Source: Agromyces italicus DSM 16388 (GTDB lineage: Bacteria > Actinomycetota > Actinomycetes > Actinomycetales > Microbacteriaceae). Taken from it: a stretch of DNA of 64,000 nt. Positions within the stretch are counted from its first letter, which is position 1; each line of letters begins with the position of its first letter. Position numbers and translations under genes: made by a program. Positions 1 to 64,000 of the stretch are shown one piece after another. The stretch spans positions 620,001-684,000 of the forward strand of contig NZ_ATXF01000005.1 of NCBI RefSeq assembly GCF_000421545.1, in the 5' to 3' direction. The notes beneath the pieces were generated by a model. It was given only the letters and a program-made list of their open reading frames with translations, ran no database searches and was not told the origin of the DNA.

Positions 1-172
1 TCCACGTGGCGATCAGCGTAGGACGACCGCCGACCGTCGTCAAGGATTTTCTGTTGTGCGGAATCAGTTTTTCGTTTTCAGGACGTTTGGCGCCCGCATT
101 CGCGCGAGACATCCGGTGCGTCAGTGGATGCCGCCCAGTTCCCTGCTGTGCAAATCCGCCATCTCCTCCACA

Positions 173-709
173 ATGGAACCCATGACGCGAGCGGAACCCG
201 CTGGGGACGCCGCGCAGCCCTTCCGGGTCGCCTTCGTGTGCACCGGCAACATCTGCCGGTCTCCGATGGCCGAGGTGGTGCTGCGCTCCCTCGCCGAACG
301 GGCGGGGCTCGGCGGCGCGCTCGCGATCGAGTCGGCCGCGACCGGCGACTGGCACGTCGGCGAACCCGCCGACCAGCGCACCGTGGAGGCGCTCGCGCGG
401 GCCGGCTACGACGGCACGCATCATCGCGCCCGGCAGTTCGACGCGGGCGACTTCCCCGACTTGGACCTCGTGGTCGCGTTCGACCGCGGTCAGGCACGGA
501 TCCTCCGCAATTGGGCGACCGGCGTGGAGGAGCAGCACAAGGTGCGCCTGCTCCTCGAATTCGAGCCCGAGCTCGCGAGTCTGCAGGACGTGCCCGACCC
601 CTATTACTCCGATGCGGGAATGTTCGATCGAGTCCTTGAGATGATTGAACGGTCGACCCAGGCGCTCTTCCGCCAACTCGCACCCGCTCTCAGACAAGGA
701 ATCCGATGA
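173..709 (+). CDS. Low-molecular-weight protein tyrosine phosphatase
   Basis: This is a 178-residue LMW-PTP, a cytoplasmic cysteine phosphatase that removes phosphate from tyrosine (or low-molecular-weight) substrates. The P-loop VCTGNICRS puts the nucleophile at Cys23 and the phosphate-binding Arg at Arg29. The general-acid aspartate lies in DPYY at about residues 142-145, as in the family. The frame is open back to GTG 56, but the first 39 codons do not look like family sequence. I chose ATG 173; ATG 182 is equally possible. The stop overlaps the purB start in an ATGA junction, so the two are probably translationally coupled. The physiological substrate is unknown. Confidence 0.88.
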   Translation: MEPMTRAEPAGDAAQPFRVAFVCTGNICRSPMAEVVLRSLAERAGLGGALAIESAATGDWHVGEPADQRTVEALARAGYDGTHHRARQFDAGDFPDLDLVVAFDRGQARILRNWATGVEEQHKVRLLLEFEPELASLQDVPDPYYSDAGMFDRVLEMIERSTQALFRQLAPALRQGIR

Positions 710-2085
710 CTTCGCTGCCTCCCCAGCCGCTCAGCCCCCTCGACGGCCGGTACCGTTCGGCGGTCGGCGAGCTCGGCGAGCACCTCTCAGAGGCGGGCCT
801 GAATCGGGCGCGCGTGCACGTCGAGGTCGAGTGGCTCATCGCCCAGACCGACCGCGGCTTCTTCGGCTCGTCGCCGCTGACCGAGCAGCAGCAGCTGCGC
901 CTGCGTTCGGTCGTCACCGACTTCGGCCAGGCCGACATCGACGAGCTCGCGGCCCTCGAGGCGACGACCCGGCACGACGTCAAGGCCGTCGAGTACTACG
1001 TGCGCCGCCGCCTCACCGACCTCGGACTCGACGCGATCTCAGAGCTGACGCACTTCGCCTGCACGAGTGAAGACATCAACAACCTCTCGTACGCCATCAC
1101 CGTGCGCGACGCCGTGCAGCAGGTCTGGCTTCCGAAGTACCGCGCGGTGATCGACACGCTTCGGGCGCTGGCGATCGAGCACCGGGATGCCTCGATGCTC
1201 AGCCGCACGCACGGCCAGCCCGCGACGCCGTCGACCATGGGCAAGGAGCTCGCGGTCTTCGTCTACCGCCTCTCGCGCATCGCTTCGCAGATCGAGGCCA
1301 CCGAGTACCTCGGCAAGTTCTCGGGTGCGACCGGCACCTTCTCGGCGCACGTCGTCGCCGCCCCGGATGTCACGTGGCCGGAGGTTTCTCAGGAGTTCGT
1401 CGAGTCGCTCGGTCTCACCTGGAACCCGCTCACCACCCAGATCGAGTCGCACGACTGGCAGGCCGAGCTCTACGGCAAGATCTCGCACGCGAACCGGGTG
1501 CTGCACAACCTCGCGACCGACATCTGGACCTACATCTCGCTCGGCTACTTCCGGCAGATCCCCGCCGCCGGCGCGACCGGCTCGTCGACGATGCCGCACA
1601 AGGTCAACCCGATCCGCTTCGAGAACGCCGAGGCGAACCTCGAGCTCTCGAGCGCACTGCTCGACTCGCTCTCCGCGACGCTGGTGACCAGCCGCCTCCA
1701 GCGCGACCTCACCGACTCGTCGGCGCAGCGCAACATCGGCGTCGGCTTCGGTCACTCGATGCTCGCGCTCGACAACATCCAGCGCGGGCTCGGCGAGATC
1801 GACCTCGACCGGGCGCTGCTGCTCAGCGACCTCGACCACAACTGGGAGGTGCTCGGCGAGGCGATCCAAACGGTGATCCGGGCCGAGGTCGTCGCGGGCC
1901 GCTCGACGATCAGCGACCCGTACGCGCTGCTCAAGGAGTTGACGCGCGGCAAGCGCGTCGGCGCCGCCGACCTCGCCGCATTCGTCGAGGGGCTCGAGAT
2001 CGGCGACGAGGCGAAGGCCCGCCTCCTCGCCCTCACCCCGGCCTCGTACGTCGGCATCGCCGACGAGCTCGTCGACCGGCTGTAG
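706..2085 (+). CDS. purB: Adenylosuccinate lyase
   Basis: The enzyme splits adenylosuccinate to AMP and SAICAR to AICAR, both releasing fumarate (purine synthesis). At 459 residues it matches the E. coli-type PurB length and begins with the typical LSPLDGRY motif. The fumarase/aspartase signature SSTMPHKVNP lies at about residues 293-302, and the SRTHGQPATPS segment carrying a catalytic His is near residue 165. The ATG overlaps the phosphatase stop by 4 bases. It is followed by a convergent gene with a hairpin-rich gap between them. Confidence 0.97.
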   Translation: MTSLPPQPLSPLDGRYRSAVGELGEHLSEAGLNRARVHVEVEWLIAQTDRGFFGSSPLTEQQQLRLRSVVTDFGQADIDELAALEATTRHDVKAVEYYVRRRLTDLGLDAISELTHFACTSEDINNLSYAITVRDAVQQVWLPKYRAVIDTLRALAIEHRDASMLSRTHGQPATPSTMGKELAVFVYRLSRIASQIEATEYLGKFSGATGTFSAHVVAAPDVTWPEVSQEFVESLGLTWNPLTTQIESHDWQAELYGKISHANRVLHNLATDIWTYISLGYFRQIPAAGATGSSTMPHKVNPIRFENAEANLELSSALLDSLSATLVTSRLQRDLTDSSAQRNIGVGFGHSMLALDNIQRGLGEIDLDRALLLSDLDHNWEVLGEAIQTVIRAEVVAGRSTISDPYALLKELTRGKRVGAADLAAFVEGLEIGDEAKARLLALTPASYVGIADELVDRL

Positions 2086-2174
2086 GTCAGCGGGTCGACC
2101 CAGCTCGTGCCGAGTCGCAGTGCCATCGGCACGACACGCCGTCGGCCGTCCGCGTGTCACGAGAATCGTCGTGC

Positions 2175-2204
2175 GACTCGCGCGGGTCGCGCGGGTCGCG
2201 AGTC
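2175..2204. terminator. Inverted repeat between convergent genes
   Basis: GACTCGCG (2175-2182) and CGCGAGTC (2197-2204) form an 8-bp stem around a GC-rich loop with repeated GCGGGTC. It lies between purB and the convergent small membrane-protein gene, so it may end transcription from either side. No U-tract is visible. Confidence 0.4.
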
Positions 2205-2233
2205 ACCCCGGCCGCGAGTCGGTGAGGCGGGGC

Positions 2234-2527
2234 TCAGTGCCGGGTCGGGCCCTGCGGTGCGGCCGGCTCGTCGGGCCCTGCCTCGCCCTCGCCGAGTTCG
2301 GCCCGCTCGTCGGCGTTCGGCTTGATCGCCATCTGCAGCAGCGCGAGCACGACGAGCACGACGATGAAGACGCCACCGGTGCCGATGAGGGTGATCGTCC
2401 AGTCGCGGGTGGCGACGAGGCAGATCACGCCGACGAAGATCGCGGCGATCGCGGCGCCGCCGAGGTACTCGGCCGGGCGGAGCCTGTCTTGCCGGCTCGG
2501 CCGGTACTCACCGGGGGACTGGGTCAC
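2234..2527 (-). CDS. Small two-TM membrane protein of unknown function
   Basis: This 97-residue protein starts at GTG 2527, overlapping the TGA of the upstream membrane-protein gene (GTGA), which indicates coupling. It has a polar N-terminus, two hydrophobic helices (about residues 24-42 and 49-71) separated by a short TRDW turn, and an acidic, Pro/Ala-rich C-terminal tail. A longer open frame extends upstream, but its Arg-rich translation is an antisense-type artefact. I do not recognise a family; it probably works with the HdeD-like neighbour in the membrane. Confidence 0.7.
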   Translation of the reverse strand: MTQSPGEYRPSRQDRLRPAEYLGGAAIAAIFVGVICLVATRDWTITLIGTGGVFIVVLVVLALLQMAIKPNADERAELGEGEAGPDEPAAPQGPTRH

Positions 2528-3132
2528 GACTGCTGCTCCGCTCCTGCCGCGGCGGGGCCGTCGGCGGTCTGGTTCGCGGCCCACTTCAGCGAGAGGCCGC
2601 CGATCACGAGGAACACCCCGAGGATCACGAGATAGCCGCCGAGCAGGCCGACCGCGGTGACGGCGTCGGGCGGGAGGAGGAGGAACACGATCGCGAGAAT
2701 CGCGGTGAAGGCGCCGACGGCGGTCCAATCGCGGGCCGCGGCGGTGCGGCCGCGCGAGCGAAGGCCCGCGTAGAGCTCGACGAAGCCCGTGACGGCCGCC
2801 CAGACGCTCACGAGGTAGAGCATGAACGGCAGCCCGCCCGGCACGGAGAGGGCGAGCAGACCGGCGACGACGGTGACGACCGCATTGATCGCGACGAGCG
2901 AGCGGATGCCCCGGCCGACCAGCAACCGCAACGACAGCGCCCCGACGACGAGGCCCGAGACGACCGCCCAGATGCCGAACACGAGCAGCCCGAGCTCGGG
3001 CGCGTGGTTCGGCGAGAAGGTGATGACCACGGCGGGGACGACCGCGAGGAGTCCGCGGACGACCGGGACGACCCAGTACTGCGGGCGCTCCGGGGATGCA
3101 TCGCGGGCGGTGGCCACGGCGACCTCTTTCAC
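2524..3132 (-). CDS. HdeD/DUF308-like integral membrane protein
   Basis: This 202-residue protein has about six hydrophobic helices arranged as paired short hairpins (VVRGLLAVVPAVVI, ELGLLVFGIWAVV, NAVVTVVAGLLAL, LYLVSVWAAV, FTAILAIVFLLL, GLLGGYLVILGVFLVI). This resembles the DUF308/HdeD family. Some HdeD proteins are linked to acid stress, but the role here is unknown. It is the first gene of a two-gene unit with the downstream small membrane protein. A long palindromic repeat separates it from pntB. Confidence 0.65.
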   Translation of the reverse strand: MKEVAVATARDASPERPQYWVVPVVRGLLAVVPAVVITFSPNHAPELGLLVFGIWAVVSGLVVGALSLRLLVGRGIRSLVAINAVVTVVAGLLALSVPGGLPFMLYLVSVWAAVTGFVELYAGLRSRGRTAAARDWTAVGAFTAILAIVFLLLPPDAVTAVGLLGGYLVILGVFLVIGGLSLKWAANQTADGPAAAGAEQQS

Positions 3133-3179
3133 ATCGGAGGGGGTTACCGATCCATCCTACGTTCCCGCGCCGAACCTGG

Positions 3180-3264
3180 TGGTCGAGTAGCGGCGAAGGA
3201 GCGTATCGAGACCGGTTGCGAGGGTCTCGATACTCGTGCTCCTTCTTCGCTCGCTACTCGACCA
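3180..3264. repeat. Long imperfect palindrome, REP-like family A, copy 1
   Basis: The outer arms TGGTCGAGTAGCG (3180-3192) and CGCTACTCGACCA (3252-3264) are exact reverse complements. Inner arms around 3195-3213 and 3224-3245 share GGAGC and TCGAGACC blocks. The inner core matches the repeats at 45096-45187 and 60293-60333, so this is a dispersed intergenic family. It sits between pntB and the HdeD-like gene. Confidence 0.85.
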
Positions 3265-3271
3265 GCGGGGG

Positions 3272-4693
3272 CTACAGCACCCGGAGCAGGTCCTCCACGC
3301 GCTGCTTCGCGTCGCCGAAGAGCATCTGCGCGTTGTCGCGGGTGAACAGCGGGTTCGCGACGCCGGCGTACCCCGAGGCCATCGAGCGCTTGAAGACGAC
3401 GACGTTCTTCGCCTCCCACACCTTCAGCACCGGCATGCCGGCGATGGGGCTGCCCGGGTCTTCGGCTGCGGCCGGGTTCACGGTGTCGTTCGCGCCGATC
3501 ACGAGCACGACCGTCGTCTCGGGGAAGTCGTCGTTGATCTCGTCCATCTCCTCGACGATGTCGTACGGCACCTTCGCCTCGGCGAGCAGCACGTTCATGT
3601 GCCCAGGCAGGCGCCCGGCGACGGGGTGGATGCCGAATCGCACCCGCACCCCTCGCTCGCGCAGCCGGCTCGTGAGCTCGGCGACCGGATACTGCGCCTG
3701 CGCCACCGCCATGCCGTAGCCGGGGGTGATGATCACCGACGAGGCGTCGCGCAGCAGCTCCGCGGCATCCTCGATGTTGATCTCTCGGGCTTCGCCCTCG
3801 GCCTCGCCCGACGAGGTCGGCGCGGCGATGCCGAAGCCGCCCGCGATCACCGAGATGAACGAGCGGTTCATCGCCTTGCACATGATGTACGAGAGGTACG
3901 CACCCGACGAGCCGACGAGCGCACCGGTGACAATGAGCAGGTCGTTGTTCAGCAGGAAGCCGGCCGCGGCCGCCGCCCAGCCCGAGTAGCTGTTCAGCAT
4001 CGAGATGACGACCGGCATGTCGCCGCCGCCGATGGATGCCACGAGGTGCCAGCCGAGCGCGAGGGCGAGCGCCGTCACGACGACGAGGAGCCACAGTTCG
4101 GGCGTGATCACGTACCAGACCGTGAGCACGACGAAGGCGATGAGCGCGCCGAGGTTGAGCACGTTCTTTCCCGGCAGCATCAGCGGTGCCGACTTCATGC
4201 GCGCCGAGAGCTTGAGGAACGCGACGATCGAGCCGGTGAACGTGACCGCGCCGATGAAGACGCCGATGAAGACCTCGGCGTGGTGGATGTCGAGGAGGGC
4301 ACCGCTCATGCCGGTCTCCTCGAGGGCGCCGTTCCAGCCGACGAGCACCGCGGCGAGGCCGACGAAGCTGTGCAGCAGGGCGATCAGCTCGGGCATGCCG
4401 GTCATGGCGACGACGCGCGCCCGCCAGAGACCGATCGCTGCGCCGACGATGACGGCGATGACCAGCAGGGTGAGCCCGGTCGTCACGGTCGGTGTTCCCC
4501 AGGCGTCCGCGAAGGTCGCGTACACGGTGGCGACGAGGGCGATCGTCATGCCGGCGATGCCGTAGCTGACACCCGCCTTGGCGGTTTCGTGCTTGCTGAG
4601 CCCCGCGAGGCTCATGATGAACAGCAGTGCCGCGACGATGTACGCGGCTCCGGCGACCGAGGCCGGGGTCAGCAGGGAGGTCGTCTCAGCCAC
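3272..4693 (-). CDS. pntB: NAD(P) transhydrogenase subunit beta
   Basis: This subunit carries the NADP(H)-binding domain and most membrane helices of the proton-translocating transhydrogenase, which makes NADPH from NADH using the proton gradient. The 473-residue protein has about nine N-terminal hydrophobic helices. The C-terminal Rossmann-like dIII domain has [38 protein letters not shown] (about residue 400) and [11 protein letters not shown]. The start lies inside the 3' end of pntA (8-base overlap), so pntA-pntB is one operon. Confidence 0.96.
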
Positions 4694-6257
4694 GGTCGGC
4701 TCCAGTCCTGCCCGCGGCGAACATCGCGAGCATGCGTCGGGTCACGGCGAAGCCGCCGAAGATGTTGATGCTGGCGAGCAGCACGGCGATGCCGGCGAGG
4801 ATCTGCACGACGAGCACGTCGCTCGTGATCTGCACCATCGCGCCGACCACGATGATGCCCGAGATCGCGTTGGTCACACTCATGAGCGGCGTGTGCAGCG
4901 CGTGCGCCACCTTGCCGATGACGTAGAAGCCGACGACCACCGAGAGCACGAGCACCGTGAAGTGCTGCGGCAGGGGTGGTGGCGCGATCGCATTGACGGC
5001 GAAGAGCGCGGCGATTCCGACGGCGACGAGCACCACCTTCTTCACGGGCGACATCGGCTTCTTCGGTTCAGGTGCGGTCGCAGCATCCGTCGCGCTCGAT
5101 CGGCCGGATGCCGCGGCGGCGGGCGCGGCGGAGACCTGGACCGGCGGCGGCGGCCAGGTGACCGCGCCGTCGCGAGCGACGGTGACCGAGCGCTGCACGA
5201 TGTCGTCGAAGTCGAGCTCGAGCTCGCCGTCCTTGCCGGGCGTGAGCAGCTTGACGAGGTTGACGACGTTCGTGCCGTAGAGCTGCGAGGCCTGGGTGGG
5301 CAGGCGCGATGCGAGGTCGGTGTAGCCGAGGATGGTCACGCCGTTCGGGGTGACGATCTTCTCGCCCGCGACCGAGCCGTCGACGTTGCCGCCCATGCCG
5401 GCGGCCATGTCGACGATGACGCTGCCCGACTTCATGCTCGCGACGTCGGCCGCGGTGATGAGCTTCGGCGCCGGGCGCCCCGGGATGAGCGCGGTCGTGA
5501 TGATCAGGTCGACGTCGGCCGCCTGCTCCGAGTAGATCTCGGCCGCGCGACGGTCGTACGCCTCGCTCGTGGCCTTCGCGTAGCCGTCGGTCGACTGCTC
5601 GACCTCGACCTCGACCTTCAGGTACTCGCCGCCGATCGAGCGCACCTGGTCGGCGACCTCGGGCCGGGGGTCGGTCGCCCGCACGATCGCGCCGAGGCTC
5701 GAGGCCGCGCCGATCGCGGCGAGCCCGGCGACGCCGGCGCCCGCGACGAGCACCTTCGCGGGCGGCACCTTGCCGGCCGCGGTCACCTGGCCCGTGAAGA
5801 AGCGGCCGAACTCGTGCGCGGCCTCGACCACGGCGCGGTAGCCCGCGATGTTCGCCATCGAGCTCAGCACGTCCATCGACTGCGCGCGCGAGATGCGCGG
5901 CACGGCGTCCATGGCGAGCGCCGTGACGCCGCGCTCGGCGAGCCGCTCGAGCAGTTCGGGGTTGAAGGCGGGGGCGAGCAGGCCCACGATCGTCGTGCCC
6001 GGGGCGAGCTCCGCGATCTCGGCGTCGGTCGGGGCGTTGACCTTCAGCACGAGGTTCGAGGCGAGCGCCTCGGCGGCCGTGCCGACGATCGCCGCGCCCG
6101 CATCGCGGTACGCCTCGTCGGGGAACGCGGAGGCGGCACCGGCCCCCGCCTCGACGGCGACCTCGTAGCCGAGGGAGATCAGCTGCTTCACGGTCGCCGG
6201 CGTTGCGGCGACCCTGGTCTCGGGCGGTTGCTCGGTGACGACCCCGATGCGCGTCAT
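4686..6257 (-). CDS. pntA: NAD(P) transhydrogenase subunit alpha, single-chain form
   Basis: The NAD(H)-binding subunit of the membrane transhydrogenase. The 523 residues are dI (residues 1 to about 385) followed by the alpha-type membrane segment with about four helices at the C-terminus. This is the fused arrangement, not split PntAA/PntAB. dI shows [13 protein letters not shown] at the N-terminus, the dinucleotide fold [14 protein letters not shown] near residue 168 and the [10 protein letters not shown] loop. A Pro/Ala-rich linker joins the parts. The start is preceded by GAGGAG. It forms an operon with pntB. Confidence 0.95.
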
Positions 6258-6689
6258 GCGGTGCTCCTCTGCGTGTGCGTTCGTGGAGGCGACCGCGCGG
6301 TCGCGGCGGCCTCGACGCAGCGACCCTCGTCGCGTTTGGGGGAGTCCGGGTTTGCGGCGACGGTGCTGCGTGTCGACACCACTGTAGGGCCGCCCGAGCT
6401 ATTTCCTCAATGTGAAAGTTACATTTCGTTATGCGGAAGAGTCGGGCTGGGTACCGGGTGGTGCTGGCCTCAGCGTAGATCGCTCCGAGCCGAATCGAGC
6501 CGTCTTTCCGACCTGAAAGGCGTGAAGAATCCGTAATTCTTTCATGCGGCGGAATTCCGCGGCCCGGCGGAGCCTCGCCGAATGAGCCTCGCCGAAGGAG
6601 CCTCGCCGACAGAGCCCGAAGCGGCCTGAACCGGGCGGAGTTCGTGACGGGGCATCCGATCGCCTGCTGACGACCGGATGCCCCCTGGC
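6258..6689. other. 432-base intergenic region with a short tandem repeat
   Basis: The left part is the pntA upstream region and includes an AT-richer stretch near 6400-6435 that could hold its promoter. At 6570-6612 there are three near-copies of GAGCCTCGCCGA at 14-base spacing. The right end holds the oleate-hydratase terminator. I see no convincing gene here. Confidence 0.5.
6649..6684 (-). terminator. Hairpin downstream of the oleate hydratase gene
   Basis: GGGGCATCCG (6649-6658) pairs perfectly with CGGATGCCCC (6675-6684) across a 16-base loop, just 3' of the minus-strand oleate hydratase stop. It is a plausible intrinsic terminator of the GC-rich type without a strong U-tract. Confidence 0.6.
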
Positions 6690-8522
6690 TCACTCGACCG
6701 CGTCGTCGGCCCGCTCGCGCACCACCGTGCCGCCATGCTCGGGAATGAGCCTGAAGTCGGTCAGCAGCTCGCCCACCTGCGTGCCGTCGAGCCGCGCGAA
6801 CAGCCGCTCGCGCAGGAACGCCGGACCGGGAAGCGCGACCTCCTCGCCGTCGCGAAGTCGGCTCGTCGCCTTCAGCAGGTGCCGCACGTCGTACGTCGAC
6901 CCGAACACCTCGGGCACGCCGCGGTCGATGCCGAGGAGCCGGTACGCCGCCTCCATGCCCGTGCGCACCGAGTACTCGGTCGTGAAGATGCAGTCGCGGG
7001 TCGTCTCGGCGAACTGCCCGATGAACGCGAAGTTCTGCGCACCGGCGGGCACCACGTCGGGACGGTCGCCGGCCTTGCGCGGCATGAAGAAGCTCGTGAC
7101 GTACGGCATCATGACCGGCACCGCCGTCGCGGCGTTCGCCGCCAGCTCGTCGATCTCGTCGACCGGCACGCCGAGGTGGTAGAGCCACTCGCGGGTGATC
7201 TCCTCGCCCGTCGACTCCTGCAGGGTCTTGCCCGTGTAGTCGCCCGGCACGTCGACGAAGAGTCCGTAGACCCACACCACGATCTGGTCGGCGGGTTGCA
7301 TCTTGAAGTGCGGCTGGCGGTTGACCGTCCAGCTCATGAGCCACGACGAGTCGCGCGCGGTGACGATGCCGCCCGTGACGACCTTGCCGCTGAACGGGTC
7401 GCGCTGCGCGATCTTCTCGATGTAGGCGGGAATGCGGGCGTCGAGCGTCGTGACCGTGGCCGACTCCCATTTGGTCTTCTGGATGTCGCCGCAGAAGACC
7501 TCGGGCCGGCCGAACGAGGGATGCTTCGCCGCGATGTTCTGCCAGAGCGCCCACCCCGCGGCGGGCGACTCGTCGAGCTTCGCCGGGGTGTGCTGGTCGC
7601 CCTCGTCGGAATTCTCGGTGAGGCCGCCGATGGTCGCGAGCACGAGGTCGTCGGGCCCGAGATCGACGCCGCCGCGGACCCCGTCCTGCACCCAGTGGAT
7701 GCGCGTGGCCCGCTTCGAGACATCCGCGCCCTGACCGTCGCCGTCGCCGTCGAACGCGAAGTCGATGTCGGTGACCTGCGTGTCGAAGTGGAAGGTCACG
7801 CCCTGGTCGAGCAGCCACCGGTACAACGGAAGCACGAGCGACTCGTACTGGTTGTACTTCGTGAACTTGAGCGCCGACAGGTCGGGCAGGCCCCCGATGT
7901 GGTGCACGAAGCGGTGGATGTAGAGCTTCATCTCGAGCGCCGAGTGCCACTCCTCGAAGGCGAACATCGTGCGCCAGTAGAGCCAGAAGTTGCTGCCCAG
8001 GAAGTCCTTCGAGAACACCTCGTCGATGCGCTTGTCCTCCATCTCCTCGCGCGTCGCGAGGAACACCCGCACGATGTCCTTCTGCGCGGCGTCGTCGAGG
8101 CCGAAGAGATTGTTCGTGTGCGCGTCCTGCCCCTGGGCTTCGGTCACGCGGCAGAGCGAGAAGTTCGGGTCGTCCTTGTTGAGCCAGTAGAACTCGTCGA
8201 GCACGCTCGCGCCCTCGATCTCGAGCGAGGGCACGGTGCGGAAGGCGTCCCACAGGCACTCCATGTGGTCCTCCATCTCGCGGCCGCCGCGGATGACGAA
8301 GCCCTTCTCGGGGCGCTTGATGCCGTCGAGGGCACCGCCCGGCAGCGGCAACCGCTCGACGATCGAGATGCGGTCGCCCGGCAACTGCCCGTCGCGGATC
8401 ATGAAGAGCGCGGACGACATCGACGCGAGCCCCGCGCCGACGAACCACGCCGACTTGCCGTCGACCCCCTCCGGCTTGCGCGGACGCGCGAACGCCTCGT
8501 AGTTGCCGGTGCTGTAGTACAT
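6690..8522 (-). CDS. ohyA: Oleate hydratase
   Basis: This FAD-dependent enzyme adds water to the cis-9 double bond of unsaturated fatty acids (oleate to 10-hydroxystearate), often seen as detoxification of host or environmental fatty acids. The 610-residue length fits the family. The N-terminal FAD fold shows VGAGLASMSSAL near residue 24, and RGGREMEDHMECLWD is the conserved active-site segment. The central and C-terminal parts (YNQYESLVLPLYRWL, QFAETTRDCIFTTEYSVRTG) are typical. I chose ATG 8522 for its GAAGGGGGAAGC ribosome site; the frame is open 35 codons further up. It appears monocistronic. Confidence 0.93.
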   Translation of the reverse strand: MYYSTGNYEAFARPRKPEGVDGKSAWFVGAGLASMSSALFMIRDGQLPGDRISIVERLPLPGGALDGIKRPEKGFVIRGGREMEDHMECLWDAFRTVPSLEIEGASVLDEFYWLNKDDPNFSLCRVTEAQGQDAHTNNLFGLDDAAQKDIVRVFLATREEMEDKRIDEVFSKDFLGSNFWLYWRTMFAFEEWHSALEMKLYIHRFVHHIGGLPDLSALKFTKYNQYESLVLPLYRWLLDQGVTFHFDTQVTDIDFAFDGDGDGQGADVSKRATRIHWVQDGVRGGVDLGPDDLVLATIGGLTENSDEGDQHTPAKLDESPAAGWALWQNIAAKHPSFGRPEVFCGDIQKTKWESATVTTLDARIPAYIEKIAQRDPFSGKVVTGGIVTARDSSWLMSWTVNRQPHFKMQPADQIVVWVYGLFVDVPGDYTGKTLQESTGEEITREWLYHLGVPVDEIDELAANAATAVPVMMPYVTSFFMPRKAGDRPDVVPAGAQNFAFIGQFAETTRDCIFTTEYSVRTGMEAAYRLLGIDRGVPEVFGSTYDVRHLLKATSRLRDGEEVALPGPAFLRERLFARLDGTQVGELLTDFRLIPEHGGTVVRERADDAVE

Positions 8523-8670
8523 GCTTCCCCCTTCGTCGCGCTGCGACGATGCGCAGCGCACCACTCTCGATGGTACCGGCGGATGCCTCGCCGTGCACCC
8601 GCACGGATGTGCAGATGCGGGGAGCATCGCCCGAACGGAGGGACTCCTCCGAGGCTCCGAGCGCCCGGCG

Positions 8671-9219
8671 TCACCGCTCGGCGTCGGACCGGCGACGGCG
8701 CCGCGTCGCGCGACGCGCGGCCATGCGCCCCAGCGAGAGGTCCTCGGCCTTGCGCATCATCTCGGGCTCGAGCTTCACGTAGCCCGCGCTCTGCACGCCG
8801 ATGGCGACGGCGCCGCTCGCGAGGATGACGACGCCGGCGATCCAGCTGATCTGCCAGAACGCCGCCACCGTGCCGACGCAGGCCGCAGCCATCGCGACCC
8901 CCCGGGCGACGCCGACGCTGCGCGCGCGGCTCACCCGGTGCCGATACGCCTCCTGGCTGCCGAGCAGCATGAGCCCCGCGAGCAGCGGGATCGCCACGGC
9001 GAAGCAGATGACGGTCACCAGTCCCAGCACGGGCGGGTCGTCGCCGCCGATGTACGGCTGGATGAGGATCGCACCCAGCCCGATCAGGCCGCCGTAGCTG
9101 AGGGTGTTCTGACGGATCAGTTCATCGGCGAGGCCGGGCTCCTTCATGAGCTCGCGGGTGATCGCCTCGTCGTCGTTCACGCCCTCGCCGTTCTCTGCTG
9201 AGGGCTCGCGCTCGGTCAT
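8671..9219 (-). CDS. Four-helix membrane protein of unknown function
   Basis: This 182-residue protein has an acidic N-terminus, about four hydrophobic helices (starting near residues 42, 68, 108 and 128) and an Arg-rich C-terminal tail that is probably cytoplasmic by the positive-inside rule. No family is recognised. ATG 9219 is preferred to 9255 because the upstream codons look non-coding. It is divergent from the IclR regulator gene, with a 74-base shared promoter gap. Confidence 0.65.
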   Translation of the reverse strand: MTEREPSAENGEGVNDDEAITRELMKEPGLADELIRQNTLSYGGLIGLGAILIQPYIGGDDPPVLGLVTVICFAVAIPLLAGLMLLGSQEAYRHRVSRARSVGVARGVAMAAACVGTVAAFWQISWIAGVVILASGAVAIGVQSAGYVKLEPEMMRKAEDLSLGRMAARRATRRRRRSDAER

Positions 9220-9293
9220 CGCGACAGTCTCGCACCGACGGTGCTGCACCGCCATCGTCCGATGATCGAGCAGGGCGTTCTAGTATCGGACGC

Positions 9294-10004
9294 ATGGCGG
9301 CAGACACGACGGCGCAGGGGGGCTCGCAGACGCTGAGCCGGGGCATCCGCATTCTCGAGATCCTCGCCGACGCCGATCGCGCCCTCTCGATCGACGAGGT
9401 CGCCGCCGAGCTCGGTGTGCACCGCTCGGTCGCGTACCGCCTGCTGCGAACGCTCGAGTATCACGGCCTCGCCTCACGCGACGCCGCCGGTCGCGTCGGG
9501 CTCGGCGCCGGCCTTGCTGCCCTCGCCGCCGGCGTGCAGCGCGACCTGCAGCAGCTCGCGCTGCCCGAGCTCGCCGAGGTGGCCGAAGAACTCGGCATGA
9601 CCTGCCTGCTCGCCGTGCTGCTCGACGGCGACGAGGCCGTCACGCTCGTGAGCGCGTCGCCCCGGCGCACCGCCGCCGTGTCGTACCGGCCCGGGCATCG
9701 GCATCCGATCACCCGCGGGGGGCCGGGCAAGGCCATCCTCATGGGGCTGCCCGAGTCGCGCTGGCCCGGAGACGTGGCCGAGGCGCTGCGCGTCGAGATC
9801 GCCGAGAGCCGGGCGCGCGGGTACACCGTGAGCCACGACGAGGTCGTGCCGTCGCTGCGCTCGGTCGCGGTACCGCTGACGCTGCCCGGTCAGCCGCCGG
9901 CCGCGATCGCGGTGATCCACGTGTCGTTCCCGCGGCCCGAGGCCGAGCTCGCCGAGCGCCTGCTCGTTGCGACGACGAACCTGCGCCGGGCGTCGGGCGC
10001 CTGA
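9294..10004 (+). CDS. IclR-family transcriptional regulator
   Basis: A 236-residue regulator with an N-terminal winged helix-turn-helix (about residues 14-75, with LSIDEVAAELGVHRS and YRLLRTLEYHG) and a C-terminal IclR effector domain (YRPGHRHPITRGGPGKAIL, RARGYTVSHDE, VAVPL). IclR proteins commonly control aromatic catabolism. The convergent neighbour is an aromatic-ring monooxygenase whose promoter region carries repeats that could be its operator. The link is inferred from position. Confidence 0.9.
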   Translation: MAADTTAQGGSQTLSRGIRILEILADADRALSIDEVAAELGVHRSVAYRLLRTLEYHGLASRDAAGRVGLGAGLAALAAGVQRDLQQLALPELAEVAEELGMTCLLAVLLDGDEAVTLVSASPRRTAAVSYRPGHRHPITRGGPGKAILMGLPESRWPGDVAEALRVEIAESRARGYTVSHDEVVPSLRSVAVPLTLPGQPPAAIAVIHVSFPRPEAELAERLLVATTNLRRASGA

Positions 10005-10130
10005 CCCGCGTACCGGCGCCGCCCGCCCGCAATGCTCACGCCTGAGTCGGCTTCAGCGCCTCGAGGACGGTTCGATCTGCCCTCCCGGCACCGAAGTCAC
10101 CTCAGGCCGGCAGGATGCCGCGGGAGGAGG

Positions 10131-10172
10131 CGGCGCGCGAGGTCAGCGGCGCGCGAGGTCAGCGGCGCGCGA
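10131..10172. repeat. 16-base tandem repeat overlapping a stop codon
   Basis: CGGCGCGCGAGGTCAG occurs twice in full and once in part. The last copies contain the final codons and TGA (10161-10159) of the minus-strand monooxygenase, so the 3' end of that gene has been locally duplicated. The upstream part fills most of the gap to the IclR gene. Confidence 0.85.
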
Positions 10173-12075
10173 GCATCTGCCCCGCGAAGAACTCGGCGAG
10201 CTCGGCGGGCGCGGTGAGCGGCAGTACGTGCGCGACGTACCCGTCGGGGCGCACGACCACGACCGCGCCGTCGCGCGAGATGCCGCGCTCCTCGAAGATG
10301 TCGGTGCGGCACCAGTAGCTCGGCCCGGCCGCGAACACCTTCTCCCAGTCCGTGAGGCCGAGCGGCCCGGTCTTCGGGCGGAACACCTCGGGCGCGAGCG
10401 TCAGGTCGAGCTGGTCGTGGGGCTGCTGGTAGATCGCCTTGACATCGAAGACCGCGTCGGCGTCGGCGCCCTCGGGCGTGAACCGCGCGAGCGGCGAGTC
10501 GGGCGACGTCGACAACCATTCGGCCCAGTCGGTCAGGGCGGATGCCTCGCCCGCCGCGGGAGCATCGGCGAACGCGTACACGCGCCAGCGGCCGTCGGCC
10601 TTGGCGTGGTGACCGAGGTGCACGACGTTGCCGTCGCACACGAACGACACCTGCGACGATTTGAACCGCTTGCCGATCGGGAAACCGGTGGCGAGCGACT
10701 GGTGCGAGGCATCGCCCGTGATCATCGAGGGGCCGTACTGCGTCATGAACCCCGACGGGAACTCGGCGGTGCCGAGATAGAAGGTCGCGAGCTCCTGCGG
10801 ATCGCTGATCTCCTCGGGCTTGCGGGCCATGAGCGACGACCACTCGCGGTCGAAGTCGATGAGCTGCTGCGCGACGGGCTGCCGTTCGGCCGAGTAGGTC
10901 GACAGCAGCGACTCGGGCGCGAGCCCCGAGACCACCGATCCGAGCTTCCAGCCGAGATTGAAGCCGTCCTGCATCGAGACGTTCATGCCCTGACCGGCCT
11001 TCGCGCTGTGCGTGTGGCAGGCGTCGCCGGTGAGGAACACCCGCGGCGCGGCATCCGCCTCGTCGCTCGAACGGTCGTCGAAGTGGTCGGTGACCCGATG
11101 CCCGACCTCGTAGACGCTGAACCAGGCGACGTCGCGCACGTCGAGCGTGTAGGGGTGCAGGATGTCGTTCGCCTTGGCGATGATCGCCTCGATCGGCGTC
11201 TTGCGCACCTCGTGGTCGTCATCTTCGGCCACGGCCCCCAGGTCGATGTACATGCGGGAGAGGTAGCCGCCCTCGCGCGGGATGTGCAGGATGTTGCCCG
11301 CCTCCGAGTTGATCGCGCACTTCGTGCGCCAGTCGGGGAAGTCGGTGTTCACGACGACGTCCATCACGCCCCACGCGTGCGCCGAGAACCCGCCGAGGTG
11401 CTTGCGGCCGATCGCGTCGCGCACGCCGCTGCGGGCGCCGTCGCAGCCCGCGACGTACTTGGCGCGCACCGTGCGCTCCTCGCCGGCGCGCTCGCCGGCC
11501 GTGTACCGCACGCGCACCTCGACGGGGTAGCCCGATGTCGCGCCTTCGCTGCCCGCCTCATGAACGGTGAGTCCGACGAACTCGATGCCGTAGTCGGGTG
11601 CGATGCGGCCGGGCCCGTGGGCGGCCGCCTCGGCGAAGTAGTCGAGCACGCGCGCCTGGTTCACGATGAGGTGCGGGAACTCGCTGATCTTGTAGCCGTA
11701 GTCCTCGGTGCGCGAGGTCCGCACGATGCGCGACCGGTCGGCGGGGTCGGGGCCCCAGAAGTTCATGTAGCCGATGTTGTAGGCCTCGGCGATGATGCGC
11801 TCGGCGAAGCCGAACGCCTGGAACGTCTCGACGCTGCGCGGCTGGATACCGTCGGCCTGACCCAGCACCAGGCGGCCGTCGCGGCGCTCGATGATGCGGG
11901 TGACGACGTCGGGGTACTGCGAGAGCTGCGCCGCGAGCAGCATTCCGGCGGGGCCCGAGCCGACGATGAGCACGTCCATCTCGTCGGGCAGCTCCGCGGG
12001 GCGGTCGACGCCGACGCCTGCTGCGGGCTGCACCCGCGGGTCGCCGGACACGTAGCCGTGGTGGTGGAACTGCAC
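10159..12075 (-). CDS. FAD-dependent aromatic-ring monooxygenase (phenol 2-monooxygenase / 3-hydroxybenzoate 4-monooxygenase type)
   Basis: A 638-residue class A flavoprotein hydroxylase that uses NADPH and O2 to hydroxylate a phenolic substrate. The FAD-binding GSGPAG lies near residues 35-42, the DG motif GCDGARSGVR near 210, and the GD motif TGDACHTHSAKAGQGMN near 348. The C-terminal thioredoxin-like domain is that of the phenol-hydroxylase/MobA group. GTG 12075 has a good GAGGAG site. The exact substrate cannot be read from sequence; 3-hydroxybenzoate or a phenol are the main options. No ring-cleavage gene is in the window. Confidence 0.85.
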   Translation of the reverse strand: MQFHHHGYVSGDPRVQPAAGVGVDRPAELPDEMDVLIVGSGPAGMLLAAQLSQYPDVVTRIIERRDGRLVLGQADGIQPRSVETFQAFGFAERIIAEAYNIGYMNFWGPDPADRSRIVRTSRTEDYGYKISEFPHLIVNQARVLDYFAEAAAHGPGRIAPDYGIEFVGLTVHEAGSEGATSGYPVEVRVRYTAGERAGEERTVRAKYVAGCDGARSGVRDAIGRKHLGGFSAHAWGVMDVVVNTDFPDWRTKCAINSEAGNILHIPREGGYLSRMYIDLGAVAEDDDHEVRKTPIEAIIAKANDILHPYTLDVRDVAWFSVYEVGHRVTDHFDDRSSDEADAAPRVFLTGDACHTHSAKAGQGMNVSMQDGFNLGWKLGSVVSGLAPESLLSTYSAERQPVAQQLIDFDREWSSLMARKPEEISDPQELATFYLGTAEFPSGFMTQYGPSMITGDASHQSLATGFPIGKRFKSSQVSFVCDGNVVHLGHHAKADGRWRVYAFADAPAAGEASALTDWAEWLSTSPDSPLARFTPEGADADAVFDVKAIYQQPHDQLDLTLAPEVFRPKTGPLGLTDWEKVFAAGPSYWCRTDIFEERGISRDGAVVVVRPDGYVAHVLPLTAPAELAEFFAGQMLARR

Positions 12076-12132
12076 GGTGGGCTCCTCACATCGTCGTGTC
12101 GGGGCATCCGTGATTTCGAGCGGTGGATGCCT

Positions 12133-12170
12133 CGTGCTGTTCGATAATCGAACGTGCTATTCGTTTATCG
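12133..12170 (-). promoter_or_regulatory. Candidate IclR operator: direct repeat plus palindrome
   Basis: CGTGCTGTTCGATAATCG (12133-12150) and CGTGCTATTCGTTTATCG (12153-12170) are near-identical direct repeats spaced 20 bases, about two helical turns. Within the first, GTTCGATAATCGAAC (12139-12153) is a 7+1+7 palindrome of the size IclR proteins bind. The site is 60-95 bases upstream of the monooxygenase start. Binding by the nearby IclR protein is inference. Confidence 0.5.
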
Positions 12171-12262
12171 CGCGTGTACATGGTAGGCGCGGACCGCCTG
12201 TGACGCAAGATCGGGGCCGCCCAGCCCCCACTCCCGGCACTCCCGGCACTCCCGCACCGTCG

Positions 12263-12351
12263 TGTGCAGAACTCAGGACGCCGCGCCCGCCACGCCGCAC
12301 GGTCGCCCGGTCCGTGCGGCGCGTCGCCCGGACCATCCTGAGTTCTGCACA
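12263..12351. repeat. Nested perfect inverted repeat (REP-like family B)
   Basis: TGTGCAGAACTCAGGA (12263-12278) and its exact reverse complement (12336-12351) are 57 bases apart. Inside, CGCCGCACGG and CCGTGCGGCG form a second stem. The 12076-12384 gap has no gene: it holds the monooxygenase promoter region, a few CCCGGCACT-type short repeats near 12230-12255 and this element, which also could end transcription of the ICMT-like gene. Confidence 0.85.
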
Positions 12352-12384
12352 GGCCCGGGCACGAGCCGTCGGGTCGCGATGACG

Positions 12385-13308
12385 TCAGCTGGGCGACACG
12401 TCGATCGTCGGGCCCGTGCGTCGTGGCACCCAGCACCGCACCGCCGCGCGGTACCGACGGAACTCCTCGCCGAATCGCGCCTCCAGCTCGGCCTCCTCGA
12501 GCGGGCGCACGACGAAGTTCCAGAACAGACCGCCCGCGATCGCGTAGACGACGACCAGCCACGAGCCGAGCATGAGCCCGACCCCGACGCCCTGCGCGAT
12601 GCCCGCCACCGCCATCGGGTTGCGCACGAACCGGTACGGCCCGGCGAGCACCAGCCGGTTCGCGGTCGCGGCGGGCAGCGGGGTTCCGGCACCGCGGGTC
12701 GCCATCGCGACCGCCGACCAGATGCCGAGCGCGCTCGCGAGCACGAACACCACCGCGCCGGACGGCGCGAGCCAGACGGGCGCGACCACGGTCAGCTGCC
12801 AGCGCTGTTCGAGCCAGGTGATCCCCAGCGGCACCACGCCGAGGAAGACTCCCCAGAAGACGAAGATCTGCGCGGCGGTCGCCGCGAGGTGCGCGCGGGG
12901 CTTCGCCGTCGCGTCCGCACGGCGGAATCGGAACGGGCCGACGAGCATCCACTCGGTCGGCACGCGCCCCAGCACCATCAGGCTGAGCGCCACCGCGGAT
13001 GCCACGGACGCCGCCGCCATGAGCAGCACGCCCCACCCGGCCTCGCCGGTCACGGTCGCGACCACCGCCAGGGCGCCGGTGACCACGAGCGTCCACCCCG
13101 TCGCGACGAACGCCGCCGCTCGAACCCTGAGTGCGGCGACCGCCGAGGCGCCGACGAAGAGCGGGACGTCGAGCACGGCGACGGCCACCGCGTCGAGCCC
13201 GCCGAGCGTCGCCTCGCGCACGAACGGCACCGTGAACACCGCGAGCCACCAGACCAGGCCGGCGAGCGCCTGCACGCCGAAGTACGCCCGGCCGAGCCGG
13301 TCAGTCAT
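12385..13308 (-). CDS. ICMT/PEMT-like membrane methyltransferase family protein
   Basis: A 307-residue protein with seven or eight hydrophobic helices. The C-terminal portion resembles isoprenylcysteine carboxyl-methyltransferase/phospholipid-methyltransferase proteins: GPYRFVRNPMAVAG, then a terminal RPLEEAELEARFGEEFRRY segment and a WVPR end. These enzymes methylate membrane substrates with S-adenosylmethionine. The bacterial target is usually unknown. ATG 13308 is inside the 3' end of the upstream gene (8-base overlap), so the pair is co-translated. A longer frame upstream of it is antisense-like. Confidence 0.7.
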   Translation of the reverse strand: MTDRLGRAYFGVQALAGLVWWLAVFTVPFVREATLGGLDAVAVAVLDVPLFVGASAVAALRVRAAAFVATGWTLVVTGALAVVATVTGEAGWGVLLMAAASVASAVALSLMVLGRVPTEWMLVGPFRFRRADATAKPRAHLAATAAQIFVFWGVFLGVVPLGITWLEQRWQLTVVAPVWLAPSGAVVFVLASALGIWSAVAMATRGAGTPLPAATANRLVLAGPYRFVRNPMAVAGIAQGVGVGLMLGSWLVVVYAIAGGLFWNFVVRPLEEAELEARFGEEFRRYRAAVRCWVPRRTGPTIDVSPS

Positions 13309-13831
13309 CGAAGACGTACCAGCAGATCGGGCTCCGGCGCTCCTGATCCTCGAGCACGAGCTCGCGGATCTCGGGCGGCAGCCGGGCGCGCTGCCAGTCG
13401 CGCTCCGCGAGACGGGCCCGCTCCGAGGCATCCGCGCCGCCCTGCAATGCCGCCGCGGCGGCCGCCGCCCTGATCGCGTACGCGGCGGCCCCCAATTCGT
13501 GCTCGGCGACATGGGCGACCACGACGGCCTGGCCGACCGACCTCGCCGCGTACTTCACCGGGTCGGGCTTGCCCCGGGCCGCGGCGTTGGCGAACCAGGC
13601 GGCGCGGTGCGCCTCGCGCATCCGCACCTCGCCCCGCACCCATCCCCGCGCGACCTCGAGCGCCTCCCGCGGCCGCGGGTCGTCGGGCTCCGCCTCCTCG
13701 AACAGGTGCAGCACATGGTCGGAACAGGCGATGGCCCACTCGGCGAGCCGTCGGTGATCGTCGTCGGCCAGCGTTCCGCCGCGACGGATCGTGATGAGCC
13801 GTGGATCGCGTTCTTTCGGGAGGATCGGCAC
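13301..13831 (-). CDS. Imm5-like putative immunity protein
   Basis: This 176-residue, all-helical-looking protein resembles the actinobacterial 'putative immunity protein' (Imm-5-like) group: ARGWVRGEVRMREAHRAAWFANAAAR, a VGQAVVVAHVAEHELGAAAYA helix and an RLPPEIRELVLEDQ end. Such proteins are named for toxin-immunity loci, but no toxin gene is next to this one. It overlaps the membrane methyltransferase-like gene by 8 bases. Family assignment is from remembered style, so moderate confidence; the gene itself is clear. Confidence 0.6.
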   Translation of the reverse strand: MPILPKERDPRLITIRRGGTLADDDHRRLAEWAIACSDHVLHLFEEAEPDDPRPREALEVARGWVRGEVRMREAHRAAWFANAAARGKPDPVKYAARSVGQAVVVAHVAEHELGAAAYAIRAAAAAAALQGGADASERARLAERDWQRARLPPEIRELVLEDQERRSPICWYVFDD

Positions 13832-13864
13832 CCTGCCATTCCTACCACCGGGCGGATCGCGAGC

Positions 13865-14308
13865 TCAGGCGCCGCGCAGCTCGGCGAGCAGCTTCTCGAC
13901 GCGGCGCAGGCGGGTGTCGGCGCCCTTCGCCTGAGCGATCACGCGGGCGTGCTGCCGTCGCCGGCTCAGGGTCAGGGCTTCGAACGCGGCGCGCGCGGCC
14001 GGGTCGTTGTCGAGCGCCGCGCTGAGCTCGGACGGTTCGCCGACGGTGATCGGCTCGGGGTCGAGCTGGAGGTCGATCACGACTTCGTCGCCGACCTCCG
14101 CGCCGGTGGCGGCGCGGTTGGCGTTGCTGAAGCCGATGAGGTCGCGACCCCGCATGATCGCGATGCGCGTGCGCCACGAGTGGCCGGCGATCGTGACGAC
14201 GACCCGCGGACGTCTGCCGCCACCGAGCGCCTCGACCACGGAGGGTGGCACCTCGAGGCCGCGCATCTTCTCGTGCGGCTCGACGATCGCGGTGAACTGC
14301 TCTGCCAT
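13865..14308 (-). CDS. DUF1905 / YdeI-OmpD-associated domain protein
   Basis: A 147-residue cytoplasmic protein. The first about 90 residues fit the DUF1905 beta-rich domain (EVPPSVVEALG, GHSWRTRIAIMRGRDLIGFS). The C-terminal helical part (LSRRRQHARVIAQAKGADTRLRRVEKLL) fits the YdeI/OmpD-associated or 'bacteriocin-protection' domain. Molecular function is not established. It stands alone, divergent from the cupin gene with a 62-base gap. Confidence 0.75.
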   Translation of the reverse strand: MAEQFTAIVEPHEKMRGLEVPPSVVEALGGGRRPRVVVTIAGHSWRTRIAIMRGRDLIGFSNANRAATGAEVGDEVVIDLQLDPEPITVGEPSELSAALDNDPAARAAFEALTLSRRRQHARVIAQAKGADTRLRRVEKLLAELRGA

Positions 14309-14370
14309 GAGCCCATCCTGCCGCAGGGATTCCCCCGCGGCATCCGGCCAGCCCGCGTAGGCTCGACCGC

Positions 14371-14742
14371 GTGAGCGAAGACGTGCGCAACCTCAAGACC
14401 GCCCTCGCGTCGATCGGCGAGCCGTGGCAGCCGCACCGGCTGGTGAGCGTCGACGACACCGACGTGAAGGTGGTGAAGCTCCATGGCGAATTCGTCTGGC
14501 ACACGCATCCCGACGCCGACGAGCTGTTCCTGGTGCTGAGCGGCGAGCTCACGATCCAGCTCCGCGATCGCGACGTGGTGCTCGGCCCCGACGATGTGTT
14601 CGTGGTGCCCAAGGGCGTCGAGCACTGCCCGCGGGCCGATGCCGAGGTGCATGCCGTGCTCATCGAGCGGCGCGGCACCGTCAACACCGGCGACGCCGGG
14701 GGCGAGCGGACCTCGCCGCTGCGCGAGCTCGACCGACCCTGA
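14371..14742 (+). CDS. Cupin-fold protein
   Basis: A 123-residue single-domain cupin with motif 1 WHTHPDADELFLVLSGEL (metal ligands His, His, Glu) and motif 2 PKGVEHCPRADAE (His). The metal site is complete, so it may be a small metalloenzyme or binding protein; substrate unknown. The start is GTG 14371. It is convergent with the ABC permease gene across a strong hairpin. Confidence 0.85.
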   Translation: MSEDVRNLKTALASIGEPWQPHRLVSVDDTDVKVVKLHGEFVWHTHPDADELFLVLSGELTIQLRDRDVVLGPDDVFVVPKGVEHCPRADAEVHAVLIERRGTVNTGDAGGERTSPLRELDRP

Positions 14743-14760
14743 TGCGTCGGTGAGACGACG

Positions 14761-14795
14761 ACGCCGCCCGCACCCCGTGAGGGGCCGGGCGGCGT
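14761..14795. terminator. Bidirectional hairpin terminator
   Basis: ACGCCGCCCG (14761-14770) pairs with CGGGCGGCGT (14786-14795). The loop itself can form a short CCCC/GGGG stem. It lies between the convergent cupin gene and ABC exporter operon. Confidence 0.7.
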
Positions 14796-14819
14796 TCGAG
14801 GCGTCGCGCTCGAGGGGCT

Positions 14820-15587
14820 TCAGCTCAACTTTCGCCGGTAGATCGCGATCGCCCAGACGTAGGCGACGACGAGGATGCCGACGAGCCAGGCCAGCGCGAC
14901 CCAGATGTCGCTGCCGACCGGCTGACCCGCGAAGAGGGCCCTGATGCTGTTCACGATCGAGGTCACCGGCTGGTTCTCGGCGAACCAGGCGACCGGGCCG
15001 GGCATCGAGTCGGTCGGCACGAAGGCCGAGCTGATGAACGGCAGGAAGATCAGCGGGTAGCTGAACGCGCTCGCGCCGTCGACGGTCTTCGCCGAGAGGC
15101 CGGCGATCACCGCGAGCCAGGTGAGGGCGAGGGTGAAGAGCACGAGGATGCCGGCGACCGCCAGCCAGACCGCCACGGATGCCCCGGTGCGGAACCCCAT
15201 GAGCAGGGCGACGCCGATGACGATCGCGACCGAGATCAGGTTCGAGACGAGCGACGTGAGCACGTGCGCCCACAGCACGCTCGACCTGGCGATCGGCATC
15301 GACTGGAAGCGCTCGAAGATTCCCCCCTGCATGTCGAGGAACAGCCGGTACGCGGTGTACGCGATGCCCGACGCGATCGTGATGAGCAGGATGCCGGGGA
15401 GCATGTAGTCGATGTACGACTCGTCGGACCCCGTGTTGATCGCCCCCCCGAGCACGTAGGTGAACAGCAGCATCAGCGCGATCGGGGTGACTGCGGTGGT
15501 GATGATCGTGTCGGGGCTGCGGAGGATGTGGGTCAGCGAGCGGCCCGTGAGTACCCGGGTGTCGCTCAGGACGTGGGTGGTCATCAT
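14820..15587 (-). CDS. ABC-2 type exporter permease (DrrB-like)
   Basis: A 255-residue permease with six hydrophobic helices and the DrrB-type layout: a cytoplasmic N-terminus with TGRSLTHILRSPDTI, then LMLLFTYVLGGAI. It pairs with the upstream ATPase to make a drug or lipid exporter. ATG 15587 overlaps the ATPase stop (ATGA) and follows AAAGGA; ATG 15584 is an alternative. It is the last gene of the PadR-controlled operon. Confidence 0.88.
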   Translation of the reverse strand: MMTTHVLSDTRVLTGRSLTHILRSPDTIITTAVTPIALMLLFTYVLGGAINTGSDESYIDYMLPGILLITIASGIAYTAYRLFLDMQGGIFERFQSMPIARSSVLWAHVLTSLVSNLISVAIVIGVALLMGFRTGASVAVWLAVAGILVLFTLALTWLAVIAGLSAKTVDGASAFSYPLIFLPFISSAFVPTDSMPGPVAWFAENQPVTSIVNSIRALFAGQPVGSDIWVALAWLVGILVVAYVWAIAIYRRKLS

Positions 15588-16399
15588 GAATCCTTTCGGG
15601 TGTCGTTGGCTGAAGCCGCCACGTCGCTGCGCGCGCCGGCGCTCGCGCCGACCAGCGTGAGGAAGACCTCTTCGAGAGTCGGCTGCTTCTCGACGTACTC
15701 GACCTTGGCGGCCGGCAGCAGCTGCTTGAGTTCGGCGAGGGTGCCGTTCTGGATGATGGTGCCCTCGTGCAGGATCGCGATGCGGTCGGCGAGCTGCTCG
15801 GCCTCATCGAGGTATTGCGTCGTGAGCAGCACCGTCTTGCCGCGCTCGGCGAGTTGCTTGACGGTCTGCCACACCTCGATGCGCGCCTGCGGGTCGAGCC
15901 CGGTCGTCGGCTCGTCGAGGAAGATGATCGGCGGGTCGCCGATCAGGCTCATCGCGATGTCGAGCCGGCGTCGCATGCCGCCCGAGTAGGTGCCGGCCTT
16001 GCGGCCGCCCGCCTCGGTGAGCGAGAAACGTGCGAGCAGTTCGTCGGCGATGGCGCCCGGGTTCTTCTGGTGCCGCAGCTTCGCGATCAGCACGAGGTTC
16101 TCGCGACCGGTGAGCACCTCGTCGACCGCGGCGAACTGGCCGGTGAGGCTGATCGATTCGCGCACGTCGCCGGACTTGCCGCTGACGTCGAATCCATGCA
16201 CCGTCGCGGTGCCGACATCCGCCTTCAGCAGGGTCGACAGGATGCGCACGAGCGTGGTCTTGCCGGCGCCGTTCGAGCCGAGCAGGGCGAAGATGCTGCC
16301 CCGCGCGACGTCGAAGTCGACACCCTTCAGCACCTGGAGGTCTTTGAACGACTTCTCGATGCCCTGGACCCTGATGGCGGGTTCGGTGACGGTGGTCAT
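15584..16399 (-). CDS. ABC exporter ATP-binding protein (DrrA-like)
   Basis: A 271-residue ABC ATPase: Walker A GSNGAGKTT near residue 38, signature YSGGMRRRLDIAMSL, Walker B IIFLDEPTTGLDP, and the H-loop-region TTQYLDEAEQLAD. The C-terminal QPTLEEVFLTLVG segment is typical of DrrA/daunorubicin-type exporters. Its start overlaps the DUF1048 stop (ATGA). It energises the downstream permease; the substrate is unknown. Confidence 0.92.
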   Translation of the reverse strand: MTTVTEPAIRVQGIEKSFKDLQVLKGVDFDVARGSIFALLGSNGAGKTTLVRILSTLLKADVGTATVHGFDVSGKSGDVRESISLTGQFAAVDEVLTGRENLVLIAKLRHQKNPGAIADELLARFSLTEAGGRKAGTYSGGMRRRLDIAMSLIGDPPIIFLDEPTTGLDPQARIEVWQTVKQLAERGKTVLLTTQYLDEAEQLADRIAILHEGTIIQNGTLAELKQLLPAAKVEYVEKQPTLEEVFLTLVGASAGARSDVAASANDTRKDS

Positions 16400-16761
16400 G
16401 ACTGCTCCTTCTTCGCCTCGTCGATCGCCGAGTTCAGGCGAGCGCGCTCCTTGTCGATCCACTGCTTGCCGCCGTACGCCTGCGTGAACTCCTCGGCGAA
16501 GGCGACGGGGTCGTCGCCGACGATCTCGCTGACGGGCGTGCCGTCGATCGCCGCGCGCTCCCACAGGTCGGCGAAGTCCTCGAGCATCTTCACCATGGTG
16601 TCGCCGTCGGTGATGCCGCCGGCGTACATGAAGTAGCGGTCGAGCGCCTTGGCGCTGCCGCGGTACGGCTCGGGGAGGGCGTCGATGCGGGCCTTGTACT
16701 GCTTGTACTGCTTCTTCTGCTCGAGCGAGCCGGTCAGTGCTTCGATCCACTTTGCAGCCAT
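16396..16761 (-). CDS. DUF1048 protein
   Basis: A 121-residue helical cytoplasmic protein that begins MAAKWIEALTGSLEQKKQYK and fits DUF1048, a family found next to PadR regulators and ABC exporters in Gram-positives. Its role is unknown. It follows padR by 2 bases and overlaps the ATPase gene by 4, so the four genes form a tight operon. A longer open frame runs up through padR and is an artefact. Confidence 0.8.
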   Translation of the reverse strand: MAAKWIEALTGSLEQKKQYKQYKARIDALPEPYRGSAKALDRYFMYAGGITDGDTMVKMLEDFADLWERAAIDGTPVSEIVGDDPVAFAEEFTQAYGGKQWIDKERARLNSAIDEAKKEQS

Positions 16762-16763
16762 GA

Positions 16764-17102
16764 TCAGTTCTCCAATTCGTCGGTCTGGTGGAGCTGCTCG
16801 ATACGTTCTGCGAGGAAGCTCCATGTCCTCCAGAACTCTGCGAGTTCGCCTCGGCCCTGCTCGTTGAGCGTGAAGACCTTGCGCGGCGGGCCCTTCTCGG
16901 AAGGCACCTTCTCGACGTCGACGAGACCGCGCTGCTCGACCCGAACCAGGAGGGCGTAGATCGTGCCCTCGGCGATGTCGTTGAAACCGCGCTCTCGCAG
17001 CCGCGCCGTGATGTCGTAGCCGTAGGCCGGCTGCTCGGCGAGGATCGCGAGGACGATGCCCTCGAGCGTGCCCTTGAGCATCTCGGTCATCTGCTTGCCC
17101 AT
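16764..17102 (-). CDS. PadR-family transcriptional regulator
   Basis: A 112-residue winged-helix PadR protein (LKGTLEGIVLAILAEQPAYGYDI, the AEGTIYALLVRVEQRGLV recognition region, KVFTLNEQGRGEL wing). PadR proteins repress exporter operons and release on drug binding. It is the first gene of padR-DUF1048-ATPase-permease. The promoter area carries inverted TACTCAGTGTT elements that it probably binds (autoregulation). Confidence 0.92.
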   Translation of the reverse strand: MGKQMTEMLKGTLEGIVLAILAEQPAYGYDITARLRERGFNDIAEGTIYALLVRVEQRGLVDVEKVPSEKGPPRKVFTLNEQGRGELAEFWRTWSFLAERIEQLHQTDELEN

Positions 17103-17118
17103 GGAACGCTCCTTTCAC

Positions 17119-17176
17119 TACTCAGTGTTGCTGGTAATCAGTGTCGCTGACTACCACTAGACAGTAACACTGAGTA
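17119..17176 (-). promoter_or_regulatory. Candidate PadR operator upstream of the exporter operon
   Basis: TACTCAGTGTTGCTGG (17119-17134) is matched in inverse orientation by ACAGTAACACTGAGTA (17161-17176). A related ATCAGTGTCGCTGA lies at 17137-17150 and a further half-site CTTAGCAACACC at 17183-17194. The cluster lies 17-90 bases upstream of padR. It is AT-richer than its surroundings, as expected for a promoter/operator. Confidence 0.6.
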
Positions 17177-17297
17177 CCGGTACTTAGCAACACCGAATAG
17201 CAAATTCTTTCGCGAAGCGTCTCGAGCTGCGAATGCTCCCGCGATCGGGAACCATACAGCGTTTCCTTAATTCAGAGATTCCTGTACATTCACTTCC

Positions 17298-17636
17298 ATG
17301 TCGAACGCCACCGCATCCGTGACGCACACCGCCGCCCTGGCCCGACTCGGCTACGCCCTCTCCGACGCGACCCGAGCGGGCGTCCTGCTCGCGCTCCGCG
17401 AGGCGCCGGCGTACCCGTCCGATCTGGCCGATGCGCTCGGGGTCTCGCGACAGGTCATGTCGAACCAGCTGGCCTGCCTGCGTGGATGCGGGCTCGTCGA
17501 GACGGTGCCCGACGGGCGGCGCACCTGGTACCGCCTCGCCGACCCCCACCTCGCACCGGCGCTCACCGAGCTGCTGCAGCTCGTCCTCTTCGTCGAACCG
17601 GAGTGCTGCGCCGGAGAGAGTTGCAGCTGCGCATGA
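17298..17636 (+). CDS. ArsR-family metal-responsive repressor
   Basis: A 112-residue ArsR/SmtB winged-helix protein (LGYALSDATRAGVLLALRE, SDLADALGVSRQVMSNQLACL, GRRTWYRLADPHL). The C-terminus CCAGESCSC is a cysteine cluster suited to soft metals, and Cys also occurs in the recognition helix (LACLRGCG). This recalls CmtR-type Cd/Pb sensors, but the ligand set is not proven. It overlaps the downstream efflux gene by 4 bases (ATGA) and probably represses both. Confidence 0.88.
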   Translation: MSNATASVTHTAALARLGYALSDATRAGVLLALREAPAYPSDLADALGVSRQVMSNQLACLRGCGLVETVPDGRRTWYRLADPHLAPALTELLQLVLFVEPECCAGESCSCA

Positions 17637-18349
17637 CGACGGCAGGGGCTTCGTCACCTTCCGAGCCTTCCGCGCCTTCCGCGCCTTCCGCGCCTTCCGC
17701 GGATTCCGCGCCTTCCGCCGATCGGAAGCGCACGCTCCGACGTCGAGTCCGGTGGATCGTCTCGGCCACGATCGCGTACAACCTGATCGAAGCCGTCGTG
17801 GCGATCACCGCAGGCAGCATCGCGTCCTCGACGGCGCTGATCGCGTTCGGGCTGGACTCGACGATCGAAGTCCTCTCGGCGGCCGCCGTCGTCTGGCAGT
17901 TCACGCGGCGCGACCCCGAGCGATGGGAGAAGGGCACCCTGCGCGTCATCGCCGTCGCCTTCTTCGCCCTCGCCGCCTACGTGATCGCGACGTCGATACT
18001 CGCACTGACGCTCCGCGCAGAGGTCGAGCACAGCACCCTCGGCATCGTCATCACCGCGCTCAGTGTTCTCGTGATGCCGTTCCTGTCACTCGCGGAGCGC
18101 CGCACCGGCCGCGAACTCGGTTCGGCGACGGCCGTCGCCGACTCGAAACAGACCCTCATCTGCGCCTACCTCTCCGCGGCCGTGCTGGTCGGCCTCGTCC
18201 TGAACACCATGTTCGGATGGTGGTGGGCCGACGCGATCGCCGGCCTCGTCATCGCCGGCTTCGCTGTTCGCGAAGGCATCGAAGCGTGGCGCGGGGACGC
18301 GTGCGCGACCTCGGTCGGCATGCTCCTCGAAGAGGAGCATGCCTCGTAG
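17633..18349 (+). CDS. Cation transporter of the CDF superfamily
   Basis: A 238-residue membrane protein with five or six helices, coupled to the ArsR gene. Residues 7-31 are a low-complexity Ser-Ala-Pro stretch encoded by 9-base tandem repeats (GCCTTCCGC, about 17658-17715). The usual HxxxD metal motif is replaced by GLDSTIEVLSA, and the second site reads VADSKQTLICAYLSA. Both fit the short ArsR-associated branch lacking a cytoplasmic domain. It probably exports a divalent heavy metal; ion identity is unknown. Confidence 0.82.
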   Translation: MTTAGASSPSEPSAPSAPSAPSADSAPSADRKRTLRRRVRWIVSATIAYNLIEAVVAITAGSIASSTALIAFGLDSTIEVLSAAAVVWQFTRRDPERWEKGTLRVIAVAFFALAAYVIATSILALTLRAEVEHSTLGIVITALSVLVMPFLSLAERRTGRELGSATAVADSKQTLICAYLSAAVLVGLVLNTMFGWWWADAIAGLVIAGFAVREGIEAWRGDACATSVGMLLEEEHAS

Positions 18350-18383
18350 CCGCGCATCCTCCGCAAGATGCCCGCGGCTTTCC

Positions 18384-18399
18384 TTCGAGCGCGCTCGAA
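18384..18399. promoter_or_regulatory. 16-base perfect palindrome upstream of the SDR stub
   Basis: TTCGAGCGCGCTCGAA is a perfect palindrome ending at the first base of the SDR stub start codon. It may be a leftover operator of the truncated dehydrogenase gene or a terminator stem for the CDF gene 35 bases upstream. Confidence 0.4.
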
Positions 18400-18537
18400 T
18401 GTCAACGGTCGAGGTCATGCCGACCACCGGCGACAAGACGTGGATCATCACCGGGGCGAGCTCCGGCCTCGGCCTGGCTCTCGCCGAAGCAGCACTCCGA
18501 GGGCGGCGATCGGGTCATCGGGACGGCACGGCGATAG
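18399..18537 (+). pseudogene. Short-chain dehydrogenase/reductase fragment, frameshifted and truncated
   Basis: The start reads TTGDKTWIITGASSGLGLALAEAAL, the N-terminal NAD(P) fold (TGASSGLG) of an SDR. One base later in frame the text continues GGDRVIGTARR, the normal next strand of an SDR, so an extra C in CTCCGAG (near 18497) has shifted the frame. Homology stops at about 18535, where minus-strand transposase sequence begins. The rest of the gene is gone. It marks the deletion side of the Tn7-like remnant. Confidence 0.85.
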
Positions 18538-19916
18538 ACGGTCGCCACCCATTCGCGGATGATCTGCTCGAGCTGGCTCACCGTGTACACCGCGTCGCCT
18601 TCGGGATCGTCGCCACGTCCGGAGATGTCGGCGCCCTTGTAGCCGGGCAGCTCCTGCAGGAAAGTGTCGAGCGTCCTGAAGAATCGCTCCTGCGGACCCT
18701 TGTCAGTCGGCTGGTAGACACGAGCGGGCTGGATCGAGATGCCGATTCGCGCACATGCGCTGGTGACGTGCTCCGACAGGTACGGCGCACCGTGATCGAC
18801 GACGATTGTCTCCGGCAGGATGCCTGCTCGGGTGAATCGGGACATGCCGATCCGGGCGGGATCGGCCACTACCGTGTCTGGCACGCCGTGGTACGGCCAG
18901 CGTGCGCGTGTGTCCCAGTCGGGCGGGGCTTCGAATGGTTGGCATGCCTCCATCAGCACCCCGGCGACGTCGATGGACTTCGTCGACCCGGGCGTGAGTC
19001 GCAAGCCGAGGATGCAGCGGGAGTACACGTCCATCGCGACGGTGAGGTCAGCGCACACCCACTTCCCGGTCACGGGCGCGATGGCGAAGACGTTCAGCGG
19101 AGTCGTGTCCATATAGACGTACTGCCCTGGTCTCGTGGCATGCAGGCGCCCGTACGGGCCAGTGGGCCGATTCGCGTTTGAGCGCTTTCGCTTCGTGCTG
19201 CCCGAGAAGGTCGCTCGGCCACGAGCCAGCTCCTCGAGGATCTTGTAGGCCGCGCTGCGGGATGGCGACGCGACCACGTCGGCGCCAAAGAGTCGCTCGA
19301 CGCGGGCATTGATACGGGCGATGATTACGGTCTTCGCAACCTTCGACTCTGGAGTTTGCTCATCGATGACCTCGCGAGCGACGTCCACCCATCGGTCGTC
19401 GAAGTTCCTGAGCGCCTGGCCCGGCTGCGCGCTGCGATTGTCCACCAGCCCGGCTTCGCCGGCTTCTCGGTATCTCGCGATCCATCGCTCGATCGTGCGG
19501 TGCCCCTTGCCCAGCTCCGCGGCCTTCGCAGCGATCCGTTGCTCCAGACTGTTGCCCGGCTGGAACAACTCCCGTGGCTCGCCCTCTCGTGCGACGTCCG
19601 CGTCCCCAGCTGTGTACCCGGTGAGGACTTCGCGGACGTGATCCGCGCGCTCCTGCGCCCGCGCCTGGGCCGCTTTGGTCGCGTCGGACCAGATCACGCC
19701 GAGCGGTACAGCCTCTTCTTCGTCTCGAGTGCGGCCGGGGATGTGTGCGAGGCCTCCTTCAGCGCGAGGCCGCAGGAGCTCGACGAGCCGGAGGCGTCGA
19801 AATCGACCTGCCCGGGTGCGGATGATCACCGCGCCGTCGGCGACCTCGGTGACTGTGGCGGGCTCCCCGTCGTAGACCAGATCGGCGCCTGCTTGCAGGA
19901 TCCACGTATTGCTCAT
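18402..19916 (-). CDS. tnsB: TnsB-like DDE transposase, C-terminally truncated
   Basis: This is a 504-codon frame, of which about 460 are transposase. It has an N-terminal HTH region, helical region GKGHRTIERWIARYREAGEAGL, then the integrase fold with D270 (YMDTTPL), D374 (VVDHGAPYLS) and E410 (GPQERFF), i.e. DD35E. Homology ends at REWVATVYRR; the last about 45 codons are antisense of the SDR stub, so the C-terminal DNA/TnsC-contact region is lost. Start ATG 19916 has AGGGAGA. It follows tnsA by 46 bases. It is unlikely to transpose alone. Confidence 0.85.
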   Translation of the reverse strand: MSNTWILQAGADLVYDGEPATVTEVADGAVIIRTRAGRFRRLRLVELLRPRAEGGLAHIPGRTRDEEEAVPLGVIWSDATKAAQARAQERADHVREVLTGYTAGDADVAREGEPRELFQPGNSLEQRIAAKAAELGKGHRTIERWIARYREAGEAGLVDNRSAQPGQALRNFDDRWVDVAREVIDEQTPESKVAKTVIIARINARVERLFGADVVASPSRSAAYKILEELARGRATFSGSTKRKRSNANRPTGPYGRLHATRPGQYVYMDTTPLNVFAIAPVTGKWVCADLTVAMDVYSRCILGLRLTPGSTKSIDVAGVLMEACQPFEAPPDWDTRARWPYHGVPDTVVADPARIGMSRFTRAGILPETIVVDHGAPYLSEHVTSACARIGISIQPARVYQPTDKGPQERFFRTLDTFLQELPGYKGADISGRGDDPEGDAVYTVSQLEQIIREWVATVYRRAVPMTRSPPSECCFGESQAEAGARPGDDPRLVAGGRHDLDR

Positions 19917-20824
19917 CTCAATCTCCCTGTTCGTCCTGATGGGGTGGTCATACTGGGCTCGCTCATCCCGGCTTGAGCACACTCGTTCGGCCCAGTGGGA
20001 GGGTGAGATCCGTACTGAGGAACCGAGTCCAAATGAGGTGAAGAACGAGCGCCAGGGCCCGCCGGTGGTCGCCGACGATCGACTGAACGAACGCGGCCGC
20101 CTCGCCGAACGTCTGCGGTGTTCGTAGCGCTTCGATCGCCGCAGCGACTTCTGTGTCGACGAACTGGAACGCGCGCCGGTAGCCGGCGAGGAACTGAACG
20201 TTCGTGAACAGGGTCGGATCAGGCTCGGACAGCACCCGGTACTCCCAGCCGTGCGCCTCGATCACCCGCCGCGACCACCCCAGCGAGTCACGCACCTTCG
20301 GCAGCGACAGCTTCTCCGCCGGTTTCACATCGGCCACGCAGACGGAGTCGTCGGCGTGAGCAATCAGGAAGTCAGGGATGTGCCGGCGAGTGGTGCCGCG
20401 ATCATCGCCTTCGAGCAGAAAGGGCTGCGACAGCAGCCGTCGCACTCGCGGATCGAAGTCGAGCAGGAGCAGGTTGGCGTACTCCAGCCTCGACTCGTAG
20501 CCGACTGGAGCGTCCATCGTGGCGGACCAGTAGCTGCCTGAGAAATGGCGCTGCCCCTTGTACCACCGGAACTCCCGCCATGGGACCGCTGATTCGAACA
20601 GGCGCAGTCGAGCGTCCGCGATCGGAACAGACTCGACATGATCGGCAGACTTGCGGATCTGAATCGTCGCTGGCCGACCGCTCATCGCAGTGAACCTCTA
20701 CGCCGCAGCAGACATGCGGACGCCTCTCGGCTGCTGCCACCCTCACCGCTGCTCCATCGCGAGTTGCTCTGCATTGGGCAATGATCGGGCGGCTCAGGCG
20801 CACATGAAAGGTGCCGACCCGACA
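18535..20824 (-). mobile_element. Remnant of a Tn7-like (TnsA/TnsB) transposon
   Basis: The tnsA end is complete but the tnsB end is broken within the gene at about 18530-18538, fused to an SDR gene fragment by deletion. A candidate left end is TGTCGGGTCGGCACC on the minus strand, starting at 20824 and reading inward. Tn552/Tn7-type ends also begin TGT. No second end, no tnsC/tniB and no tniQ are present, so the element is immobile. Confidence 0.7.
19963..20685 (-). CDS. tnsA: TnsA-like transposon endonuclease
   Basis: A 240-residue protein whose central part has the TnsA restriction-endonuclease fold: GYESRLEYANLLLLDFDP (Glu64/Glu68), HIPDFLI (Asp105) and VADVKP (Lys121), matching the E-D-xxK catalytic set. 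TnsA nicks the 5' strand at transposon ends, so with TnsB it gives cut-and-paste transposition. ATG 20685 has AGAGGT upstream. It is first in the tnsA-tnsB unit; tnsC and a target-selection gene are missing. Confidence 0.85.
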   Translation of the reverse strand: MSGRPATIQIRKSADHVESVPIADARLRLFESAVPWREFRWYKGQRHFSGSYWSATMDAPVGYESRLEYANLLLLDFDPRVRRLLSQPFLLEGDDRGTTRRHIPDFLIAHADDSVCVADVKPAEKLSLPKVRDSLGWSRRVIEAHGWEYRVLSEPDPTLFTNVQFLAGYRRAFQFVDTEVAAAIEALRTPQTFGEAAAFVQSIVGDHRRALALVLHLIWTRFLSTDLTLPLGRTSVLKPG

Positions 20825-21037
20825 TAGATCCGGCAATCACGAGTAACGGTAACGCTATTGATTCATTGGCTGAAACTTGATACGCGAATACCGAATCTAT
20901 TTGACGATTCTCACTATATCCTGATGTATGAGCAGAAAACAGACCCACCGAGCCATTCGCCACGAGGGTTACCGAATCCGGCGCCATCGACCGGTTCCCT
21001 GCAAGTGGTGGCGTGCGACACTCAAGGAGTGACGATC
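20686..21037. promoter_or_regulatory. 352-base gap: possible transposon end plus AT-rich promoter of the winged-helix gene
   Basis: 20686-20824 contains the tnsA promoter side and the candidate element end. From 20836 to 20960 the base composition falls to roughly half AT, unlike the surroundings. TTGACG (20901-20906) and ATGTAT (20924-20929) are 17 bases apart and could drive the plus-strand gene. An open frame from 20858 exists, but its first 60 codons have no coding character. Confidence 0.45.
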
Positions 21038-21367
21038 GTGGAACCTTTGGCACCCGCGGGCCCCGCCGCGCCCGAGGTATCACGCCTGGTCTTCGGGAAC
21101 AGTCACATGTTCGGCGTCATGGTCGAGATCGCTTCGCTAGGCGGTCGCACCTTCTCGTCGAAGCAGATCAGTGACGCGACTCAGCTCTCGCCCGGCATCG
21201 TGCACCCCCTGATCCAGAAGCTGCGACGCGCTCACTTCATCGAGTTCGTCGAGCAGGTCCATGGAGAGCGCACCCTTCTGTATCGGGTTGTCGACAATCA
21301 CGTGTGGGAAGCTGCCAGCCGCTACGCGGAAGAGCGCGCCGCAACCGAAGAGCGCTCGGCCTCGTAG
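21038..21367 (+). CDS. Small winged-helix DNA-binding protein
   Basis: A 109-residue protein with one winged-helix domain: VMVEIASLGGRTFSSKQIS, DATQLSPGIVHPLIQKLRRA (recognition helix) and a basic wing (HGERTLLYRVV). It resembles ArsR/MarR-type or phage-like wHTH proteins but I cannot place the family. GTG 21038 has an ideal AAGGAG (21024-21029). It is next to the tnsA end of the transposon remnant, divergent from it, and could be transposon cargo or a regulator. Confidence 0.65.
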   Translation: MEPLAPAGPAAPEVSRLVFGNSHMFGVMVEIASLGGRTFSSKQISDATQLSPGIVHPLIQKLRRAHFIEFVEQVHGERTLLYRVVDNHVWEAASRYAEERAATEERSAS

Positions 21368-21390
21368 CATCCCCCACTCAGGCCCGGCAG

Positions 21391-21419
21391 AGATTCTTGG
21401 CTCACCGTGCCAAGAATCT
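21391..21419. terminator. Perfect hairpin between convergent genes
   Basis: AGATTCTTGG (21391-21400) pairs with CCAAGAATCT (21410-21419) over a 9-base loop. A second small stem GTGGCG/CGCCAC follows at 21436-21451. They lie between the winged-helix gene and convergent dnaB and probably end both transcripts. Confidence 0.65.
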
Positions 21420-21533
21420 CGCGCGTCGCCGAAACGTGGCGGAATCGCCACATATCCGTAATGTGCCCGTGGAATCCGCCATCTTCACGTGGAACCTACA
21501 AGACAATCTAGTCAGTCACTCGTCAAGAGCGAC

Positions 21534-22907
21534 CTACATCGGCGCCATGTCGGCGAACTTGGAGAAGTGGCCCTGGAACGCGACCGTGATGGTGCGGGTC
21601 GGGCCGTTACGGTGCTTCGCGACGATGAGGTCGGCCTCGCCTGCGCGGGGACTGTCACGCTCGTAGGCGGCCTCTCGGTGCAGCAGGATCACCATGTCGG
21701 CGTCCTGCTCGATCGAGCCCGACTCCCGGAGGTCGCTGATCGCGGGCATCTTGTCGGCGCGCTGCTCGGGGCCACGGTTCAGCTGCGAGAGAGCGATGAC
21801 CGGCACCTGGAGCTCTTTCGCGAGCAGCTTCAGCGCACGCGAGAACTCCGAGACCTCTTGTTGGCGGCTTTCGACGCGCTTGCCGCTTGTCATGAGCTGG
21901 AGGTAGTCGATGACGACCATCTTCAGACCGACCTTCTGCTTGAGCCTGCGGCACTTCGCGCGGATCTCGACGAGGGTCATGTTGGGGGAGTCGTCGATGT
22001 AGAGCGGCGAGTCGTTGATGCGACCGCGGGTCGAGGCGATCGTCGTCCAGTCGCGGGAGTCGACCGTGCCCTTGCGCATGTTCTGCAGCGGTACGTTCGA
22101 CTCTGCCGAGAGCAGGCGCATCGCGATCTCGCTCTTGCCCATCTCGAGCGAGAAGAACACCGAGGGCAGGCCGTTCGTGATCGACGCCGCGCGCGCGAAG
22201 TCGAGCGCGAGCGTCGACTTGCCCATCGCGGGTCGGGCGGCGACGATGATCATCTGCCCGGGGTGGAACCCGTTCGTCAGGTCGTCGAGGTCGGCGAAGC
22301 CGGTCGGCACGCCCGTGAACTTGCCGTCGGTGTGCTTGGCCGCCTCGATCTCGTCGATCGCGACCGTGACCGCTTCGGAGAGCGGCACGTAGTCTTCGGT
22401 CTCGACCGAGCCGGTGACCGAGTAGATCTCGGCCTGGGCGTTGTTCACGAGGTCGACGACCTCGCCCTCGCCGGCGTAGCCCATCTGCACGATGCGCGTG
22501 CCGGCCTCGACGAGCCGGCGGAGCAGGGCGCGCTCGGCGACGATCGAGGCGTAGAAACCGGCATTCGCGGCGGTCGGCACGAGGCTCGTGAGCGTGTGCA
22601 GGTACTCGACGCCGCCGGCGCGCTGCAGGTCGCCGGTCTTCGTCAGCTCGTCGGTGACGGCGATGACATCGGTCGGCTCGCCGTGCGAGTAGAGCGTGAG
22701 CACCGCATTGAAGACGACCTCGTGCTTGGGTACGTAGAAGTCGATGCCGCGAATGGTCTCGATGACATCGGCCACGGCGTCTTTCGAGAGCATCATGCCG
22801 CCGAGTGCACTCTGCTCGGCGAGGAGATCGTGCGGAGGAACGCGTTCGCCCCGTCGGGGTTCGCCGTCGTCGGCCGGTTCGGCGAGCCCGATGTGCGCGA
22901 TCGACAA
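21534..22907 (-). CDS. dnaB: Replicative DNA helicase DnaB
   Basis: The hexameric helicase that unwinds the fork. At 457 residues it is standard length and has no intein, a common insertion in actinobacterial DnaB. The N-terminal domain includes PHDLLAEQSALGGMML. The RecA-like core has ARPAMGKST near residue 223, MVVIDYLQLM and the HRNGPTGTI-like arginine finger region (AKHRNGPTRTI). TTG 22907 is chosen because GGAGG lies 8 bases upstream; the longer frame to 23060 is unlikely. The loader gene dciA is also in the window. Confidence 0.95.
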   Translation of the reverse strand: MSIAHIGLAEPADDGEPRRGERVPPHDLLAEQSALGGMMLSKDAVADVIETIRGIDFYVPKHEVVFNAVLTLYSHGEPTDVIAVTDELTKTGDLQRAGGVEYLHTLTSLVPTAANAGFYASIVAERALLRRLVEAGTRIVQMGYAGEGEVVDLVNNAQAEIYSVTGSVETEDYVPLSEAVTVAIDEIEAAKHTDGKFTGVPTGFADLDDLTNGFHPGQMIIVAARPAMGKSTLALDFARAASITNGLPSVFFSLEMGKSEIAMRLLSAESNVPLQNMRKGTVDSRDWTTIASTRGRINDSPLYIDDSPNMTLVEIRAKCRRLKQKVGLKMVVIDYLQLMTSGKRVESRQQEVSEFSRALKLLAKELQVPVIALSQLNRGPEQRADKMPAISDLRESGSIEQDADMVILLHREAAYERDSPRAGEADLIVAKHRNGPTRTITVAFQGHFSKFADMAPM

Positions 22908-23401
22908 CTGAATGACCTCCGATTTCGAGCTCGTGCGGGCGAGCGACCCGCGCCCGCACTCCAGTGTCATCGGAGCCACCGACACCGGCTCATCGACGCG
23001 AGGAGACCCACTGTTCGTGGGACGCTGCTTCACGATATGAGCGGCTCGACCACAGCACAAGCCGCCCTGTGGATAACTCTGGGGAGAATCTGGGCGAAAC
23101 GCCGTTCAACATGTGCATTCCGCCTGTGGAGAACTGTGGAATTGGTTCGAATTACATGGGTTGAATTCAGAGTTGATCAGGGATAAATACTATGCACACC
23201 TGTGGAGGAAAACTTCTTCGACGACATTCCCCACCCTGTTCTCCACCTGTGTACAACAGTCACAGGAAACCCGGATGCGGACTTGCGCGGAGACCGCGCT
23301 CGGGTGTAGACGCGCGTCGGGTTTTCGAGCACGCGAGACACCCGTCCGGGGGACGTCGACAGACCCGCCACGTGGCATCCGACGCCCCTCGAACACGACG
23401 A
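22908..23401 (-). promoter_or_regulatory. dnaB upstream region with a DnaA-box cluster
   Basis: This long gap has no convincing gene. It contains a perfect DnaA box TGTGGATAA (23068-23076), then TGTGGAGAA (23125-23133), TGTGGAATT (23135-23143), TGTGGAGGA (23201-23209) and near-boxes around 23238-23256 (TTCTCCACC, TGTGTACAA). AT-richer DNA lies at 23140-23200. It probably controls dnaB in response to DnaA. Confidence 0.65.
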
Positions 23402-23437
23402 AGCGGCGGTCGGGAGCCGAAGCTCCCGACCGCCGCT
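23402..23437 (-). terminator. Terminator of the rpsF-ssb-rpsR-rplI operon
   Basis: AGCGGCGGTCGGGAGC (23402-23417) pairs with its exact complement (23422-23437) over the tetraloop CGAA (TTCG on the transcribed strand). It is 16 bases beyond the rplI stop, a very stable intrinsic terminator stem. Confidence 0.8.
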
Positions 23438-23452
23438 CGCGATCTCGGGCGA

Positions 23453-23905
23453 TTACTTCGCCACGACCACCTGGAGGATGATCGTCGCGGTCAGCTCGTC
23501 GTGCAGACGAACCGTCGCCTCGTGGTCGCCGATCGACTTGATCGGCGTGGGGATCTGGATCTTGCGCTTGTCGATCGAGCCGAGGCCTGCGGCCTCGACT
23601 GCGTCCGCGACATCCGCCGTCTTGACCGAACCGAACAGGCGGCCGCCGAGACCGGCCTTGACGGCCAGCTTGACCTTGCCCGACTCGAGCTTGGCCTTGA
23701 GGGCCTGCGCGTCTTCGAGCGAGTGCAGGGCGCGAGCCGCGCGAGCGGCCTTGATCTGCTCGACCTGCTTCTCGCCACCGCGGGTCCACGGCGTCGCGAA
23801 GCCCTGGGGAACCAGGTAGTTGCGCGCATAGCCGTTCTTGACCTCGACGACGTCGCCGGCCGTGCCGAGGCCGCTGACCTCGTGCGTGAGAATAACCTTT
23901 GCCAT
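23453..23905 (-). CDS. rplI: 50S ribosomal protein L9
   Basis: L9 binds 23S rRNA at the L1-stalk base. The 150-residue protein starts [20 protein letters not shown] and includes the signature [17 protein letters not shown] long connecting helix and C-terminal domain follow. AAGGAGC precedes ATG 23905. It is last in rpsF-ssb-rpsR-rplI, 11 bases after rpsR. Confidence 0.97.
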
Positions 23906-23916
23906 TGTCGTGCTCC

Positions 23917-24177
23917 TTAGCGGCCGGAGCCCGAGTAGGGCAGGAGTGCCATCTCGCGCGCGTTCTTCACGGCGCGGGCGATGAGGCGCTGCTCCTGCAC
24001 GGAGACACCGGTGATGCGACGGGCGCGGATCTTTCCACGCTCCGAGATGAACTTGCGAAGGGTCGCAACGTCCTTGTAGTCGATGATGCCGACCTTGATC
24101 GACTTCGCCGGGGCGGCGTTCTTCGCGCCCTTCCCGCGGCTCGGCTTGCGGCGATCGCCGCTGCTCTTTCCAGCCAT
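23917..24177 (-). CDS. rpsR: 30S ribosomal protein S18
   Basis: S18 pairs with S6 on the platform of the small subunit. The 86-residue protein has a basic N-terminus, [19 protein letters not shown], the [29 protein letters not shown] core, and no zinc-binding cysteine motif (the C- paralogue type). It lies between ssb (69-base gap) and rplI. Confidence 0.97.
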
Positions 24178-24246
24178 TGGTCTTCCTGTCTTGAGATTCG
24201 CGGGTTGAGGAACGATGGAGTCGCGTCTCGAAACCCGCAGTGAGTA

Positions 24247-24762
24247 TTAGAAGGGGGTCTCGTCGCCGTACCCGGTGCCGGGGGTGTTCCAGACATCCCC
24301 GCCGCCCTGCTGCTGCTGGGCCGCGGGAGCGCTGGGCGCCCACGCGTCGTCGGACTGGCCGCCCCCGAAGGAGCCGCCGCCGACCGCACCGCGGTTCGAC
24401 TGCGCACGAGTGACGGTGGCGGTGGCGTACCGGAGCGAGGGACCGATCTCGTCGATCTCGAGCTCCATGGTGGTGCGCTTCTCGCCTTCCTTCGTCTCGT
24501 AGGAACGCTGCTTGAGACGCCCGGAAGCGATGACCCGGGAACCCTTGGTGAGTGAACCCGCGACGTGCTCGGCGAATTCACGCCAGCAGCTCGCGCGCAG
24601 GAACAGCGCTTCACCGTCCTTCCACTCGTTCGCCTGACGGTCGAACGTACGGGGAGTGGAGGCGATGGTGAAGTTGGCAACCGCCAGACCGTTCTGCGTG
24701 TAACGCAGCTCGGGATCTGCAGTGAGGTTGCCCACCACGGTGATGATGGTCTCGCCGGCCAT
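24247..24762 (-). CDS. ssb: Single-stranded DNA-binding protein
   Basis: A 171-residue SSB with an N-terminal OB fold ([61 protein letters not shown]). A Gly/Gln-rich disordered linker follows, ending in the acidic partner-binding tip GDETPF. It protects single strands at forks and recruits repair partners. Its place between rpsF and rpsR is the usual bacterial order, 5 bases after rpsF. Confidence 0.97.
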
Positions 24763-24767
24763 GGGGA

Positions 24768-25151
24768 CTAGGCGTCCTTCTTGGCGGGGGCCTTGGCGGC
24801 GGCGGCGGCCTTCTTGGCAGCCTTCGCCTCCTGGGCCTTCGCGTGAGCGGCGACCTGGGCGATCGCCTCTTCCGCGCGGAGCACCTTCGTGCGCATGACG
24901 GCCTCGCTGAGGTTCAGCTGGCGGTCGAGCTCGTCGGTGGTCTTGGACTCGGCGGTGAAGTCGACGACGGCGTAGATGCCCTCGTTCTTCTTGTTGATCT
25001 CGTAGGCCAGGCGACGACGTCCCCAGATGTCGACCTTGTCGACAGTGCCGCCATCGTTACGGATGACGTTGAGGAACTTGTCAAGGCTGGGAGCAACGGT
25101 GCGCTCGTCGATCTCGGGATCGAGGATGACCATCAGCTCGTACTGGTGCAT
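24768..25151 (-). CDS. rpsF: 30S ribosomal protein S6
   Basis: S6 is the S18 partner. The 127-residue protein starts [17 protein letters not shown] and has the [18 protein letters not shown] strand. An Ala/Lys-rich C-terminal tail of about 30 residues goes beyond the core. A perfect AAGGAGGTG precedes ATG 25151, as expected for the first gene of this highly expressed operon. The promoter must lie in 25152-25360. Confidence 0.97.
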
Positions 25152-25368
25152 GACTAACCCACCTCCTTCGGACTCAGCGGCTGCAGGATCTCTGCAACAG
25201 GAGGGTTGTGCATACGTCGCACCGAGGAGGCCTCACATTCGAGGCGCACGGGCAACCTGTCAATGGTAGCGGATGCCTCGCGCCAGCGCCATTCGCACCC
25301 GCGCCGCGCCGCGCGCCAGCGCCCCGCGCTCCGCGGCCCCGCGCCCCCGCGGCCCCGCGGCGTCACGC

Positions 25369-25442
25369 CGTTTCGGGGGTGCATATCCGCAAGCTGGCGC
25401 CGCGATTCCGTTCTGAGGTTGCGGGAAAGCACCCCCAAGACG
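25369..25442. repeat. Imperfect inverted repeat, REP-like family C, copy 1
   Basis: Arms 25369-25392 and 25419-25442 pair with about five mismatches and share GGGGGTGC with the perfect copy at 26550-26623. The 25152-25454 gap otherwise contains the rpsF upstream region and a GC-only stretch (25300-25365) with no gene seen. The element lies 13 bases past the 3' end of the nuclease-like gene. Confidence 0.8.
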
Positions 25443-25454
25443 AGCTGCACGCGC

Positions 25455-26456
25455 TCAGGTGCCGCGGCGCTGTGCGCGGCGGGGGAGGCCGGCGTCCTCG
25501 AGGGCCGCGGCCAACTCGCGCGGGCGAGTAGCGGTGCGCCAGTCCCAGTGCACGCCGTGGCGGCGGTGCCGACGCGCGATGCGCTGGTCGCGCTTCTTCT
25601 CGTCGAGCACGACCTGCTCGGCGGTTCGACCGCCGCGATACCGTGGATCGAGGTACTTCAGGTCGCCATCGAACTCGCCGAAGAGCCCGTGGTCGGGCCA
25701 GTCGAAGTCGACCCGGTCGACACCGCCGTCCGATCGGTCGAACTCGTGCTGGAGCACCGGTGCGGGGAAGCCCAGCAGATGGATCTGCGCCCGACTCAGT
25801 GATTCACCCACCGACTCCGCGCGGGCGTCGGCGAACTCGAGTGCGGTCCGTGCGCCGCGAATGCCGCCGCGCCGGCCGAGTCGACCGAGTCGTCGTTCGA
25901 CCTCGGATGGCGGTACACCGCGGGCGACGACGAATCCGTCCGCTCGGAGGAACGTGCCCGTGGCGGCATCGAGGGCAACGACCGCGTTCACGAACCTTCG
26001 ATCGCACGCGATATCGACGAGTGTCTGCAGGAGCCCCGTCACAAGGAATCCGTTGACCTCGACGATCTCGGTGGGGTCGAACGGCGTGCGCCGCCAGACG
26101 ACACCGTTCATCGAGCGTGGGCGGGTCCCACGGGCATCGAGGAGCTCGACGGATTCGGGCGCGGGCCCGATGCGTGGAATGCCCCAGACCGCCGCCGCGG
26201 ACTCATGCGAGAGCACGACCCGCCCGCGACGGGTGGCGACGACTGCGGCGATCCGCGCGAGCTCCCGGCGGCGACGACCGGCGGCGGCGAACTCCGCAGG
26301 CTCGACGAACACGCCCGCTCGGAGCCTGCTGAGCCGCCCGGTCGTCGCGCGGTATTGCAGTGTTCGAGCCGGAACCGAGGGTGAGGCCCGATCACCGCTG
26401 AACCGCAGGGGAGGGAACACGGCGCCGTCGGAGGAGTCCATCCCCGAAGCATCCAT
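25455..26456 (-). CDS. AbiEi-like N-terminal plus DUF559-like nuclease-fold protein
   Basis: A 333-residue protein. The N-terminal part (RATTGRLSRLRAGVFV, then ARIAAVVATRRGRVVLSHESAAAVWG) resembles AbiEi-type antitoxin/winged-helix proteins common in Actinobacteria. The C-terminal part has VDFDWPDHGLFGEFDGDLKY with Asp252, Glu261 and Lys267, a D-(E)xK-like set as in Vsr/DUF559 endonuclease folds. No AbiEii toxin partner lies beside it. Both ends are flanked by family C palindromes. Function unknown; defence or regulation are possibilities. ATG 26441 is an alternative start. Confidence 0.65.
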   Translation of the reverse strand: MDASGMDSSDGAVFPPLRFSGDRASPSVPARTLQYRATTGRLSRLRAGVFVEPAEFAAAGRRRRELARIAAVVATRRGRVVLSHESAAAVWGIPRIGPAPESVELLDARGTRPRSMNGVVWRRTPFDPTEIVEVNGFLVTGLLQTLVDIACDRRFVNAVVALDAATGTFLRADGFVVARGVPPSEVERRLGRLGRRGGIRGARTALEFADARAESVGESLSRAQIHLLGFPAPVLQHEFDRSDGGVDRVDFDWPDHGLFGEFDGDLKYLDPRYRGGRTAEQVVLDEKKRDQRIARRHRRHGVHWDWRTATRPRELAAALEDAGLPRRAQRRGT

Positions 26457-26549
26457 CGTTCGAAGCCGGCTCGCGCGGCTCGGCGCCGCCCTGTGAAGGC
26501 CTCGCCGCCGCCCCACCCTGTGGAGGACAGGCCGCGGACGGGTTCCATC

Positions 26550-26623
26550 CGTTTCGGGGGTGCATTTCCGCAAGGTGAGGTGCAGATTCCGGGCCGAACC
26601 TGCGGAAATGCACCCCCGAAACG
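26550..26623. repeat. Perfect inverted repeat, REP-like family C, copy 2
   Basis: 23-base arms at 26550-26572 and 26601-26623 are exact reverse complements with core TTTCGGGGGTGCATTTCC and a 28-base spacer. A short CGGGCGG/CCGCCCG stem follows near 26627. It sits between pcnA and the nuclease-like gene. Confidence 0.9.
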
Positions 26624-26648
26624 AAACGGGCGGCAGCCCGCCCGCGGT

Positions 26649-28091
26649 TCAGTCGCGCGCGGCCCACCAGGCGCGCAGGCGCTCCGCCGCGGCATCCTCA
26701 CCGATGGGGCCCTCGTCGAGCCGCACCTCGAGCAGGTACTTGTAGGCCTCACCGACCACGGGGCCCGGCTCGATGCCGAGCAGGCGCATGATCTGCTGGC
26801 CGTCGAGCTCGGGCCGCACGGCGGCGAGCTCCTCCTCCTCGGCGAGCACCGCGATGCGCTCCTCGAGGTCGTCGTAGGCGAACGCGAGTTGGTCGGCCTT
26901 TCGGCGGTTTCGGGTGGTGACGTCGGCGCGCGCGATGATGTGCAGCCGTTCGAGCTGCTCGGCGTCACCCGCGTCACGCACGTAGCGGCGCACGGCCGAG
27001 TCCGTCCACGCGCCGTCGGTGTAGCCGAAGAAGCGCAGGTGCAGCTCGATGAGGCGCGAGACCGCGGCGACCGTGTCGTTGTCGAAGCGCAGTGCGCGCA
27101 GACGCTTGCGCGCCAGCTTCGCACCGACGACGTCGTGGTGGTGGAAGCTGACGGCGCCGCCCGGCTCGTAGCGGCGGGTGGCCGGCTTGCCGATGTCGTG
27201 CAGCAGCGCCGCGAGGCGAACGACGAGATCGGGGGAGTCGAGCACTCCGCGCGACTTCTCGTAGTCGATCGCCTGGTCGAGCACGGTCAGGCTGTGCTCG
27301 TACACGTCCTTGTGGCGGTGGTGCTCGTCGCGTTCGAGGCTGAGCGCGGGCAGCTCGGGCAGCACGCGCGCGGCGAGGCCCGAGTCGACGAGGAGGCGCA
27401 GCCCGGGTCGCGGCGCATCGGTGAGCAGCAGCTTGACGAGCTCGTCGCGCACCCGCTCGGCCGAGATGCGGTCGATCTCGGGTGCGAGGTCGCGCATCGC
27501 CCGCACCGCCCCCTCGTCGACCTCGAAGCCGAGCTGCGAGGCGAAACGGGCAGCGCGGAGCATGCGCAGCGGGTCGTCGCCGAAGGACTGCTCGGGCGAG
27601 GCCGGGGTGCGCAGCACCATCGCGACGAGGTCTTCGACGCCGCCCGACGGATCGACGAGTTCGAGCTTCGGCAGGCGCAGCGCGAGTGCGTTCACGGTGA
27701 AGTCGCGCCGCACCAGGTCGGCCTCGAGCGAGTCGCCGAAGACGACCTCGGGCTTGCGCGAGTCGCCGTCGTACGCGTCGGCCCGGTAGGTGGTGATCTC
27801 GGCGGTCTCGCCGGCGACCTTCGCGCCGATCGTGCCGAACGCACGGCCGATGTCCCAGTGGGCCTCGGCGATCGGCTTCACGATCGCGAGGATCTCGTCG
27901 GGCGTGGCATCCGTCGTGAAATCGAGGTCGTTCACCGCACGGCCGAGGAACGCGTCGCGGACGGGCCCCCCGACGAGTGCCAGTTCGTGGCCCGCGCGCT
28001 CGAACGCCTCGGCGAGCTTCGCGACGGTCGGCGAAGACGCCGCCTCGGCCAGGCGGTCGAGGGCTGCCGCGACACTCTGCATGCCTCCCAT
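26649..28091 (-). CDS. pcnA: CCA tRNA nucleotidyltransferase / poly(A) polymerase family
   Basis: Adds or repairs the 3' CCA of tRNAs. The 480-residue protein has the class II nucleotidyltransferase motif LVGGPVRDAFLGR and DLDFTTDATPDEI (catalytic aspartates) within the first 70 residues. RRDFTVNALAL, the RNA-binding neck and a C-terminal HD domain (LLHDIGKPATR) follow. pcnA next to the DUF6049-murJ-trxBA cluster is the usual actinobacterial context. The divergent promoter region is 28092-28182. Confidence 0.95.
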   Translation of the reverse strand: MGGMQSVAAALDRLAEAASSPTVAKLAEAFERAGHELALVGGPVRDAFLGRAVNDLDFTTDATPDEILAIVKPIAEAHWDIGRAFGTIGAKVAGETAEITTYRADAYDGDSRKPEVVFGDSLEADLVRRDFTVNALALRLPKLELVDPSGGVEDLVAMVLRTPASPEQSFGDDPLRMLRAARFASQLGFEVDEGAVRAMRDLAPEIDRISAERVRDELVKLLLTDAPRPGLRLLVDSGLAARVLPELPALSLERDEHHRHKDVYEHSLTVLDQAIDYEKSRGVLDSPDLVVRLAALLHDIGKPATRRYEPGGAVSFHHHDVVGAKLARKRLRALRFDNDTVAAVSRLIELHLRFFGYTDGAWTDSAVRRYVRDAGDAEQLERLHIIARADVTTRNRRKADQLAFAYDDLEERIAVLAEEEELAAVRPELDGQQIMRLLGIEPGPVVGEAYKYLLEVRLDEGPIGEDAAAERLRAWWAARD

Positions 28092-28182
28092 GTTAAGCGG
28101 GCGGGTCGGCGCCGCGTCGAGCGGGCGGCCGCCGTGGATGCATCGACCGGATGCTCGGCTCGCTCACCGTAGAATCGCCTGC

Positions 28183-30564
28183 ATGGCAGCCGACTCGACT
28201 CCTGCGCGCGCGCGCGGCGATCGGCTTCCGGCGACGGCGACGGCACCGCTGGGTGCTGCGGATGATTCGGGGCGACGCCGGCCGTCGGTCGACGCGCCGC
28301 GTGCATCGAACCGAGCGGCCGCCGGCACGGGCCGTCGCCGCGGCGTCGCGTTCGGCATCGCCGCGGCCGCGGTGTGCGCGGTCGTCGCCGCACCGCTCGG
28401 AGCGCTGGCCGTCGCCGGCGGGCCCGGCGCCGAGCGTCGCTCGGCCCCGACGTCCGTGCCGGCCTCCGCGGAGGAGTCCGAGGGTGTGGCGTTGCACATC
28501 GCGCCCATGAATGCGACGACGGTCACCGCCGGGCAGCCGCTGACCGTTCAGGTCGAGGTCGAGAACGCCACCGCCGAGGCCCTCGCCGCGGGCACGCTGC
28601 GCCTCACCCGCGCCGCCGCCGCCATCGACGATCCCGACGAACTCGATGTCTGGCTGGCGAGTGCAGGTTCGACCGATGGGGTCACCTCCCCCGACGGGGT
28701 GGCGCTCGGCGAGGCCGAGACACGGCCGGTCGCCGCCGGGTCGAACACCGTCGTCTCGTTCACCATCCCGGCGACGGCGATCGCCGTGGCCGGCGACGAC
28801 CCGGTGCTCGGCCTCGGCGCCGAGCTCGTCGTCGACGACGTGCTCGTCGCCTCGGGCACCGACGCCTTCGCCACCTCGTCGGCACCGGCGACGAGCGGTA
28901 CCTCGGTCGCACTCGTCTATCCGCTCACGGTGCCCGCGAGTTCCACCGGGCTGATCGACGCCGAGACGCTGGAGGAGTGGACTTCGCCGCTCGGGCTTCT
29001 CGATCGCCAGCTCGACGCGGTCGCGGGCCGCCCGGTCACGATCGGCGTCGATCCGCGCATCATCGCCTCGATCCGCGTGCTGGGCAGTTCGGCACCCGCC
29101 TCGGCCGTCGAGTGGCTCGGCCGCCTCGGCGACGCCGGCAACGAGATATTCCCTCTCGCGTATGCAGATGCGGATGTCGCGTTGCAGGCGCAGCTCGGAC
29201 TCGCCCAACTGCTCGAGCCGACCGGGTTCGACGACGCGCTCGATGCCTCCGACTTCTCAGGCCAGGCCCCGCCCGACGATGACGGCGACCAGCCCGAAGA
29301 GGGCGAGGCGCCGAGCGACGACGCCACAGCGACACCCGGGCCGAGCGAGACCGCTCCCGCCGAGCCCGAGCCGACGCCGCCCACCCCCGGAGAGGTGCCG
29401 AGCACCGAGATGCTGCTCGACTGGCCGTACACGCGCACCGACATCGCCTGGCCCGCCGATGACACGGTGGCCGCGGGCGACCTCGCGGCGCTCGATGCCG
29501 CCGGGCTCACGACGGCCATCCTGTCGTCCGGCAACGTGACGGCGCCGGGCGACCGCGTCGGCGCGGCCGCGTCGATCGACGGCTCGACCGCCGTCGTCGC
29601 CGATGCACGGCTGACCGAGCCGCTGCGCGAGGCATCCGTCGCCGACTCCGACACCGAGTGGCGCTCGGCGACCGGCCGCCTCCTCGCGGAGCTCGCGCTC
29701 GATACGGGCGGATCGTCCTCGGCGCTGCTCGCCACGTTCGACCGCGACGCCGGCGAGCATTCGACTCGTGTCGCGGCGACCCTCGACGAGTTGACCCGGT
29801 CGCCGGCCGGCACGGTCGGCCTGGCCGAGGCGATCGGCGCTCCTCCGACGTCGCGCGCGCTCGTCGACCTCGCCGAAGATGGATCCCGCGTCGACTCCGC
29901 GGAGCGGATGCTCGCCGCCGAGAGCTCCGTCGCCGAGTTCGCCACCGTGCTCGACGATCCGACGCTGCTGACCGATCCGGTTCGCCGCGACCTCCTCGCG
30001 ATGCTCGACGTCGCCTGGCTCTCCGACCGTGCGGCGTGGGAGACCGCGGTCGCCGAGTGGCTCGCCGCGCGCCGCGCGACGACCGAGGCCGTCTCGGTCG
30101 TGCCCTCCTCGAGTGTCAACATCTTCGCTCGCGAGACGCCGTTGCCGGTGACCGTCCTGAATGCGCTCCCGTACCCGGTGACCGTGATCGTCTCGGCCGA
30201 TCCGTCGAACGGGCGACTCGTCGTCGACGAGAGCGTCACCGCGAAGATCCCCGCCGAATCGCGGAGCACCGTGCAGGTGCCGATCACGGCCGGCGTCGGT
30301 CGCGGCGAGGTGACGATCGCGATCTCCCTGTCGTCGGCGACCGGCGTCCCGGTCGGGCGCACCGTCTTCATCAGCGGCAACGTGCAGGCCGACTGGGAAG
30401 GCCTCGGCGCCGGCATCCTCGCCACCGCGCTGGTGCTCTTCTTCAGCTTCGGCATCTGGCGCAACATCCGTCGCCGCCGCAAGCAGCGCGCGGCGGAGGC
30501 TTCCGAGATCGCCGACACCGCCGCCGACCCCGACACCGATCCCGAGGACCCGAAGAGTGACTGA
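28183..30564 (+). CDS. DUF6049-family membrane-anchored secreted protein
   Basis: A 793-residue protein corresponding by position to mycobacterial Rv3909. It has an N-terminal signal/anchor helix near residues 60-80, a large extracytoplasmic region with Ig-like start (LTVQVEVENATAEALAAG), and an acidic Pro/Glu/Asp-rich linker near residues 360-400. A C-terminal helix (ILATALVLFFSFGIW) is followed by a basic tail. It overlaps murJ by 8 bases, suggesting a role in peptidoglycan lipid II flipping or its control (inference). The ATG at 28183 is chosen; the frame is open further up only as pcnA antisense. Confidence 0.85.
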   Translation: MAADSTPARARGDRLPATATAPLGAADDSGRRRPSVDAPRASNRAAAGTGRRRGVAFGIAAAAVCAVVAAPLGALAVAGGPGAERRSAPTSVPASAEESEGVALHIAPMNATTVTAGQPLTVQVEVENATAEALAAGTLRLTRAAAAIDDPDELDVWLASAGSTDGVTSPDGVALGEAETRPVAAGSNTVVSFTIPATAIAVAGDDPVLGLGAELVVDDVLVASGTDAFATSSAPATSGTSVALVYPLTVPASSTGLIDAETLEEWTSPLGLLDRQLDAVAGRPVTIGVDPRIIASIRVLGSSAPASAVEWLGRLGDAGNEIFPLAYADADVALQAQLGLAQLLEPTGFDDALDASDFSGQAPPDDDGDQPEEGEAPSDDATATPGPSETAPAEPEPTPPTPGEVPSTEMLLDWPYTRTDIAWPADDTVAAGDLAALDAAGLTTAILSSGNVTAPGDRVGAAASIDGSTAVVADARLTEPLREASVADSDTEWRSATGRLLAELALDTGGSSSALLATFDRDAGEHSTRVAATLDELTRSPAGTVGLAEAIGAPPTSRALVDLAEDGSRVDSAERMLAAESSVAEFATVLDDPTLLTDPVRRDLLAMLDVAWLSDRAAWETAVAEWLAARRATTEAVSVVPSSSVNIFARETPLPVTVLNALPYPVTVIVSADPSNGRLVVDESVTAKIPAESRSTVQVPITAGVGRGEVTIAISLSSATGVPVGRTVFISGNVQADWEGLGAGILATALVLFFSFGIWRNIRRRRKQRAAEASEIADTAADPDTDPEDPKSD

Positions 30565-32173
30565 CGACCGGATCGGCCGCGCGAGCCTGTTCCTCGCCTC
30601 GGGGACGCTGGTCTCCCGCATCCTCGGATTCGTGAAGGCGATCGTGCTGGCCGCCACCATCGGTGTCGTGCCCTCGGTCAGCGCCGACGCGTTCGCGGTC
30701 GCGAACGGCCTGCCGAACACCGTGTACGTGATCGTCGCGGGCGGTGTGCTCAGCGCGGTGCTCGTACCGCAGATCGTCCGCGCGTCGACGCACGCGGACG
30801 GCGGGGGCGCCTACATCAACAAGCTCCTCACGCTGGCGATGGTGATCCTGCTCGGCGCCACCGTGGTCGCCACCGCGGCCGCGCCACTCCTCACCTCGCT
30901 CTACGCCGGTTCGAACGCCGACATCCTGCCGCTCGCCATCGCGTTCGCCTGGTGGTGCATGCCCCAGATCTTCTTCTACGGCCTCTACACCCTGCTCGGC
31001 GAAGTGCTCAACGCACGCCGCAGCTTCGGCCCGTTCACCTGGGTTCCGGTGCTGAACAACGTCGTCGCCATCGCCGGGCTCGTCGCGTTCGGCTTCGCCT
31101 TCGGCTTCGACCCCGACGGCCTCCGCGACGTCGGCGACTGGACCGGCGGCATGGTCGTCCTCCTCGCGGGGTCGGCGACTCTCGGCATCGTCGTCCAAGC
31201 GGTCGTGCTGTTCTGGTTCTGGCGTCGCATCGGGCTCCGCTACCGACCAGACTTCGCCTGGCGCGGCGTCGGGCTGCGCACCGCGGGCAAGCTCGCCGGG
31301 TGGACGTTCGGGATGCTCCTGCTCACGACCCTCGCCGGGATCGTGCAGACCCGCGTGCTCTTCGTCGCGACCGGCCAGGGCGCCTCGGTCGCCGCCTTCG
31401 ACACGGCATGGCTCGTGTTCATGCTGCCGCACTCGGTCATCACCGTCTCGATCGCCACCGCGTACTTCACGCGGATGAGCGAGCACGCGGCCATCGAGAA
31501 CCTCGACGAGGTGCGCAACGACCTCTCGAGCGCGTTGCGCGGAGTGCTCGTCATCCTCGCGCTCGCCGCCGCCGGCCTCATCGTCGTCGCCTACCCGTTC
31601 GGCGCGGTCTTCCAGTCCGGGTTCGCCGCCGCCTCCGCCATCGGCAACATCCTGATCGCGCTCGCGCTCGGGCTCGTGGCCTTCAGCCTGCTCTTCGTGG
31701 TGCAGCGCACCTTCTACGCGCTGAACGACACGCGCACGCCGTTCTTCTTCACCCTGTTCCAGGTGATCGTCTTCTCCGGCGCCGCGTTCGCGTGCCTCCT
31801 CCTTCCGGTCGACTGGATCGGCGTCGGCGTCGCCCTCGCGACGACCCTCGCCGTGGTGGCGCAGTTCACCCTCGCGACGCTCCTGCTGCGTCGTCGTCTC
31901 GGCACCCTCGACGGCCGCCGTATCGGCCGTGCGCTCCTCCGTTCGCTCGTCGCGCTCGTCGCCCCCGTGCTGGTCGGCCTGGTGCTGCTCGTCGCCCTCG
32001 GCGGGACGAGCGAGGGAGGATTCGCCGTCTCGAGCCGCGTGGGCGCCATCGTGTCGATGGTCGTCATCGGCGTCGTGATGTCGGGGCTGTATTTCGCCGG
32101 ACTGTGGCTGCTGCGCTCGCCCGAACTGCGCGGCTTCGCCGAGCCGCTCATCGCCCGCCTCCGCCGACGCTGA
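30557..32173 (+). CDS. murJ: Lipid II flippase MurJ
   Basis: A 538-residue MOP-superfamily transporter with 14 hydrophobic helices that moves lipid II across the membrane for cell-wall synthesis. It begins LFLASGTLVSRILGFVKAIV, the conserved MurJ start, and has NVVAIAGLVAFGFAFG and PHSVITVSIATAYFTRMSEHA. It lacks the pseudokinase C-terminus of mycobacterial MviN. GTG 30557 lies within the end of the upstream gene. Confidence 0.95.
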   Translation: MTDDRIGRASLFLASGTLVSRILGFVKAIVLAATIGVVPSVSADAFAVANGLPNTVYVIVAGGVLSAVLVPQIVRASTHADGGGAYINKLLTLAMVILLGATVVATAAAPLLTSLYAGSNADILPLAIAFAWWCMPQIFFYGLYTLLGEVLNARRSFGPFTWVPVLNNVVAIAGLVAFGFAFGFDPDGLRDVGDWTGGMVVLLAGSATLGIVVQAVVLFWFWRRIGLRYRPDFAWRGVGLRTAGKLAGWTFGMLLLTTLAGIVQTRVLFVATGQGASVAAFDTAWLVFMLPHSVITVSIATAYFTRMSEHAAIENLDEVRNDLSSALRGVLVILALAAAGLIVVAYPFGAVFQSGFAAASAIGNILIALALGLVAFSLLFVVQRTFYALNDTRTPFFFTLFQVIVFSGAAFACLLLPVDWIGVGVALATTLAVVAQFTLATLLLRRRLGTLDGRRIGRALLRSLVALVAPVLVGLVLLVALGGTSEGGFAVSSRVGAIVSMVVIGVVMSGLYFAGLWLLRSPELRGFAEPLIARLRRR

Positions 32174-32354
32174 GCCGCCGTCGCCGCGGGGCGAGACCCT
32201 TCGGAATCCGCCCGGCTCGAGGCATCCGTCACACGCCACCGCCCGTGAGGCGGCAGGAATACCGGCCGCCTAGACTGTGTTGACCATGGCGTGACCTCCG
32301 GAATCCCCGGAGGCCGCACCACTGCAGCACCGCTGAGAACATCGAGGAGCATCG

Positions 32355-33341
32355 TTGCGCGACATCATCATCATCGGTTCGGGCCCGGCCGGCTTCACCG
32401 CCGCGATCTACGCCGCCCGCGCGCAGCTGAATCCCCTGCTCATCGCGAGTTCGGTCGAGATCGGCGGTGAGCTCATGAACACCACCGAGGTCGAGAACTA
32501 CCCCGGCTTCCCCGAGGGCATCATGGGCCCCGACCTCATGACGAACTTCCAGCAGCAGGCCGAGCGCTTCGGCACCGAGGTCGTCTACGACGACGTCGTC
32601 GAGCTCGAGCTCGACGGCCCGGTCAAGCGCGTGAAGCTCGGCAACGGAGGCGTCGAAGAGGCGCGCACCGTCGTCTACGCGACGGGCTCGGCGTACCGCA
32701 AGCTCGGCCTGCCCGAAGAAGAGGTGCTGTCGGGCCACGGCCTGTCGTGGTGCGCCACCTGCGACGGATTCTTCTTCCGCCAGAAGACGATCGCGGTCGT
32801 CGGCGGCGGCGACTCGGCGATGGAGGAGGCGACCTTCCTCACCCGGTTCGCCGACAAGGTCTACGTCATCCACCGCCGAGACACCCTCAAGGCGTCGAAG
32901 ATCATGCAGCAGCGCGCATTCGACAACGAGAAGATCGAGTTCATCTGGAACGCCGAGATCGCGGCGATCCACGGCACCGACGCCGTCACCGGCGTCACCC
33001 TGCGCGACACGGTGAACGGCGAGGAGCGCGGACTCGACCTCGACGGGCTGTTCGTCGCGATCGGCAACGACCCCCGCACCCACCTCGTGCACGGCAAGCT
33101 CGACCTGACCGCCGAGGGCACCATCGCGGTCGACGGGCGCAGCTCGCGCACGAGCATCGCCGGAGTGTTCGCCGCGGGCGACGTGATCGACCCCAACTAC
33201 CGGCAGGCGATCACCGCCGCCGGCACGGGTGCTGCCGCAGCCCTCGACGCCGAGCACTACCTCGCCGCGCTCGACGCGAGCGACGACGAGGAGGCTGCAC
33301 CAGTGGCCGCCCCAGAGCTCGCCGGCGTCGCCGCCGAATAG
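32355..33341 (+). CDS. trxB: Thioredoxin-disulfide reductase
   Basis: A 328-residue NADPH:thioredoxin reductase. FAD-binding GSGPAGFTAAIYAA is at the N-terminus, the redox pair is C133-A-T-C136 (WCATCDGFF), NADPH-binding GGGDSAMEEA, and FAAGDVIDPNYRQAITAAGTG near the end. A 20-residue acidic/Ala-rich tail extends the usual C-terminus. The start is TTG 32355 with GAGGAG 5 bases upstream. It supplies electrons to trxA downstream. Confidence 0.96.
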   Translation: MRDIIIIGSGPAGFTAAIYAARAQLNPLLIASSVEIGGELMNTTEVENYPGFPEGIMGPDLMTNFQQQAERFGTEVVYDDVVELELDGPVKRVKLGNGGVEEARTVVYATGSAYRKLGLPEEEVLSGHGLSWCATCDGFFFRQKTIAVVGGGDSAMEEATFLTRFADKVYVIHRRDTLKASKIMQQRAFDNEKIEFIWNAEIAAIHGTDAVTGVTLRDTVNGEERGLDLDGLFVAIGNDPRTHLVHGKLDLTAEGTIAVDGRSSRTSIAGVFAAGDVIDPNYRQAITAAGTGAAAALDAEHYLAALDASDDEEAAPVAAPELAGVAAE

Positions 33342-33437
33342 ACGCCCGGCACGCGGCATCCCTCAGTCGGCTGCCGCGCCGGATCCCACCCAGCTTCACG
33401 CTTCCACGCTTCCACGCTTCCACTAAGGAGAACGCAA

Positions 33438-33761
33438 ATGTCCGCACGTGCAGTGACCGAGGCCACCTTCGAGCAGGAGGTCCTCAACAACGACAAGCCC
33501 GTCATCGTCGACTTCTGGGCCGAATGGTGCGGCCCGTGCCGCGCGGTCAGCCCGATCCTCGACCAGATCGCGACCGAGCACGCCGACAAGATCGACATCG
33601 TCAAGCTCAACGTCGACGAGCACCCCAACCTCGCGATGAAGTACCAGATCACCGCGATCCCCGCGTTCAAGGTGTTCAAGGGCGGCGAAGTCGTGCAGAG
33701 CTTCGTCGGCGCGAAGCCCAAGCCGGCCCTCGAAGCCGACCTCGCCGCCTACATCGCGTAG
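33438..33761 (+). CDS. trxA: Thioredoxin
   Basis: A 107-residue classical thioredoxin with active site W-C31-G-P-C34, the cis-proline segment ITAIPAFKVFKGGE, and normal length. AAGGAG precedes the start. The 96-base gap after trxB contains three tandem CTTCCACG units (about 33399-33420). It is a disulfide reductant for ribonucleotide reductase and others, in an operon with trxB. Confidence 0.97.
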   Translation: MSARAVTEATFEQEVLNNDKPVIVDFWAEWCGPCRAVSPILDQIATEHADKIDIVKLNVDEHPNLAMKYQITAIPAFKVFKGGEVVQSFVGAKPKPALEADLAAYIA

Positions 33762-33780
33762 TCGGCGGTCGATTCGTAGG

Positions 33781-33814
33781 AAGACCCGTCCGGTGAGAGC
33801 CGGGCGGGTCTTTC
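33781..33814 (+). terminator. Terminator after trxA
   Basis: AAGACCCGTCCGG (33781-33793) pairs with CCGGGCGGGTCTT (33800-33812; one G-T pair) and is followed by TT. It is 20 bases after the trxA stop and is a clear intrinsic terminator. Confidence 0.75.
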
Positions 33815-33824
33815 GCATACCCAC

Positions 33825-33848
33825 GACGGATGCCACGTGGCATCCGTC
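33825..33848. repeat. 24-base perfect palindrome
   Basis: The centre is GGATGCCACGTGGCATCC, extended by GAC/GTC on each side, with no loop. It contains both orientations of the octamer CGGATGCC/GGCATCCG. It sits 57 bases upstream of the aminotransferase start, so it may be an operator or a second terminator. Confidence 0.7.
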
Positions 33849-33904
33849 ATTCTGCCGGTGCACCGGCAACTACCATGGAAATCCCGAGCAGAACGGAACT
33901 CGCA

Positions 33905-35227
33905 GTGACCTCTGACGGCGTCCCCCAGCGGACCGGCAACAATCTCGACCCCTGGTACGCGAACTACGCCGAGCGCGCCGCCGGTCTCGCCGCCTCCGAG
34001 GTTCGAGCCCTGTTCGCCGTCGCCTCGCGCCCCGAGGTCGTCTCGCTCGCCGGCGGCATGCCGTTCGTCTCCGCCCTCCCGCAAGACCTGATCGTCTCCT
34101 CGATGGACAGGGTCATGCGCGAACAGGGTCCTGTCGCACTGCAATACGGCTCTGGTCAGGGAATTCCCGCGCTTCGCGAGCACATTCTCGAGGTCATGGC
34201 CATCGAGGGGATCCGTGGTGCGGTCGACGACGTCGTGACCACGACGGGCTCGCAGCAGGCACTCGACCTCGTCGCCAAGCTCTTCCTCGACCCCGGCGAC
34301 GTGGTGCTCGCCGAGGCTCCTTCCTACGTCGGCGCGATGGGCGTGTTCCGCTCGTACCAGGCGAACGTGGTGCATGTCGCGATGGACGAGCACGGCCTCA
34401 TTCCCGAAGCCCTCCGCCAGACCATTGCGCACCTGCGCGGGCAAGGTCGACGGATCAAGTTCCTCTACACGATCCCGAACTTCCACAATCCTGCCGGGGT
34501 GACGCTCTCGGCCGAGCGCCGGCCCGAGATCCTCGAGATCTGCCGCTCGAACGAGATCCTGATCCTCGAAGACAATCCCTACGGCCTGCTGCACTTCGAC
34601 GAGCCGGCCCCGAACGCGCTCCGCTCCCTCGACGCCGAGGGTGTCATCTATCTCGGCTCCTTCTCGAAGACGCTCGCGCCCGGCTTCAGAGTGGGTTGGG
34701 CGCTCGCACCGCACGCGATCCGCGAGAAGCTCATCCTCGCCGCCGAGTCGGCGATCCTCTCTCCGTCCTCGTTCAGTCAGCTTGTCGTGTCCGAGTACCT
34801 CGCGACCGCCGACTGGCGCGCCCAGATCGACACCTTCCGCGGTGTCTACCGCGAACGCAAGGACGCGATGATCGAGGCGCTGGGGGAGTACCTGCCGCAG
34901 CTCACGTGGACGAACCCGAACGGCGGTTTCTACGTCTGGGTCACCATGCCCGATGTGCTCGACTCGAAGCAGATGCTCCCGCGAGCGGTGAAGGAGCTCG
35001 TCGCCTACACGCCGGGCACCGCCTTCTTCGCAGACGGCCGCGGGCGCCACGCGATGCGGCTGTCATTCTGCTATCCGACGCCAGAGGCGATCCGGCTCGG
35101 CATCCGCCGCCTCGCGACCGTCGTCAACGGCGAGCTCGACCTGCTCGACACCTTCGCCGGCACGGGCACGCTGCAACTGCCTCCGAGCGCGGGCTTCGAG
35201 TCCGCACCGCCTTCCGACCTGAAATAG
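33905..35227 (+). CDS. PLP-dependent aminotransferase, class I/II (2-aminoadipate/valine-pyruvate type)
   Basis: A 440-residue fold-type I aminotransferase. It has SLAGGMPFVSALP near the N-terminus, YGSGQGIPALREHI, TTGSQQALDL, NPYGLLHFD, and the PLP lysine at about residue 255 in GSFSKTLAPGFRVGW. This is the LysN/ARO8-like group; the amino donor is not predictable. GTG 33905 is preferred; ATG 33875 is possible. It is followed after 50 bases by a D-Ala-D-Ala ligase-like gene, perhaps one operon. Confidence 0.88.
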   Translation: MTSDGVPQRTGNNLDPWYANYAERAAGLAASEVRALFAVASRPEVVSLAGGMPFVSALPQDLIVSSMDRVMREQGPVALQYGSGQGIPALREHILEVMAIEGIRGAVDDVVTTTGSQQALDLVAKLFLDPGDVVLAEAPSYVGAMGVFRSYQANVVHVAMDEHGLIPEALRQTIAHLRGQGRRIKFLYTIPNFHNPAGVTLSAERRPEILEICRSNEILILEDNPYGLLHFDEPAPNALRSLDAEGVIYLGSFSKTLAPGFRVGWALAPHAIREKLILAAESAILSPSSFSQLVVSEYLATADWRAQIDTFRGVYRERKDAMIEALGEYLPQLTWTNPNGGFYVWVTMPDVLDSKQMLPRAVKELVAYTPGTAFFADGRGRHAMRLSFCYPTPEAIRLGIRRLATVVNGELDLLDTFAGTGTLQLPPSAGFESAPPSDLK

Positions 35228-35277
35228 CGCACGAACCCGACCTCAATTCAACCTCGCCGAGCGGAGAATCCCTGATC

Positions 35278-36243
35278 ATGAGCGAATCCAACGGATTGCA
35301 CGTCGTCGTTCTCGCGGGCGGCATCTCCCACGAGCGGGATGTCTCGCTGCGCTCCGGTCGTCGCGTCGCCGACGCCCTGGCCGCGGCCGGCCACCGAGTG
35401 ACGCTGCGCGATCCCGATGCCGGGCTCCTGCCGTTCCTCGCGAGCGAACGACCTGATGTGGTGTTCCCGGCGCTGCACGGTTCGAGCGGCGAGGACGGCT
35501 CGCTCCTCGACCTGCTCGACGCGCTCGGCGTCGCGACCGTCGGCTCCTCAGGCCGGGCCGCGCGGCGCGCCTGGTCGAAGCCTGTCGCGAGCTCGCTCCT
35601 CGCCGAGGCCGGCGTCGCGGTCCCCGAGTCCATCGTCCTGTCGCACGAGGCCTTCCGCGAACTCGGCGCCGCGAGCGTGCTGCGCGTCGTGCGCGAGAAG
35701 CTCGACGGCGAACTCGTCGTGAAGCCGGCATCCGGCGGTTCGGCGCAGGGGGTCACGATCGTCGAGACCACCGACGAGCTTCCCCGAGCGATGGTCGAGG
35801 CCTTCACCTACGCCGACGTCGCCGTCGTCGAACGACGCGTCGTCGGCACCGAGATCGCCGTGACGGTGATCGACACCGGCGACGGCCCGACCACGCTGCC
35901 CGCCGTCGAGATCGAGCCGACGACCGGCATCTATGGATTCCAGGCCCGCTACAACGCGGGGGAGACCACCTTCTACGCCCCGTCACGTCTCGCCGACGCC
36001 GAACTCGCTGCCGTCACCGATGCAGCGATCGTCGCGCACCGCGTCCTCGGTCTTCGCGATCTGTCGCGTATCGATTTCATCGTGGATGCCTCGGGCACCC
36101 CGTGGTTCCTGGAGGCGAATGTCCTGCCGGGCCTCACCGAGACCTCGCTCGTTCCACTCGCGATCGAGGCCTCCGGATCGGACGCAGCCGCGATCTACGG
36201 AGAGATCGTCCGCGCGGCCCACGCTCGTTCAGTCTCGGCGTGA
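35278..36243 (+). CDS. ddl: D-alanine-D-alanine ligase family protein
   Basis: A 321-residue ATP-grasp enzyme. The N-terminal domain has AGGISHERDVSLRSGRRV and HGSSGEDGSLLDLLDALGV. VVKPASGGSAQGV forms the nucleotide-binding part and FLEANVLPGLTETSLVP carries Mg2+ ligands and the omega-loop end. It makes D-Ala-D-Ala for peptidoglycan, or is a paralogue with another dipeptide or depsipeptide role. The position beside parAB is common in Micrococcales. Confidence 0.85.
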   Translation: MSESNGLHVVVLAGGISHERDVSLRSGRRVADALAAAGHRVTLRDPDAGLLPFLASERPDVVFPALHGSSGEDGSLLDLLDALGVATVGSSGRAARRAWSKPVASSLLAEAGVAVPESIVLSHEAFRELGAASVLRVVREKLDGELVVKPASGGSAQGVTIVETTDELPRAMVEAFTYADVAVVERRVVGTEIAVTVIDTGDGPTTLPAVEIEPTTGIYGFQARYNAGETTFYAPSRLADAELAAVTDAAIVAHRVLGLRDLSRIDFIVDASGTPWFLEANVLPGLTETSLVPLAIEASGSDAAAIYGEIVRAAHARSVSA

Positions 36244-36265
36244 TCCGAGGAGTGAGCTGACCGAC

Positions 36266-36299
36266 GAGAACGGGGGTGGCCGCGGCCACCCCCGTTCTC
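36266..36299. terminator. Loopless 34-base palindromic terminator
   Basis: GAGAACGGGGGTGGCCG is followed directly by its reverse complement. It lies between the convergent ddl and parB genes and can end both transcripts. GTTT follows on the plus strand. Confidence 0.85.
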
Positions 36300-36365
36300 G
36301 CGTTTCTGCGCGCCCCGAATCGACGATTTCAGTTCGTCAGGAGCGATTCTGCGACGGAATCCAGA

Positions 36366-37352
36366 TCAGACTCCGTCGAGCTCCTCGCCGAGTTCACCGA
36401 GGATGCGACGGAGGTCCTGCACGGTAGCGAAATCGATGCTGATCTGGCCTTTTCTGGCGCCGAGCGCGATCTTGACGCGGGTATTGAGGCGGTCACCGAG
36501 CCGCGTCGCCAGATCATCGAGAAAGTCCTGACGCCTGCCTGCCGACGGCTTGACGCGCGACGGCTTCGGCTCCTTGGTGGCGATCGACTCGGCAGCGCGA
36601 ACCGAGAGTTCTTCGTTCACGATCTTGTCGGCGAAGCGCTGCATCTCTTCGCTGTCACCGCCGACGGAGAGGATCGCCCGGGCGTGACCCGCAGTCAGCA
36701 CCCCGGCGGCGACGCGAAGCTGCACGGGTTCGGGCAGCCTCAGGAGCCGGAGCGTGTTCGAGATCTGCGGGCGAGAACGACCGATGCGGTTCGCAAGCTC
36801 CTCCTGCGTGATGCCGAAGTCGGAGAGCAGCTGCTGGTAGGCCGAGGCTTCTTCGAGCGGGTTGAGCTGCGAACGGTGGAGATTCTCGAGGAGCGCATCG
36901 CGCAGCATGTCCTCGTTCGCAGTGTCCTTGACCACCGCCGGGATCGTGTCGAGGCCGGCGGCCTTCGTCGCACGGAGCCGCCGCTCGCCCATGACGAGCT
37001 CGTACTTGCCCGCCTGATCGGGATGCGGTCGAACGACGATCGGCTGAAGCACCCCGAACTCGCGGACGCTGTGGACGAGCTCGGCGAGATCTTCGGGGTC
37101 GAACACGCTTCGCGGCTGCATCGCATTCGGCACGATGTCGCTCGGGTCGAGGCGCGCGAGACGCGCACCTGGCACCGCGATGAGGCCTTCGGTCTCGGCA
37201 GCCTGCTCGACGACCGCGACCGCGACGGGGGAGGCGGCGGTGTCCGAGTCGGGGAAGAAGACGTCGACCGGGCGACTCGCCCTCGTGGCGTCCTCTCCAC
37301 TCGGAATCAGTGCACCGATGCCACGTCCGAGTCCGGTTCGCTTGCTTGCCAT
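36366..37352 (-). CDS. parB: Chromosome-partitioning protein ParB (CTPase clamp)
   Basis: A 328-residue ParB that binds parS, closes into a CTP-dependent sliding clamp and loads condensin for origin segregation. It has an N-terminal LGRGIGALIP arginine patch for ParA contact, the GERRLRATKAAG CTP-binding box, HTH NRIGRSRPQISNTLRLLRLP, and a C-terminal dimer domain. It overlaps parA by 1 base (TGATG). Confidence 0.96.
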   Translation of the reverse strand: MASKRTGLGRGIGALIPSGEDATRASRPVDVFFPDSDTAASPVAVAVVEQAAETEGLIAVPGARLARLDPSDIVPNAMQPRSVFDPEDLAELVHSVREFGVLQPIVVRPHPDQAGKYELVMGERRLRATKAAGLDTIPAVVKDTANEDMLRDALLENLHRSQLNPLEEASAYQQLLSDFGITQEELANRIGRSRPQISNTLRLLRLPEPVQLRVAAGVLTAGHARAILSVGGDSEEMQRFADKIVNEELSVRAAESIATKEPKPSRVKPSAGRRQDFLDDLATRLGDRLNTRVKIALGARKGQISIDFATVQDLRRILGELGEELDGV

Positions 37353-38989
37353 CAGTTCGACTCCTCAGGGGTTGCCGCGCCACGACGGGCGATCTCGGCG
37401 GCGGCTTCTCGGTATGACAGCGATCCGCTCGACGCGAAGTCGTAACTGATCACGCTCTGGCCGTAGCTCGGCGCTTCGGAAACGCGCACCGATCGCGGAA
37501 TGATCGTCTGCAGCGTCTGGATGGGGAAGTGATCGCGCACTTCTTGCGCCACTTGCTGTGCGAGGTTGGTACGCGAGTCGTACATCGTCAGCAGGATCGT
37601 GGAGAGACGGAGCTCGGGGTTGAGGTGCTTCTCGATCAGCTCGATGTTGCTGAGGAGCTGCGAGAGGCCTTCGAGCGCGTAGTACTCGCACTGGATCGGG
37701 ATGAGCACCTCACGGGCCGCGACGAACGCGTTGATCGTCAGCAGGCCGAGCGAGGGCGGGCAATCGATGAAGACGTAGTCGTAGGCGCGGTCCATCGTGG
37801 CGAGATGCCGGTCGAGAGCACGCCGTAGCCGCTGCTCGCGCGCCACGAGTGAGACGAGTTCGATCTCTGCGCCGGCCAGATGGATGGTCGCCGGCACACA
37901 GTCGAGCCGTTCGTGCTCGGTCGACGGCCGGATGACTTCGGTGAGCGGGAGATCGGCGACGAGCACCTCGTACACGCTCTTCTGCTCGGAACGGTGGTCG
38001 ACGCCGAGCGCCGTCGAGGCGTTGCCCTGCGGGTCGAGGTCGATCACGAGGACCTTCGCACCGGAACGCGCGAGAGCCGCCGCCAGATTCACGGCGGTGG
38101 TCGTCTTGCCGACGCCGCCCTTCTGGTTCGAGATGGTCAGCACCCGGGTCGCCGGCGGCAGCGGCAGCACTGATTCCTCGAGTGCGACGCGCCGACGCGT
38201 CTCGTCGGCAAGTTCGTAAGCCAGGGGAGTTCCTCCGTGATCGAGTGATGTTTCACGTGAAACATCGGGGGTTGCGGTCGGCGGGGCGACAACGGCTTCC
38301 GCCGGCTGCATGGTGATCTGTTCCGGCGAAGCCGGAGAAGTTTCTGCGTGCGGGGCGGCCTCGGTCTGCACTTCGCCTACCACCGGACCCCCGCGGTGGC
38401 CGTCGCTCTGGCCGTCGTTCTCAGTGATGACGGGGGTGCTTTCACCGTGAGCCTCAGCCGTGGGTGAAGGCGACTCGACAGGCGCGTGCACCGCAACCGG
38501 CGCGGTCTGCAGGGCCGTGGCCGTGTCGACTGCGGCGTCGCCGACGATCTCGCGGATGAGGTCTTCGAGCAGCCGGTCGGCCCCGAGTGCGTGTTCGACG
38601 GCGAGCGGTGTCGACTCGCTCTCCACCGGGTCGTCCGCCAGGGCCGCCGCCGTCGCAGCATCCCAGTCGATGCCCGAAGAAGATGCCTGGGGCGATCGGC
38701 CCGGCTGTTCGAGCTCGTCGGAGGCGCGTACCTCAGACGCGAACTCTGCGGAACCCAGCTCTACGGAAGCGAGCTCGTCGGAAGCGATCGGTTCCTGAAT
38801 CGACGCCCTGTTCATGTCGACTGCGGCGGCTGCGCTCGGAACCAGGTCTCGGGCGTCGACAGACCCCTGCTGCACCGTCGGCTGCGAGTTGCCCGACGGC
38901 CCCGCGATGCCGTTCGCGTCTTCGACTGGGGCGACGGTCTGGTGGGGGCGTTTGCGATGAAACCATCCACGTCCCCCGCCAGGTGTCAT
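37352..38989 (-). CDS. parA: Chromosome-partitioning ATPase ParA with long N-terminal extension
   Basis: The C-terminal about 265 residues are a normal ParA: NQKGGVGKTTT with P-loop Lys290 onward, VIDLDPQGNAS, FIDCPPSLGLLTINA. Upstream are about 285 residues, mostly acidic Ala/Pro/Glu-rich and probably disordered, beginning MTPGGGRGWFHRKRPHQ. A parS site is translated as DVSRETS at about residues 242-248, as mycobacterial ParA does. ATG 38989 has GGAG/AGAGGG upstream; an internal start near the P-loop would give a typical ParA. It drives segregation with ParB. Confidence 0.9.
   Translation of the reverse strand: MTPGGGRGWFHRKRPHQTVAPVEDANGIAGPSGNSQPTVQQGSVDARDLVPSAAAAVDMNRASIQEPIASDELASVELGSAEFASEVRASDELEQPGRSPQASSSGIDWDAATAAALADDPVESESTPLAVEHALGADRLLEDLIREIVGDAAVDTATALQTAPVAVHAPVESPSPTAEAHGESTPVITENDGQSDGHRGGPVVGEVQTEAAPHAETSPASPEQITMQPAEAVVAPPTATPDVSRETSLDHGGTPLAYELADETRRRVALEESVLPLPPATRVLTISNQKGGVGKTTTAVNLAAALARSGAKVLVIDLDPQGNASTALGVDHRSEQKSVYEVLVADLPLTEVIRPSTEHERLDCVPATIHLAGAEIELVSLVAREQRLRRALDRHLATMDRAYDYVFIDCPPSLGLLTINAFVAAREVLIPIQCEYYALEGLSQLLSNIELIEKHLNPELRLSTILLTMYDSRTNLAQQVAQEVRDHFPIQTLQTIIPRSVRVSEAPSYGQSVISYDFASSGSLSYREAAAEIARRGAATPEESN
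38249..38264. promoter_or_regulatory. parS: parS site 1 (perfect, inside parA)
   Basis: TGTTTCACGTGAAACA is an exact consensus ParB site. It lies in the translated N-terminal region of parA and is about 7 kb from oriC. Confidence 0.95.
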
Positions 38990-39176
38990 ACCCTCTGCTC
39001 CAAACCGATGATGCGTCGTCGCCCCGGTTCGCGGGGTCGACCCGAGAGACAAGCCTAACCGCCGCGACCGACTCACGCGGGTCGAAAGGCCCGCGAAACG
39101 ACGATCCGAATCACCAATTCGGCCGCCGCTGGGGATGCCGAACGGAGTCGCTCACGACGACGGCGTGGAGTTGCGA

Positions 39177-39192
39177 TGTTTCACGTGAAACA
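39177..39192. promoter_or_regulatory. parS: parS site 2 (perfect)
   Basis: TGTTTCACGTGAAACA, an exact consensus site in the non-coding stretch upstream of parA. Confidence 0.95.
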
Positions 39193-39326
39193 TCGTGACG
39201 CAGTGGGCGAACTGGGCCGACGATTGCGAGGACATCCCGAATGGCGCCTCTGCCCGCCCGCACGAGGTGAAGAGCGGGTGAGCGCGCGCCAACCAGCACT
39301 GTCGGCGACGGCCGCTCACGGCAGTG

Positions 39327-39342
39327 CGTTTCACGTGAAACG
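39327..39342. promoter_or_regulatory. parS: parS site 3
   Basis: CGTTTCACGTGAAACG keeps the full 14-base core and has a symmetric outer C/G pair. It is within 150 bases of site 2. Confidence 0.92.
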
Positions 39343-39506
39343 CACCCCGCTCGCATGCCCCCGACGTACGAGAACGGTGCAACGCGACGGGACGGGACGG
39401 GACGGGAACATACTTACCAGGGGACTCTCCACGGGGAGGGTGCGTGTCTGTTCGATACAGATTCCACATCGATGGGGGAGCGGTCGACGGGCCGCGGCAG
39501 GCAACC

Positions 39507-39530
39507 AGCCCTGCCCGTCCGGGCAGGGCT
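39507..39530. terminator. 11-bp stem with 2-base loop
   Basis: AGCCCTGCCCG and CGGGCAGGGCT pair perfectly around TC. It may be a terminator or a structural element in the parS region. Confidence 0.5.
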
Positions 39531-39535
39531 CGCGC

Positions 39536-39551
39536 CGCTTCACGTGAAACA
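39536..39551. promoter_or_regulatory. parS: parS site 4 (degenerate)
   Basis: CGCTTCACGTGAAACA has two mismatches to consensus in the left half. It follows a strong hairpin (39507-39530). Confidence 0.75.
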
Positions 39552-39718
39552 TCCTGCTGAAGGTCGGCTCGTCGGCCAACCGGCGGTCGCTTGCCCGTCG
39601 CACCGTCATCCAGGTCGGCCACGTCGAGGTCGGCGAACCAACCATCGTCTGACCCGACGCCCCGACGACGCTGCCCAGTGCACCCGCTTCGGCCACACGT
39701 CTCGTCCATTCGCGGACC

Positions 39719-40078
39719 GTGAATCTGGTTGACTTGGCACGGGGATATTCAGGAATGCGCGCGTCGGATGTCGAAGTACTGACGGACTTCCTCCGGTCGG
39801 TCGACCCGGCGCTGAGCCGACTGGACGCACCCGGTATCCGGCTGTGGCTCGAACGCGACACGCACGGTGCGATTGTCGGGAGCACTGGCTACGAGCTCAG
39901 CTCAAACGGTCAGCACGCGCGATTCGGAGCGTCGCCGTGAGTCCCGGGCAACGTCCTCGCGGGAGGAGCAGTGCCCTGGCGGTCTTCGCCCTCGATCGCG
40001 CCGCGGAGGACGGCGCACCGACCGCGTGGTTGTTCAGCCGCCGATCATGGCAGAGCGCAGAGGGCCGTTTCACGTGAA
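39719..40078 (+). pseudogene. Frameshifted GNAT acetyltransferase remnant
   Basis: Frame 1 reads ARGYSGMRASDVEVLTDFL and ends GAIVGSTGYELSSNGQHA. The next frame continues exactly where a GNAT should, IRSVAVSPGQRPRGRSSALA, with the acetyl-CoA motif QRxRG, then FALDRAAEDGAPTAWLFSRRS. A loss of two bases near 39917 explains the break. The C-terminal end runs into parS site 5 and lacks the normal final strands. No good start or ribosome site is present. The ancestral substrate is unknown. Confidence 0.75.
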
Positions 40079-40081
40079 ACC
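40066..40081. promoter_or_regulatory. parS: parS site 5
   Basis: CGTTTCACGTGAAACC keeps the 14-base core. It forms the last codons of the broken GNAT gene, 60 bases from the rsmG stop. Confidence 0.92.
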
Positions 40082-40140
40082 TTGGGCGCGGCCGGCATGC
40101 TGACCTCGGCACAGCGGCGGTCAGCCCCGCACGGCGCCGG

Positions 40141-40776
40141 TCAATCGACCTTCGCGCGGAAGACCCGGGTCAGTTCGGAATCGGGAACGATTCCCTCACC
40201 GAGCACGATGACCTCGACGTCGCTCAGCTTGTACTTGCGGATGACCTTCTCGGCCGCTCCGACCTCGCCGTCGACGCCGGCGCCCTTCATGAGCACGAGT
40301 TCGCCACCCGCGCGCAGCAGGGGAGCGGTCACCGGAATCAGCGTGCGCAGCGCGCTCACGGCCCGAGCGGTCACCTGGTCGAGCGAGTCGCCGAGCTTCG
40401 ACTCCTCGGCGCGAGCGCGAACGACGCTGACATTCGCAAGCTCGAGTTCCGCGGCCTGACGCTCGAGCCAGGCGACTCGGCGTTCCATCGGCTCGATGAG
40501 CGTGAATACGACATCGGGCCGCATGATCGCGAGTACCAGCCCCGGAAGCCCCGCGCCTGAGCCGACGTCGCCGACTCGTCCAGGACGAAGGAGCGGGGCG
40601 ACGAGCGCACTGTTCAGTACATGCCGAGTCCACAGCCTCGGCAATTCGAGCGGACCGATGAGTCCGAGCTCCTCACCGTGACGCGCGAGCGCCATGGTGA
40701 ACGCGCGTCCCTGCTCGAGATGCGCACCGAAGAGTTCCGCAGCCGCGGCGGGTTCGGCTTCGAGTCCGTCGATCAT
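40141..40776 (-). CDS. rsmG: 16S rRNA (guanine-N7) methyltransferase RsmG (GidB)
   Basis: A 211-residue SAM-dependent enzyme that methylates G527 of 16S rRNA; its loss gives low-level streptomycin resistance in other bacteria. The SAM site is VGDVGSGAGLPGLVLAIMRP near residues 67-85, preceded by LWTRHVLNSALVAPLL, and ARAEE follows. It is the last gene of the rpmH-rnpA-yidD-yidC-khpB-rsmG series, 16 bases after khpB. Confidence 0.96.
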   Translation of the reverse strand: MIDGLEAEPAAAAELFGAHLEQGRAFTMALARHGEELGLIGPLELPRLWTRHVLNSALVAPLLRPGRVGDVGSGAGLPGLVLAIMRPDVVFTLIEPMERRVAWLERQAAELELANVSVVRARAEESKLGDSLDQVTARAVSALRTLIPVTAPLLRAGGELVLMKGAGVDGEVGAAEKVIRKYKLSDVEVIVLGEGIVPDSELTRVFRAKVD

Positions 40777-40792
40777 CGTTCCGTGCGAGACG

Positions 40793-41290
40793 TCAGGCGC
40801 CGCGGGTGATGACGGTGTGCCGATCGGCGCCTTCGCCGCGCGATTCCGAGTGGAGGCCCTGCTCAGCGACGAGGTCGTGCACGAGCTTGCGCTCGTACGA
40901 CGACATCGGAGGCAGCGAAGCCTCGGCTGCGCCCGCCTCGATCCGCTCGGACGCGCGGGTCACGAGGGATGCGAGCTCATCGCGACGTGCGTCGCGCGAG
41001 CCGCCGATATCGAGGATCAAGCGGGAGAACGCGCCGGTCTTCGTCTGCACGGCAAGACGGGTGAGTTCCTGGAGCGCGCTCACGGTGTCGGGCTTCGAGA
41101 GGAGGTTCAGGTTCGCACCGGCGCCGGCGTTCACCGAGATGTAGGCCCGCCCGTTGCGCGCATCGATGTCGATGTCGCCGTCGAGATCGGTGATGTCGAG
41201 CAGTTCCTCGATGTAGTCCGCGGCGATGTCGCCCTCTTCTTCGAGCTGCGAGGTCGAGCGCTCGGCTGCGTCGTGCTGCACGTCGGTCAT
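40793..41290 (-). CDS. khpB: RNA-binding protein KhpB (Jag/EloR), KH and R3H domains
   Basis: A 165-residue protein with a KH-type domain (about residues 30-100) and a C-terminal R3H domain (SSYERKLVHDLVAEQGLHSES). The N-terminal Jag_N domain of firmicute proteins is absent, as is usual in Actinobacteria. ATG 41290 has AGGGG at a good distance; ATG 41296 overlaps the yidC stop (ATGA) and is the alternative. It is believed to bind mRNA/sRNA and affect cell-wall growth. Confidence 0.92.
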   Translation of the reverse strand: MTDVQHDAAERSTSQLEEEGDIAADYIEELLDITDLDGDIDIDARNGRAYISVNAGAGANLNLLSKPDTVSALQELTRLAVQTKTGAFSRLILDIGGSRDARRDELASLVTRASERIEAGAAEASLPPMSSYERKLVHDLVAEQGLHSESRGEGADRHTVITRGA

Positions 41291-41292
41291 GG

Positions 41293-42261
41293 TCATTTCC
41301 CCTGCTTCTTGGCGCGCGACTTGCCCATGGGCTGCTGACGCTGAGTCTTCTTGGTCTCTTCGACGACGATCGTCGTGCCCTCGGCCTTGTCTTCGATGAC
41401 GAGCTTGCCCTTCTTCGCGAGGCGCGCCTCACGGGCCTTCGCGGCATCGCTGCCGGGCGTCGGCATGTTGCGGATCACCACGAACTGCTGGCCCATCGTC
41501 CAGAAGTTCGAGACGAGCCAGTAGAACATGACGCCGAGCGGGAAGGCGACACCCGAGAACGCGAAGACGAGGGGGAGCAGGTACAGCAGGATGCGCTGCT
41601 GACGGAACATGGGGCTCGCCTTGGTTTCGGGCGACATGTTCTTGGAGACGATCTGGAGCTGCGTGATGAACTGCGAGGCGGTCATCAGGACGATCATCGT
41701 GAGCGCGATGAGCATGACGTTGAGGCTGAAGACATCGCCGGCGACCATGAGGTTCCACTCGCCGATGAACGTCGCCTTCAGCGGGGCACCGAGGAACTCG
41801 GCGTTCGCGAACGAATTCGCCAGTTCCTGCGTGAACACGCCCACGCCGGCCTTGTCGTGCTGCGCGTCGTTGAGCACGGAGAAGAGTCCGAAGAAGATCG
41901 GCATCTGCAGCAGCAGGGGGAGGCACGAGGAGAGCGGGTTGGTGCCAGTCTTCTTGTAGAGCTCCATCGTCTCGCGCGACATGGCCTCGCGCGAGTACTG
42001 ATCCTTCTTGCCCTTGTACTTGTCCTGGATCTTCTTGAGCTGCGGAGCCACCTCGAGCATGCGGCGCTGGCTCTTGATCTGCCGGACGAAGATCGGGATG
42101 AGCGCGGCACGAACGACGATCACCAGACCGACGATCGAGAGGACCCAGGTGACACCCCCGTCGGGATCCATGCCGATGAAGGTCCACAGCGAGTGGAACG
42201 CGACGAGGATCAGCTCGATGACCCATTTGATGGGCCAGAGAATCAGGCTGATGATGTCCAT
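41293..42261 (-). CDS. yidC: Membrane protein insertase YidC
   Basis: A 322-residue Oxa1/YidC insertase with five or six helices. WPIKWVIELILVAFHSLWTF is the first, then the coiled cytoplasmic hairpin (QLKKIQDKYKGKKDQYSREA) and NPLSSCLPLLLQMPIFFGLF, the hallmark segment. A basic C-terminal tail binds ribosomes. It lacks the large periplasmic domain of Gram-negatives. It forms a tight operon with yidD and khpB. Confidence 0.96.
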   Translation of the reverse strand: MDIISLILWPIKWVIELILVAFHSLWTFIGMDPDGGVTWVLSIVGLVIVVRAALIPIFVRQIKSQRRMLEVAPQLKKIQDKYKGKKDQYSREAMSRETMELYKKTGTNPLSSCLPLLLQMPIFFGLFSVLNDAQHDKAGVGVFTQELANSFANAEFLGAPLKATFIGEWNLMVAGDVFSLNVMLIALTMIVLMTASQFITQLQIVSKNMSPETKASPMFRQQRILLYLLPLVFAFSGVAFPLGVMFYWLVSNFWTMGQQFVVIRNMPTPGSDAAKAREARLAKKGKLVIEDKAEGTTIVVEETKKTQRQQPMGKSRAKKQGK

Positions 42262-42270
42262 TTGGCGGTG

Positions 42271-42720
42271 TCAGTCCTTCCGGGACATGGTGGGGGAGAC
42301 GGTGACGATCGCCGCATCGTTGCGGGTCGAAGACTGAGCAGGGGCGAGACCGGATGCCGCGTGGTGGACGTGACCGTGGGAGTGCGCGTGCGGCGCGGAC
42401 CCCGAGGCATCCGCGTGACCTGAACCTGCCGGCACAACCCAGCCGAATGGGGTCACCCGGTAGCGATCGTGGCGGGCGACGCGCACCTCGTCGATGCCGC
42501 CGGACGACCATGGATTGCAGCGGAGGATCCGCCATGCGGTGAGGGCCGAGCCCAGGAGCAGGCCTCGCTGCTGCACGGAGCCCAGTCCGTAGGCGGAGCA
42601 GGAGGGGTAGTAGCGACAGACGTCGCCGTACAGGGGGGAGATCAACGCGCGGTAGCCGCGGATCAGCAGGACCCCGGCGTTCCGGGGAATGAGCGAGACG
42701 AAGAGCAGGGCATCACGCAT
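42271..42720 (-). CDS. yidD: Membrane protein insertion efficiency factor YidD, with His-rich tail
   Basis: Residues 1 to about 85 are a normal YidD (LIRGYRALISPLYGDVCRYYPSCSAY, AWRILRCNPWSSGGIDEV). It is followed by about 60 extra residues, including a histidine-rich stretch (PHAHSHGHVHHAAS) that is not part of the family core. YidD assists YidC-dependent insertion. The tail could bind metal or be neutral. The start is one base before the rnpA stop (1-base gap). Confidence 0.92.
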   Translation of the reverse strand: MRDALLFVSLIPRNAGVLLIRGYRALISPLYGDVCRYYPSCSAYGLGSVQQRGLLLGSALTAWRILRCNPWSSGGIDEVRVARHDRYRVTPFGWVVPAGSGHADASGSAPHAHSHGHVHHAASGLAPAQSSTRNDAAIVTVSPTMSRKD

Positions 42721-42721
42721 G

Positions 42722-43078
42722 TCATCCGCCCTTCACCCGGTCTTGGACACGGCGATCCGAGACGGCGCCGATCACGTCGGAGCGGAGTGCCGTCCAGTCG
42801 GCGGCCGCTGCAGACGGCAATGCTCGCACGACGATGTCGACTCCGGTGAAGCCGTCGCCGAGCACCTCGTGGCACGCGGCCTTGAGCCGGCGACGGACGA
42901 GATTGCGACGAACGGCCCCGCCGACCTTCTTCGAGACGATGAAGCCGAAGCGCGCGTCGGTGCCCGACTCCCGTGAGCGCACATAGCTCACGGTGTGGGC
43001 ACCGGCGACCTTCGCACCGCGGCGCACGATGACTCGGTAGTCGTCGGCGTTCGTGACGCGATTGGCTTTGGCGAGCAC
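42722..43078 (-). CDS. rnpA: Ribonuclease P protein component
   Basis: The basic protein cofactor of RNase P, 118 residues. It has the central RNR motif (RRNLVRRRLKAACHE) that contacts the RNA subunit and pre-tRNA leader, ARFGFIVSKKVGGAV just before it, and a DIVVRALPSAA C-terminal strand. GTG 43078 is chosen because family proteins begin LAKANRV; the upstream open frame runs through rpmH in another frame. Confidence 0.94.
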   Translation of the reverse strand: MLAKANRVTNADDYRVIVRRGAKVAGAHTVSYVRSRESGTDARFGFIVSKKVGGAVRRNLVRRRLKAACHEVLGDGFTGVDIVVRALPSAAAADWTALRSDVIGAVSDRRVQDRVKGG

Positions 43079-43085
43079 CGAGAAG

Positions 43086-43223
43086 TTACGCGGAGAGTTC
43101 GGTGCGGCCCTTGGCGCGACGTGCCGACAGGATGGCACGGCCCGCGCGGGTGCGCATGCGAAGGCGGAAGCCGTGCTTCTTGGCACGACGACGGTTGTTC
43201 GGCTGGAACGTACGCTTGCTCAT
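43086..43223 (-). CDS. rpmH: 50S ribosomal protein L34
   Basis: A 45-residue, strongly basic protein read directly from the sequence: it starts [18 protein letters not shown], has [14 protein letters not shown] and ends RTELSA. This is the universal L34 gene between dnaA and rnpA. TAA stop at 43088-43086; rnpA follows after 7 bases. Confidence 0.98.
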
Positions 43224-43664
43224 TCTTCTTCTCCGGCTGGTCGAATCTCCTCGCCGGGAAGTGGCTGCGACAGGTGGTGCAGCTCGGCGGCGGGAAAACT
43301 GGGTGCCCGAAAGGGCTGGGTCAACTGATTAAAACTACGGCCTCGCTCGCGTTCGGTCAAACCGAGACGTTGAGATCGGGATGCAGATCGAACCCGACAG
43401 TATCCCGTGAACCTCGATATCACCTGTGGAACGACACGCCGAGGTGATCGAATCCTCGAATCGGCATTTGTCGGCGGGCCCTTCCTCGGATAGCGTTTGA
43501 CACCAGTTATCCCCAGCTTCGTGCGCGGAAACACGGGCAAGTCCCCGAATCTCCCCACAGGGGGTGGATAACACTGTGAACACTCGCCTCGCGCCGCTTG
43601 CTTTTCGTCGATGGGGGATCGATGAGCGGCACACGAGACCACCAGAACCTGATTGCGGGGAACG
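43224..43664. promoter_or_regulatory. rpmH-dnaA intergenic region with DnaA boxes
   Basis: A divergent promoter region of 441 bases. DnaA-box-like sites are TTATCCCCA (43507-43515) and GGTGGATAA (43563-43571, one mismatch), with weaker TGTGGAACG (near 43425). TTGACA at 43497-43502 may be a dnaA -35. The minus-strand side near 43320-43340 (AT-rich, TTAATCAGTTGAC) may serve rpmH. It is consistent with DnaA autoregulation. Confidence 0.6.
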
Positions 43665-45086
43665 ATGACAGAACAGCCCATTTCCGACACGTGGGCGACG
43701 ATCCTCGATCGACTGTCAGACGACGACGCGATCACCCCGATGCTCCAAGGGTTCCTGAACCTGGTCGAGCCGAAGGGCATCGCCGCAGGCACCTTCTACC
43801 TCGAGGTGCCGAACGACTTCACCGCCAGCATGCTGAACCAGCGCATGCGAGTCTCGCTCCTCTCCGCGATGAGCACCGTGGAGGCGCCTTCGCCCGTCAC
43901 CTCCTTCTACGTCGTGGTGAACCCCGAGCTCGAGGAGACAGCGCGTGCTGCCGAGGTTCAGGCCGGATACGGCAACGAGCCCGACCCCGTCGAACTGCCG
44001 GCCTCCCCGCAGTCGGTCTTCGAGAACACGAGTCCGGTCTCCTCGCGCGACACGCGGCTGAACCCGAAGTACGCGTTCGAGAGTTTCGTCATCGGGCAGT
44101 CGAACCGGTTCGCCCATGCGGCCGCGGTCGCCGTGGCCGAGGCGCCGGCGAAGGCCTACAACCCGCTCTTCATCTACGGCGACTCGGGGCTCGGCAAGAC
44201 CCACCTCCTCCACGCCATCGGCCACTACGCGATGAGCCTGTATCCCGGTATCCGCGTGCGGTACGTCTCGTCCGAGGAGTTCACGAACGACTTCATCAAC
44301 TCGATCGCGAACAACCGCGGCTCGCTCTTCCAGCAGCGCTATCGCAACATCGACATCCTGCTGATCGACGACATCCAGTTCCTGCAGGGCAAAGCGGAGA
44401 CGCAGGAGGCGTTCTTCCACACCTTCAACACGCTGCACGACCACAACAAACAGGTCGTGATCACCTCGGATGTCCCGCCGAAGCACCTCACCGGCTTCGA
44501 GGACCGCATGCGCAGCCGGTTCGAGTGGGGCCTCATCACCGACGTCCAGGCCCCCGACCTCGAGACCCGCATCGCGATCCTCCGCAAGAAGGCGCAGTCC
44601 GAGCGACTCCAGGTGCCCGACGACATCCTCGAATACATGGCGTCGAAGGTGTCGTCGAACATCCGCGAACTCGAGGGCACGCTCATCCGGGTGACCGCGT
44701 TCGCGAGCCTCAACCGCACGCCCGTCGACATGCCGCTCGTGCAGACGGTGCTGAAAGACCTCATCACCGACGACTCCGACAACGTGGTGGCGCCGGTCGA
44801 CATCATCACGGCGACGGCCGACTACTTCAAGCTCACCGTCGACGACCTCTACGGCTCGAGCCGTTCGCAGGCCGTGGCGACGGCGCGTCAGATCGCGATG
44901 TACCTCTGTCGCGAGCTCACGAACCTGTCGCTGCCGAAGATCGGGCAGCTGTTCGGCAACCGCGACCACACGACGGTGATGTACGCGAACAAGAAGATCT
45001 CGGAGCTCATGAAGGAGCGCCGATCGATCTACAACCAGGTCACCGAACTCACCGCTCGCATCAAGCAGACGACCCGCTACCGCTGA
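43665..45086 (+). CDS. dnaA: Chromosomal replication initiator DnaA
   Basis: A 473-residue initiator. The N-terminal domain I is followed by a short linker, then AAA+ domain III with GDSGLGKTHLLHA (P-loop about residues 172-179), LLIDDIQFLQGK (Walker B) and the box VII arginine region. The C-terminal HTH has the DnaA signature (LPKIGQLFGNRDHTTVMYA). ATG 43665 with GCGGGGA upstream is preferred to TTG 43653. Boxes it binds lie on both sides of the gene. Confidence 0.98.
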   Translation: MTEQPISDTWATILDRLSDDDAITPMLQGFLNLVEPKGIAAGTFYLEVPNDFTASMLNQRMRVSLLSAMSTVEAPSPVTSFYVVVNPELEETARAAEVQAGYGNEPDPVELPASPQSVFENTSPVSSRDTRLNPKYAFESFVIGQSNRFAHAAAVAVAEAPAKAYNPLFIYGDSGLGKTHLLHAIGHYAMSLYPGIRVRYVSSEEFTNDFINSIANNRGSLFQQRYRNIDILLIDDIQFLQGKAETQEAFFHTFNTLHDHNKQVVITSDVPPKHLTGFEDRMRSRFEWGLITDVQAPDLETRIAILRKKAQSERLQVPDDILEYMASKVSSNIRELEGTLIRVTAFASLNRTPVDMPLVQTVLKDLITDDSDNVVAPVDIITATADYFKLTVDDLYGSSRSQAVATARQIAMYLCRELTNLSLPKIGQLFGNRDHTTVMYANKKISELMKERRSIYNQVTELTARIKQTTRYR

Positions 45087-45095
45087 GTCGGGTCC

Positions 45096-45187
45096 GTGGG
45101 TTGAGGAGGGAGCGCAGCGACCGTCTCGAAACCCGTCCCGCCGCTACCTGGGGTTTCGAGACGCTCCTCCGTCGCTCCTCAACCCAC
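45096..45187. repeat. Long inverted repeat, REP-like family A, copy 2
   Basis: GTGGGTTGAGGAGGGAGCG... pairs with ...CGCTCCTCAACCCAC, with inner arms GTCTCGAAACCC and GGGTTTCGAGAC. It shares GAGACGCTCCTYCGTCGCTCCTC with the copy at 60293. It lies between the dnaA stop and oriC, and may act as the dnaA terminator. Confidence 0.85.
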
Positions 45188-45230
45188 CGAACGGCTTCTG
45201 CAGCGACCCTGCAGACCGATCTCAGCACGC

Positions 45231-45475
45231 TTCCCACAGTTGTGGAGAACCTGTGGATTGTTAACGAGCAACCGCCTGATGACTGTTGAGACGCACCGCC
45301 TGCCTGTGCAGAACGGTGTGATGCATTCGAGCCGACCCCGATGCGGCGCCGCTCGAATCCACACACCGTGCACAGATCTGATAGCCCGCGATCGGCGTCG
45401 TTCCGCGGGTCTCTGAACACCATCCACAGTTTCCACAACGGTTAACACCGTTAAGAGAGAGTTGATTAAGGGGTG
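45231..45475. other. oriC: Origin of replication oriC
   Basis: The dnaA-dnaN spacer holds clustered DnaA boxes in both orientations: TTCCCACAG (45231), TGTGGAGAA (45241), TGTGGATTG (45252), TGTGCAGAA (45305), GAATCCACA (45355), CCATCCACA (45420) and TTTCCACAA (45430). An AT-rich stretch with the inverted repeat AACGGT/ACCGTT (45437-45452) and GTTGATTAAG follows, a candidate unwinding element. GC is visibly lower than in flanking genes. Exact edges are uncertain. Confidence 0.9.
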
Positions 45476-45618
45476 ATTCCCACAACCTCGTCGTCGGCGA
45501 GCGTCGAGCGAGGTCCATCCGAGCCGAAGCGATCGTTCGCGCAGGGGATTCTCCGACGCCGTCAACAGTCGTGCGGATAGCATGGGAGCCACCAAGCGAC
45601 ATCCACGACGGGAGAACC

Positions 45619-46770
45619 GTGAAGTTCCAGGTCAACCGCGACGTCTTCAGTGAGGCCGTGTCCTTCGCCGTGAAGCTGCTTCCGCAGCGCACGACGCTGC
45701 CGATCCTCTCCGGCGTCCTCATCAAGGCGACCGCCGATGGACTCGTGCTGTCCTCCTTCGACTACGAGGTCTCCTCGCAGACCGAGATCCAGGCCGACGT
45801 CGAGGAGCCCGGCACCGTGCTCGTCTCGGGTCGCCTCCTGGCCGAGATCGCGGGCCGGCTTCCGAACGCGCCCGTCCGTATCGCGACCGAAGAGAGCCGC
45901 ATCTCGGTGAGCTGCGGCTCCGCGAGCTTCACGCTGCTCTCGATGCCGGTCGAGGAGTACCCGTCGATCCCCGAGATCGGCGAGCAGTCAGGGCTCGTGC
46001 CTGCGGAGGAGTTCGCGGCCGCGGTCGCGCAGGTCGCCGTGGCGGCCTCGCGCGACGACGTCACCCCGGTCATCACGGGCGTGCAGCTCGAGGTCCGCGA
46101 GAACAGCCTCGGCCTCGTCGCGACCGACCGCTACCGGGTCGCCGTGCGCGAGATCGACTGGGACGGCGGAAATGTCGCGGCCGGCGACGAGGCGATCACC
46201 GCGCTCGTTCCGGCGCGAACCCTGCAGGAGGTCGGCAAGACCCTCGGCAACGCGGGCAACATCTCGGTCGCGATCACGAGCCGCGACGATCGCGAGCTCA
46301 TCGCCTTCAGCGCCGACAAGAAGACCGTCACGTCGCTGCTCATCAAGGGCAACTTCCCGCCCGTGCGCCGGCTCTTCCCCGAGACGGTCGACAACTACGC
46401 GGTCATGAACACCGCCGACCTCATCGAGGCGACGCGTCGTGTCGCGCTCGTCCTCGAGCGCGAGGCGGCGCTGCGCTACAGCTTCACGGCCGACGGACTG
46501 ACCCTCGAGGCGATCGGGTCCGAGCAGGCCCAGGCATCCGAGTCGATCGACGCGATCCTGACCGGTGACGACACGGTCGTGTCGCTCAAGCCGCAGTTCC
46601 TCCTCGACGGGCTCGGTGCCGTGCACTCGGAGTTCGTGCGCATCTCGTTCACGAAGACCGAGAACCCGAACAAGCCCGGCCCCGTGCTCATCACGAGCCA
46701 GACCTCGCGCGAGCAGGCCGGCGCCGACAGCTACCGCTACCTGTTGCAGCCCAATCTGCTGCTCCGCTGA
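45619..46770 (+). CDS. dnaN: DNA polymerase III sliding clamp (beta subunit)
   Basis: A 383-residue clamp with the three repeated domains of the family. It begins KFQVNRDVFSEAVSFAVKLLPQR and includes GVLIKATADGLVLSSFDYE and, near the end, the EFVRISFTKTENPNKPGPVLITS region. GTG 45619 has ACGGGAG upstream. A palindromic repeat separates it from recF, and no gnd gene intervenes. Confidence 0.97.
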   Translation: MKFQVNRDVFSEAVSFAVKLLPQRTTLPILSGVLIKATADGLVLSSFDYEVSSQTEIQADVEEPGTVLVSGRLLAEIAGRLPNAPVRIATEESRISVSCGSASFTLLSMPVEEYPSIPEIGEQSGLVPAEEFAAAVAQVAVAASRDDVTPVITGVQLEVRENSLGLVATDRYRVAVREIDWDGGNVAAGDEAITALVPARTLQEVGKTLGNAGNISVAITSRDDRELIAFSADKKTVTSLLIKGNFPPVRRLFPETVDNYAVMNTADLIEATRRVALVLEREAALRYSFTADGLTLEAIGSEQAQASESIDAILTGDDTVVSLKPQFLLDGLGAVHSEFVRISFTKTENPNKPGPVLITSQTSREQAGADSYRYLLQPNLLLR

Positions 46771-46811
46771 CGCGGCCCGCGGCCCCGCCCCTGAGGCTCC
46801 GCGCGCCCCTT

Positions 46812-46891
46812 GGGTTTACAGGACATTTGGCGATTTACAGGTCGACTTCTCCCTGCGCTGTCCTGTAAACCCCGATTTGTCCTGTAAACCC
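46812..46891. repeat. Inverted-repeat element with GTTTACAGGAC half-sites (REP-like family D)
   Basis: GGGTTTACAGGACA (46812-46825) is present in inverse orientation twice, TGTCCTGTAAACCC at 46859-46872 and 46878-46891, with a partial TTTACAGGTC at 46834-46843. It fills most of the dnaN-recF gap. Hairpins between alternative arms are possible. Confidence 0.85.
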
Positions 46892-46993
46892 CGGTGGGCA
46901 GGCGCGCGGCGAGGGGCGAGCAGGTGGGATGCCACGGGCGGTGTCAGCGCGCGACGGTAGCGTAGGCGTGGTCGAACGAGAGGAGCGGTGCCC

Positions 46994-48232
46994 GTGCACG
47001 TCGCCCGACTCTCGCTCACCGACTACCGCAACTACGAGCGCGCCGAGCTCGAGCTCGGCCCCGGTGCGACGGTGCTCGTCGGCCGAAACGGCCAGGGCAA
47101 AACCAACCTCGTCGAGTCGATCGGCTACCTCGCCACCCTCGGCTCGCACCGGGTCTCGGGCGACCAGGCGCTGATCAGGGCAGGGGCCGACGCGGCGATC
47201 GTCAGGGCCCTCCTGGCGCACGGCGACCGCGAACTGCTCGTCGAGCTGCAGCTGAACCGTCAGGGCGCGAATCGGGCGCAGCTGAACCGGTCGCCGGTGA
47301 AGACCCGCGAGCTGCCGCGCTACGCGCACAGTGTGCTGTTCGCCCCCGAAGATCTCGCGATCGTCCGCGGCGAACCCGGGGTCCGCCGCCGCATGCTCGA
47401 CGAACTGCTCGTGCAGCGAGCCCCTCGCCTCGGCGGCGTGATGGCCGACTACGAGCGGGTGCTGAAGCAGCGGAACACCCTGCTGAAGAGCGCCCGTGCT
47501 CGCGGGCTCGCGGCCGAGAAGCTCACGACGCTCGACATCTGGGACGAGCGGCTGATCGCGCTCGGCTCCGAGCTCATCGACCAGCGACTCGCGCTCATCG
47601 CCGAACTCGGGGATCCCGTGGCGGCGGCCTACCGCTCGATCGTCGACGCCGATCACCGTCCCGAGCTCCGGGCTGTGCTCTCGATCGACGGCGGTGATGC
47701 CGACGGCGACGTCACGGAATTCGAGACGGCGCCTTCGTCGCCTCTTCAACCAGCCACGACGGCCGAACGCTTCGCCGCCGCACTCGGCGCGCTGCGCGGC
47801 AGGGAGCTCGAGCGGGGGGTCACCCTTGCGGGTCCGCACCGCGACGACGTGCTGCTCCTGCTCAACGGCCTCCCCGCGAAGGGGTACGCCAGCCACGGCG
47901 AGTCGTGGTCGTTCGCCCTCGCCCTGCGGCTCGCCTCGGCCGAACTCCTCCGCCGCGACTCGAGCACAGGCGACCCCGTGCTCGTCCTCGACGACGTCTT
48001 CGCCGAACTCGACCGGCTTCGCCGCGAGCGACTCGCGGGCGCGATCGCCGGTTTCGAGCAGGTGCTCGTGACGGCGGCCGTCCTCGAAGACGTGCCGGCG
48101 CCCCTCGTCGCGCGTATCGTGCACATCGAGTCGGGTCGCATCGTCGAAGCGACGCAGGCGAACGACCGCGACGTCGAATCCGGCGACGACGACGAGACAT
48201 CCGAACGAGAAAGCGGCCAAGCCGATGGCTGA
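46994..48232 (+). CDS. recF: DNA replication/repair protein RecF
   Basis: A 412-residue SMC-like ATPase that loads RecA at gaps. It begins HVARLSLTDYRNYERAELEL, with Walker A GRNGQGKTNLVE near residues 30-40, the mid-protein FAPEDLAIVRGEPGVRRR, signature region and Walker B VLVLDDVFAELD. GTG 46994 gives an 8-base spacing from AGGAG; GTG 46988 is an alternative. An acidic C-terminal tail is added. It overlaps dciA by 8 bases. Confidence 0.95.
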   Translation: MHVARLSLTDYRNYERAELELGPGATVLVGRNGQGKTNLVESIGYLATLGSHRVSGDQALIRAGADAAIVRALLAHGDRELLVELQLNRQGANRAQLNRSPVKTRELPRYAHSVLFAPEDLAIVRGEPGVRRRMLDELLVQRAPRLGGVMADYERVLKQRNTLLKSARARGLAAEKLTTLDIWDERLIALGSELIDQRLALIAELGDPVAAAYRSIVDADHRPELRAVLSIDGGDADGDVTEFETAPSSPLQPATTAERFAAALGALRGRELERGVTLAGPHRDDVLLLLNGLPAKGYASHGESWSFALALRLASAELLRRDSSTGDPVLVLDDVFAELDRLRRERLAGAIAGFEQVLVTAAVLEDVPAPLVARIVHIESGRIVEATQANDRDVESGDDDETSERESGQADG

Positions 48233-48716
48233 GGCATCCGAGGCGTCGCGGGTCTACCGGCACTTCCGTGAGATCTTCGGCGGCGAGCCGCGGCTCCGGG
48301 CCGGGCGAACGTCGAGGGTACGCACGCGCGACGACTCCGAGAACCAGCCGTTCACCCCGGGTCGCGACCCGAAGGCCCTCGGCGCCACGCTCGACGGACT
48401 GAGTGCGCAGCTCGGGTGGACCGGTCCGCTGTTGCAGCACGACGTGCTCGCCTCGTGGGCCGAGATCGTCGGCGACGACACGGCTCGGCACTCCGAGGCC
48501 ATCGCGATCGAGGGCGGCGTGCTCCAGGTGCGCTGCGAGTCGACGGCCTGGGCGACCCAGCTCAGACTGATGCGCACCCGACTCGTCACCGAGATCATCA
48601 CGAGGTACCCGGGGGCCGGGGTCGAGACCATCCGCTTCCAGGGGCCAGACGCCCCCACCTGGAAAAAGGGTCCCAGATCGGTTCCAGGGCGCGGTCCACG
48701 CGATACCTACGGCTGA
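48225..48716 (+). CDS. dciA: DciA/DUF721 helicase-loading protein
   Basis: A 163-residue protein with the DUF721 KH-like domain at the C-terminal half (LLQHDVLASWAEIVGDDTARHS, then VRCESTAWATQLRLM). DUF721 was identified as DciA, the common bacterial loader of DnaB outside DnaC/DnaI bearers. No dnaC/dnaI is present, and dnaB is also in this window. Start ATG 48225 lies inside recF. Confidence 0.9.
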   Translation: MAEASEASRVYRHFREIFGGEPRLRAGRTSRVRTRDDSENQPFTPGRDPKALGATLDGLSAQLGWTGPLLQHDVLASWAEIVGDDTARHSEAIAIEGGVLQVRCESTAWATQLRLMRTRLVTEIITRYPGAGVETIRFQGPDAPTWKKGPRSVPGRGPRDTYG

Positions 48717-48779
48717 GAAGGCCAAAACGGTCACTGAACCCGATTCATTGCGCGAGAGCGGCCTTTCACGGCCCCGTGA

Positions 48780-53467
<4,688 letters not shown>

Positions 53468-53475
<8 letters not shown>

Positions 53476-53872
53476 CGTCGCCGAGAAGCTGGCCCGCAAG
53501 TCGAGCAAGCGTGCCCCGGCCAAGCAGGTGCGCCTGCGGCTCGTCTACGTCGACTTCTGGTCGGCGGTGAAGCTGTCGTTCCTCGTGGCCGTCTGCCTCG
53601 CGGTCGTATCGATCGTGGCGACGTTCCTCGTCTGGACGGTGCTCAACTCGACCGACGTGTTCGCGAAGCTCAACGAGCTCGTGAAGGACGTGGCCGGCAC
53701 CGGCGGCGATCTGTCGTCGATCCTGTCGCTCGGCAACGTCATGGGCTTCGCGGTCGTCGCAGCGCTGCTCAATCTCGTCGTGACGACCGCGCTCGGCGCG
53801 ATCGTGGCGGTGCTCTACAACCTCAGCGTGAAGATCACCGGCGGCATCCTGGTCGGGTTCACGAACAACTGA
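53468..53872 (+). CDS. DUF3566 membrane protein
   Basis: A 134-residue protein with a basic N-terminus ([21 protein letters not shown]), two helices (about residues 37-58 and 93-118) and a loop between. It fits DUF3566, found right after gyrA in Actinobacteria (mycobacterial Rv0007 position), where longer forms have Pro/Ala-rich N-termini. ATG 53468 overlaps gyrA by 8 bases. Role unknown, perhaps envelope or replication-linked. Confidence 0.85.
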
Positions 53873-53939
53873 CCGACGGGAATCGGTTCGATTCGGATAA
53901 TCCTGAACTCTCAGGTAGTCTGTCCTTCGGCCGAAATTC

Positions 53940-54013
53940 GGGGATATAGCTCAGGCGGTTAGAGCGCTTCGCTGATAACGAAGAGGTCCGAGGTTCAAGT
54001 CCTCGTATCCCCA
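53940..54013 (+). tRNA. ileT: tRNA-Ile (GAT)
   Basis: 74 bases. Acceptor GGGGATA/TATCCCC, D-loop AGCTCAGGCGGTTAGAGC, anticodon stem-loop CTTCGCTGATAACGAAG (anticodon GAT), T-arm GAGGTTCAAGTCCTC, discriminator A. CCA is not encoded. Same position as in other Actinobacteria. Confidence 0.98.
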
Positions 54014-54055
54014 CTCTGAAAATTCCACAACACATCGGATGCCTCGCATCCGCCC

Positions 54056-54128
54056 GGGGCCTTAGCTCAGTTGGTAGAGCGCCTGCTTTGCAAGCAGGAT
54101 GTCAGGAGTTCGAATCTCCTAGGCTCCA
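54056..54128 (+). tRNA. alaT: tRNA-Ala (TGC)
   Basis: 73 bases. Acceptor GGGGCCT/AGGCTCC (with one G-T), D-arm GCTCAGTTGGTAGAGC, anticodon arm CCTGCTTTGCAAGCAGG (TGC), T-arm GGAGTTCGAATCTCC, discriminator A. It is 42 bases after tRNA-Ile and probably co-transcribed. Confidence 0.98.
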
Positions 54129-54217
54129 CAGAATACGGCCGGGCCCGTCGCCACATTCCGATACTGTGGGATCAACCCGGCAGACCTGCCGCGGAATCGT
54201 CTCGAGGGAGTACGGCC

Positions 54218-54607
54218 ATGGCATTCGACACGAGCTTCTGGGATGTCTTCAGCGGCCTGTTCGGCATTTTCGTCTTCGTCGCCTATCTCGTGGCGCTCTT
54301 CTCGGTCATCGCCGATCTCTTCCGCGATCCGAAGCTGGCGGGCTGGGCGAAGGCGATCTGGCTGCTCTTCCTCATCTTCGTGCCGTTCCTCACACTGCTC
54401 GTCTACCTCATCGCACGCGGAGGCGGCTTCGCCGAGCGCGAGAACGCCCGACGCAGCACCTACCACGAATACGTCGACGATCGCGGCGAGGTGTCGCAGT
54501 TCAACCCCAACGACGAGGTTGCGAAGGCTCAGGGGCTCGGCGGCGACCCGACGATCAGCGGCTCGCAGTTCGACGCCGTGCAGCGCGACTCGATGCGCGA
54601 GGGCTGA
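54218..54607 (+). CDS. PLDc_N-domain membrane protein
   Basis: A 129-residue protein. The first 75 residues form two helices (GLFGIFVFVAYLVALFSVI and AIWLLFLIFVPFLTLLVYLI) with the joining DLFRDPKLAGWAKAIW, which is the phospholipase D N-terminal (PLDc_N) transmembrane motif. No catalytic HKD domain follows. The C-terminal part is soluble and polar. GAGGGAG precedes ATG 54218; the frame is open back into tRNA-Ala only by chance. Confidence 0.85.
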   Translation: MAFDTSFWDVFSGLFGIFVFVAYLVALFSVIADLFRDPKLAGWAKAIWLLFLIFVPFLTLLVYLIARGGGFAERENARRSTYHEYVDDRGEVSQFNPNDEVAKAQGLGGDPTISGSQFDAVQRDSMREG

Positions 54608-54661
54608 GCCGCACTCGACGCTCCGGCCCGCTCACCCCGCCCGCGCGGGTAGGGTGACGGG

Positions 54662-55105
54662 ATGGACATCCGCATCGCCGCGTATGGCGTGATCATCCGT
54701 GATGAACACATCCTGCTCGCGCACTGGAACGAGCACGGCCGCTCCGGCTGGACACTGCCCGGCGGCGGCATCGAGGGCAGTGAGCACCCGGTTCGGGCGG
54801 CACGGCGTGAGATCGCGGAGGAGACCGGCTACGAGGCATCCGTCGATCGCCTGCTCGGCATCGACACGATGGTGATCCCGGCGGCGAAGCGCCGCACGAG
54901 TGCCGACCCGCTCTACGCGATGCGGGTGATCTACCGTGCGAGCATCATCGGGGGAGAGCTGCGCAACGAGGTCGACGGTTCGAGCGATGAGGCGCGCTGG
55001 GTACCGCTCGGCGAGGTCGCGGGTCTGCACCGCGTGAGCCTGCTCGACATCGCGCTGCGCCTGAACGCGGCGGAGCCGGCCGACGGAGTGCCGCCGAGCG
55101 CGTGA
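54662..55105 (+). CDS. Nudix hydrolase
   Basis: A 147-residue Nudix protein. The Nudix box runs GGGIEGSEHPVRAARREI then AEETGY (GX5EX7REUXEEXGU form), with the catalytic Glu pair. It likely hydrolyses a nucleoside diphosphate derivative; substrate unknown. The gene is alone between the PLDc_N gene and a gene-poor stretch. Confidence 0.9.
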   Translation: MDIRIAAYGVIIRDEHILLAHWNEHGRSGWTLPGGGIEGSEHPVRAARREIAEETGYEASVDRLLGIDTMVIPAAKRRTSADPLYAMRVIYRASIIGGELRNEVDGSSDEARWVPLGEVAGLHRVSLLDIALRLNAAEPADGVPPSA

Positions 55106-55294
55106 CTCGCCGCTCCACCCGCCTGCCGGAGCGCCCCGGCACGGTGCCCGGCTCCCGCGTGAGTGCTGCGACCGTCGGCCGAAGCATCCGCGCCGAAGCC
55201 GAGTGCCATGCAGGATGCGCGAACGGCGCCGCCGCGAAGGCGGCGACGCCGTCCGGTGCTGGGCTGGTCGTGAGGGCGTTCATGCGATCACGAC

Positions 55295-55543
55295 TCAGAG
55301 GTTCGGGCCGAGGAGGGCGATCCGCTGGAGATCGCCGGCACGGACCCGGTGCGCGAGCGCCGTGTTCTGCTGACGCAGCATCACGGCCTCGTGCGAGACG
55401 CGTTCGCTCTGTCGACGGCTCCACGCGATGAGCGCGAGGCCGGCGCGCAGGGCGATCCGTTCGTTGAGTCGGCGTGCCTGGGCACGCATGGCGGTGGTCT
55501 GTCCGGTGGTGGACTGACCGAGGGCGAGAGAACTGGTGTTCAC
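55295..55543 (-). CDS. Small basic helical protein, Microbacteriaceae-type
   Basis: An 82-residue protein with a Ser/Thr-rich start followed by helices (TTAMRAQARRLNERIALRAG, LALIAWSRRQSERVSHEA, LRQQNTALAHRVRAGDLQ). It is basic and has one amphipathic segment that may bind membrane. GTG 55543 has AAGGAC 6 bases upstream. I have seen similar small proteins in Microbacteriaceae but know no function. The upstream extension of the frame looks non-coding. Confidence 0.6.
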   Translation of the reverse strand: MNTSSLALGQSTTGQTTAMRAQARRLNERIALRAGLALIAWSRRQSERVSHEAVMLRQQNTALAHRVRAGDLQRIALLGPNL

Positions 55544-56052
55544 GTCGTGTCCTTCGTTGAGTGTGGTTGGGTGCACCGGTCGGTGCGGGGCGCCGGTCGG
55601 CCGGGCGGCCGAGGGCGTCGTCTGAGGTGATGAGAATCGGAGCGGGGTTGCGATCATCGCGAGCCGGCATCCGGGGAGCGCGGCGGAGCCGCGGGCCGTG
55701 CGCGGCAGCGGGCCGTGGACCATACGCCTGGTCGATCAGGCGACGGTGGCTGCCACGGAAGAGTCGCTGCTCATGCCACGAGGGCCGGTTGGCGTTCGCG
55801 CACGAAAGACGCGTCGCCGGGGCGGAGAACTAGCAGGCCGGAGCGGCGAGGAGGATCGCCGTGCGACCAGCAGTGAATGCTGGGGTGAAGATGTGCTTCA
55901 TCATCGGGATCGACTCCTCTCTTGGGCTCAGGCGCGTTTCGCACCAGTCATTGACACTAGCGGGGGATTCACACCGACCGCAAGGCATTTCTTCAGATTC
56001 GTGAGAAATCAGTGTCCGCCCGGAGATGGGACGGCATTTCGGGGCGGAAGAA
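55544..56052. other. Gene-poor region of about 500 bases
   Basis: Apart from a possible 24-codon ORF (55830-55904), I see no coding character. The minus-strand sequence from 56000 to 55905 could hold the promoter for that ORF and the 82-residue gene. The plus-strand frames here are Arg-rich shadows. Confidence 0.5.
55830..55904 (-). CDS. Possible 24-residue peptide
   Basis: MMKHIFTPAFTAGRTAILLA, ending APAC, follows GAGAGGAG at about 10 bases. It has a short hydrophobic end. Upstream of the 82-residue protein gene by 287 bases on the same strand, it could be a leader peptide or chance. No homology is known to me. Confidence 0.25.
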   Translation of the reverse strand: MMKHIFTPAFTAGRTAILLAAPAC

Positions 56053-56085
56053 CGGAACGGCCCCGCAGTGTGCGGGGCCGTTCCG
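56053..56085 (-). terminator. Strong hairpin terminator
   Basis: CGGAACGGCCCCGCA (56053-56067) pairs perfectly with TGCGGGGCCGTTCCG (56071-56085) over a 3-base loop. It is 13 bases beyond the stop of the minus-strand membrane-protein gene. Confidence 0.8.
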
Positions 56086-56098
56086 TGGAGTCGGTCGT

Positions 56099-56611
56099 TC
56101 AGACGGCCGAGGTGCTTTCGGGCTCGTCGTCGGCGACCCACAGCTCGTCGTCGGCGCGGAAGGTCTGCCAGACCGCGTAGGCGACGCCGGCGACGGCGAT
56201 GACGCCGGCACCGATCGCGAGGTAGGTGCCGACGCCGCGACCCTTCTTCTTCTCGACCACGGCGACTGCGCGCGGCGAGATGCGCTGGACCGCGCGGCGC
56301 ACGCGTGCGTCGTTGGCGATGTCGCCAATCGACAGGATCGAGCCGAGCGCGTTGCCCAGACCCCGCTCGACGTTGTCACCAGCCGCCTTCGCGAATCGCC
56401 CGGCCTGCTCGACGCCCGGCCGCACGTAGCTCTCGTAGCCCGTGCGCACTCGCGGCACGACCTCTTCTCGCGTGAGGTGACCCAGCTGACGGCTGGCCTC
56501 GCGTGCCACGGCATTCGCGTGCTCGAGCACGTGTTGCTGGTCCCCCCAGAGGTCCTCAGCGCTGCTCTGCAGCCGCTTGAGTTCCTTCCGGCGCTTGCGT
56601 GACAGGCTCAT
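56099..56611 (-). CDS. Single-pass membrane protein with helical cytoplasmic domain
   Basis: A 170-residue protein. A highly basic start (SLSRKRRKELKRLQ) and amphipathic helices (QHVLEHANAVAREASRQLG, VRTGYESYVRPGVEQAGRFA) precede one membrane helix near residues 130-152 (YLAIGAGVIAVAGVAYAVW), then an acidic tail. GGAGG lies before ATG 56611. It resembles hypothetical proteins frequently next to ppiA in Microbacteriaceae; function unknown. Confidence 0.7.
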   Translation of the reverse strand: MSLSRKRRKELKRLQSSAEDLWGDQQHVLEHANAVAREASRQLGHLTREEVVPRVRTGYESYVRPGVEQAGRFAKAAGDNVERGLGNALGSILSIGDIANDARVRRAVQRISPRAVAVVEKKKGRGVGTYLAIGAGVIAVAGVAYAVWQTFRADDELWVADDEPESTSAV

Positions 56612-56730
56612 CTCGACCTCCATCGTTGTGCAGCGAACTCCTCCATCTTGCCACCGAACGGGCTGGAAGCGAGGTGAGAGTCTCATTCCGGCATGCCGCC
56701 CCGCGAATCCGCGCATGACAGAATATGAGG

Positions 56731-57270
56731 ATGCCGATTCACACCGCAGTCGCGACGCTCAACACCAACCACGGCCCCATCAAGGTCGACCTCTACGGCG
56801 ACCACGCACCGAAGACGGTCAAGAACTTCGTCGGCCTCGCCACGGGCGAGATCGAGTGGACCCACCCCGCCACCGGCCAGAAGACCACCGACCCGCTGTA
56901 CGACGGCGTCATCTTCCACCGCATCATCCCCGGCTTCATGATCCAGGGCGGCGACCCGCTCGGCCAGGGCGTCGGCGGCCCGGGCTACCAGTTCGACGAC
57001 GAGATCAACCCCGAGCTCGACTTCACCGAGCCCTACGTGCTCGCCATGGCCAACGCCGGCATCCAGATGGGTCGCGGCACCAACGGCTCGCAGTTCTTCA
57101 TCACCGTCGGTCCCACGACGTGGTTGCAGGGCAAGCACTCCATCTTCGGCAAGGTGACGGATGCCGCGAGCCAGGCGGTCGTCGACAAGCTCGCCGCCGT
57201 GGCGACCGACGGTCGCGACAAGCCGCTCGAGGACATCGTCATCGAGAGCATCACCGTCGAGCAGGTCTGA
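56731..57270 (+). CDS. ppiA: Cyclophilin-type peptidyl-prolyl isomerase
   Basis: A 179-residue cytoplasmic cyclophilin. The active-site Arg and hydrophobic residues lie in FHRIIPGFMIQGGDP, with NGSQFFITVGPTTWL and GKHSIFGKV. It speeds proline isomerisation in folding proteins. ATG 56731 is preferred, ATG 56725 possible. It matches mycobacterial ppiA (Rv0009) in position. Confidence 0.95.
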   Translation: MPIHTAVATLNTNHGPIKVDLYGDHAPKTVKNFVGLATGEIEWTHPATGQKTTDPLYDGVIFHRIIPGFMIQGGDPLGQGVGGPGYQFDDEINPELDFTEPYVLAMANAGIQMGRGTNGSQFFITVGPTTWLQGKHSIFGKVTDAASQAVVDKLAAVATDGRDKPLEDIVIESITVEQV

Positions 57271-57277
57271 CCCGCGG

Positions 57278-58135
57278 GTGAACGACTCGGGGCCTGATCG
57301 CTCGGACTTCTGCTATCGGCATCCCGATCGGCAGAGCTTCGTGCTGTGCCAGCGCTGCGGGCGCACCATCTGCCCCGAGTGCATGACGCAGGCCGCCGTC
57401 GGCGTCGTCTGCCCCGAGTGCATGCGCGAGCAGCGAGCGAGCGCGCCCCGCACCAAGCCCGCCGTGCTCACGCGCGTGCGCTCGGCGGCGGGGCGCGGGG
57501 CGCCGGTCGTGACGTATTCCCTGATCGGCATCACGCTCGCGGTGTTCGTCCTGCAGTTGATCCCCGGGCTCGCGATCACCGACCGCCTGCTCTATGCCGG
57601 CGTCTACTCGATCCCCGGCAACCTCGAGCCATGGCGCATGATCACCTCGGTGTTCGTGCACTCCACCGGGCTCATCTTCCACGTGCTGCTCAACATGTAC
57701 ACGCTGTGGATCTTCGGGCAGTTGTTGGAGGGCCTGCTGGGCCGCTGGCGGTTCCTCGCCCTGTATCTGATCTCGGGCCTCGGCGGTTCGATCGGCGTGC
57801 TCTGGCTCTCCGATCCCCGGGTCGGCGTGGTCGGCGCGTCGGGTGCCATCTTCGGTCTGATGGGCGCGTTCCTCGTGATCCAGCGCAGGCTCGGCGGACA
57901 GACCACCCAGTTGTTCGTGCTGCTCGGCATCAACCTGGTGATCGGCTTCGTGCCGGGCTTCAACGTCGCCTGGCAGGCGCATCTCGGCGGACTCGTGACG
58001 GGCGCTCTGGTCGGTCTCGTCTTCGTCGAGACGCGCAAACGCTCGCAGCAGGCGCTGCAGGTCTGGCTCCTCGTCGGCGTGGTCGCCGTGCTCCTCGTCC
58101 TCAGCCTGCGGTACTTCTTCTTCCCGGTCTTCTGA
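57278..58135 (+). CDS. Rhomboid-family intramembrane serine protease
   Basis: A 285-residue protein with an N-terminal zinc-binding B-box-like segment (C-x2-C repeats in FCYRHPDRQSFVLCQRCG and TICPECM, VVCPECM) and six or seven membrane helices. The catalytic dyad is Ser188 in GASGAIFG and His235 in AHLGGL; HVLLNMYTLW gives the conserved His/Asn. It cleaves membrane proteins; substrate unknown. GTG 57278 is 8 bases after ppiA. Confidence 0.93.
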   Translation: MNDSGPDRSDFCYRHPDRQSFVLCQRCGRTICPECMTQAAVGVVCPECMREQRASAPRTKPAVLTRVRSAAGRGAPVVTYSLIGITLAVFVLQLIPGLAITDRLLYAGVYSIPGNLEPWRMITSVFVHSTGLIFHVLLNMYTLWIFGQLLEGLLGRWRFLALYLISGLGGSIGVLWLSDPRVGVVGASGAIFGLMGAFLVIQRRLGGQTTQLFVLLGINLVIGFVPGFNVAWQAHLGGLVTGALVGLVFVETRKRSQQALQVWLLVGVVAVLLVLSLRYFFFPVF

Positions 58136-58168
58136 CGGTTCGCCGAGGCACTCGGGCCCCGGCGCCAC

Positions 58169-58290
58169 TTATCCACACCCCTTTCCACAGCTGTTGAGAG
58201 TTACATCGGTGTCATTCCCGAGATCCCAGTGATCACGCGGATTTGCACTTGTGCACAACTGTGGAGAACTGTGGAGAAGCCTGTGGGAAA
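58169..58290. promoter_or_regulatory. DnaA-box cluster between rhomboid and crgA genes
   Basis: Within 122 bases: perfect TTATCCACA (58169-58177), TTTCCACAG (58182-58190), TGTGCACAA (58250-58258), TGTGGAGAA (58260-58268), TGTGGAGAA (58270-58278) and TGTGGGAAA (58282-58290). The last four are tandem at 10-12 base spacing. The clusters are as dense as in oriC, about 13 kb away, with no gene in 58136-58303. Confidence 0.75.
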
Positions 58291-58303
58291 CTCGAACTGC
58301 CAT

Positions 58304-58340
58304 GCGAAAAGGGCGGATGCCGAAGCATCCGCCCTTTCGC
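58304..58340 (-). terminator. Terminator of crgA
   Basis: GCGAAAAGGGCGGATGC (58304-58320) and GCATCCGCCCTTTCGC (58325-58340) form a 16-bp stem with one bulged A and a CGAA loop, 17 bases beyond the crgA stop. Confidence 0.8.
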
Positions 58341-58356
58341 GTGTCGAGAGCCGGCG

Positions 58357-58599
58357 TCAGCGCCAGCGGGTGGTCATGAGGAAGCCGACGAAGGCGATGC
58401 CGAAGCCGATCAGGATGTTCCACGAGCCGAGGTCGGCGATCGGGAATCGGCCCTGACTGATGTAGAACACCAGGATCCACGCGAGTCCGAGCAGCATGAA
58501 GCCGAACATGACGGGCTTGAACCACACCGGGTTCGGTGCCTCCTCGCCGCTCGCTGCGACTTCAGCGCGCGTCGGCTTCGATGATTTCGTACGTGCCAT
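58357..58599 (-). CDS. crgA: Cell division protein CrgA
   Basis: An 80-residue protein with two helices (PVMFGFMLLGLAWILVFYI and NILIGFGIAFVGFLMTTRWR), the FPIADLGSWN loop and the NPVWFKP start, all typical of CrgA. In mycobacteria and Streptomyces CrgA links FtsZ, FtsI and FtsQ at the septum. Its neighbours here are division and cell-wall signalling genes. Confidence 0.95.
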   Translation of the reverse strand: MARTKSSKPTRAEVAASGEEAPNPVWFKPVMFGFMLLGLAWILVFYISQGRFPIADLGSWNILIGFGIAFVGFLMTTRWR

Positions 58600-58670
58600 G
58601 CCCGTGATTCTAGCCGAGGCCGCCGTGCACTCACAGCGAGAAGTCCGTTCGGACGAATAGAATCGCCCCT

Positions 58671-59483
58671 ATGTCCGAGTCGGTGCCCGACGGCCGGCGC
58701 GCACGCCGCGCCGAGCGGTCGACAGCGCGCCCCAAGCCTCGAGTGAGCGTCGTCGGCGTCCTCGGCGAACTGCTGCTGACCGCGGGGGTGCTGATCCTGC
58801 TGTTCCTCGGCTGGCAGTTGTGGTGGAACGACGCGATCATGGCCGGGCAGCAGTCGCAGGCCGCTTCAGAGCTCAGCGATCAGTGGGCCGAGCAGGATCG
58901 CGCGGCGCGCGGCGACACCCCGCCGCCCGCGCCCGAAGACGTCGGCGAGCCGGTCGTCGACACCACCGGGTACGCGAATGCCGAGCCCTTCGCCGTCATG
59001 TACGTCCCGCGCTTCGACAGTGAGGGCACGCACGACTCGGCGCGCAATATCGCCGAGGGCTACGGCCTCGACGTGCTCAACAGCTTCGACCTCGGCGTCG
59101 GCCATTACCCAGGCACCCAGATGCCCGGCGAGGTCGGCAACTTCGCGATCGCTGCGCATCGCAGCGCCTACGGGGGCGGGATGCACGAGATCGAGCAGCT
59201 CCAGCTCGGCGACGCCATCTACATCCAGACGAAGGACGGCTGGTACACGTACCGCTTCCGCGACTTCGAGTACGTGACCCCGGCGACGAGCGGGGTCCTC
59301 TCACCGGTTCCCCACCACCCCGAACTCCAGCCGACCGACCGCATCATCACGCTCACGAGCTGCAACCCGCTCTACTCGACCGACGAGCGCATCATCGCGT
59401 ACGGGGTGCTCGAGTCGTGGCAGCCTGGGGCCGCGAACCCGCCGGCCGAGATCGCCTCGGTCGTCGCAGAATGGGGCGACTGA
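58671..59483 (+). CDS. Class E sortase
   Basis: A 270-residue membrane-anchored transpeptidase that attaches proteins (LAxTG-type signals) to the cell wall or pili. It has a basic N-terminus, one membrane helix (about residues 30-50), His163 in AIAAHRSAYGG, and catalytic Cys231 in TLTSCNP with Arg in ERIIAYG. It lies in the known actinobacterial pairing with pabA and PASTA kinase genes. It forms an operon with the small protein and pabA. Confidence 0.93.
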   Translation: MSESVPDGRRARRAERSTARPKPRVSVVGVLGELLLTAGVLILLFLGWQLWWNDAIMAGQQSQAASELSDQWAEQDRAARGDTPPPAPEDVGEPVVDTTGYANAEPFAVMYVPRFDSEGTHDSARNIAEGYGLDVLNSFDLGVGHYPGTQMPGEVGNFAIAAHRSAYGGGMHEIEQLQLGDAIYIQTKDGWYTYRFRDFEYVTPATSGVLSPVPHHPELQPTDRIITLTSCNPLYSTDERIIAYGVLESWQPGAANPPAEIASVVAEWGD

Positions 59484-59484
59484 G

Positions 59485-59643
59485 ATGTACGGCGCACTCT
59501 GGCGCATCCTCCCCGGCCCGGTGTGGATCCGCATCATCCTGCTGCTCGTGCTCGTCGCAGCAGCCGTCTTCGCGCTCTTCACCTGGGTGTTCCCGTGGGT
59601 CGACGCGCAGCTCAATCCGATCAACGTCACGGTGGAAGAATGA
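59485..59643 (+). CDS. 52-residue single-pass membrane protein between sortase and pabA
   Basis: A short gene read directly: starts MYGALWRILPGPVWIR, one membrane helix (IILLLVLVAAAVFALFTWVF), then a PWVDAQLNPINVTVEE tail. The ATG is 1 base after the sortase stop and the TGA overlaps the pabA ATG, so it is translationally coupled on both sides. Similar small proteins occur in this slot in other Actinobacteria. Function unknown, perhaps a sortase partner. Confidence 0.75.
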   Translation: MYGALWRILPGPVWIRIILLLVLVAAAVFALFTWVFPWVDAQLNPINVTVEE

Positions 59644-60281
59644 CCCGCATCCTCGTCATCGACAATTACGACAGCTTCGTCTACACACTCAACGGCTACC
59701 TGCGCGAACTCGGCGCCGAGACCGAGGTCGTGCGCAACGACGACATCCCGCTCGACGAGGTCGCCGAGCGGATCGCGCAGTACGATGCCGTGCTCATCTC
59801 ACCGGGCCCCGGCAAGCCCGCCGACGCGGGCATCTCCATCCCCGTCGTCGAGGCCGCGCTCGCGAGCCGCCAGCCGATCCTCGGCGTCTGCCTCGGTCAT
59901 CAGGCCATCGCCGAGGCGTTCGGCGCGGTCGTCACCAATGCCGAAGAACTCATGCACGGCAAGACCTCGCGCATCGAACACGACGGCAGCGCGTTCTACG
60001 ACGGTGTGCCCCAGCCGTTCACGGCGACCAGATACCACTCGCTGGCGGTGGTGGATGCCACGGTGCCGTCGTCGCTCGTCGTGACGAGTCGCACGAGCGG
60101 GGGCGTGATCATGGGCCTGCGCCACGAGTCCGCGCCGATCTTCGGCGTGCAGTTCCACCCCGAGTCGGTGCTCACCGAGGGCGGCTACCGGATGCTCGGC
60201 AACTGGCTCGCCGTCGCGGGGCTGCCCGAAGCGCGCGAGCGCGCCGAGCACCTGAGCCCGCTCGTGCGGGCGAACGCCTGA
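59640..60281 (+). CDS. pabA: Class I glutamine amidotransferase, PabA/TrpG type
   Basis: A 213-residue amidotransferase that gives ammonia from glutamine to aminodeoxychorismate or anthranilate synthase. It has LVIDNYDSFVYTLN at the start, GPGKPADAG, the nucleophile Cys84 in GVCLGHQAI, and His/Glu in QFHPESVLTEGG. No partner component I is nearby. Position next to the pknB operon is usual in Actinobacteria. ATG 59640 is chosen because of the 4-base overlap. Confidence 0.93.
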   Translation: MTRILVIDNYDSFVYTLNGYLRELGAETEVVRNDDIPLDEVAERIAQYDAVLISPGPGKPADAGISIPVVEAALASRQPILGVCLGHQAIAEAFGAVVTNAEELMHGKTSRIEHDGSAFYDGVPQPFTATRYHSLAVVDATVPSSLVVTSRTSGGVIMGLRHESAPIFGVQFHPESVLTEGGYRMLGNWLAVAGLPEARERAEHLSPLVRANA

Positions 60282-60292
60282 CGGCGTCGGTG

Positions 60293-60333
60293 CCGGTGGT
60301 CGAGACGCTCCTTCGTCGCTCCTCGACCACCGG
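60293..60333. repeat. Inverted repeat, REP-like family A, copy 3
   Basis: CCGGTGGTCGAG (60293-60304) and CTCGACCACCGG (60322-60333) are exact complements, enclosing ACGCTCCTTCGTCGCTC. It lies between the convergent pabA and pknB genes and could act as their terminator. Confidence 0.85.
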
Positions 60334-60339
60334 TCGCGC

Positions 60340-62034
60340 TCAGCCCGCGCAGTAGGTCAGTTCGACATCGGAGTGCTGGGGCACCTGTCCCGGTGCGAGC
60401 GACTGATTCGTGACGGGTGAACCGGGCGCACTCGGGCAGCTCGGGTCGGGCTTCGGAATGGGGTTCAGCTGAAGCTCGTCGGATGTCAGGAAGTCGGACG
60501 CCGCCTGCAACGACTGCGTGCGCAGATCCGTCAGGGTGACCTGACCGTTCGACAGGGTGAATTCGACCGTCGAGCCGAGCTCGACGGACTCGCCCGCCGC
60601 GGGTGTCGTCTTCATGACCACGTCGGCGGCGACCGTCGGCGAGTTCTGGCGCGTCTCCTTGCCGGCGACGAGCCCGGCCTCTTCGAGCGCCTTCTTCGCG
60701 TCGGCGAGCGACATGTTCACCGTGTCGGGCACCTTCACCGCCTCACGGCCGGTCGAGATGTACACCGTGATCGCCTGGCCGGCGTCGACGATGTCGCCGG
60801 CGGCCGGGTCGCTGCGGATCACCTCGTCGACCGGCACGGTCTCACTCGTCTCCTCGAGCCGGGTGGCCGGGAGACCCAGGGACTGCAGCTCCTCGACGGC
60901 CTGCTCGTAGGTCATCCCGGTGAGCACCGGCACCTCGCGGGCGTTCGACGGCAGGTCGTCCTTCGGCTGGAGATTGAACGCCCAGTACATCACCGCGATC
61001 ACGATCACGACCACGGCGATGATGCCCGCCCAGATCCAGATCGCCGGCGGGCGGCGCTGGGTGCGCGCCATCGTCTCGTCTTCGGTGAGCTGGCGGAGCG
61101 CGAGCTCGGAGCTGGAAAGCGACGCGGTCGGGGCTCCGAAGAGCATCGTCGCCTGGTCGGGTTCGCGATGCACGGGCACCCGGCCGGATGCCGCGGTGTC
61201 GACGTCGGCCCGGAACTCCACCGCCGTCTGGTAGCGCTGGTCGCGGTTCTTCGCGAGCGCGTGCAGCACGACCGCATCGAGCGCCGGCGACACCTTCGGA
61301 TTGATGATGCTCGGTTTGACCGGTCGTTCGCTGACGTGCTGGTAGGCGACGGCGACCGGGGTGTCGCCGCGGAAGGGCGGGCGGCCGGTGAGCATCTCGA
61401 AGAGCACGACGCCCGTCGAGTAGAGGTCGGTGCGGGCATCGACGGTCTCGCCCTTCGCCTGCTCGGGCGAGAAGTACGAGGCCGTGCCGAGGATCGCGGT
61501 TGTCTGGGCCACGGTCGTCGCCGAGTCGGAGACCGCGCGTGCGATGCCGAAGTCCATCACCTTCACCTGACCGGTGGTGGTGATCATGATGTTGCCGGGC
61601 TTGATGTCGCGGTGCACGACCCCCGCGCGGTGCGAGTACTCGAGCGCGGTCAGCACCCCGTCGATGACCCGCACGGCCGCTGCCGGCTCGAGCGGACCGT
61701 CGTGGATGATGTCCTTGAGGAGGCGTCCCTCGACGAACTCCATGACGATGAAGGGCAGCTGCACCTCCTGGCCCGCCGTGTCGACCACGGTCTCCTCGCC
61801 CGCGTCGAAGACGCGGACGATGGTCGGGTGCGCCATCCGCGCGGCCGACTGCGCCTCCTGGCGGAACCGCATGCGGAACGCCGGATCGGTGGCGAGCTGC
61901 GGCTTGAGGAGCTTGATCGCGACCTGGCGGCCGAGCCGTGTGTCGGTGCCGACGTGCACATCGGACATGCCCCCGCGACCGATGAGGGCGCCCACGCGAT
62001 AGCGGCCGGCGAGGACGCGTCCTTCATCGCTCAC
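60340..62034 (-). CDS. pknB: PASTA-domain serine/threonine protein kinase PknB
   Basis: A 564-residue receptor kinase. The kinase domain has IGRGGMSDV, VAIKLLK, HRDIKPGN, DFGIA and SPEQA (residues 10-275), then a cytoplasmic linker. A membrane helix follows near residues 330-355 (IWIWAGIIAVVVIVIAVMYW). The outside part has two clear PASTA repeats and a degenerate third ending LTYCAG. It senses cell-wall fragments and controls growth. GTG 62034 is 88 bases after pknA. Confidence 0.94.
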   Translation of the reverse strand: MSDEGRVLAGRYRVGALIGRGGMSDVHVGTDTRLGRQVAIKLLKPQLATDPAFRMRFRQEAQSAARMAHPTIVRVFDAGEETVVDTAGQEVQLPFIVMEFVEGRLLKDIIHDGPLEPAAAVRVIDGVLTALEYSHRAGVVHRDIKPGNIMITTTGQVKVMDFGIARAVSDSATTVAQTTAILGTASYFSPEQAKGETVDARTDLYSTGVVLFEMLTGRPPFRGDTPVAVAYQHVSERPVKPSIINPKVSPALDAVVLHALAKNRDQRYQTAVEFRADVDTAASGRVPVHREPDQATMLFGAPTASLSSSELALRQLTEDETMARTQRRPPAIWIWAGIIAVVVIVIAVMYWAFNLQPKDDLPSNAREVPVLTGMTYEQAVEELQSLGLPATRLEETSETVPVDEVIRSDPAAGDIVDAGQAITVYISTGREAVKVPDTVNMSLADAKKALEEAGLVAGKETRQNSPTVAADVVMKTTPAAGESVELGSTVEFTLSNGQVTLTDLRTQSLQAASDFLTSDELQLNPIPKPDPSCPSAPGSPVTNQSLAPGQVPQHSDVELTYCAG

Positions 62035-62122
62035 GGTGGGCGGATCCTTTCGTTCGTTCGGAGGTCGATCTTCTTCGGTGCAGCGGGTACGGCGCAGGCT
62101 CGAGGGAGCGAGCGCCGAGCCG

Positions 62123-63817
62123 TCACTCGGTGGCGGGCCCCTCGATGACCGTCACCGTCGCGGCGGGCGACGACGGCGAGTTCAGCTGACCGCAGAAGTA
62201 CTGGTAGGTCACGGTGATCGTGTCTCCGGGGGCGGCGTCGGCGTTCGTCGTGATCGTGACGTTCGTCGCACCGGCGCCGAGCGGCGGAGCGGAGGACGCG
62301 GGGCCGTCGACGTTCACCTGGTAGCCCGAGAGCGTCTGGCCGGCGGGGCACTGGGCGGCCGGCCACTTCACCTCGAACGACGCACCCGGCGCGACCTCGG
62401 CCGGCGTCACGGTCGGCGCAGAGCCCGGAGCGGCGGGCGTCTCGGGAGCGCCGTAGTACGTGATCGTGACCTCGCTGCCGATCGGCACCGGTCCGGTCGG
62501 GTTGACCGCGTAGACGATGCCCTCCTGATCCGGGTCGGTCGCCGCATTGCCCTCGACCGCGTTCGCGACCATGCCGAGCTCGACGAGCTTGGCGCTGGCG
62601 TCAGAGGACGAGAGACCGATGAAGTCGTCGGGGTTGATCTGCTCCGTCGTGGGTGCCTCGCTCGTCGGCGGAGGGGTCGTGGCGGTCTGCGCCGGAGTCG
62701 ACGGCGGCGTCGACGGGGTCGACGACTTGACCGGGTCCTTCTCGCCGGAGTTCAGCGCGAGCGCGATGATCGTGCCGATGAGCACGATCGCGAGCAGCGC
62801 GATGAGCACGATCAGCGGCCATGTCCACGGGCTGCGCTTCTTCTTCTCGGGCTCGCCCTCTTCGCCGCCCTCTTCGCCGTCGGCCGTCGGGAGGATGGTC
62901 GTGGCGGCGGTCGCTCCGGCCTGCGGCATGAGCATCGTCGCGGCGGTGAGACCCGCCGCACCGAGCACCGCGGGCACGGCGACCGACGCGGCCTGCACGT
63001 CGCCCCGGCGCAGCGCGGTCGCCGCACGGGCGAGGTGCGCCGCCGTCTGGGGCCGGTCGGCCGGGTTCTTCGCGATGCACGAGTAGACGAGGTTGCGCAC
63101 CGGTTCGGAGACCGTGACCGGCAGATCGGGCGGCGTCTCGTTGATCTGCGCCATGGCGATCGCGACCTGCGACTCGCCCGTGAAGGGGCGGCGGCCGGCG
63201 AGGGCCTCGTAGGCGACGATGCCGAGCGAGTAGATGTCGGTCGTCGGCGACGCCGGGTGGCCCGAGGCCTGCTCGGGGGAGAGGTACTGAACGGTGCCCA
63301 TTACCTGACCGGTGGCGGTCAGCGGCACCTGGTCGGCGATGCGAGCGATGCCGAAGTCGGTGATCTTCACCCGCCCGTCGGGCGTGATCAGCAGGTTGCC
63401 CGGCTTGATGTCGCGGTGCACGAGACCGGCCGCGTGCGCCGCCTGCAGGGCCGCGGCGGTCTGCGCGACGATGTCGAGGACCTTGTCGGTCGACAGCACG
63501 TGCTCGCGCTCGAGGATCGTCGAGAGCGCCTCGCCCGGAACGAGCTCCATGACGAGATAGGCGCTGCCCTCTTCTTCGCCGTAGTCGAAGACGTTCGCGA
63601 TGCCCTCGTGGTTGACGAGTGCGGCATGACGGGCCTCGGCGCGGAAGCGCTCGAGGAAGCCCGGGTCGCCGAGGTACTCGTCCTTCAGGATCTTGATCGC
63701 GACCTGACGGCCGATGACGAGGTCGGTGGCCTGCCACACCTCGCCCATCCCGCCGATCGCGATGCGGGATTGCAGCTCGTAGCGCCCCCCGAAGGTGAGC
63801 CCTGCGCTCGGTCTCAT
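62123..63817 (-). CDS. pknA: Serine/threonine protein kinase PknA, with extracellular domain
   Basis: A 564-residue kinase: IAIGGMGEVWQA, VAIKILK, HRDIKPGN, DFGIARIA, LSPEQASG (residues 10-270). After a linker with acidic/Lys patch, a membrane helix (near residues 330-355) leads to a Pro/Thr-rich stalk, one PASTA-like domain (INPDDFIGLSSSDA) and a further beta domain with two cysteines. Mycobacterial PknA lacks PASTA domains, so this one is longer. ATG 63817 overlaps the upstream PBP stop (ATGA). Confidence 0.92.
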   Translation of the reverse strand: MRPSAGLTFGGRYELQSRIAIGGMGEVWQATDLVIGRQVAIKILKDEYLGDPGFLERFRAEARHAALVNHEGIANVFDYGEEEGSAYLVMELVPGEALSTILEREHVLSTDKVLDIVAQTAAALQAAHAAGLVHRDIKPGNLLITPDGRVKITDFGIARIADQVPLTATGQVMGTVQYLSPEQASGHPASPTTDIYSLGIVAYEALAGRRPFTGESQVAIAMAQINETPPDLPVTVSEPVRNLVYSCIAKNPADRPQTAAHLARAATALRRGDVQAASVAVPAVLGAAGLTAATMLMPQAGATAATTILPTADGEEGGEEGEPEKKKRSPWTWPLIVLIALLAIVLIGTIIALALNSGEKDPVKSSTPSTPPSTPAQTATTPPPTSEAPTTEQINPDDFIGLSSSDASAKLVELGMVANAVEGNAATDPDQEGIVYAVNPTGPVPIGSEVTITYYGAPETPAAPGSAPTVTPAEVAPGASFEVKWPAAQCPAGQTLSGYQVNVDGPASSAPPLGAGATNVTITTNADAAPGDTITVTYQYFCGQLNSPSSPAATVTVIEGPATE

Positions 63818-64000
63818 TTGTTCAGCACCGCCTCTAGTACCTGCTTTGCGATGGGTGCGGCTATGAGATTGCCGTACCCCTCCTGACCAAGTCCCCCGCC
63901 ATCCTCCACGAGCACCGTGATTGCATACTGAGGGTCGTCGGCGGGGGCGAACCCGGTGAACCACAAGGTGTACGGGTCATCCTCGCCGTTCTCCGCTGTT
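63814..64000 (-). CDS. pbpA: Penicillin-binding protein (PbpA/FtsI type), C-terminal end only
   Basis: The window cuts this gene at base 64000, so only its last about 61 codons are seen. It begins TAENGEDDPYTLWFTGFAP, the stretch right after the KTG box of a transpeptidase, and continues ITVLVEDGGGLGQ and APIAKQVLEAVLNK. In Actinobacteria pbpA precedes pknA in the operon rodA-pbpA-pknA-pknB. It overlaps pknA by 4 bases. Confidence 0.88.
   Translation of the reverse strand, partial: TAENGEDDPYTLWFTGFAPADDPQYAITVLVEDGGGLGQEGYGNLIAAPIAKQVLEAVLNK

Follow-up and report, generated by a model that had tools for sequence, protein, structure and literature searches.

A conserved DnaA-box cluster with a predicted McdR/ResR operator near oriC of Agromyces and its relatives: a candidate DnaA-control locus

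In the 64-kb stretch of Agromyces italicus DNA analysed here, hereafter the window, a short gap separates the convergent genes of a rhomboid-family membrane protease and the cell division protein CrgA. This gap contains a dense cluster of DnaA boxes, a predicted operator of the MerR-family regulator McdR/ResR and a hairpin. These features are listed below in order of position, together with two further regions near the replication origin.

23068–23256: separate DnaA-box cluster upstream of dnaB (rplI–dnaB gap), from the box scan, with a weak operator-like site at 23150–23167 (2 mismatches)
45087–45570: dnaA–dnaN gap, the presumed oriC and reference point, with 3 boxes at ≤1 mismatch
57278–58135, plus strand: rhomboid-family membrane protease gene (Pfam PF01694), start picked by eye within a frame open from 57161
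58136–58356: element-bearing gap between the convergent rhomboid and crgA genes, from the Pfam Rhomboid and CrgA matches and the gene layout
58169–58177, plus strand: DnaA box 1, TTATCCACA, perfect (TTWTNCACA scan)
58181–58189, plus strand: DnaA box 2, CTTTCCACA, 12 bp after box 1 (TTWTNCACA scan)
58192–58200, minus strand: degenerate box 3, TGTTGAGAG, with 3 mismatches and a 2-bp overlap with the operator (alignments)
58199–58216: predicted McdR/ResR operator, AGTTACATCGGTGTCATT, 1 mismatch to AATnACAnnnnTGTnATT (consensus from the available text of PMC9040748, and conservation)
58249–58258: palindromic DnaA box pair, TTGTGCACAA (TTWTNCACA scan)
58260–58268, minus strand: DnaA box, TTCTCCACA (TTWTNCACA scan)
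58270–58278, minus strand: DnaA box, second copy of TTCTCCACA (TTWTNCACA scan)
58282–58290, minus strand: DnaA box, TTTCCCACA (TTWTNCACA scan)
58308–58337: hairpin with a 13-bp perfect stem, probably a terminator that both convergent genes share, found as an inverted repeat and given no score by terminator prediction
58357–58599, minus strand: crgA, cell division protein CrgA (Pfam PF06781)

The nearest named locus is that of A. lapidis, with 98% identity in the rhomboid protein. DnaA boxes were scanned across the window as TTWTNCACA with ≤1 mismatch and compared with 100 shuffles, giving 23 matches against 8.3 ± 2.9 in shuffled sequence, where 0/100 shuffles reached 23. Seven of the 23 matches fall inside 58169–58290, where 0.016 would be expected in 122 bp; since TTGTGCACAA at 58249/58250 matches on either strand, they amount to six positions. 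This is the box-richest 122 bp of the window, with a Poisson probability of six or more boxes of about 2e-14 at the shuffled rate. A preliminary description of this DNA had reported six boxes in 122 bases, one of them perfect, and four boxes phased by 10–12 bases, and both statements were borne out: the box at 58169 is perfect, and steps of 11, 10 and 12 bp (58249 to 58260 to 58270 to 58282) accompany the 12-bp step from 58169 to 58181. Dense DnaA boxes outside oriC, as expected of a titration cluster, are present at 58169–58290.

The same description had equated this density with that of oriC and had called the site a second cluster about 13 kb from the origin. The site is indeed dense, but the comparison was too low an estimate, since only 3 boxes (≤1 mismatch) lie in the dnaA–dnaN gap and 2 in the gap before dnaA. 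Its distance from the dnaA–dnaN gap is 12.6 kb, much as claimed, but a further oriC-proximal cluster is found upstream of dnaB. Boxes upstream of dnaB occur in 29/30 relatives (the best-scoring 30 of 59 genomes with a match), with a mean of 5.6 per 600 bp, whereas control stretches taken downstream in the same locus gave 0.1, and an operator with ≤2 mismatches accompanies them in 1/30. The dnaB-upstream cluster also holds the AT maximum of the four regions compared, at 0.675 per 40 bp.

The rhomboid gene and crgA converge on the site and both end there; therefore the site is neither a promoter nor upstream of crgA, and the hairpin sits between the box cluster and crgA. No sigma-70-like promoter was found in 58050–58420, no Rfam model passed its gathering threshold in 57900–58700, and a search for a plasmid match found none. 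An AT-rich unwinding stretch is likewise lacking, as the maximum AT content of the site is 0.55 per 40 bp compared with 0.625 at oriC.

Alignment of the loci revealed a palindrome, AATTACACNNGTGTAATT, directly beside the boxes. This 18-bp palindrome at 58199–58216, absent from the preliminary description, is among the best-conserved parts of the site. Its exact core, TTACACNNGTGTAA, occurs in 0–2 copies per genome and in 49/120 genomes of the family, with the backwards control positive in one genome. Among the 30 loci listed, exact cores map to the crgA site, to nrdH promoters that also carry DnaA boxes and to WhiB-gene promoters, and some are unplaced. In the own genome of the window, a looser form of the palindrome at 2 mismatches gave 7 matches against 15 for the backwards control; since it is no commoner than this control, the motif is informative only through its place or conservation. 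Several regulators were rejected as binders of the palindrome: the BldD box has a 1-nt spacer compared with 2 in the site, and the spacing of NrdR differs as well. The motif forms given in the available text of the respective sources do not fit either, namely TCACcCgnncGgGTGA for BldM (PMC4125116), the asymmetric GACAC for WhiA (PMC3781837) and direct repeats of GTnAC for MtrA (PMC6265350).

According to the available text of PMC9040748, and also PMC10336103, McdR/ResR (Rv1830, MerR family) represses whiB2 via AATnACAnnnnTGTnATT. Operators were scored with this published consensus, which is mycobacterial and independent of the loci studied here. Herein, 58199–58216 was the best of 3 window matches with ≤3 mismatches to AATnACAnnnnTGTnATT, where shuffles give 1.6, and it differs from the consensus by 1 mismatch. 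An operator with ≤2 mismatches was found in 28/28 Agromyces, 46/53 other Microbacteriaceae and 49/85 other-family crgA flanks, leaving 36/85 of the last group with none at that threshold. Control flanks gave 0/28, 0/52 and 1/84, respectively (1/164 in total), and shuffles 5/830. Furthermore, in 54 named loci (361 kb), all operator sites with ≤2 mismatches (53/53) had a DnaA box within 80 bp, and 51 had two or more. One Streptomyces-sized genome (G281) carries boxes at crgA, but no operator with ≤2 mismatches. At three loci, two operators about 45 bp apart symmetrically flank DnaA boxes (L373 at 2134906 and 2134949; L374 at 318430 and 318475; L372 at 46996 and 47042; record coordinates).

Conservation of the boxes was followed in the 500-bp 3' flanks of crgA. 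After removal of duplicates and of loci without a usable crgA match, 166 unique flanks were left of 176 loci entered, comprising 28 from Agromyces, 53 from other Microbacteriaceae and 85 from other families of the order and class. The mean number of boxes per flank was 3.25, 3.08 and 2.28 in these three groups, compared with 0.16, 0.27 and 0.30 in shuffled flanks and 0.0, 0.26 and 0.13 on the opposite side of crgA. Lack of conservation in relatives had been named beforehand as grounds for abandoning the cluster; it is conserved over these 166 flanks. In 80 loci with a crgA match, the neighbours converge in 75/80, and 77/80 carry one box or more. Within Agromyces, the position of box 1 (offset -30 from the operator) is occupied in 24/28 loci, that of box 2 (offset -18) passes at 1 mismatch in only 4/28, and a further box at least 60 bp beyond box 1 was found in 25/27, while a 12-bp tandem box step is common among other Microbacteriaceae. 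In loci with a long gap (L047, L061, L068 and L076) the boxes remain beside the rhomboid gene; where the gene order is broken, they lie near crgA in L073 and L077 and none is found within 600 bp in L048 and L070.

The chromosomal place of the site was assessed by the distance from crgA to dnaA in 71 genomes with reliable coordinates, with one exception single-contig, three of the initial 74 having been excluded (G080, G120 and G338). In 49/71 genomes, including 27/28 Microbacteriaceae, crgA lies at +10 to +60 kb from dnaA, a conserved oriC-proximal place of the kind expected of a titration cluster. In the remaining 22/71 it falls outside this range, and in four of these it is 570–740 kb from dnaA. 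The datA/DARS-like role put forward in the preliminary description would fit this usual place near oriC. In one family (f12, L345–L347; genomes G130, G262 and G235), crgA is 570–740 kb from dnaA and no composite was found in the 19 kb scanned near dnaA.

For twenty genomes whose 500-bp crgA flank gave no operator (17 from one set of 20 stretches, plus G281, G202 and G184), the scan was widened to 19–19.5 kb on the dnaA side; four had an operator with DnaA boxes, one a weak site (G198) and 15 none. In G306, an exact operator with one box lies about 10 kb from dnaA, and crgA is 30 kb off on the other side of dnaA, about 40 kb from the site. G169 has two operators at a distance of 4 kb from crgA. 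In G202, several boxes and two operators, both at 2 mismatches, lie about 3.6 kb from the gene, and in G184 three boxes accompany an operator at 1 mismatch, 0.9 kb from crgA. These operator-plus-box sites apart from crgA indicate that the element is separable from the gene; in some lineages it was apparently lost or relocated.

A closer relation between the two motifs is seen outside Agromyces. At 29/46 crgA sites of other Microbacteriaceae, a minus-strand box at 1 mismatch lies at offset -7 from the operator; starting 7 bp before it, the box overlaps the operator by 2 bp. With ≤2 mismatches allowed, such an abutting minus box occurs in 43/46 other Microbacteriaceae compared with 3/28 Agromyces, and its sequence is often TGGGGATAA in the former and TGGGGAGAG in the latter. 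Because the overlapping box is degenerate in Agromyces, direct competition between DnaA and McdR would be weaker in this genus.

The same motifs were examined at whiB2-like, nrdH and dnaB genes, each searched in 60 genomes, of which 59, 35 and 59, respectively, had a match and the best-scoring 30 were used. The -7 box offset recurs in 22/30 nrdH promoters (best-scoring 30 of 35 genomes), and 24/30 have an operator with ≤2 mismatches. An example is the nrdH promoter of L142 (G000:C9:203500–209500), where an operator overlaps one of the DnaA boxes, NrdR-box-like sequences are also present, and nrdI and nrdE follow. In whiB2-like promoters (best-scoring 30 of 59 Microbacteriaceae genomes), an operator with ≤1 mismatch is present in 30/30 and adjacent boxes are absent; at L143 2509–2526 (G000:C4:686008–686025) it lies between -35- and -10-like sequences. 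Here, Pfam gave Whib for the whiB2-like product and Glutaredoxin for NrdH, and the names whiB2-like, nrdI and nrdE come from reading of the proteins.

A candidate mcdR gene is present in the genome. In Agromyces, a GarA/OdhI-like FHA gene (below the NCBIfam cut-off), ftsR (NCBIfam FtsR, above it) and a 190-aa MerR gene (Pfam MerR_1) follow one another. In another family the order is FHA–ftsR–bfn–MerR, which we take to be that of Rv1827–Rv1830, and its MerR protein is 69% identical over 160 aa to that of Agromyces. The probable identity of the Agromyces MerR gene beside ftsR with mcdR rests on this gene order and on the conserved operator. The neighbour route through the PF02577 gene gave nothing, as in Agromyces no MerR gene lies beside it. 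An adjacent pair of MerR genes, 0.7–1.6 kb apart, was found in 20/20 genomes, including G130, G262 and G288, in which the scans described above did not find the site; presence of the regulator therefore does not imply that of the site. In the genome of the window, a gene judged by eye to be ParA-like is convergent to the mcdR-like gene.

In Mycobacterium smegmatis, overexpression of mcdR gave more DNA copies near ori, and dnaB and dnaN were activated (PMC9040748, available text). DIP-seq of McdR gave five peaks; the targets named in the available text are whiB2, MSMEG_0833 and MSMEG_5468, and the present site is not among these three (PMC9040748). A word search of the main text of that paper returned 0 hits for dnaA, crgA and nrd, and the effect of McdR on copy number may be indirect.

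Boxes, operator, their fixed overlap, conservation in much of the class, the usual place near oriC, the lack of promoter-like sequence and the reuse of the overlap at nrdH can all be read from the sequence, and they would best fit a conserved non-promoter DnaA-control locus near oriC (datA/D78/DBC/DARS-like) that is gated by McdR. This reading is given a probability of about 0.5. DnaA would load onto the boxes of the element, and the MerR-type division regulator McdR/ResR would bind the predicted operator, which overlaps one box in most non-Agromyces Microbacteriaceae. The element may hold or inactivate DnaA, as a sink or in a datA-like manner, and binding of McdR would alter this hold; in the simplest case, McdR would evict DnaA from the box that the operator overlaps. 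With more McdR, DnaA would then become available to oriC, and at the same time whiB2, and so division, would be repressed. In Agromyces, with its degenerate form of that box, McdR may work on boxes nearby or via distortion of the DNA. The element would thereby set the amount of active DnaA reaching oriC, and McdR would modify that control.

Several known systems offer partial parallels. In Streptomyces coelicolor, Smulczyk-Krawczyszyn and colleagues reportedly described in 2006 the clusters H69, H24 and D78, of which, judging by the cosmid names, H69 may presumably correspond to the crgA site and H24 to that at dnaB. These are likewise oriC-proximal actinobacterial DnaA-box clusters, but we know of no McdR operator at them, and the Streptomyces-sized genome mentioned above has its boxes at crgA without one at ≤2 mismatches. 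The E. coli datA locus is also a DnaA-box cluster outside oriC, working with the accessory protein IHF (available text of PMC5295017 and PMC5742627), but its glyY–queG gap has no three-box triplet within 45 bp. In Bacillus subtilis, several DnaA-box clusters (DBCs) lie outside oriC and their joint removal leads to early initiation (Okumura et al., 2012, via PMC5295017); this is a different phylum, however, and the operator of a second regulator is not described in the available text of that review. There, a strong effect is said to require deletion of all six clusters, and another passage of the same review calls their role not significant (PMC5295017). The clusters of both S. coelicolor and B. 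subtilis are stated to repress untimely initiation (review PMC5742627, available text). Finally, the mycobacterial whiB2 operator of Rv1830 has the same 18-bp consensus, whereas the predicted operator at the crgA site adjoins DnaA boxes and lies outside any promoter.

Other readings of the site have to be weighed against DnaA control gated by McdR. One is rather unlikely, namely that the site reactivates DnaA in the manner of E. coli DARS1 and DARS2, three boxes assembling ADP-DnaA into a complex from which ADP is released, and McdR, perhaps bending DNA like MerR proteins, playing the part of IHF and Fis in switching it on. DARS2 requires these further DNA-binding proteins (available text of PMC5742627, PMC4245941 and PMC8682772). 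Both DARS loci, as read from the K-12 genome, have the order + - - with steps of 14 and 12, and in many other Microbacteriaceae the mirror image of the site resembles them, with a three-box core in which two tandem boxes are 12 bp apart and a single box is opposed. Triplets of the form ++- occur there at 1 mismatch with steps (12,10) in 15/46 and (12,9) in 10/46, and 49 other-family loci give, at 2 mismatches, +-- (10,13) in 12 and ++- (13,10) in 11. The geometry departs from DARS, however, in that the opposed pair is mostly 0–1 bp apart instead of 5 bp, its start-to-start step is 9–12 in ++- triplets instead of 14, and box orientation varies between families. In addition, the site is close to oriC, it has a predicted McdR operator instead of IHF/Fis sites, and the third box is degenerate in Agromyces, where the triplet is found in 0/28 loci at 1 mismatch and 3/28 at 2 and the window's third box has 3 mismatches. 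This reading predicts more initiation upon a rise of McdR; displacement from a sink implies the same. The sign of a deletion phenotype would distinguish the two, more origins pointing to a DnaA sink and fewer to a DARS-like reactivator.

It also appears unlikely that DnaA and McdR serve a local transcript here, whether that of crgA, that of the rhomboid gene or that of an RNA as yet unannotated in the gap. The crgA product is a division protein, McdR regulates transcription at whiB2 and nrdH promoters carry both motifs, but at this locus the genes converge on the site, the hairpin intervenes before crgA, and neither a sigma-70-like promoter nor an Rfam family was detected in the intervals given above. 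The boxes, moreover, stay beside the rhomboid gene in long gaps and near crgA in the broken order of L073 and L077. The control of crgA proposed in the preliminary description is accordingly disfavoured, given also the four genomes with operator-plus-box sites apart from crgA. Quite unlikely is a role in chromosome organisation, in which McdR and DnaA would label the region around ori so that it is segregated or positioned, and leave initiation unchanged; the usual oriC-proximal place and the ParA-like gene near the mcdR-like gene speak for it, but the overlap of DnaA and McdR sites is found again elsewhere in the genome, at nrdH promoters, which suggests regulation. An auxiliary origin of replication or an outlying segment of oriC, also suggested at the outset, has the box density in excess of oriC in its favour; with no AT-rich unwinding stretch, and with the site 13 kb from oriC here and crgA 10–60 kb from dnaA in most genomes, it is very improbable. 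The probability of a chance cluster is negligible, considering the Poisson estimate and the conservation over many families.

DnaA-box clusters outside oriC are already known. The open-licence literature searched did not show an McdR operator placed on such boxes, its recurrence at nrdH or conservation across the class, and in this respect these points are new. More tentatively, the findings may point to an actinobacterial type of DnaA control in which the division-restraining MerR protein McdR/ResR gates DnaA on a three-box core near oriC, the overlap at nrdHIE sets dNTP supply and the operator at whiB2 sets division, so that one regulator would tie together initiation, precursors and septation. 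A cis-site for the effect of McdR on copy number near ori is not described in the available text of PMC9040748, and the element is a concrete candidate for the place at which replication initiation may be coupled to division in actinobacteria.
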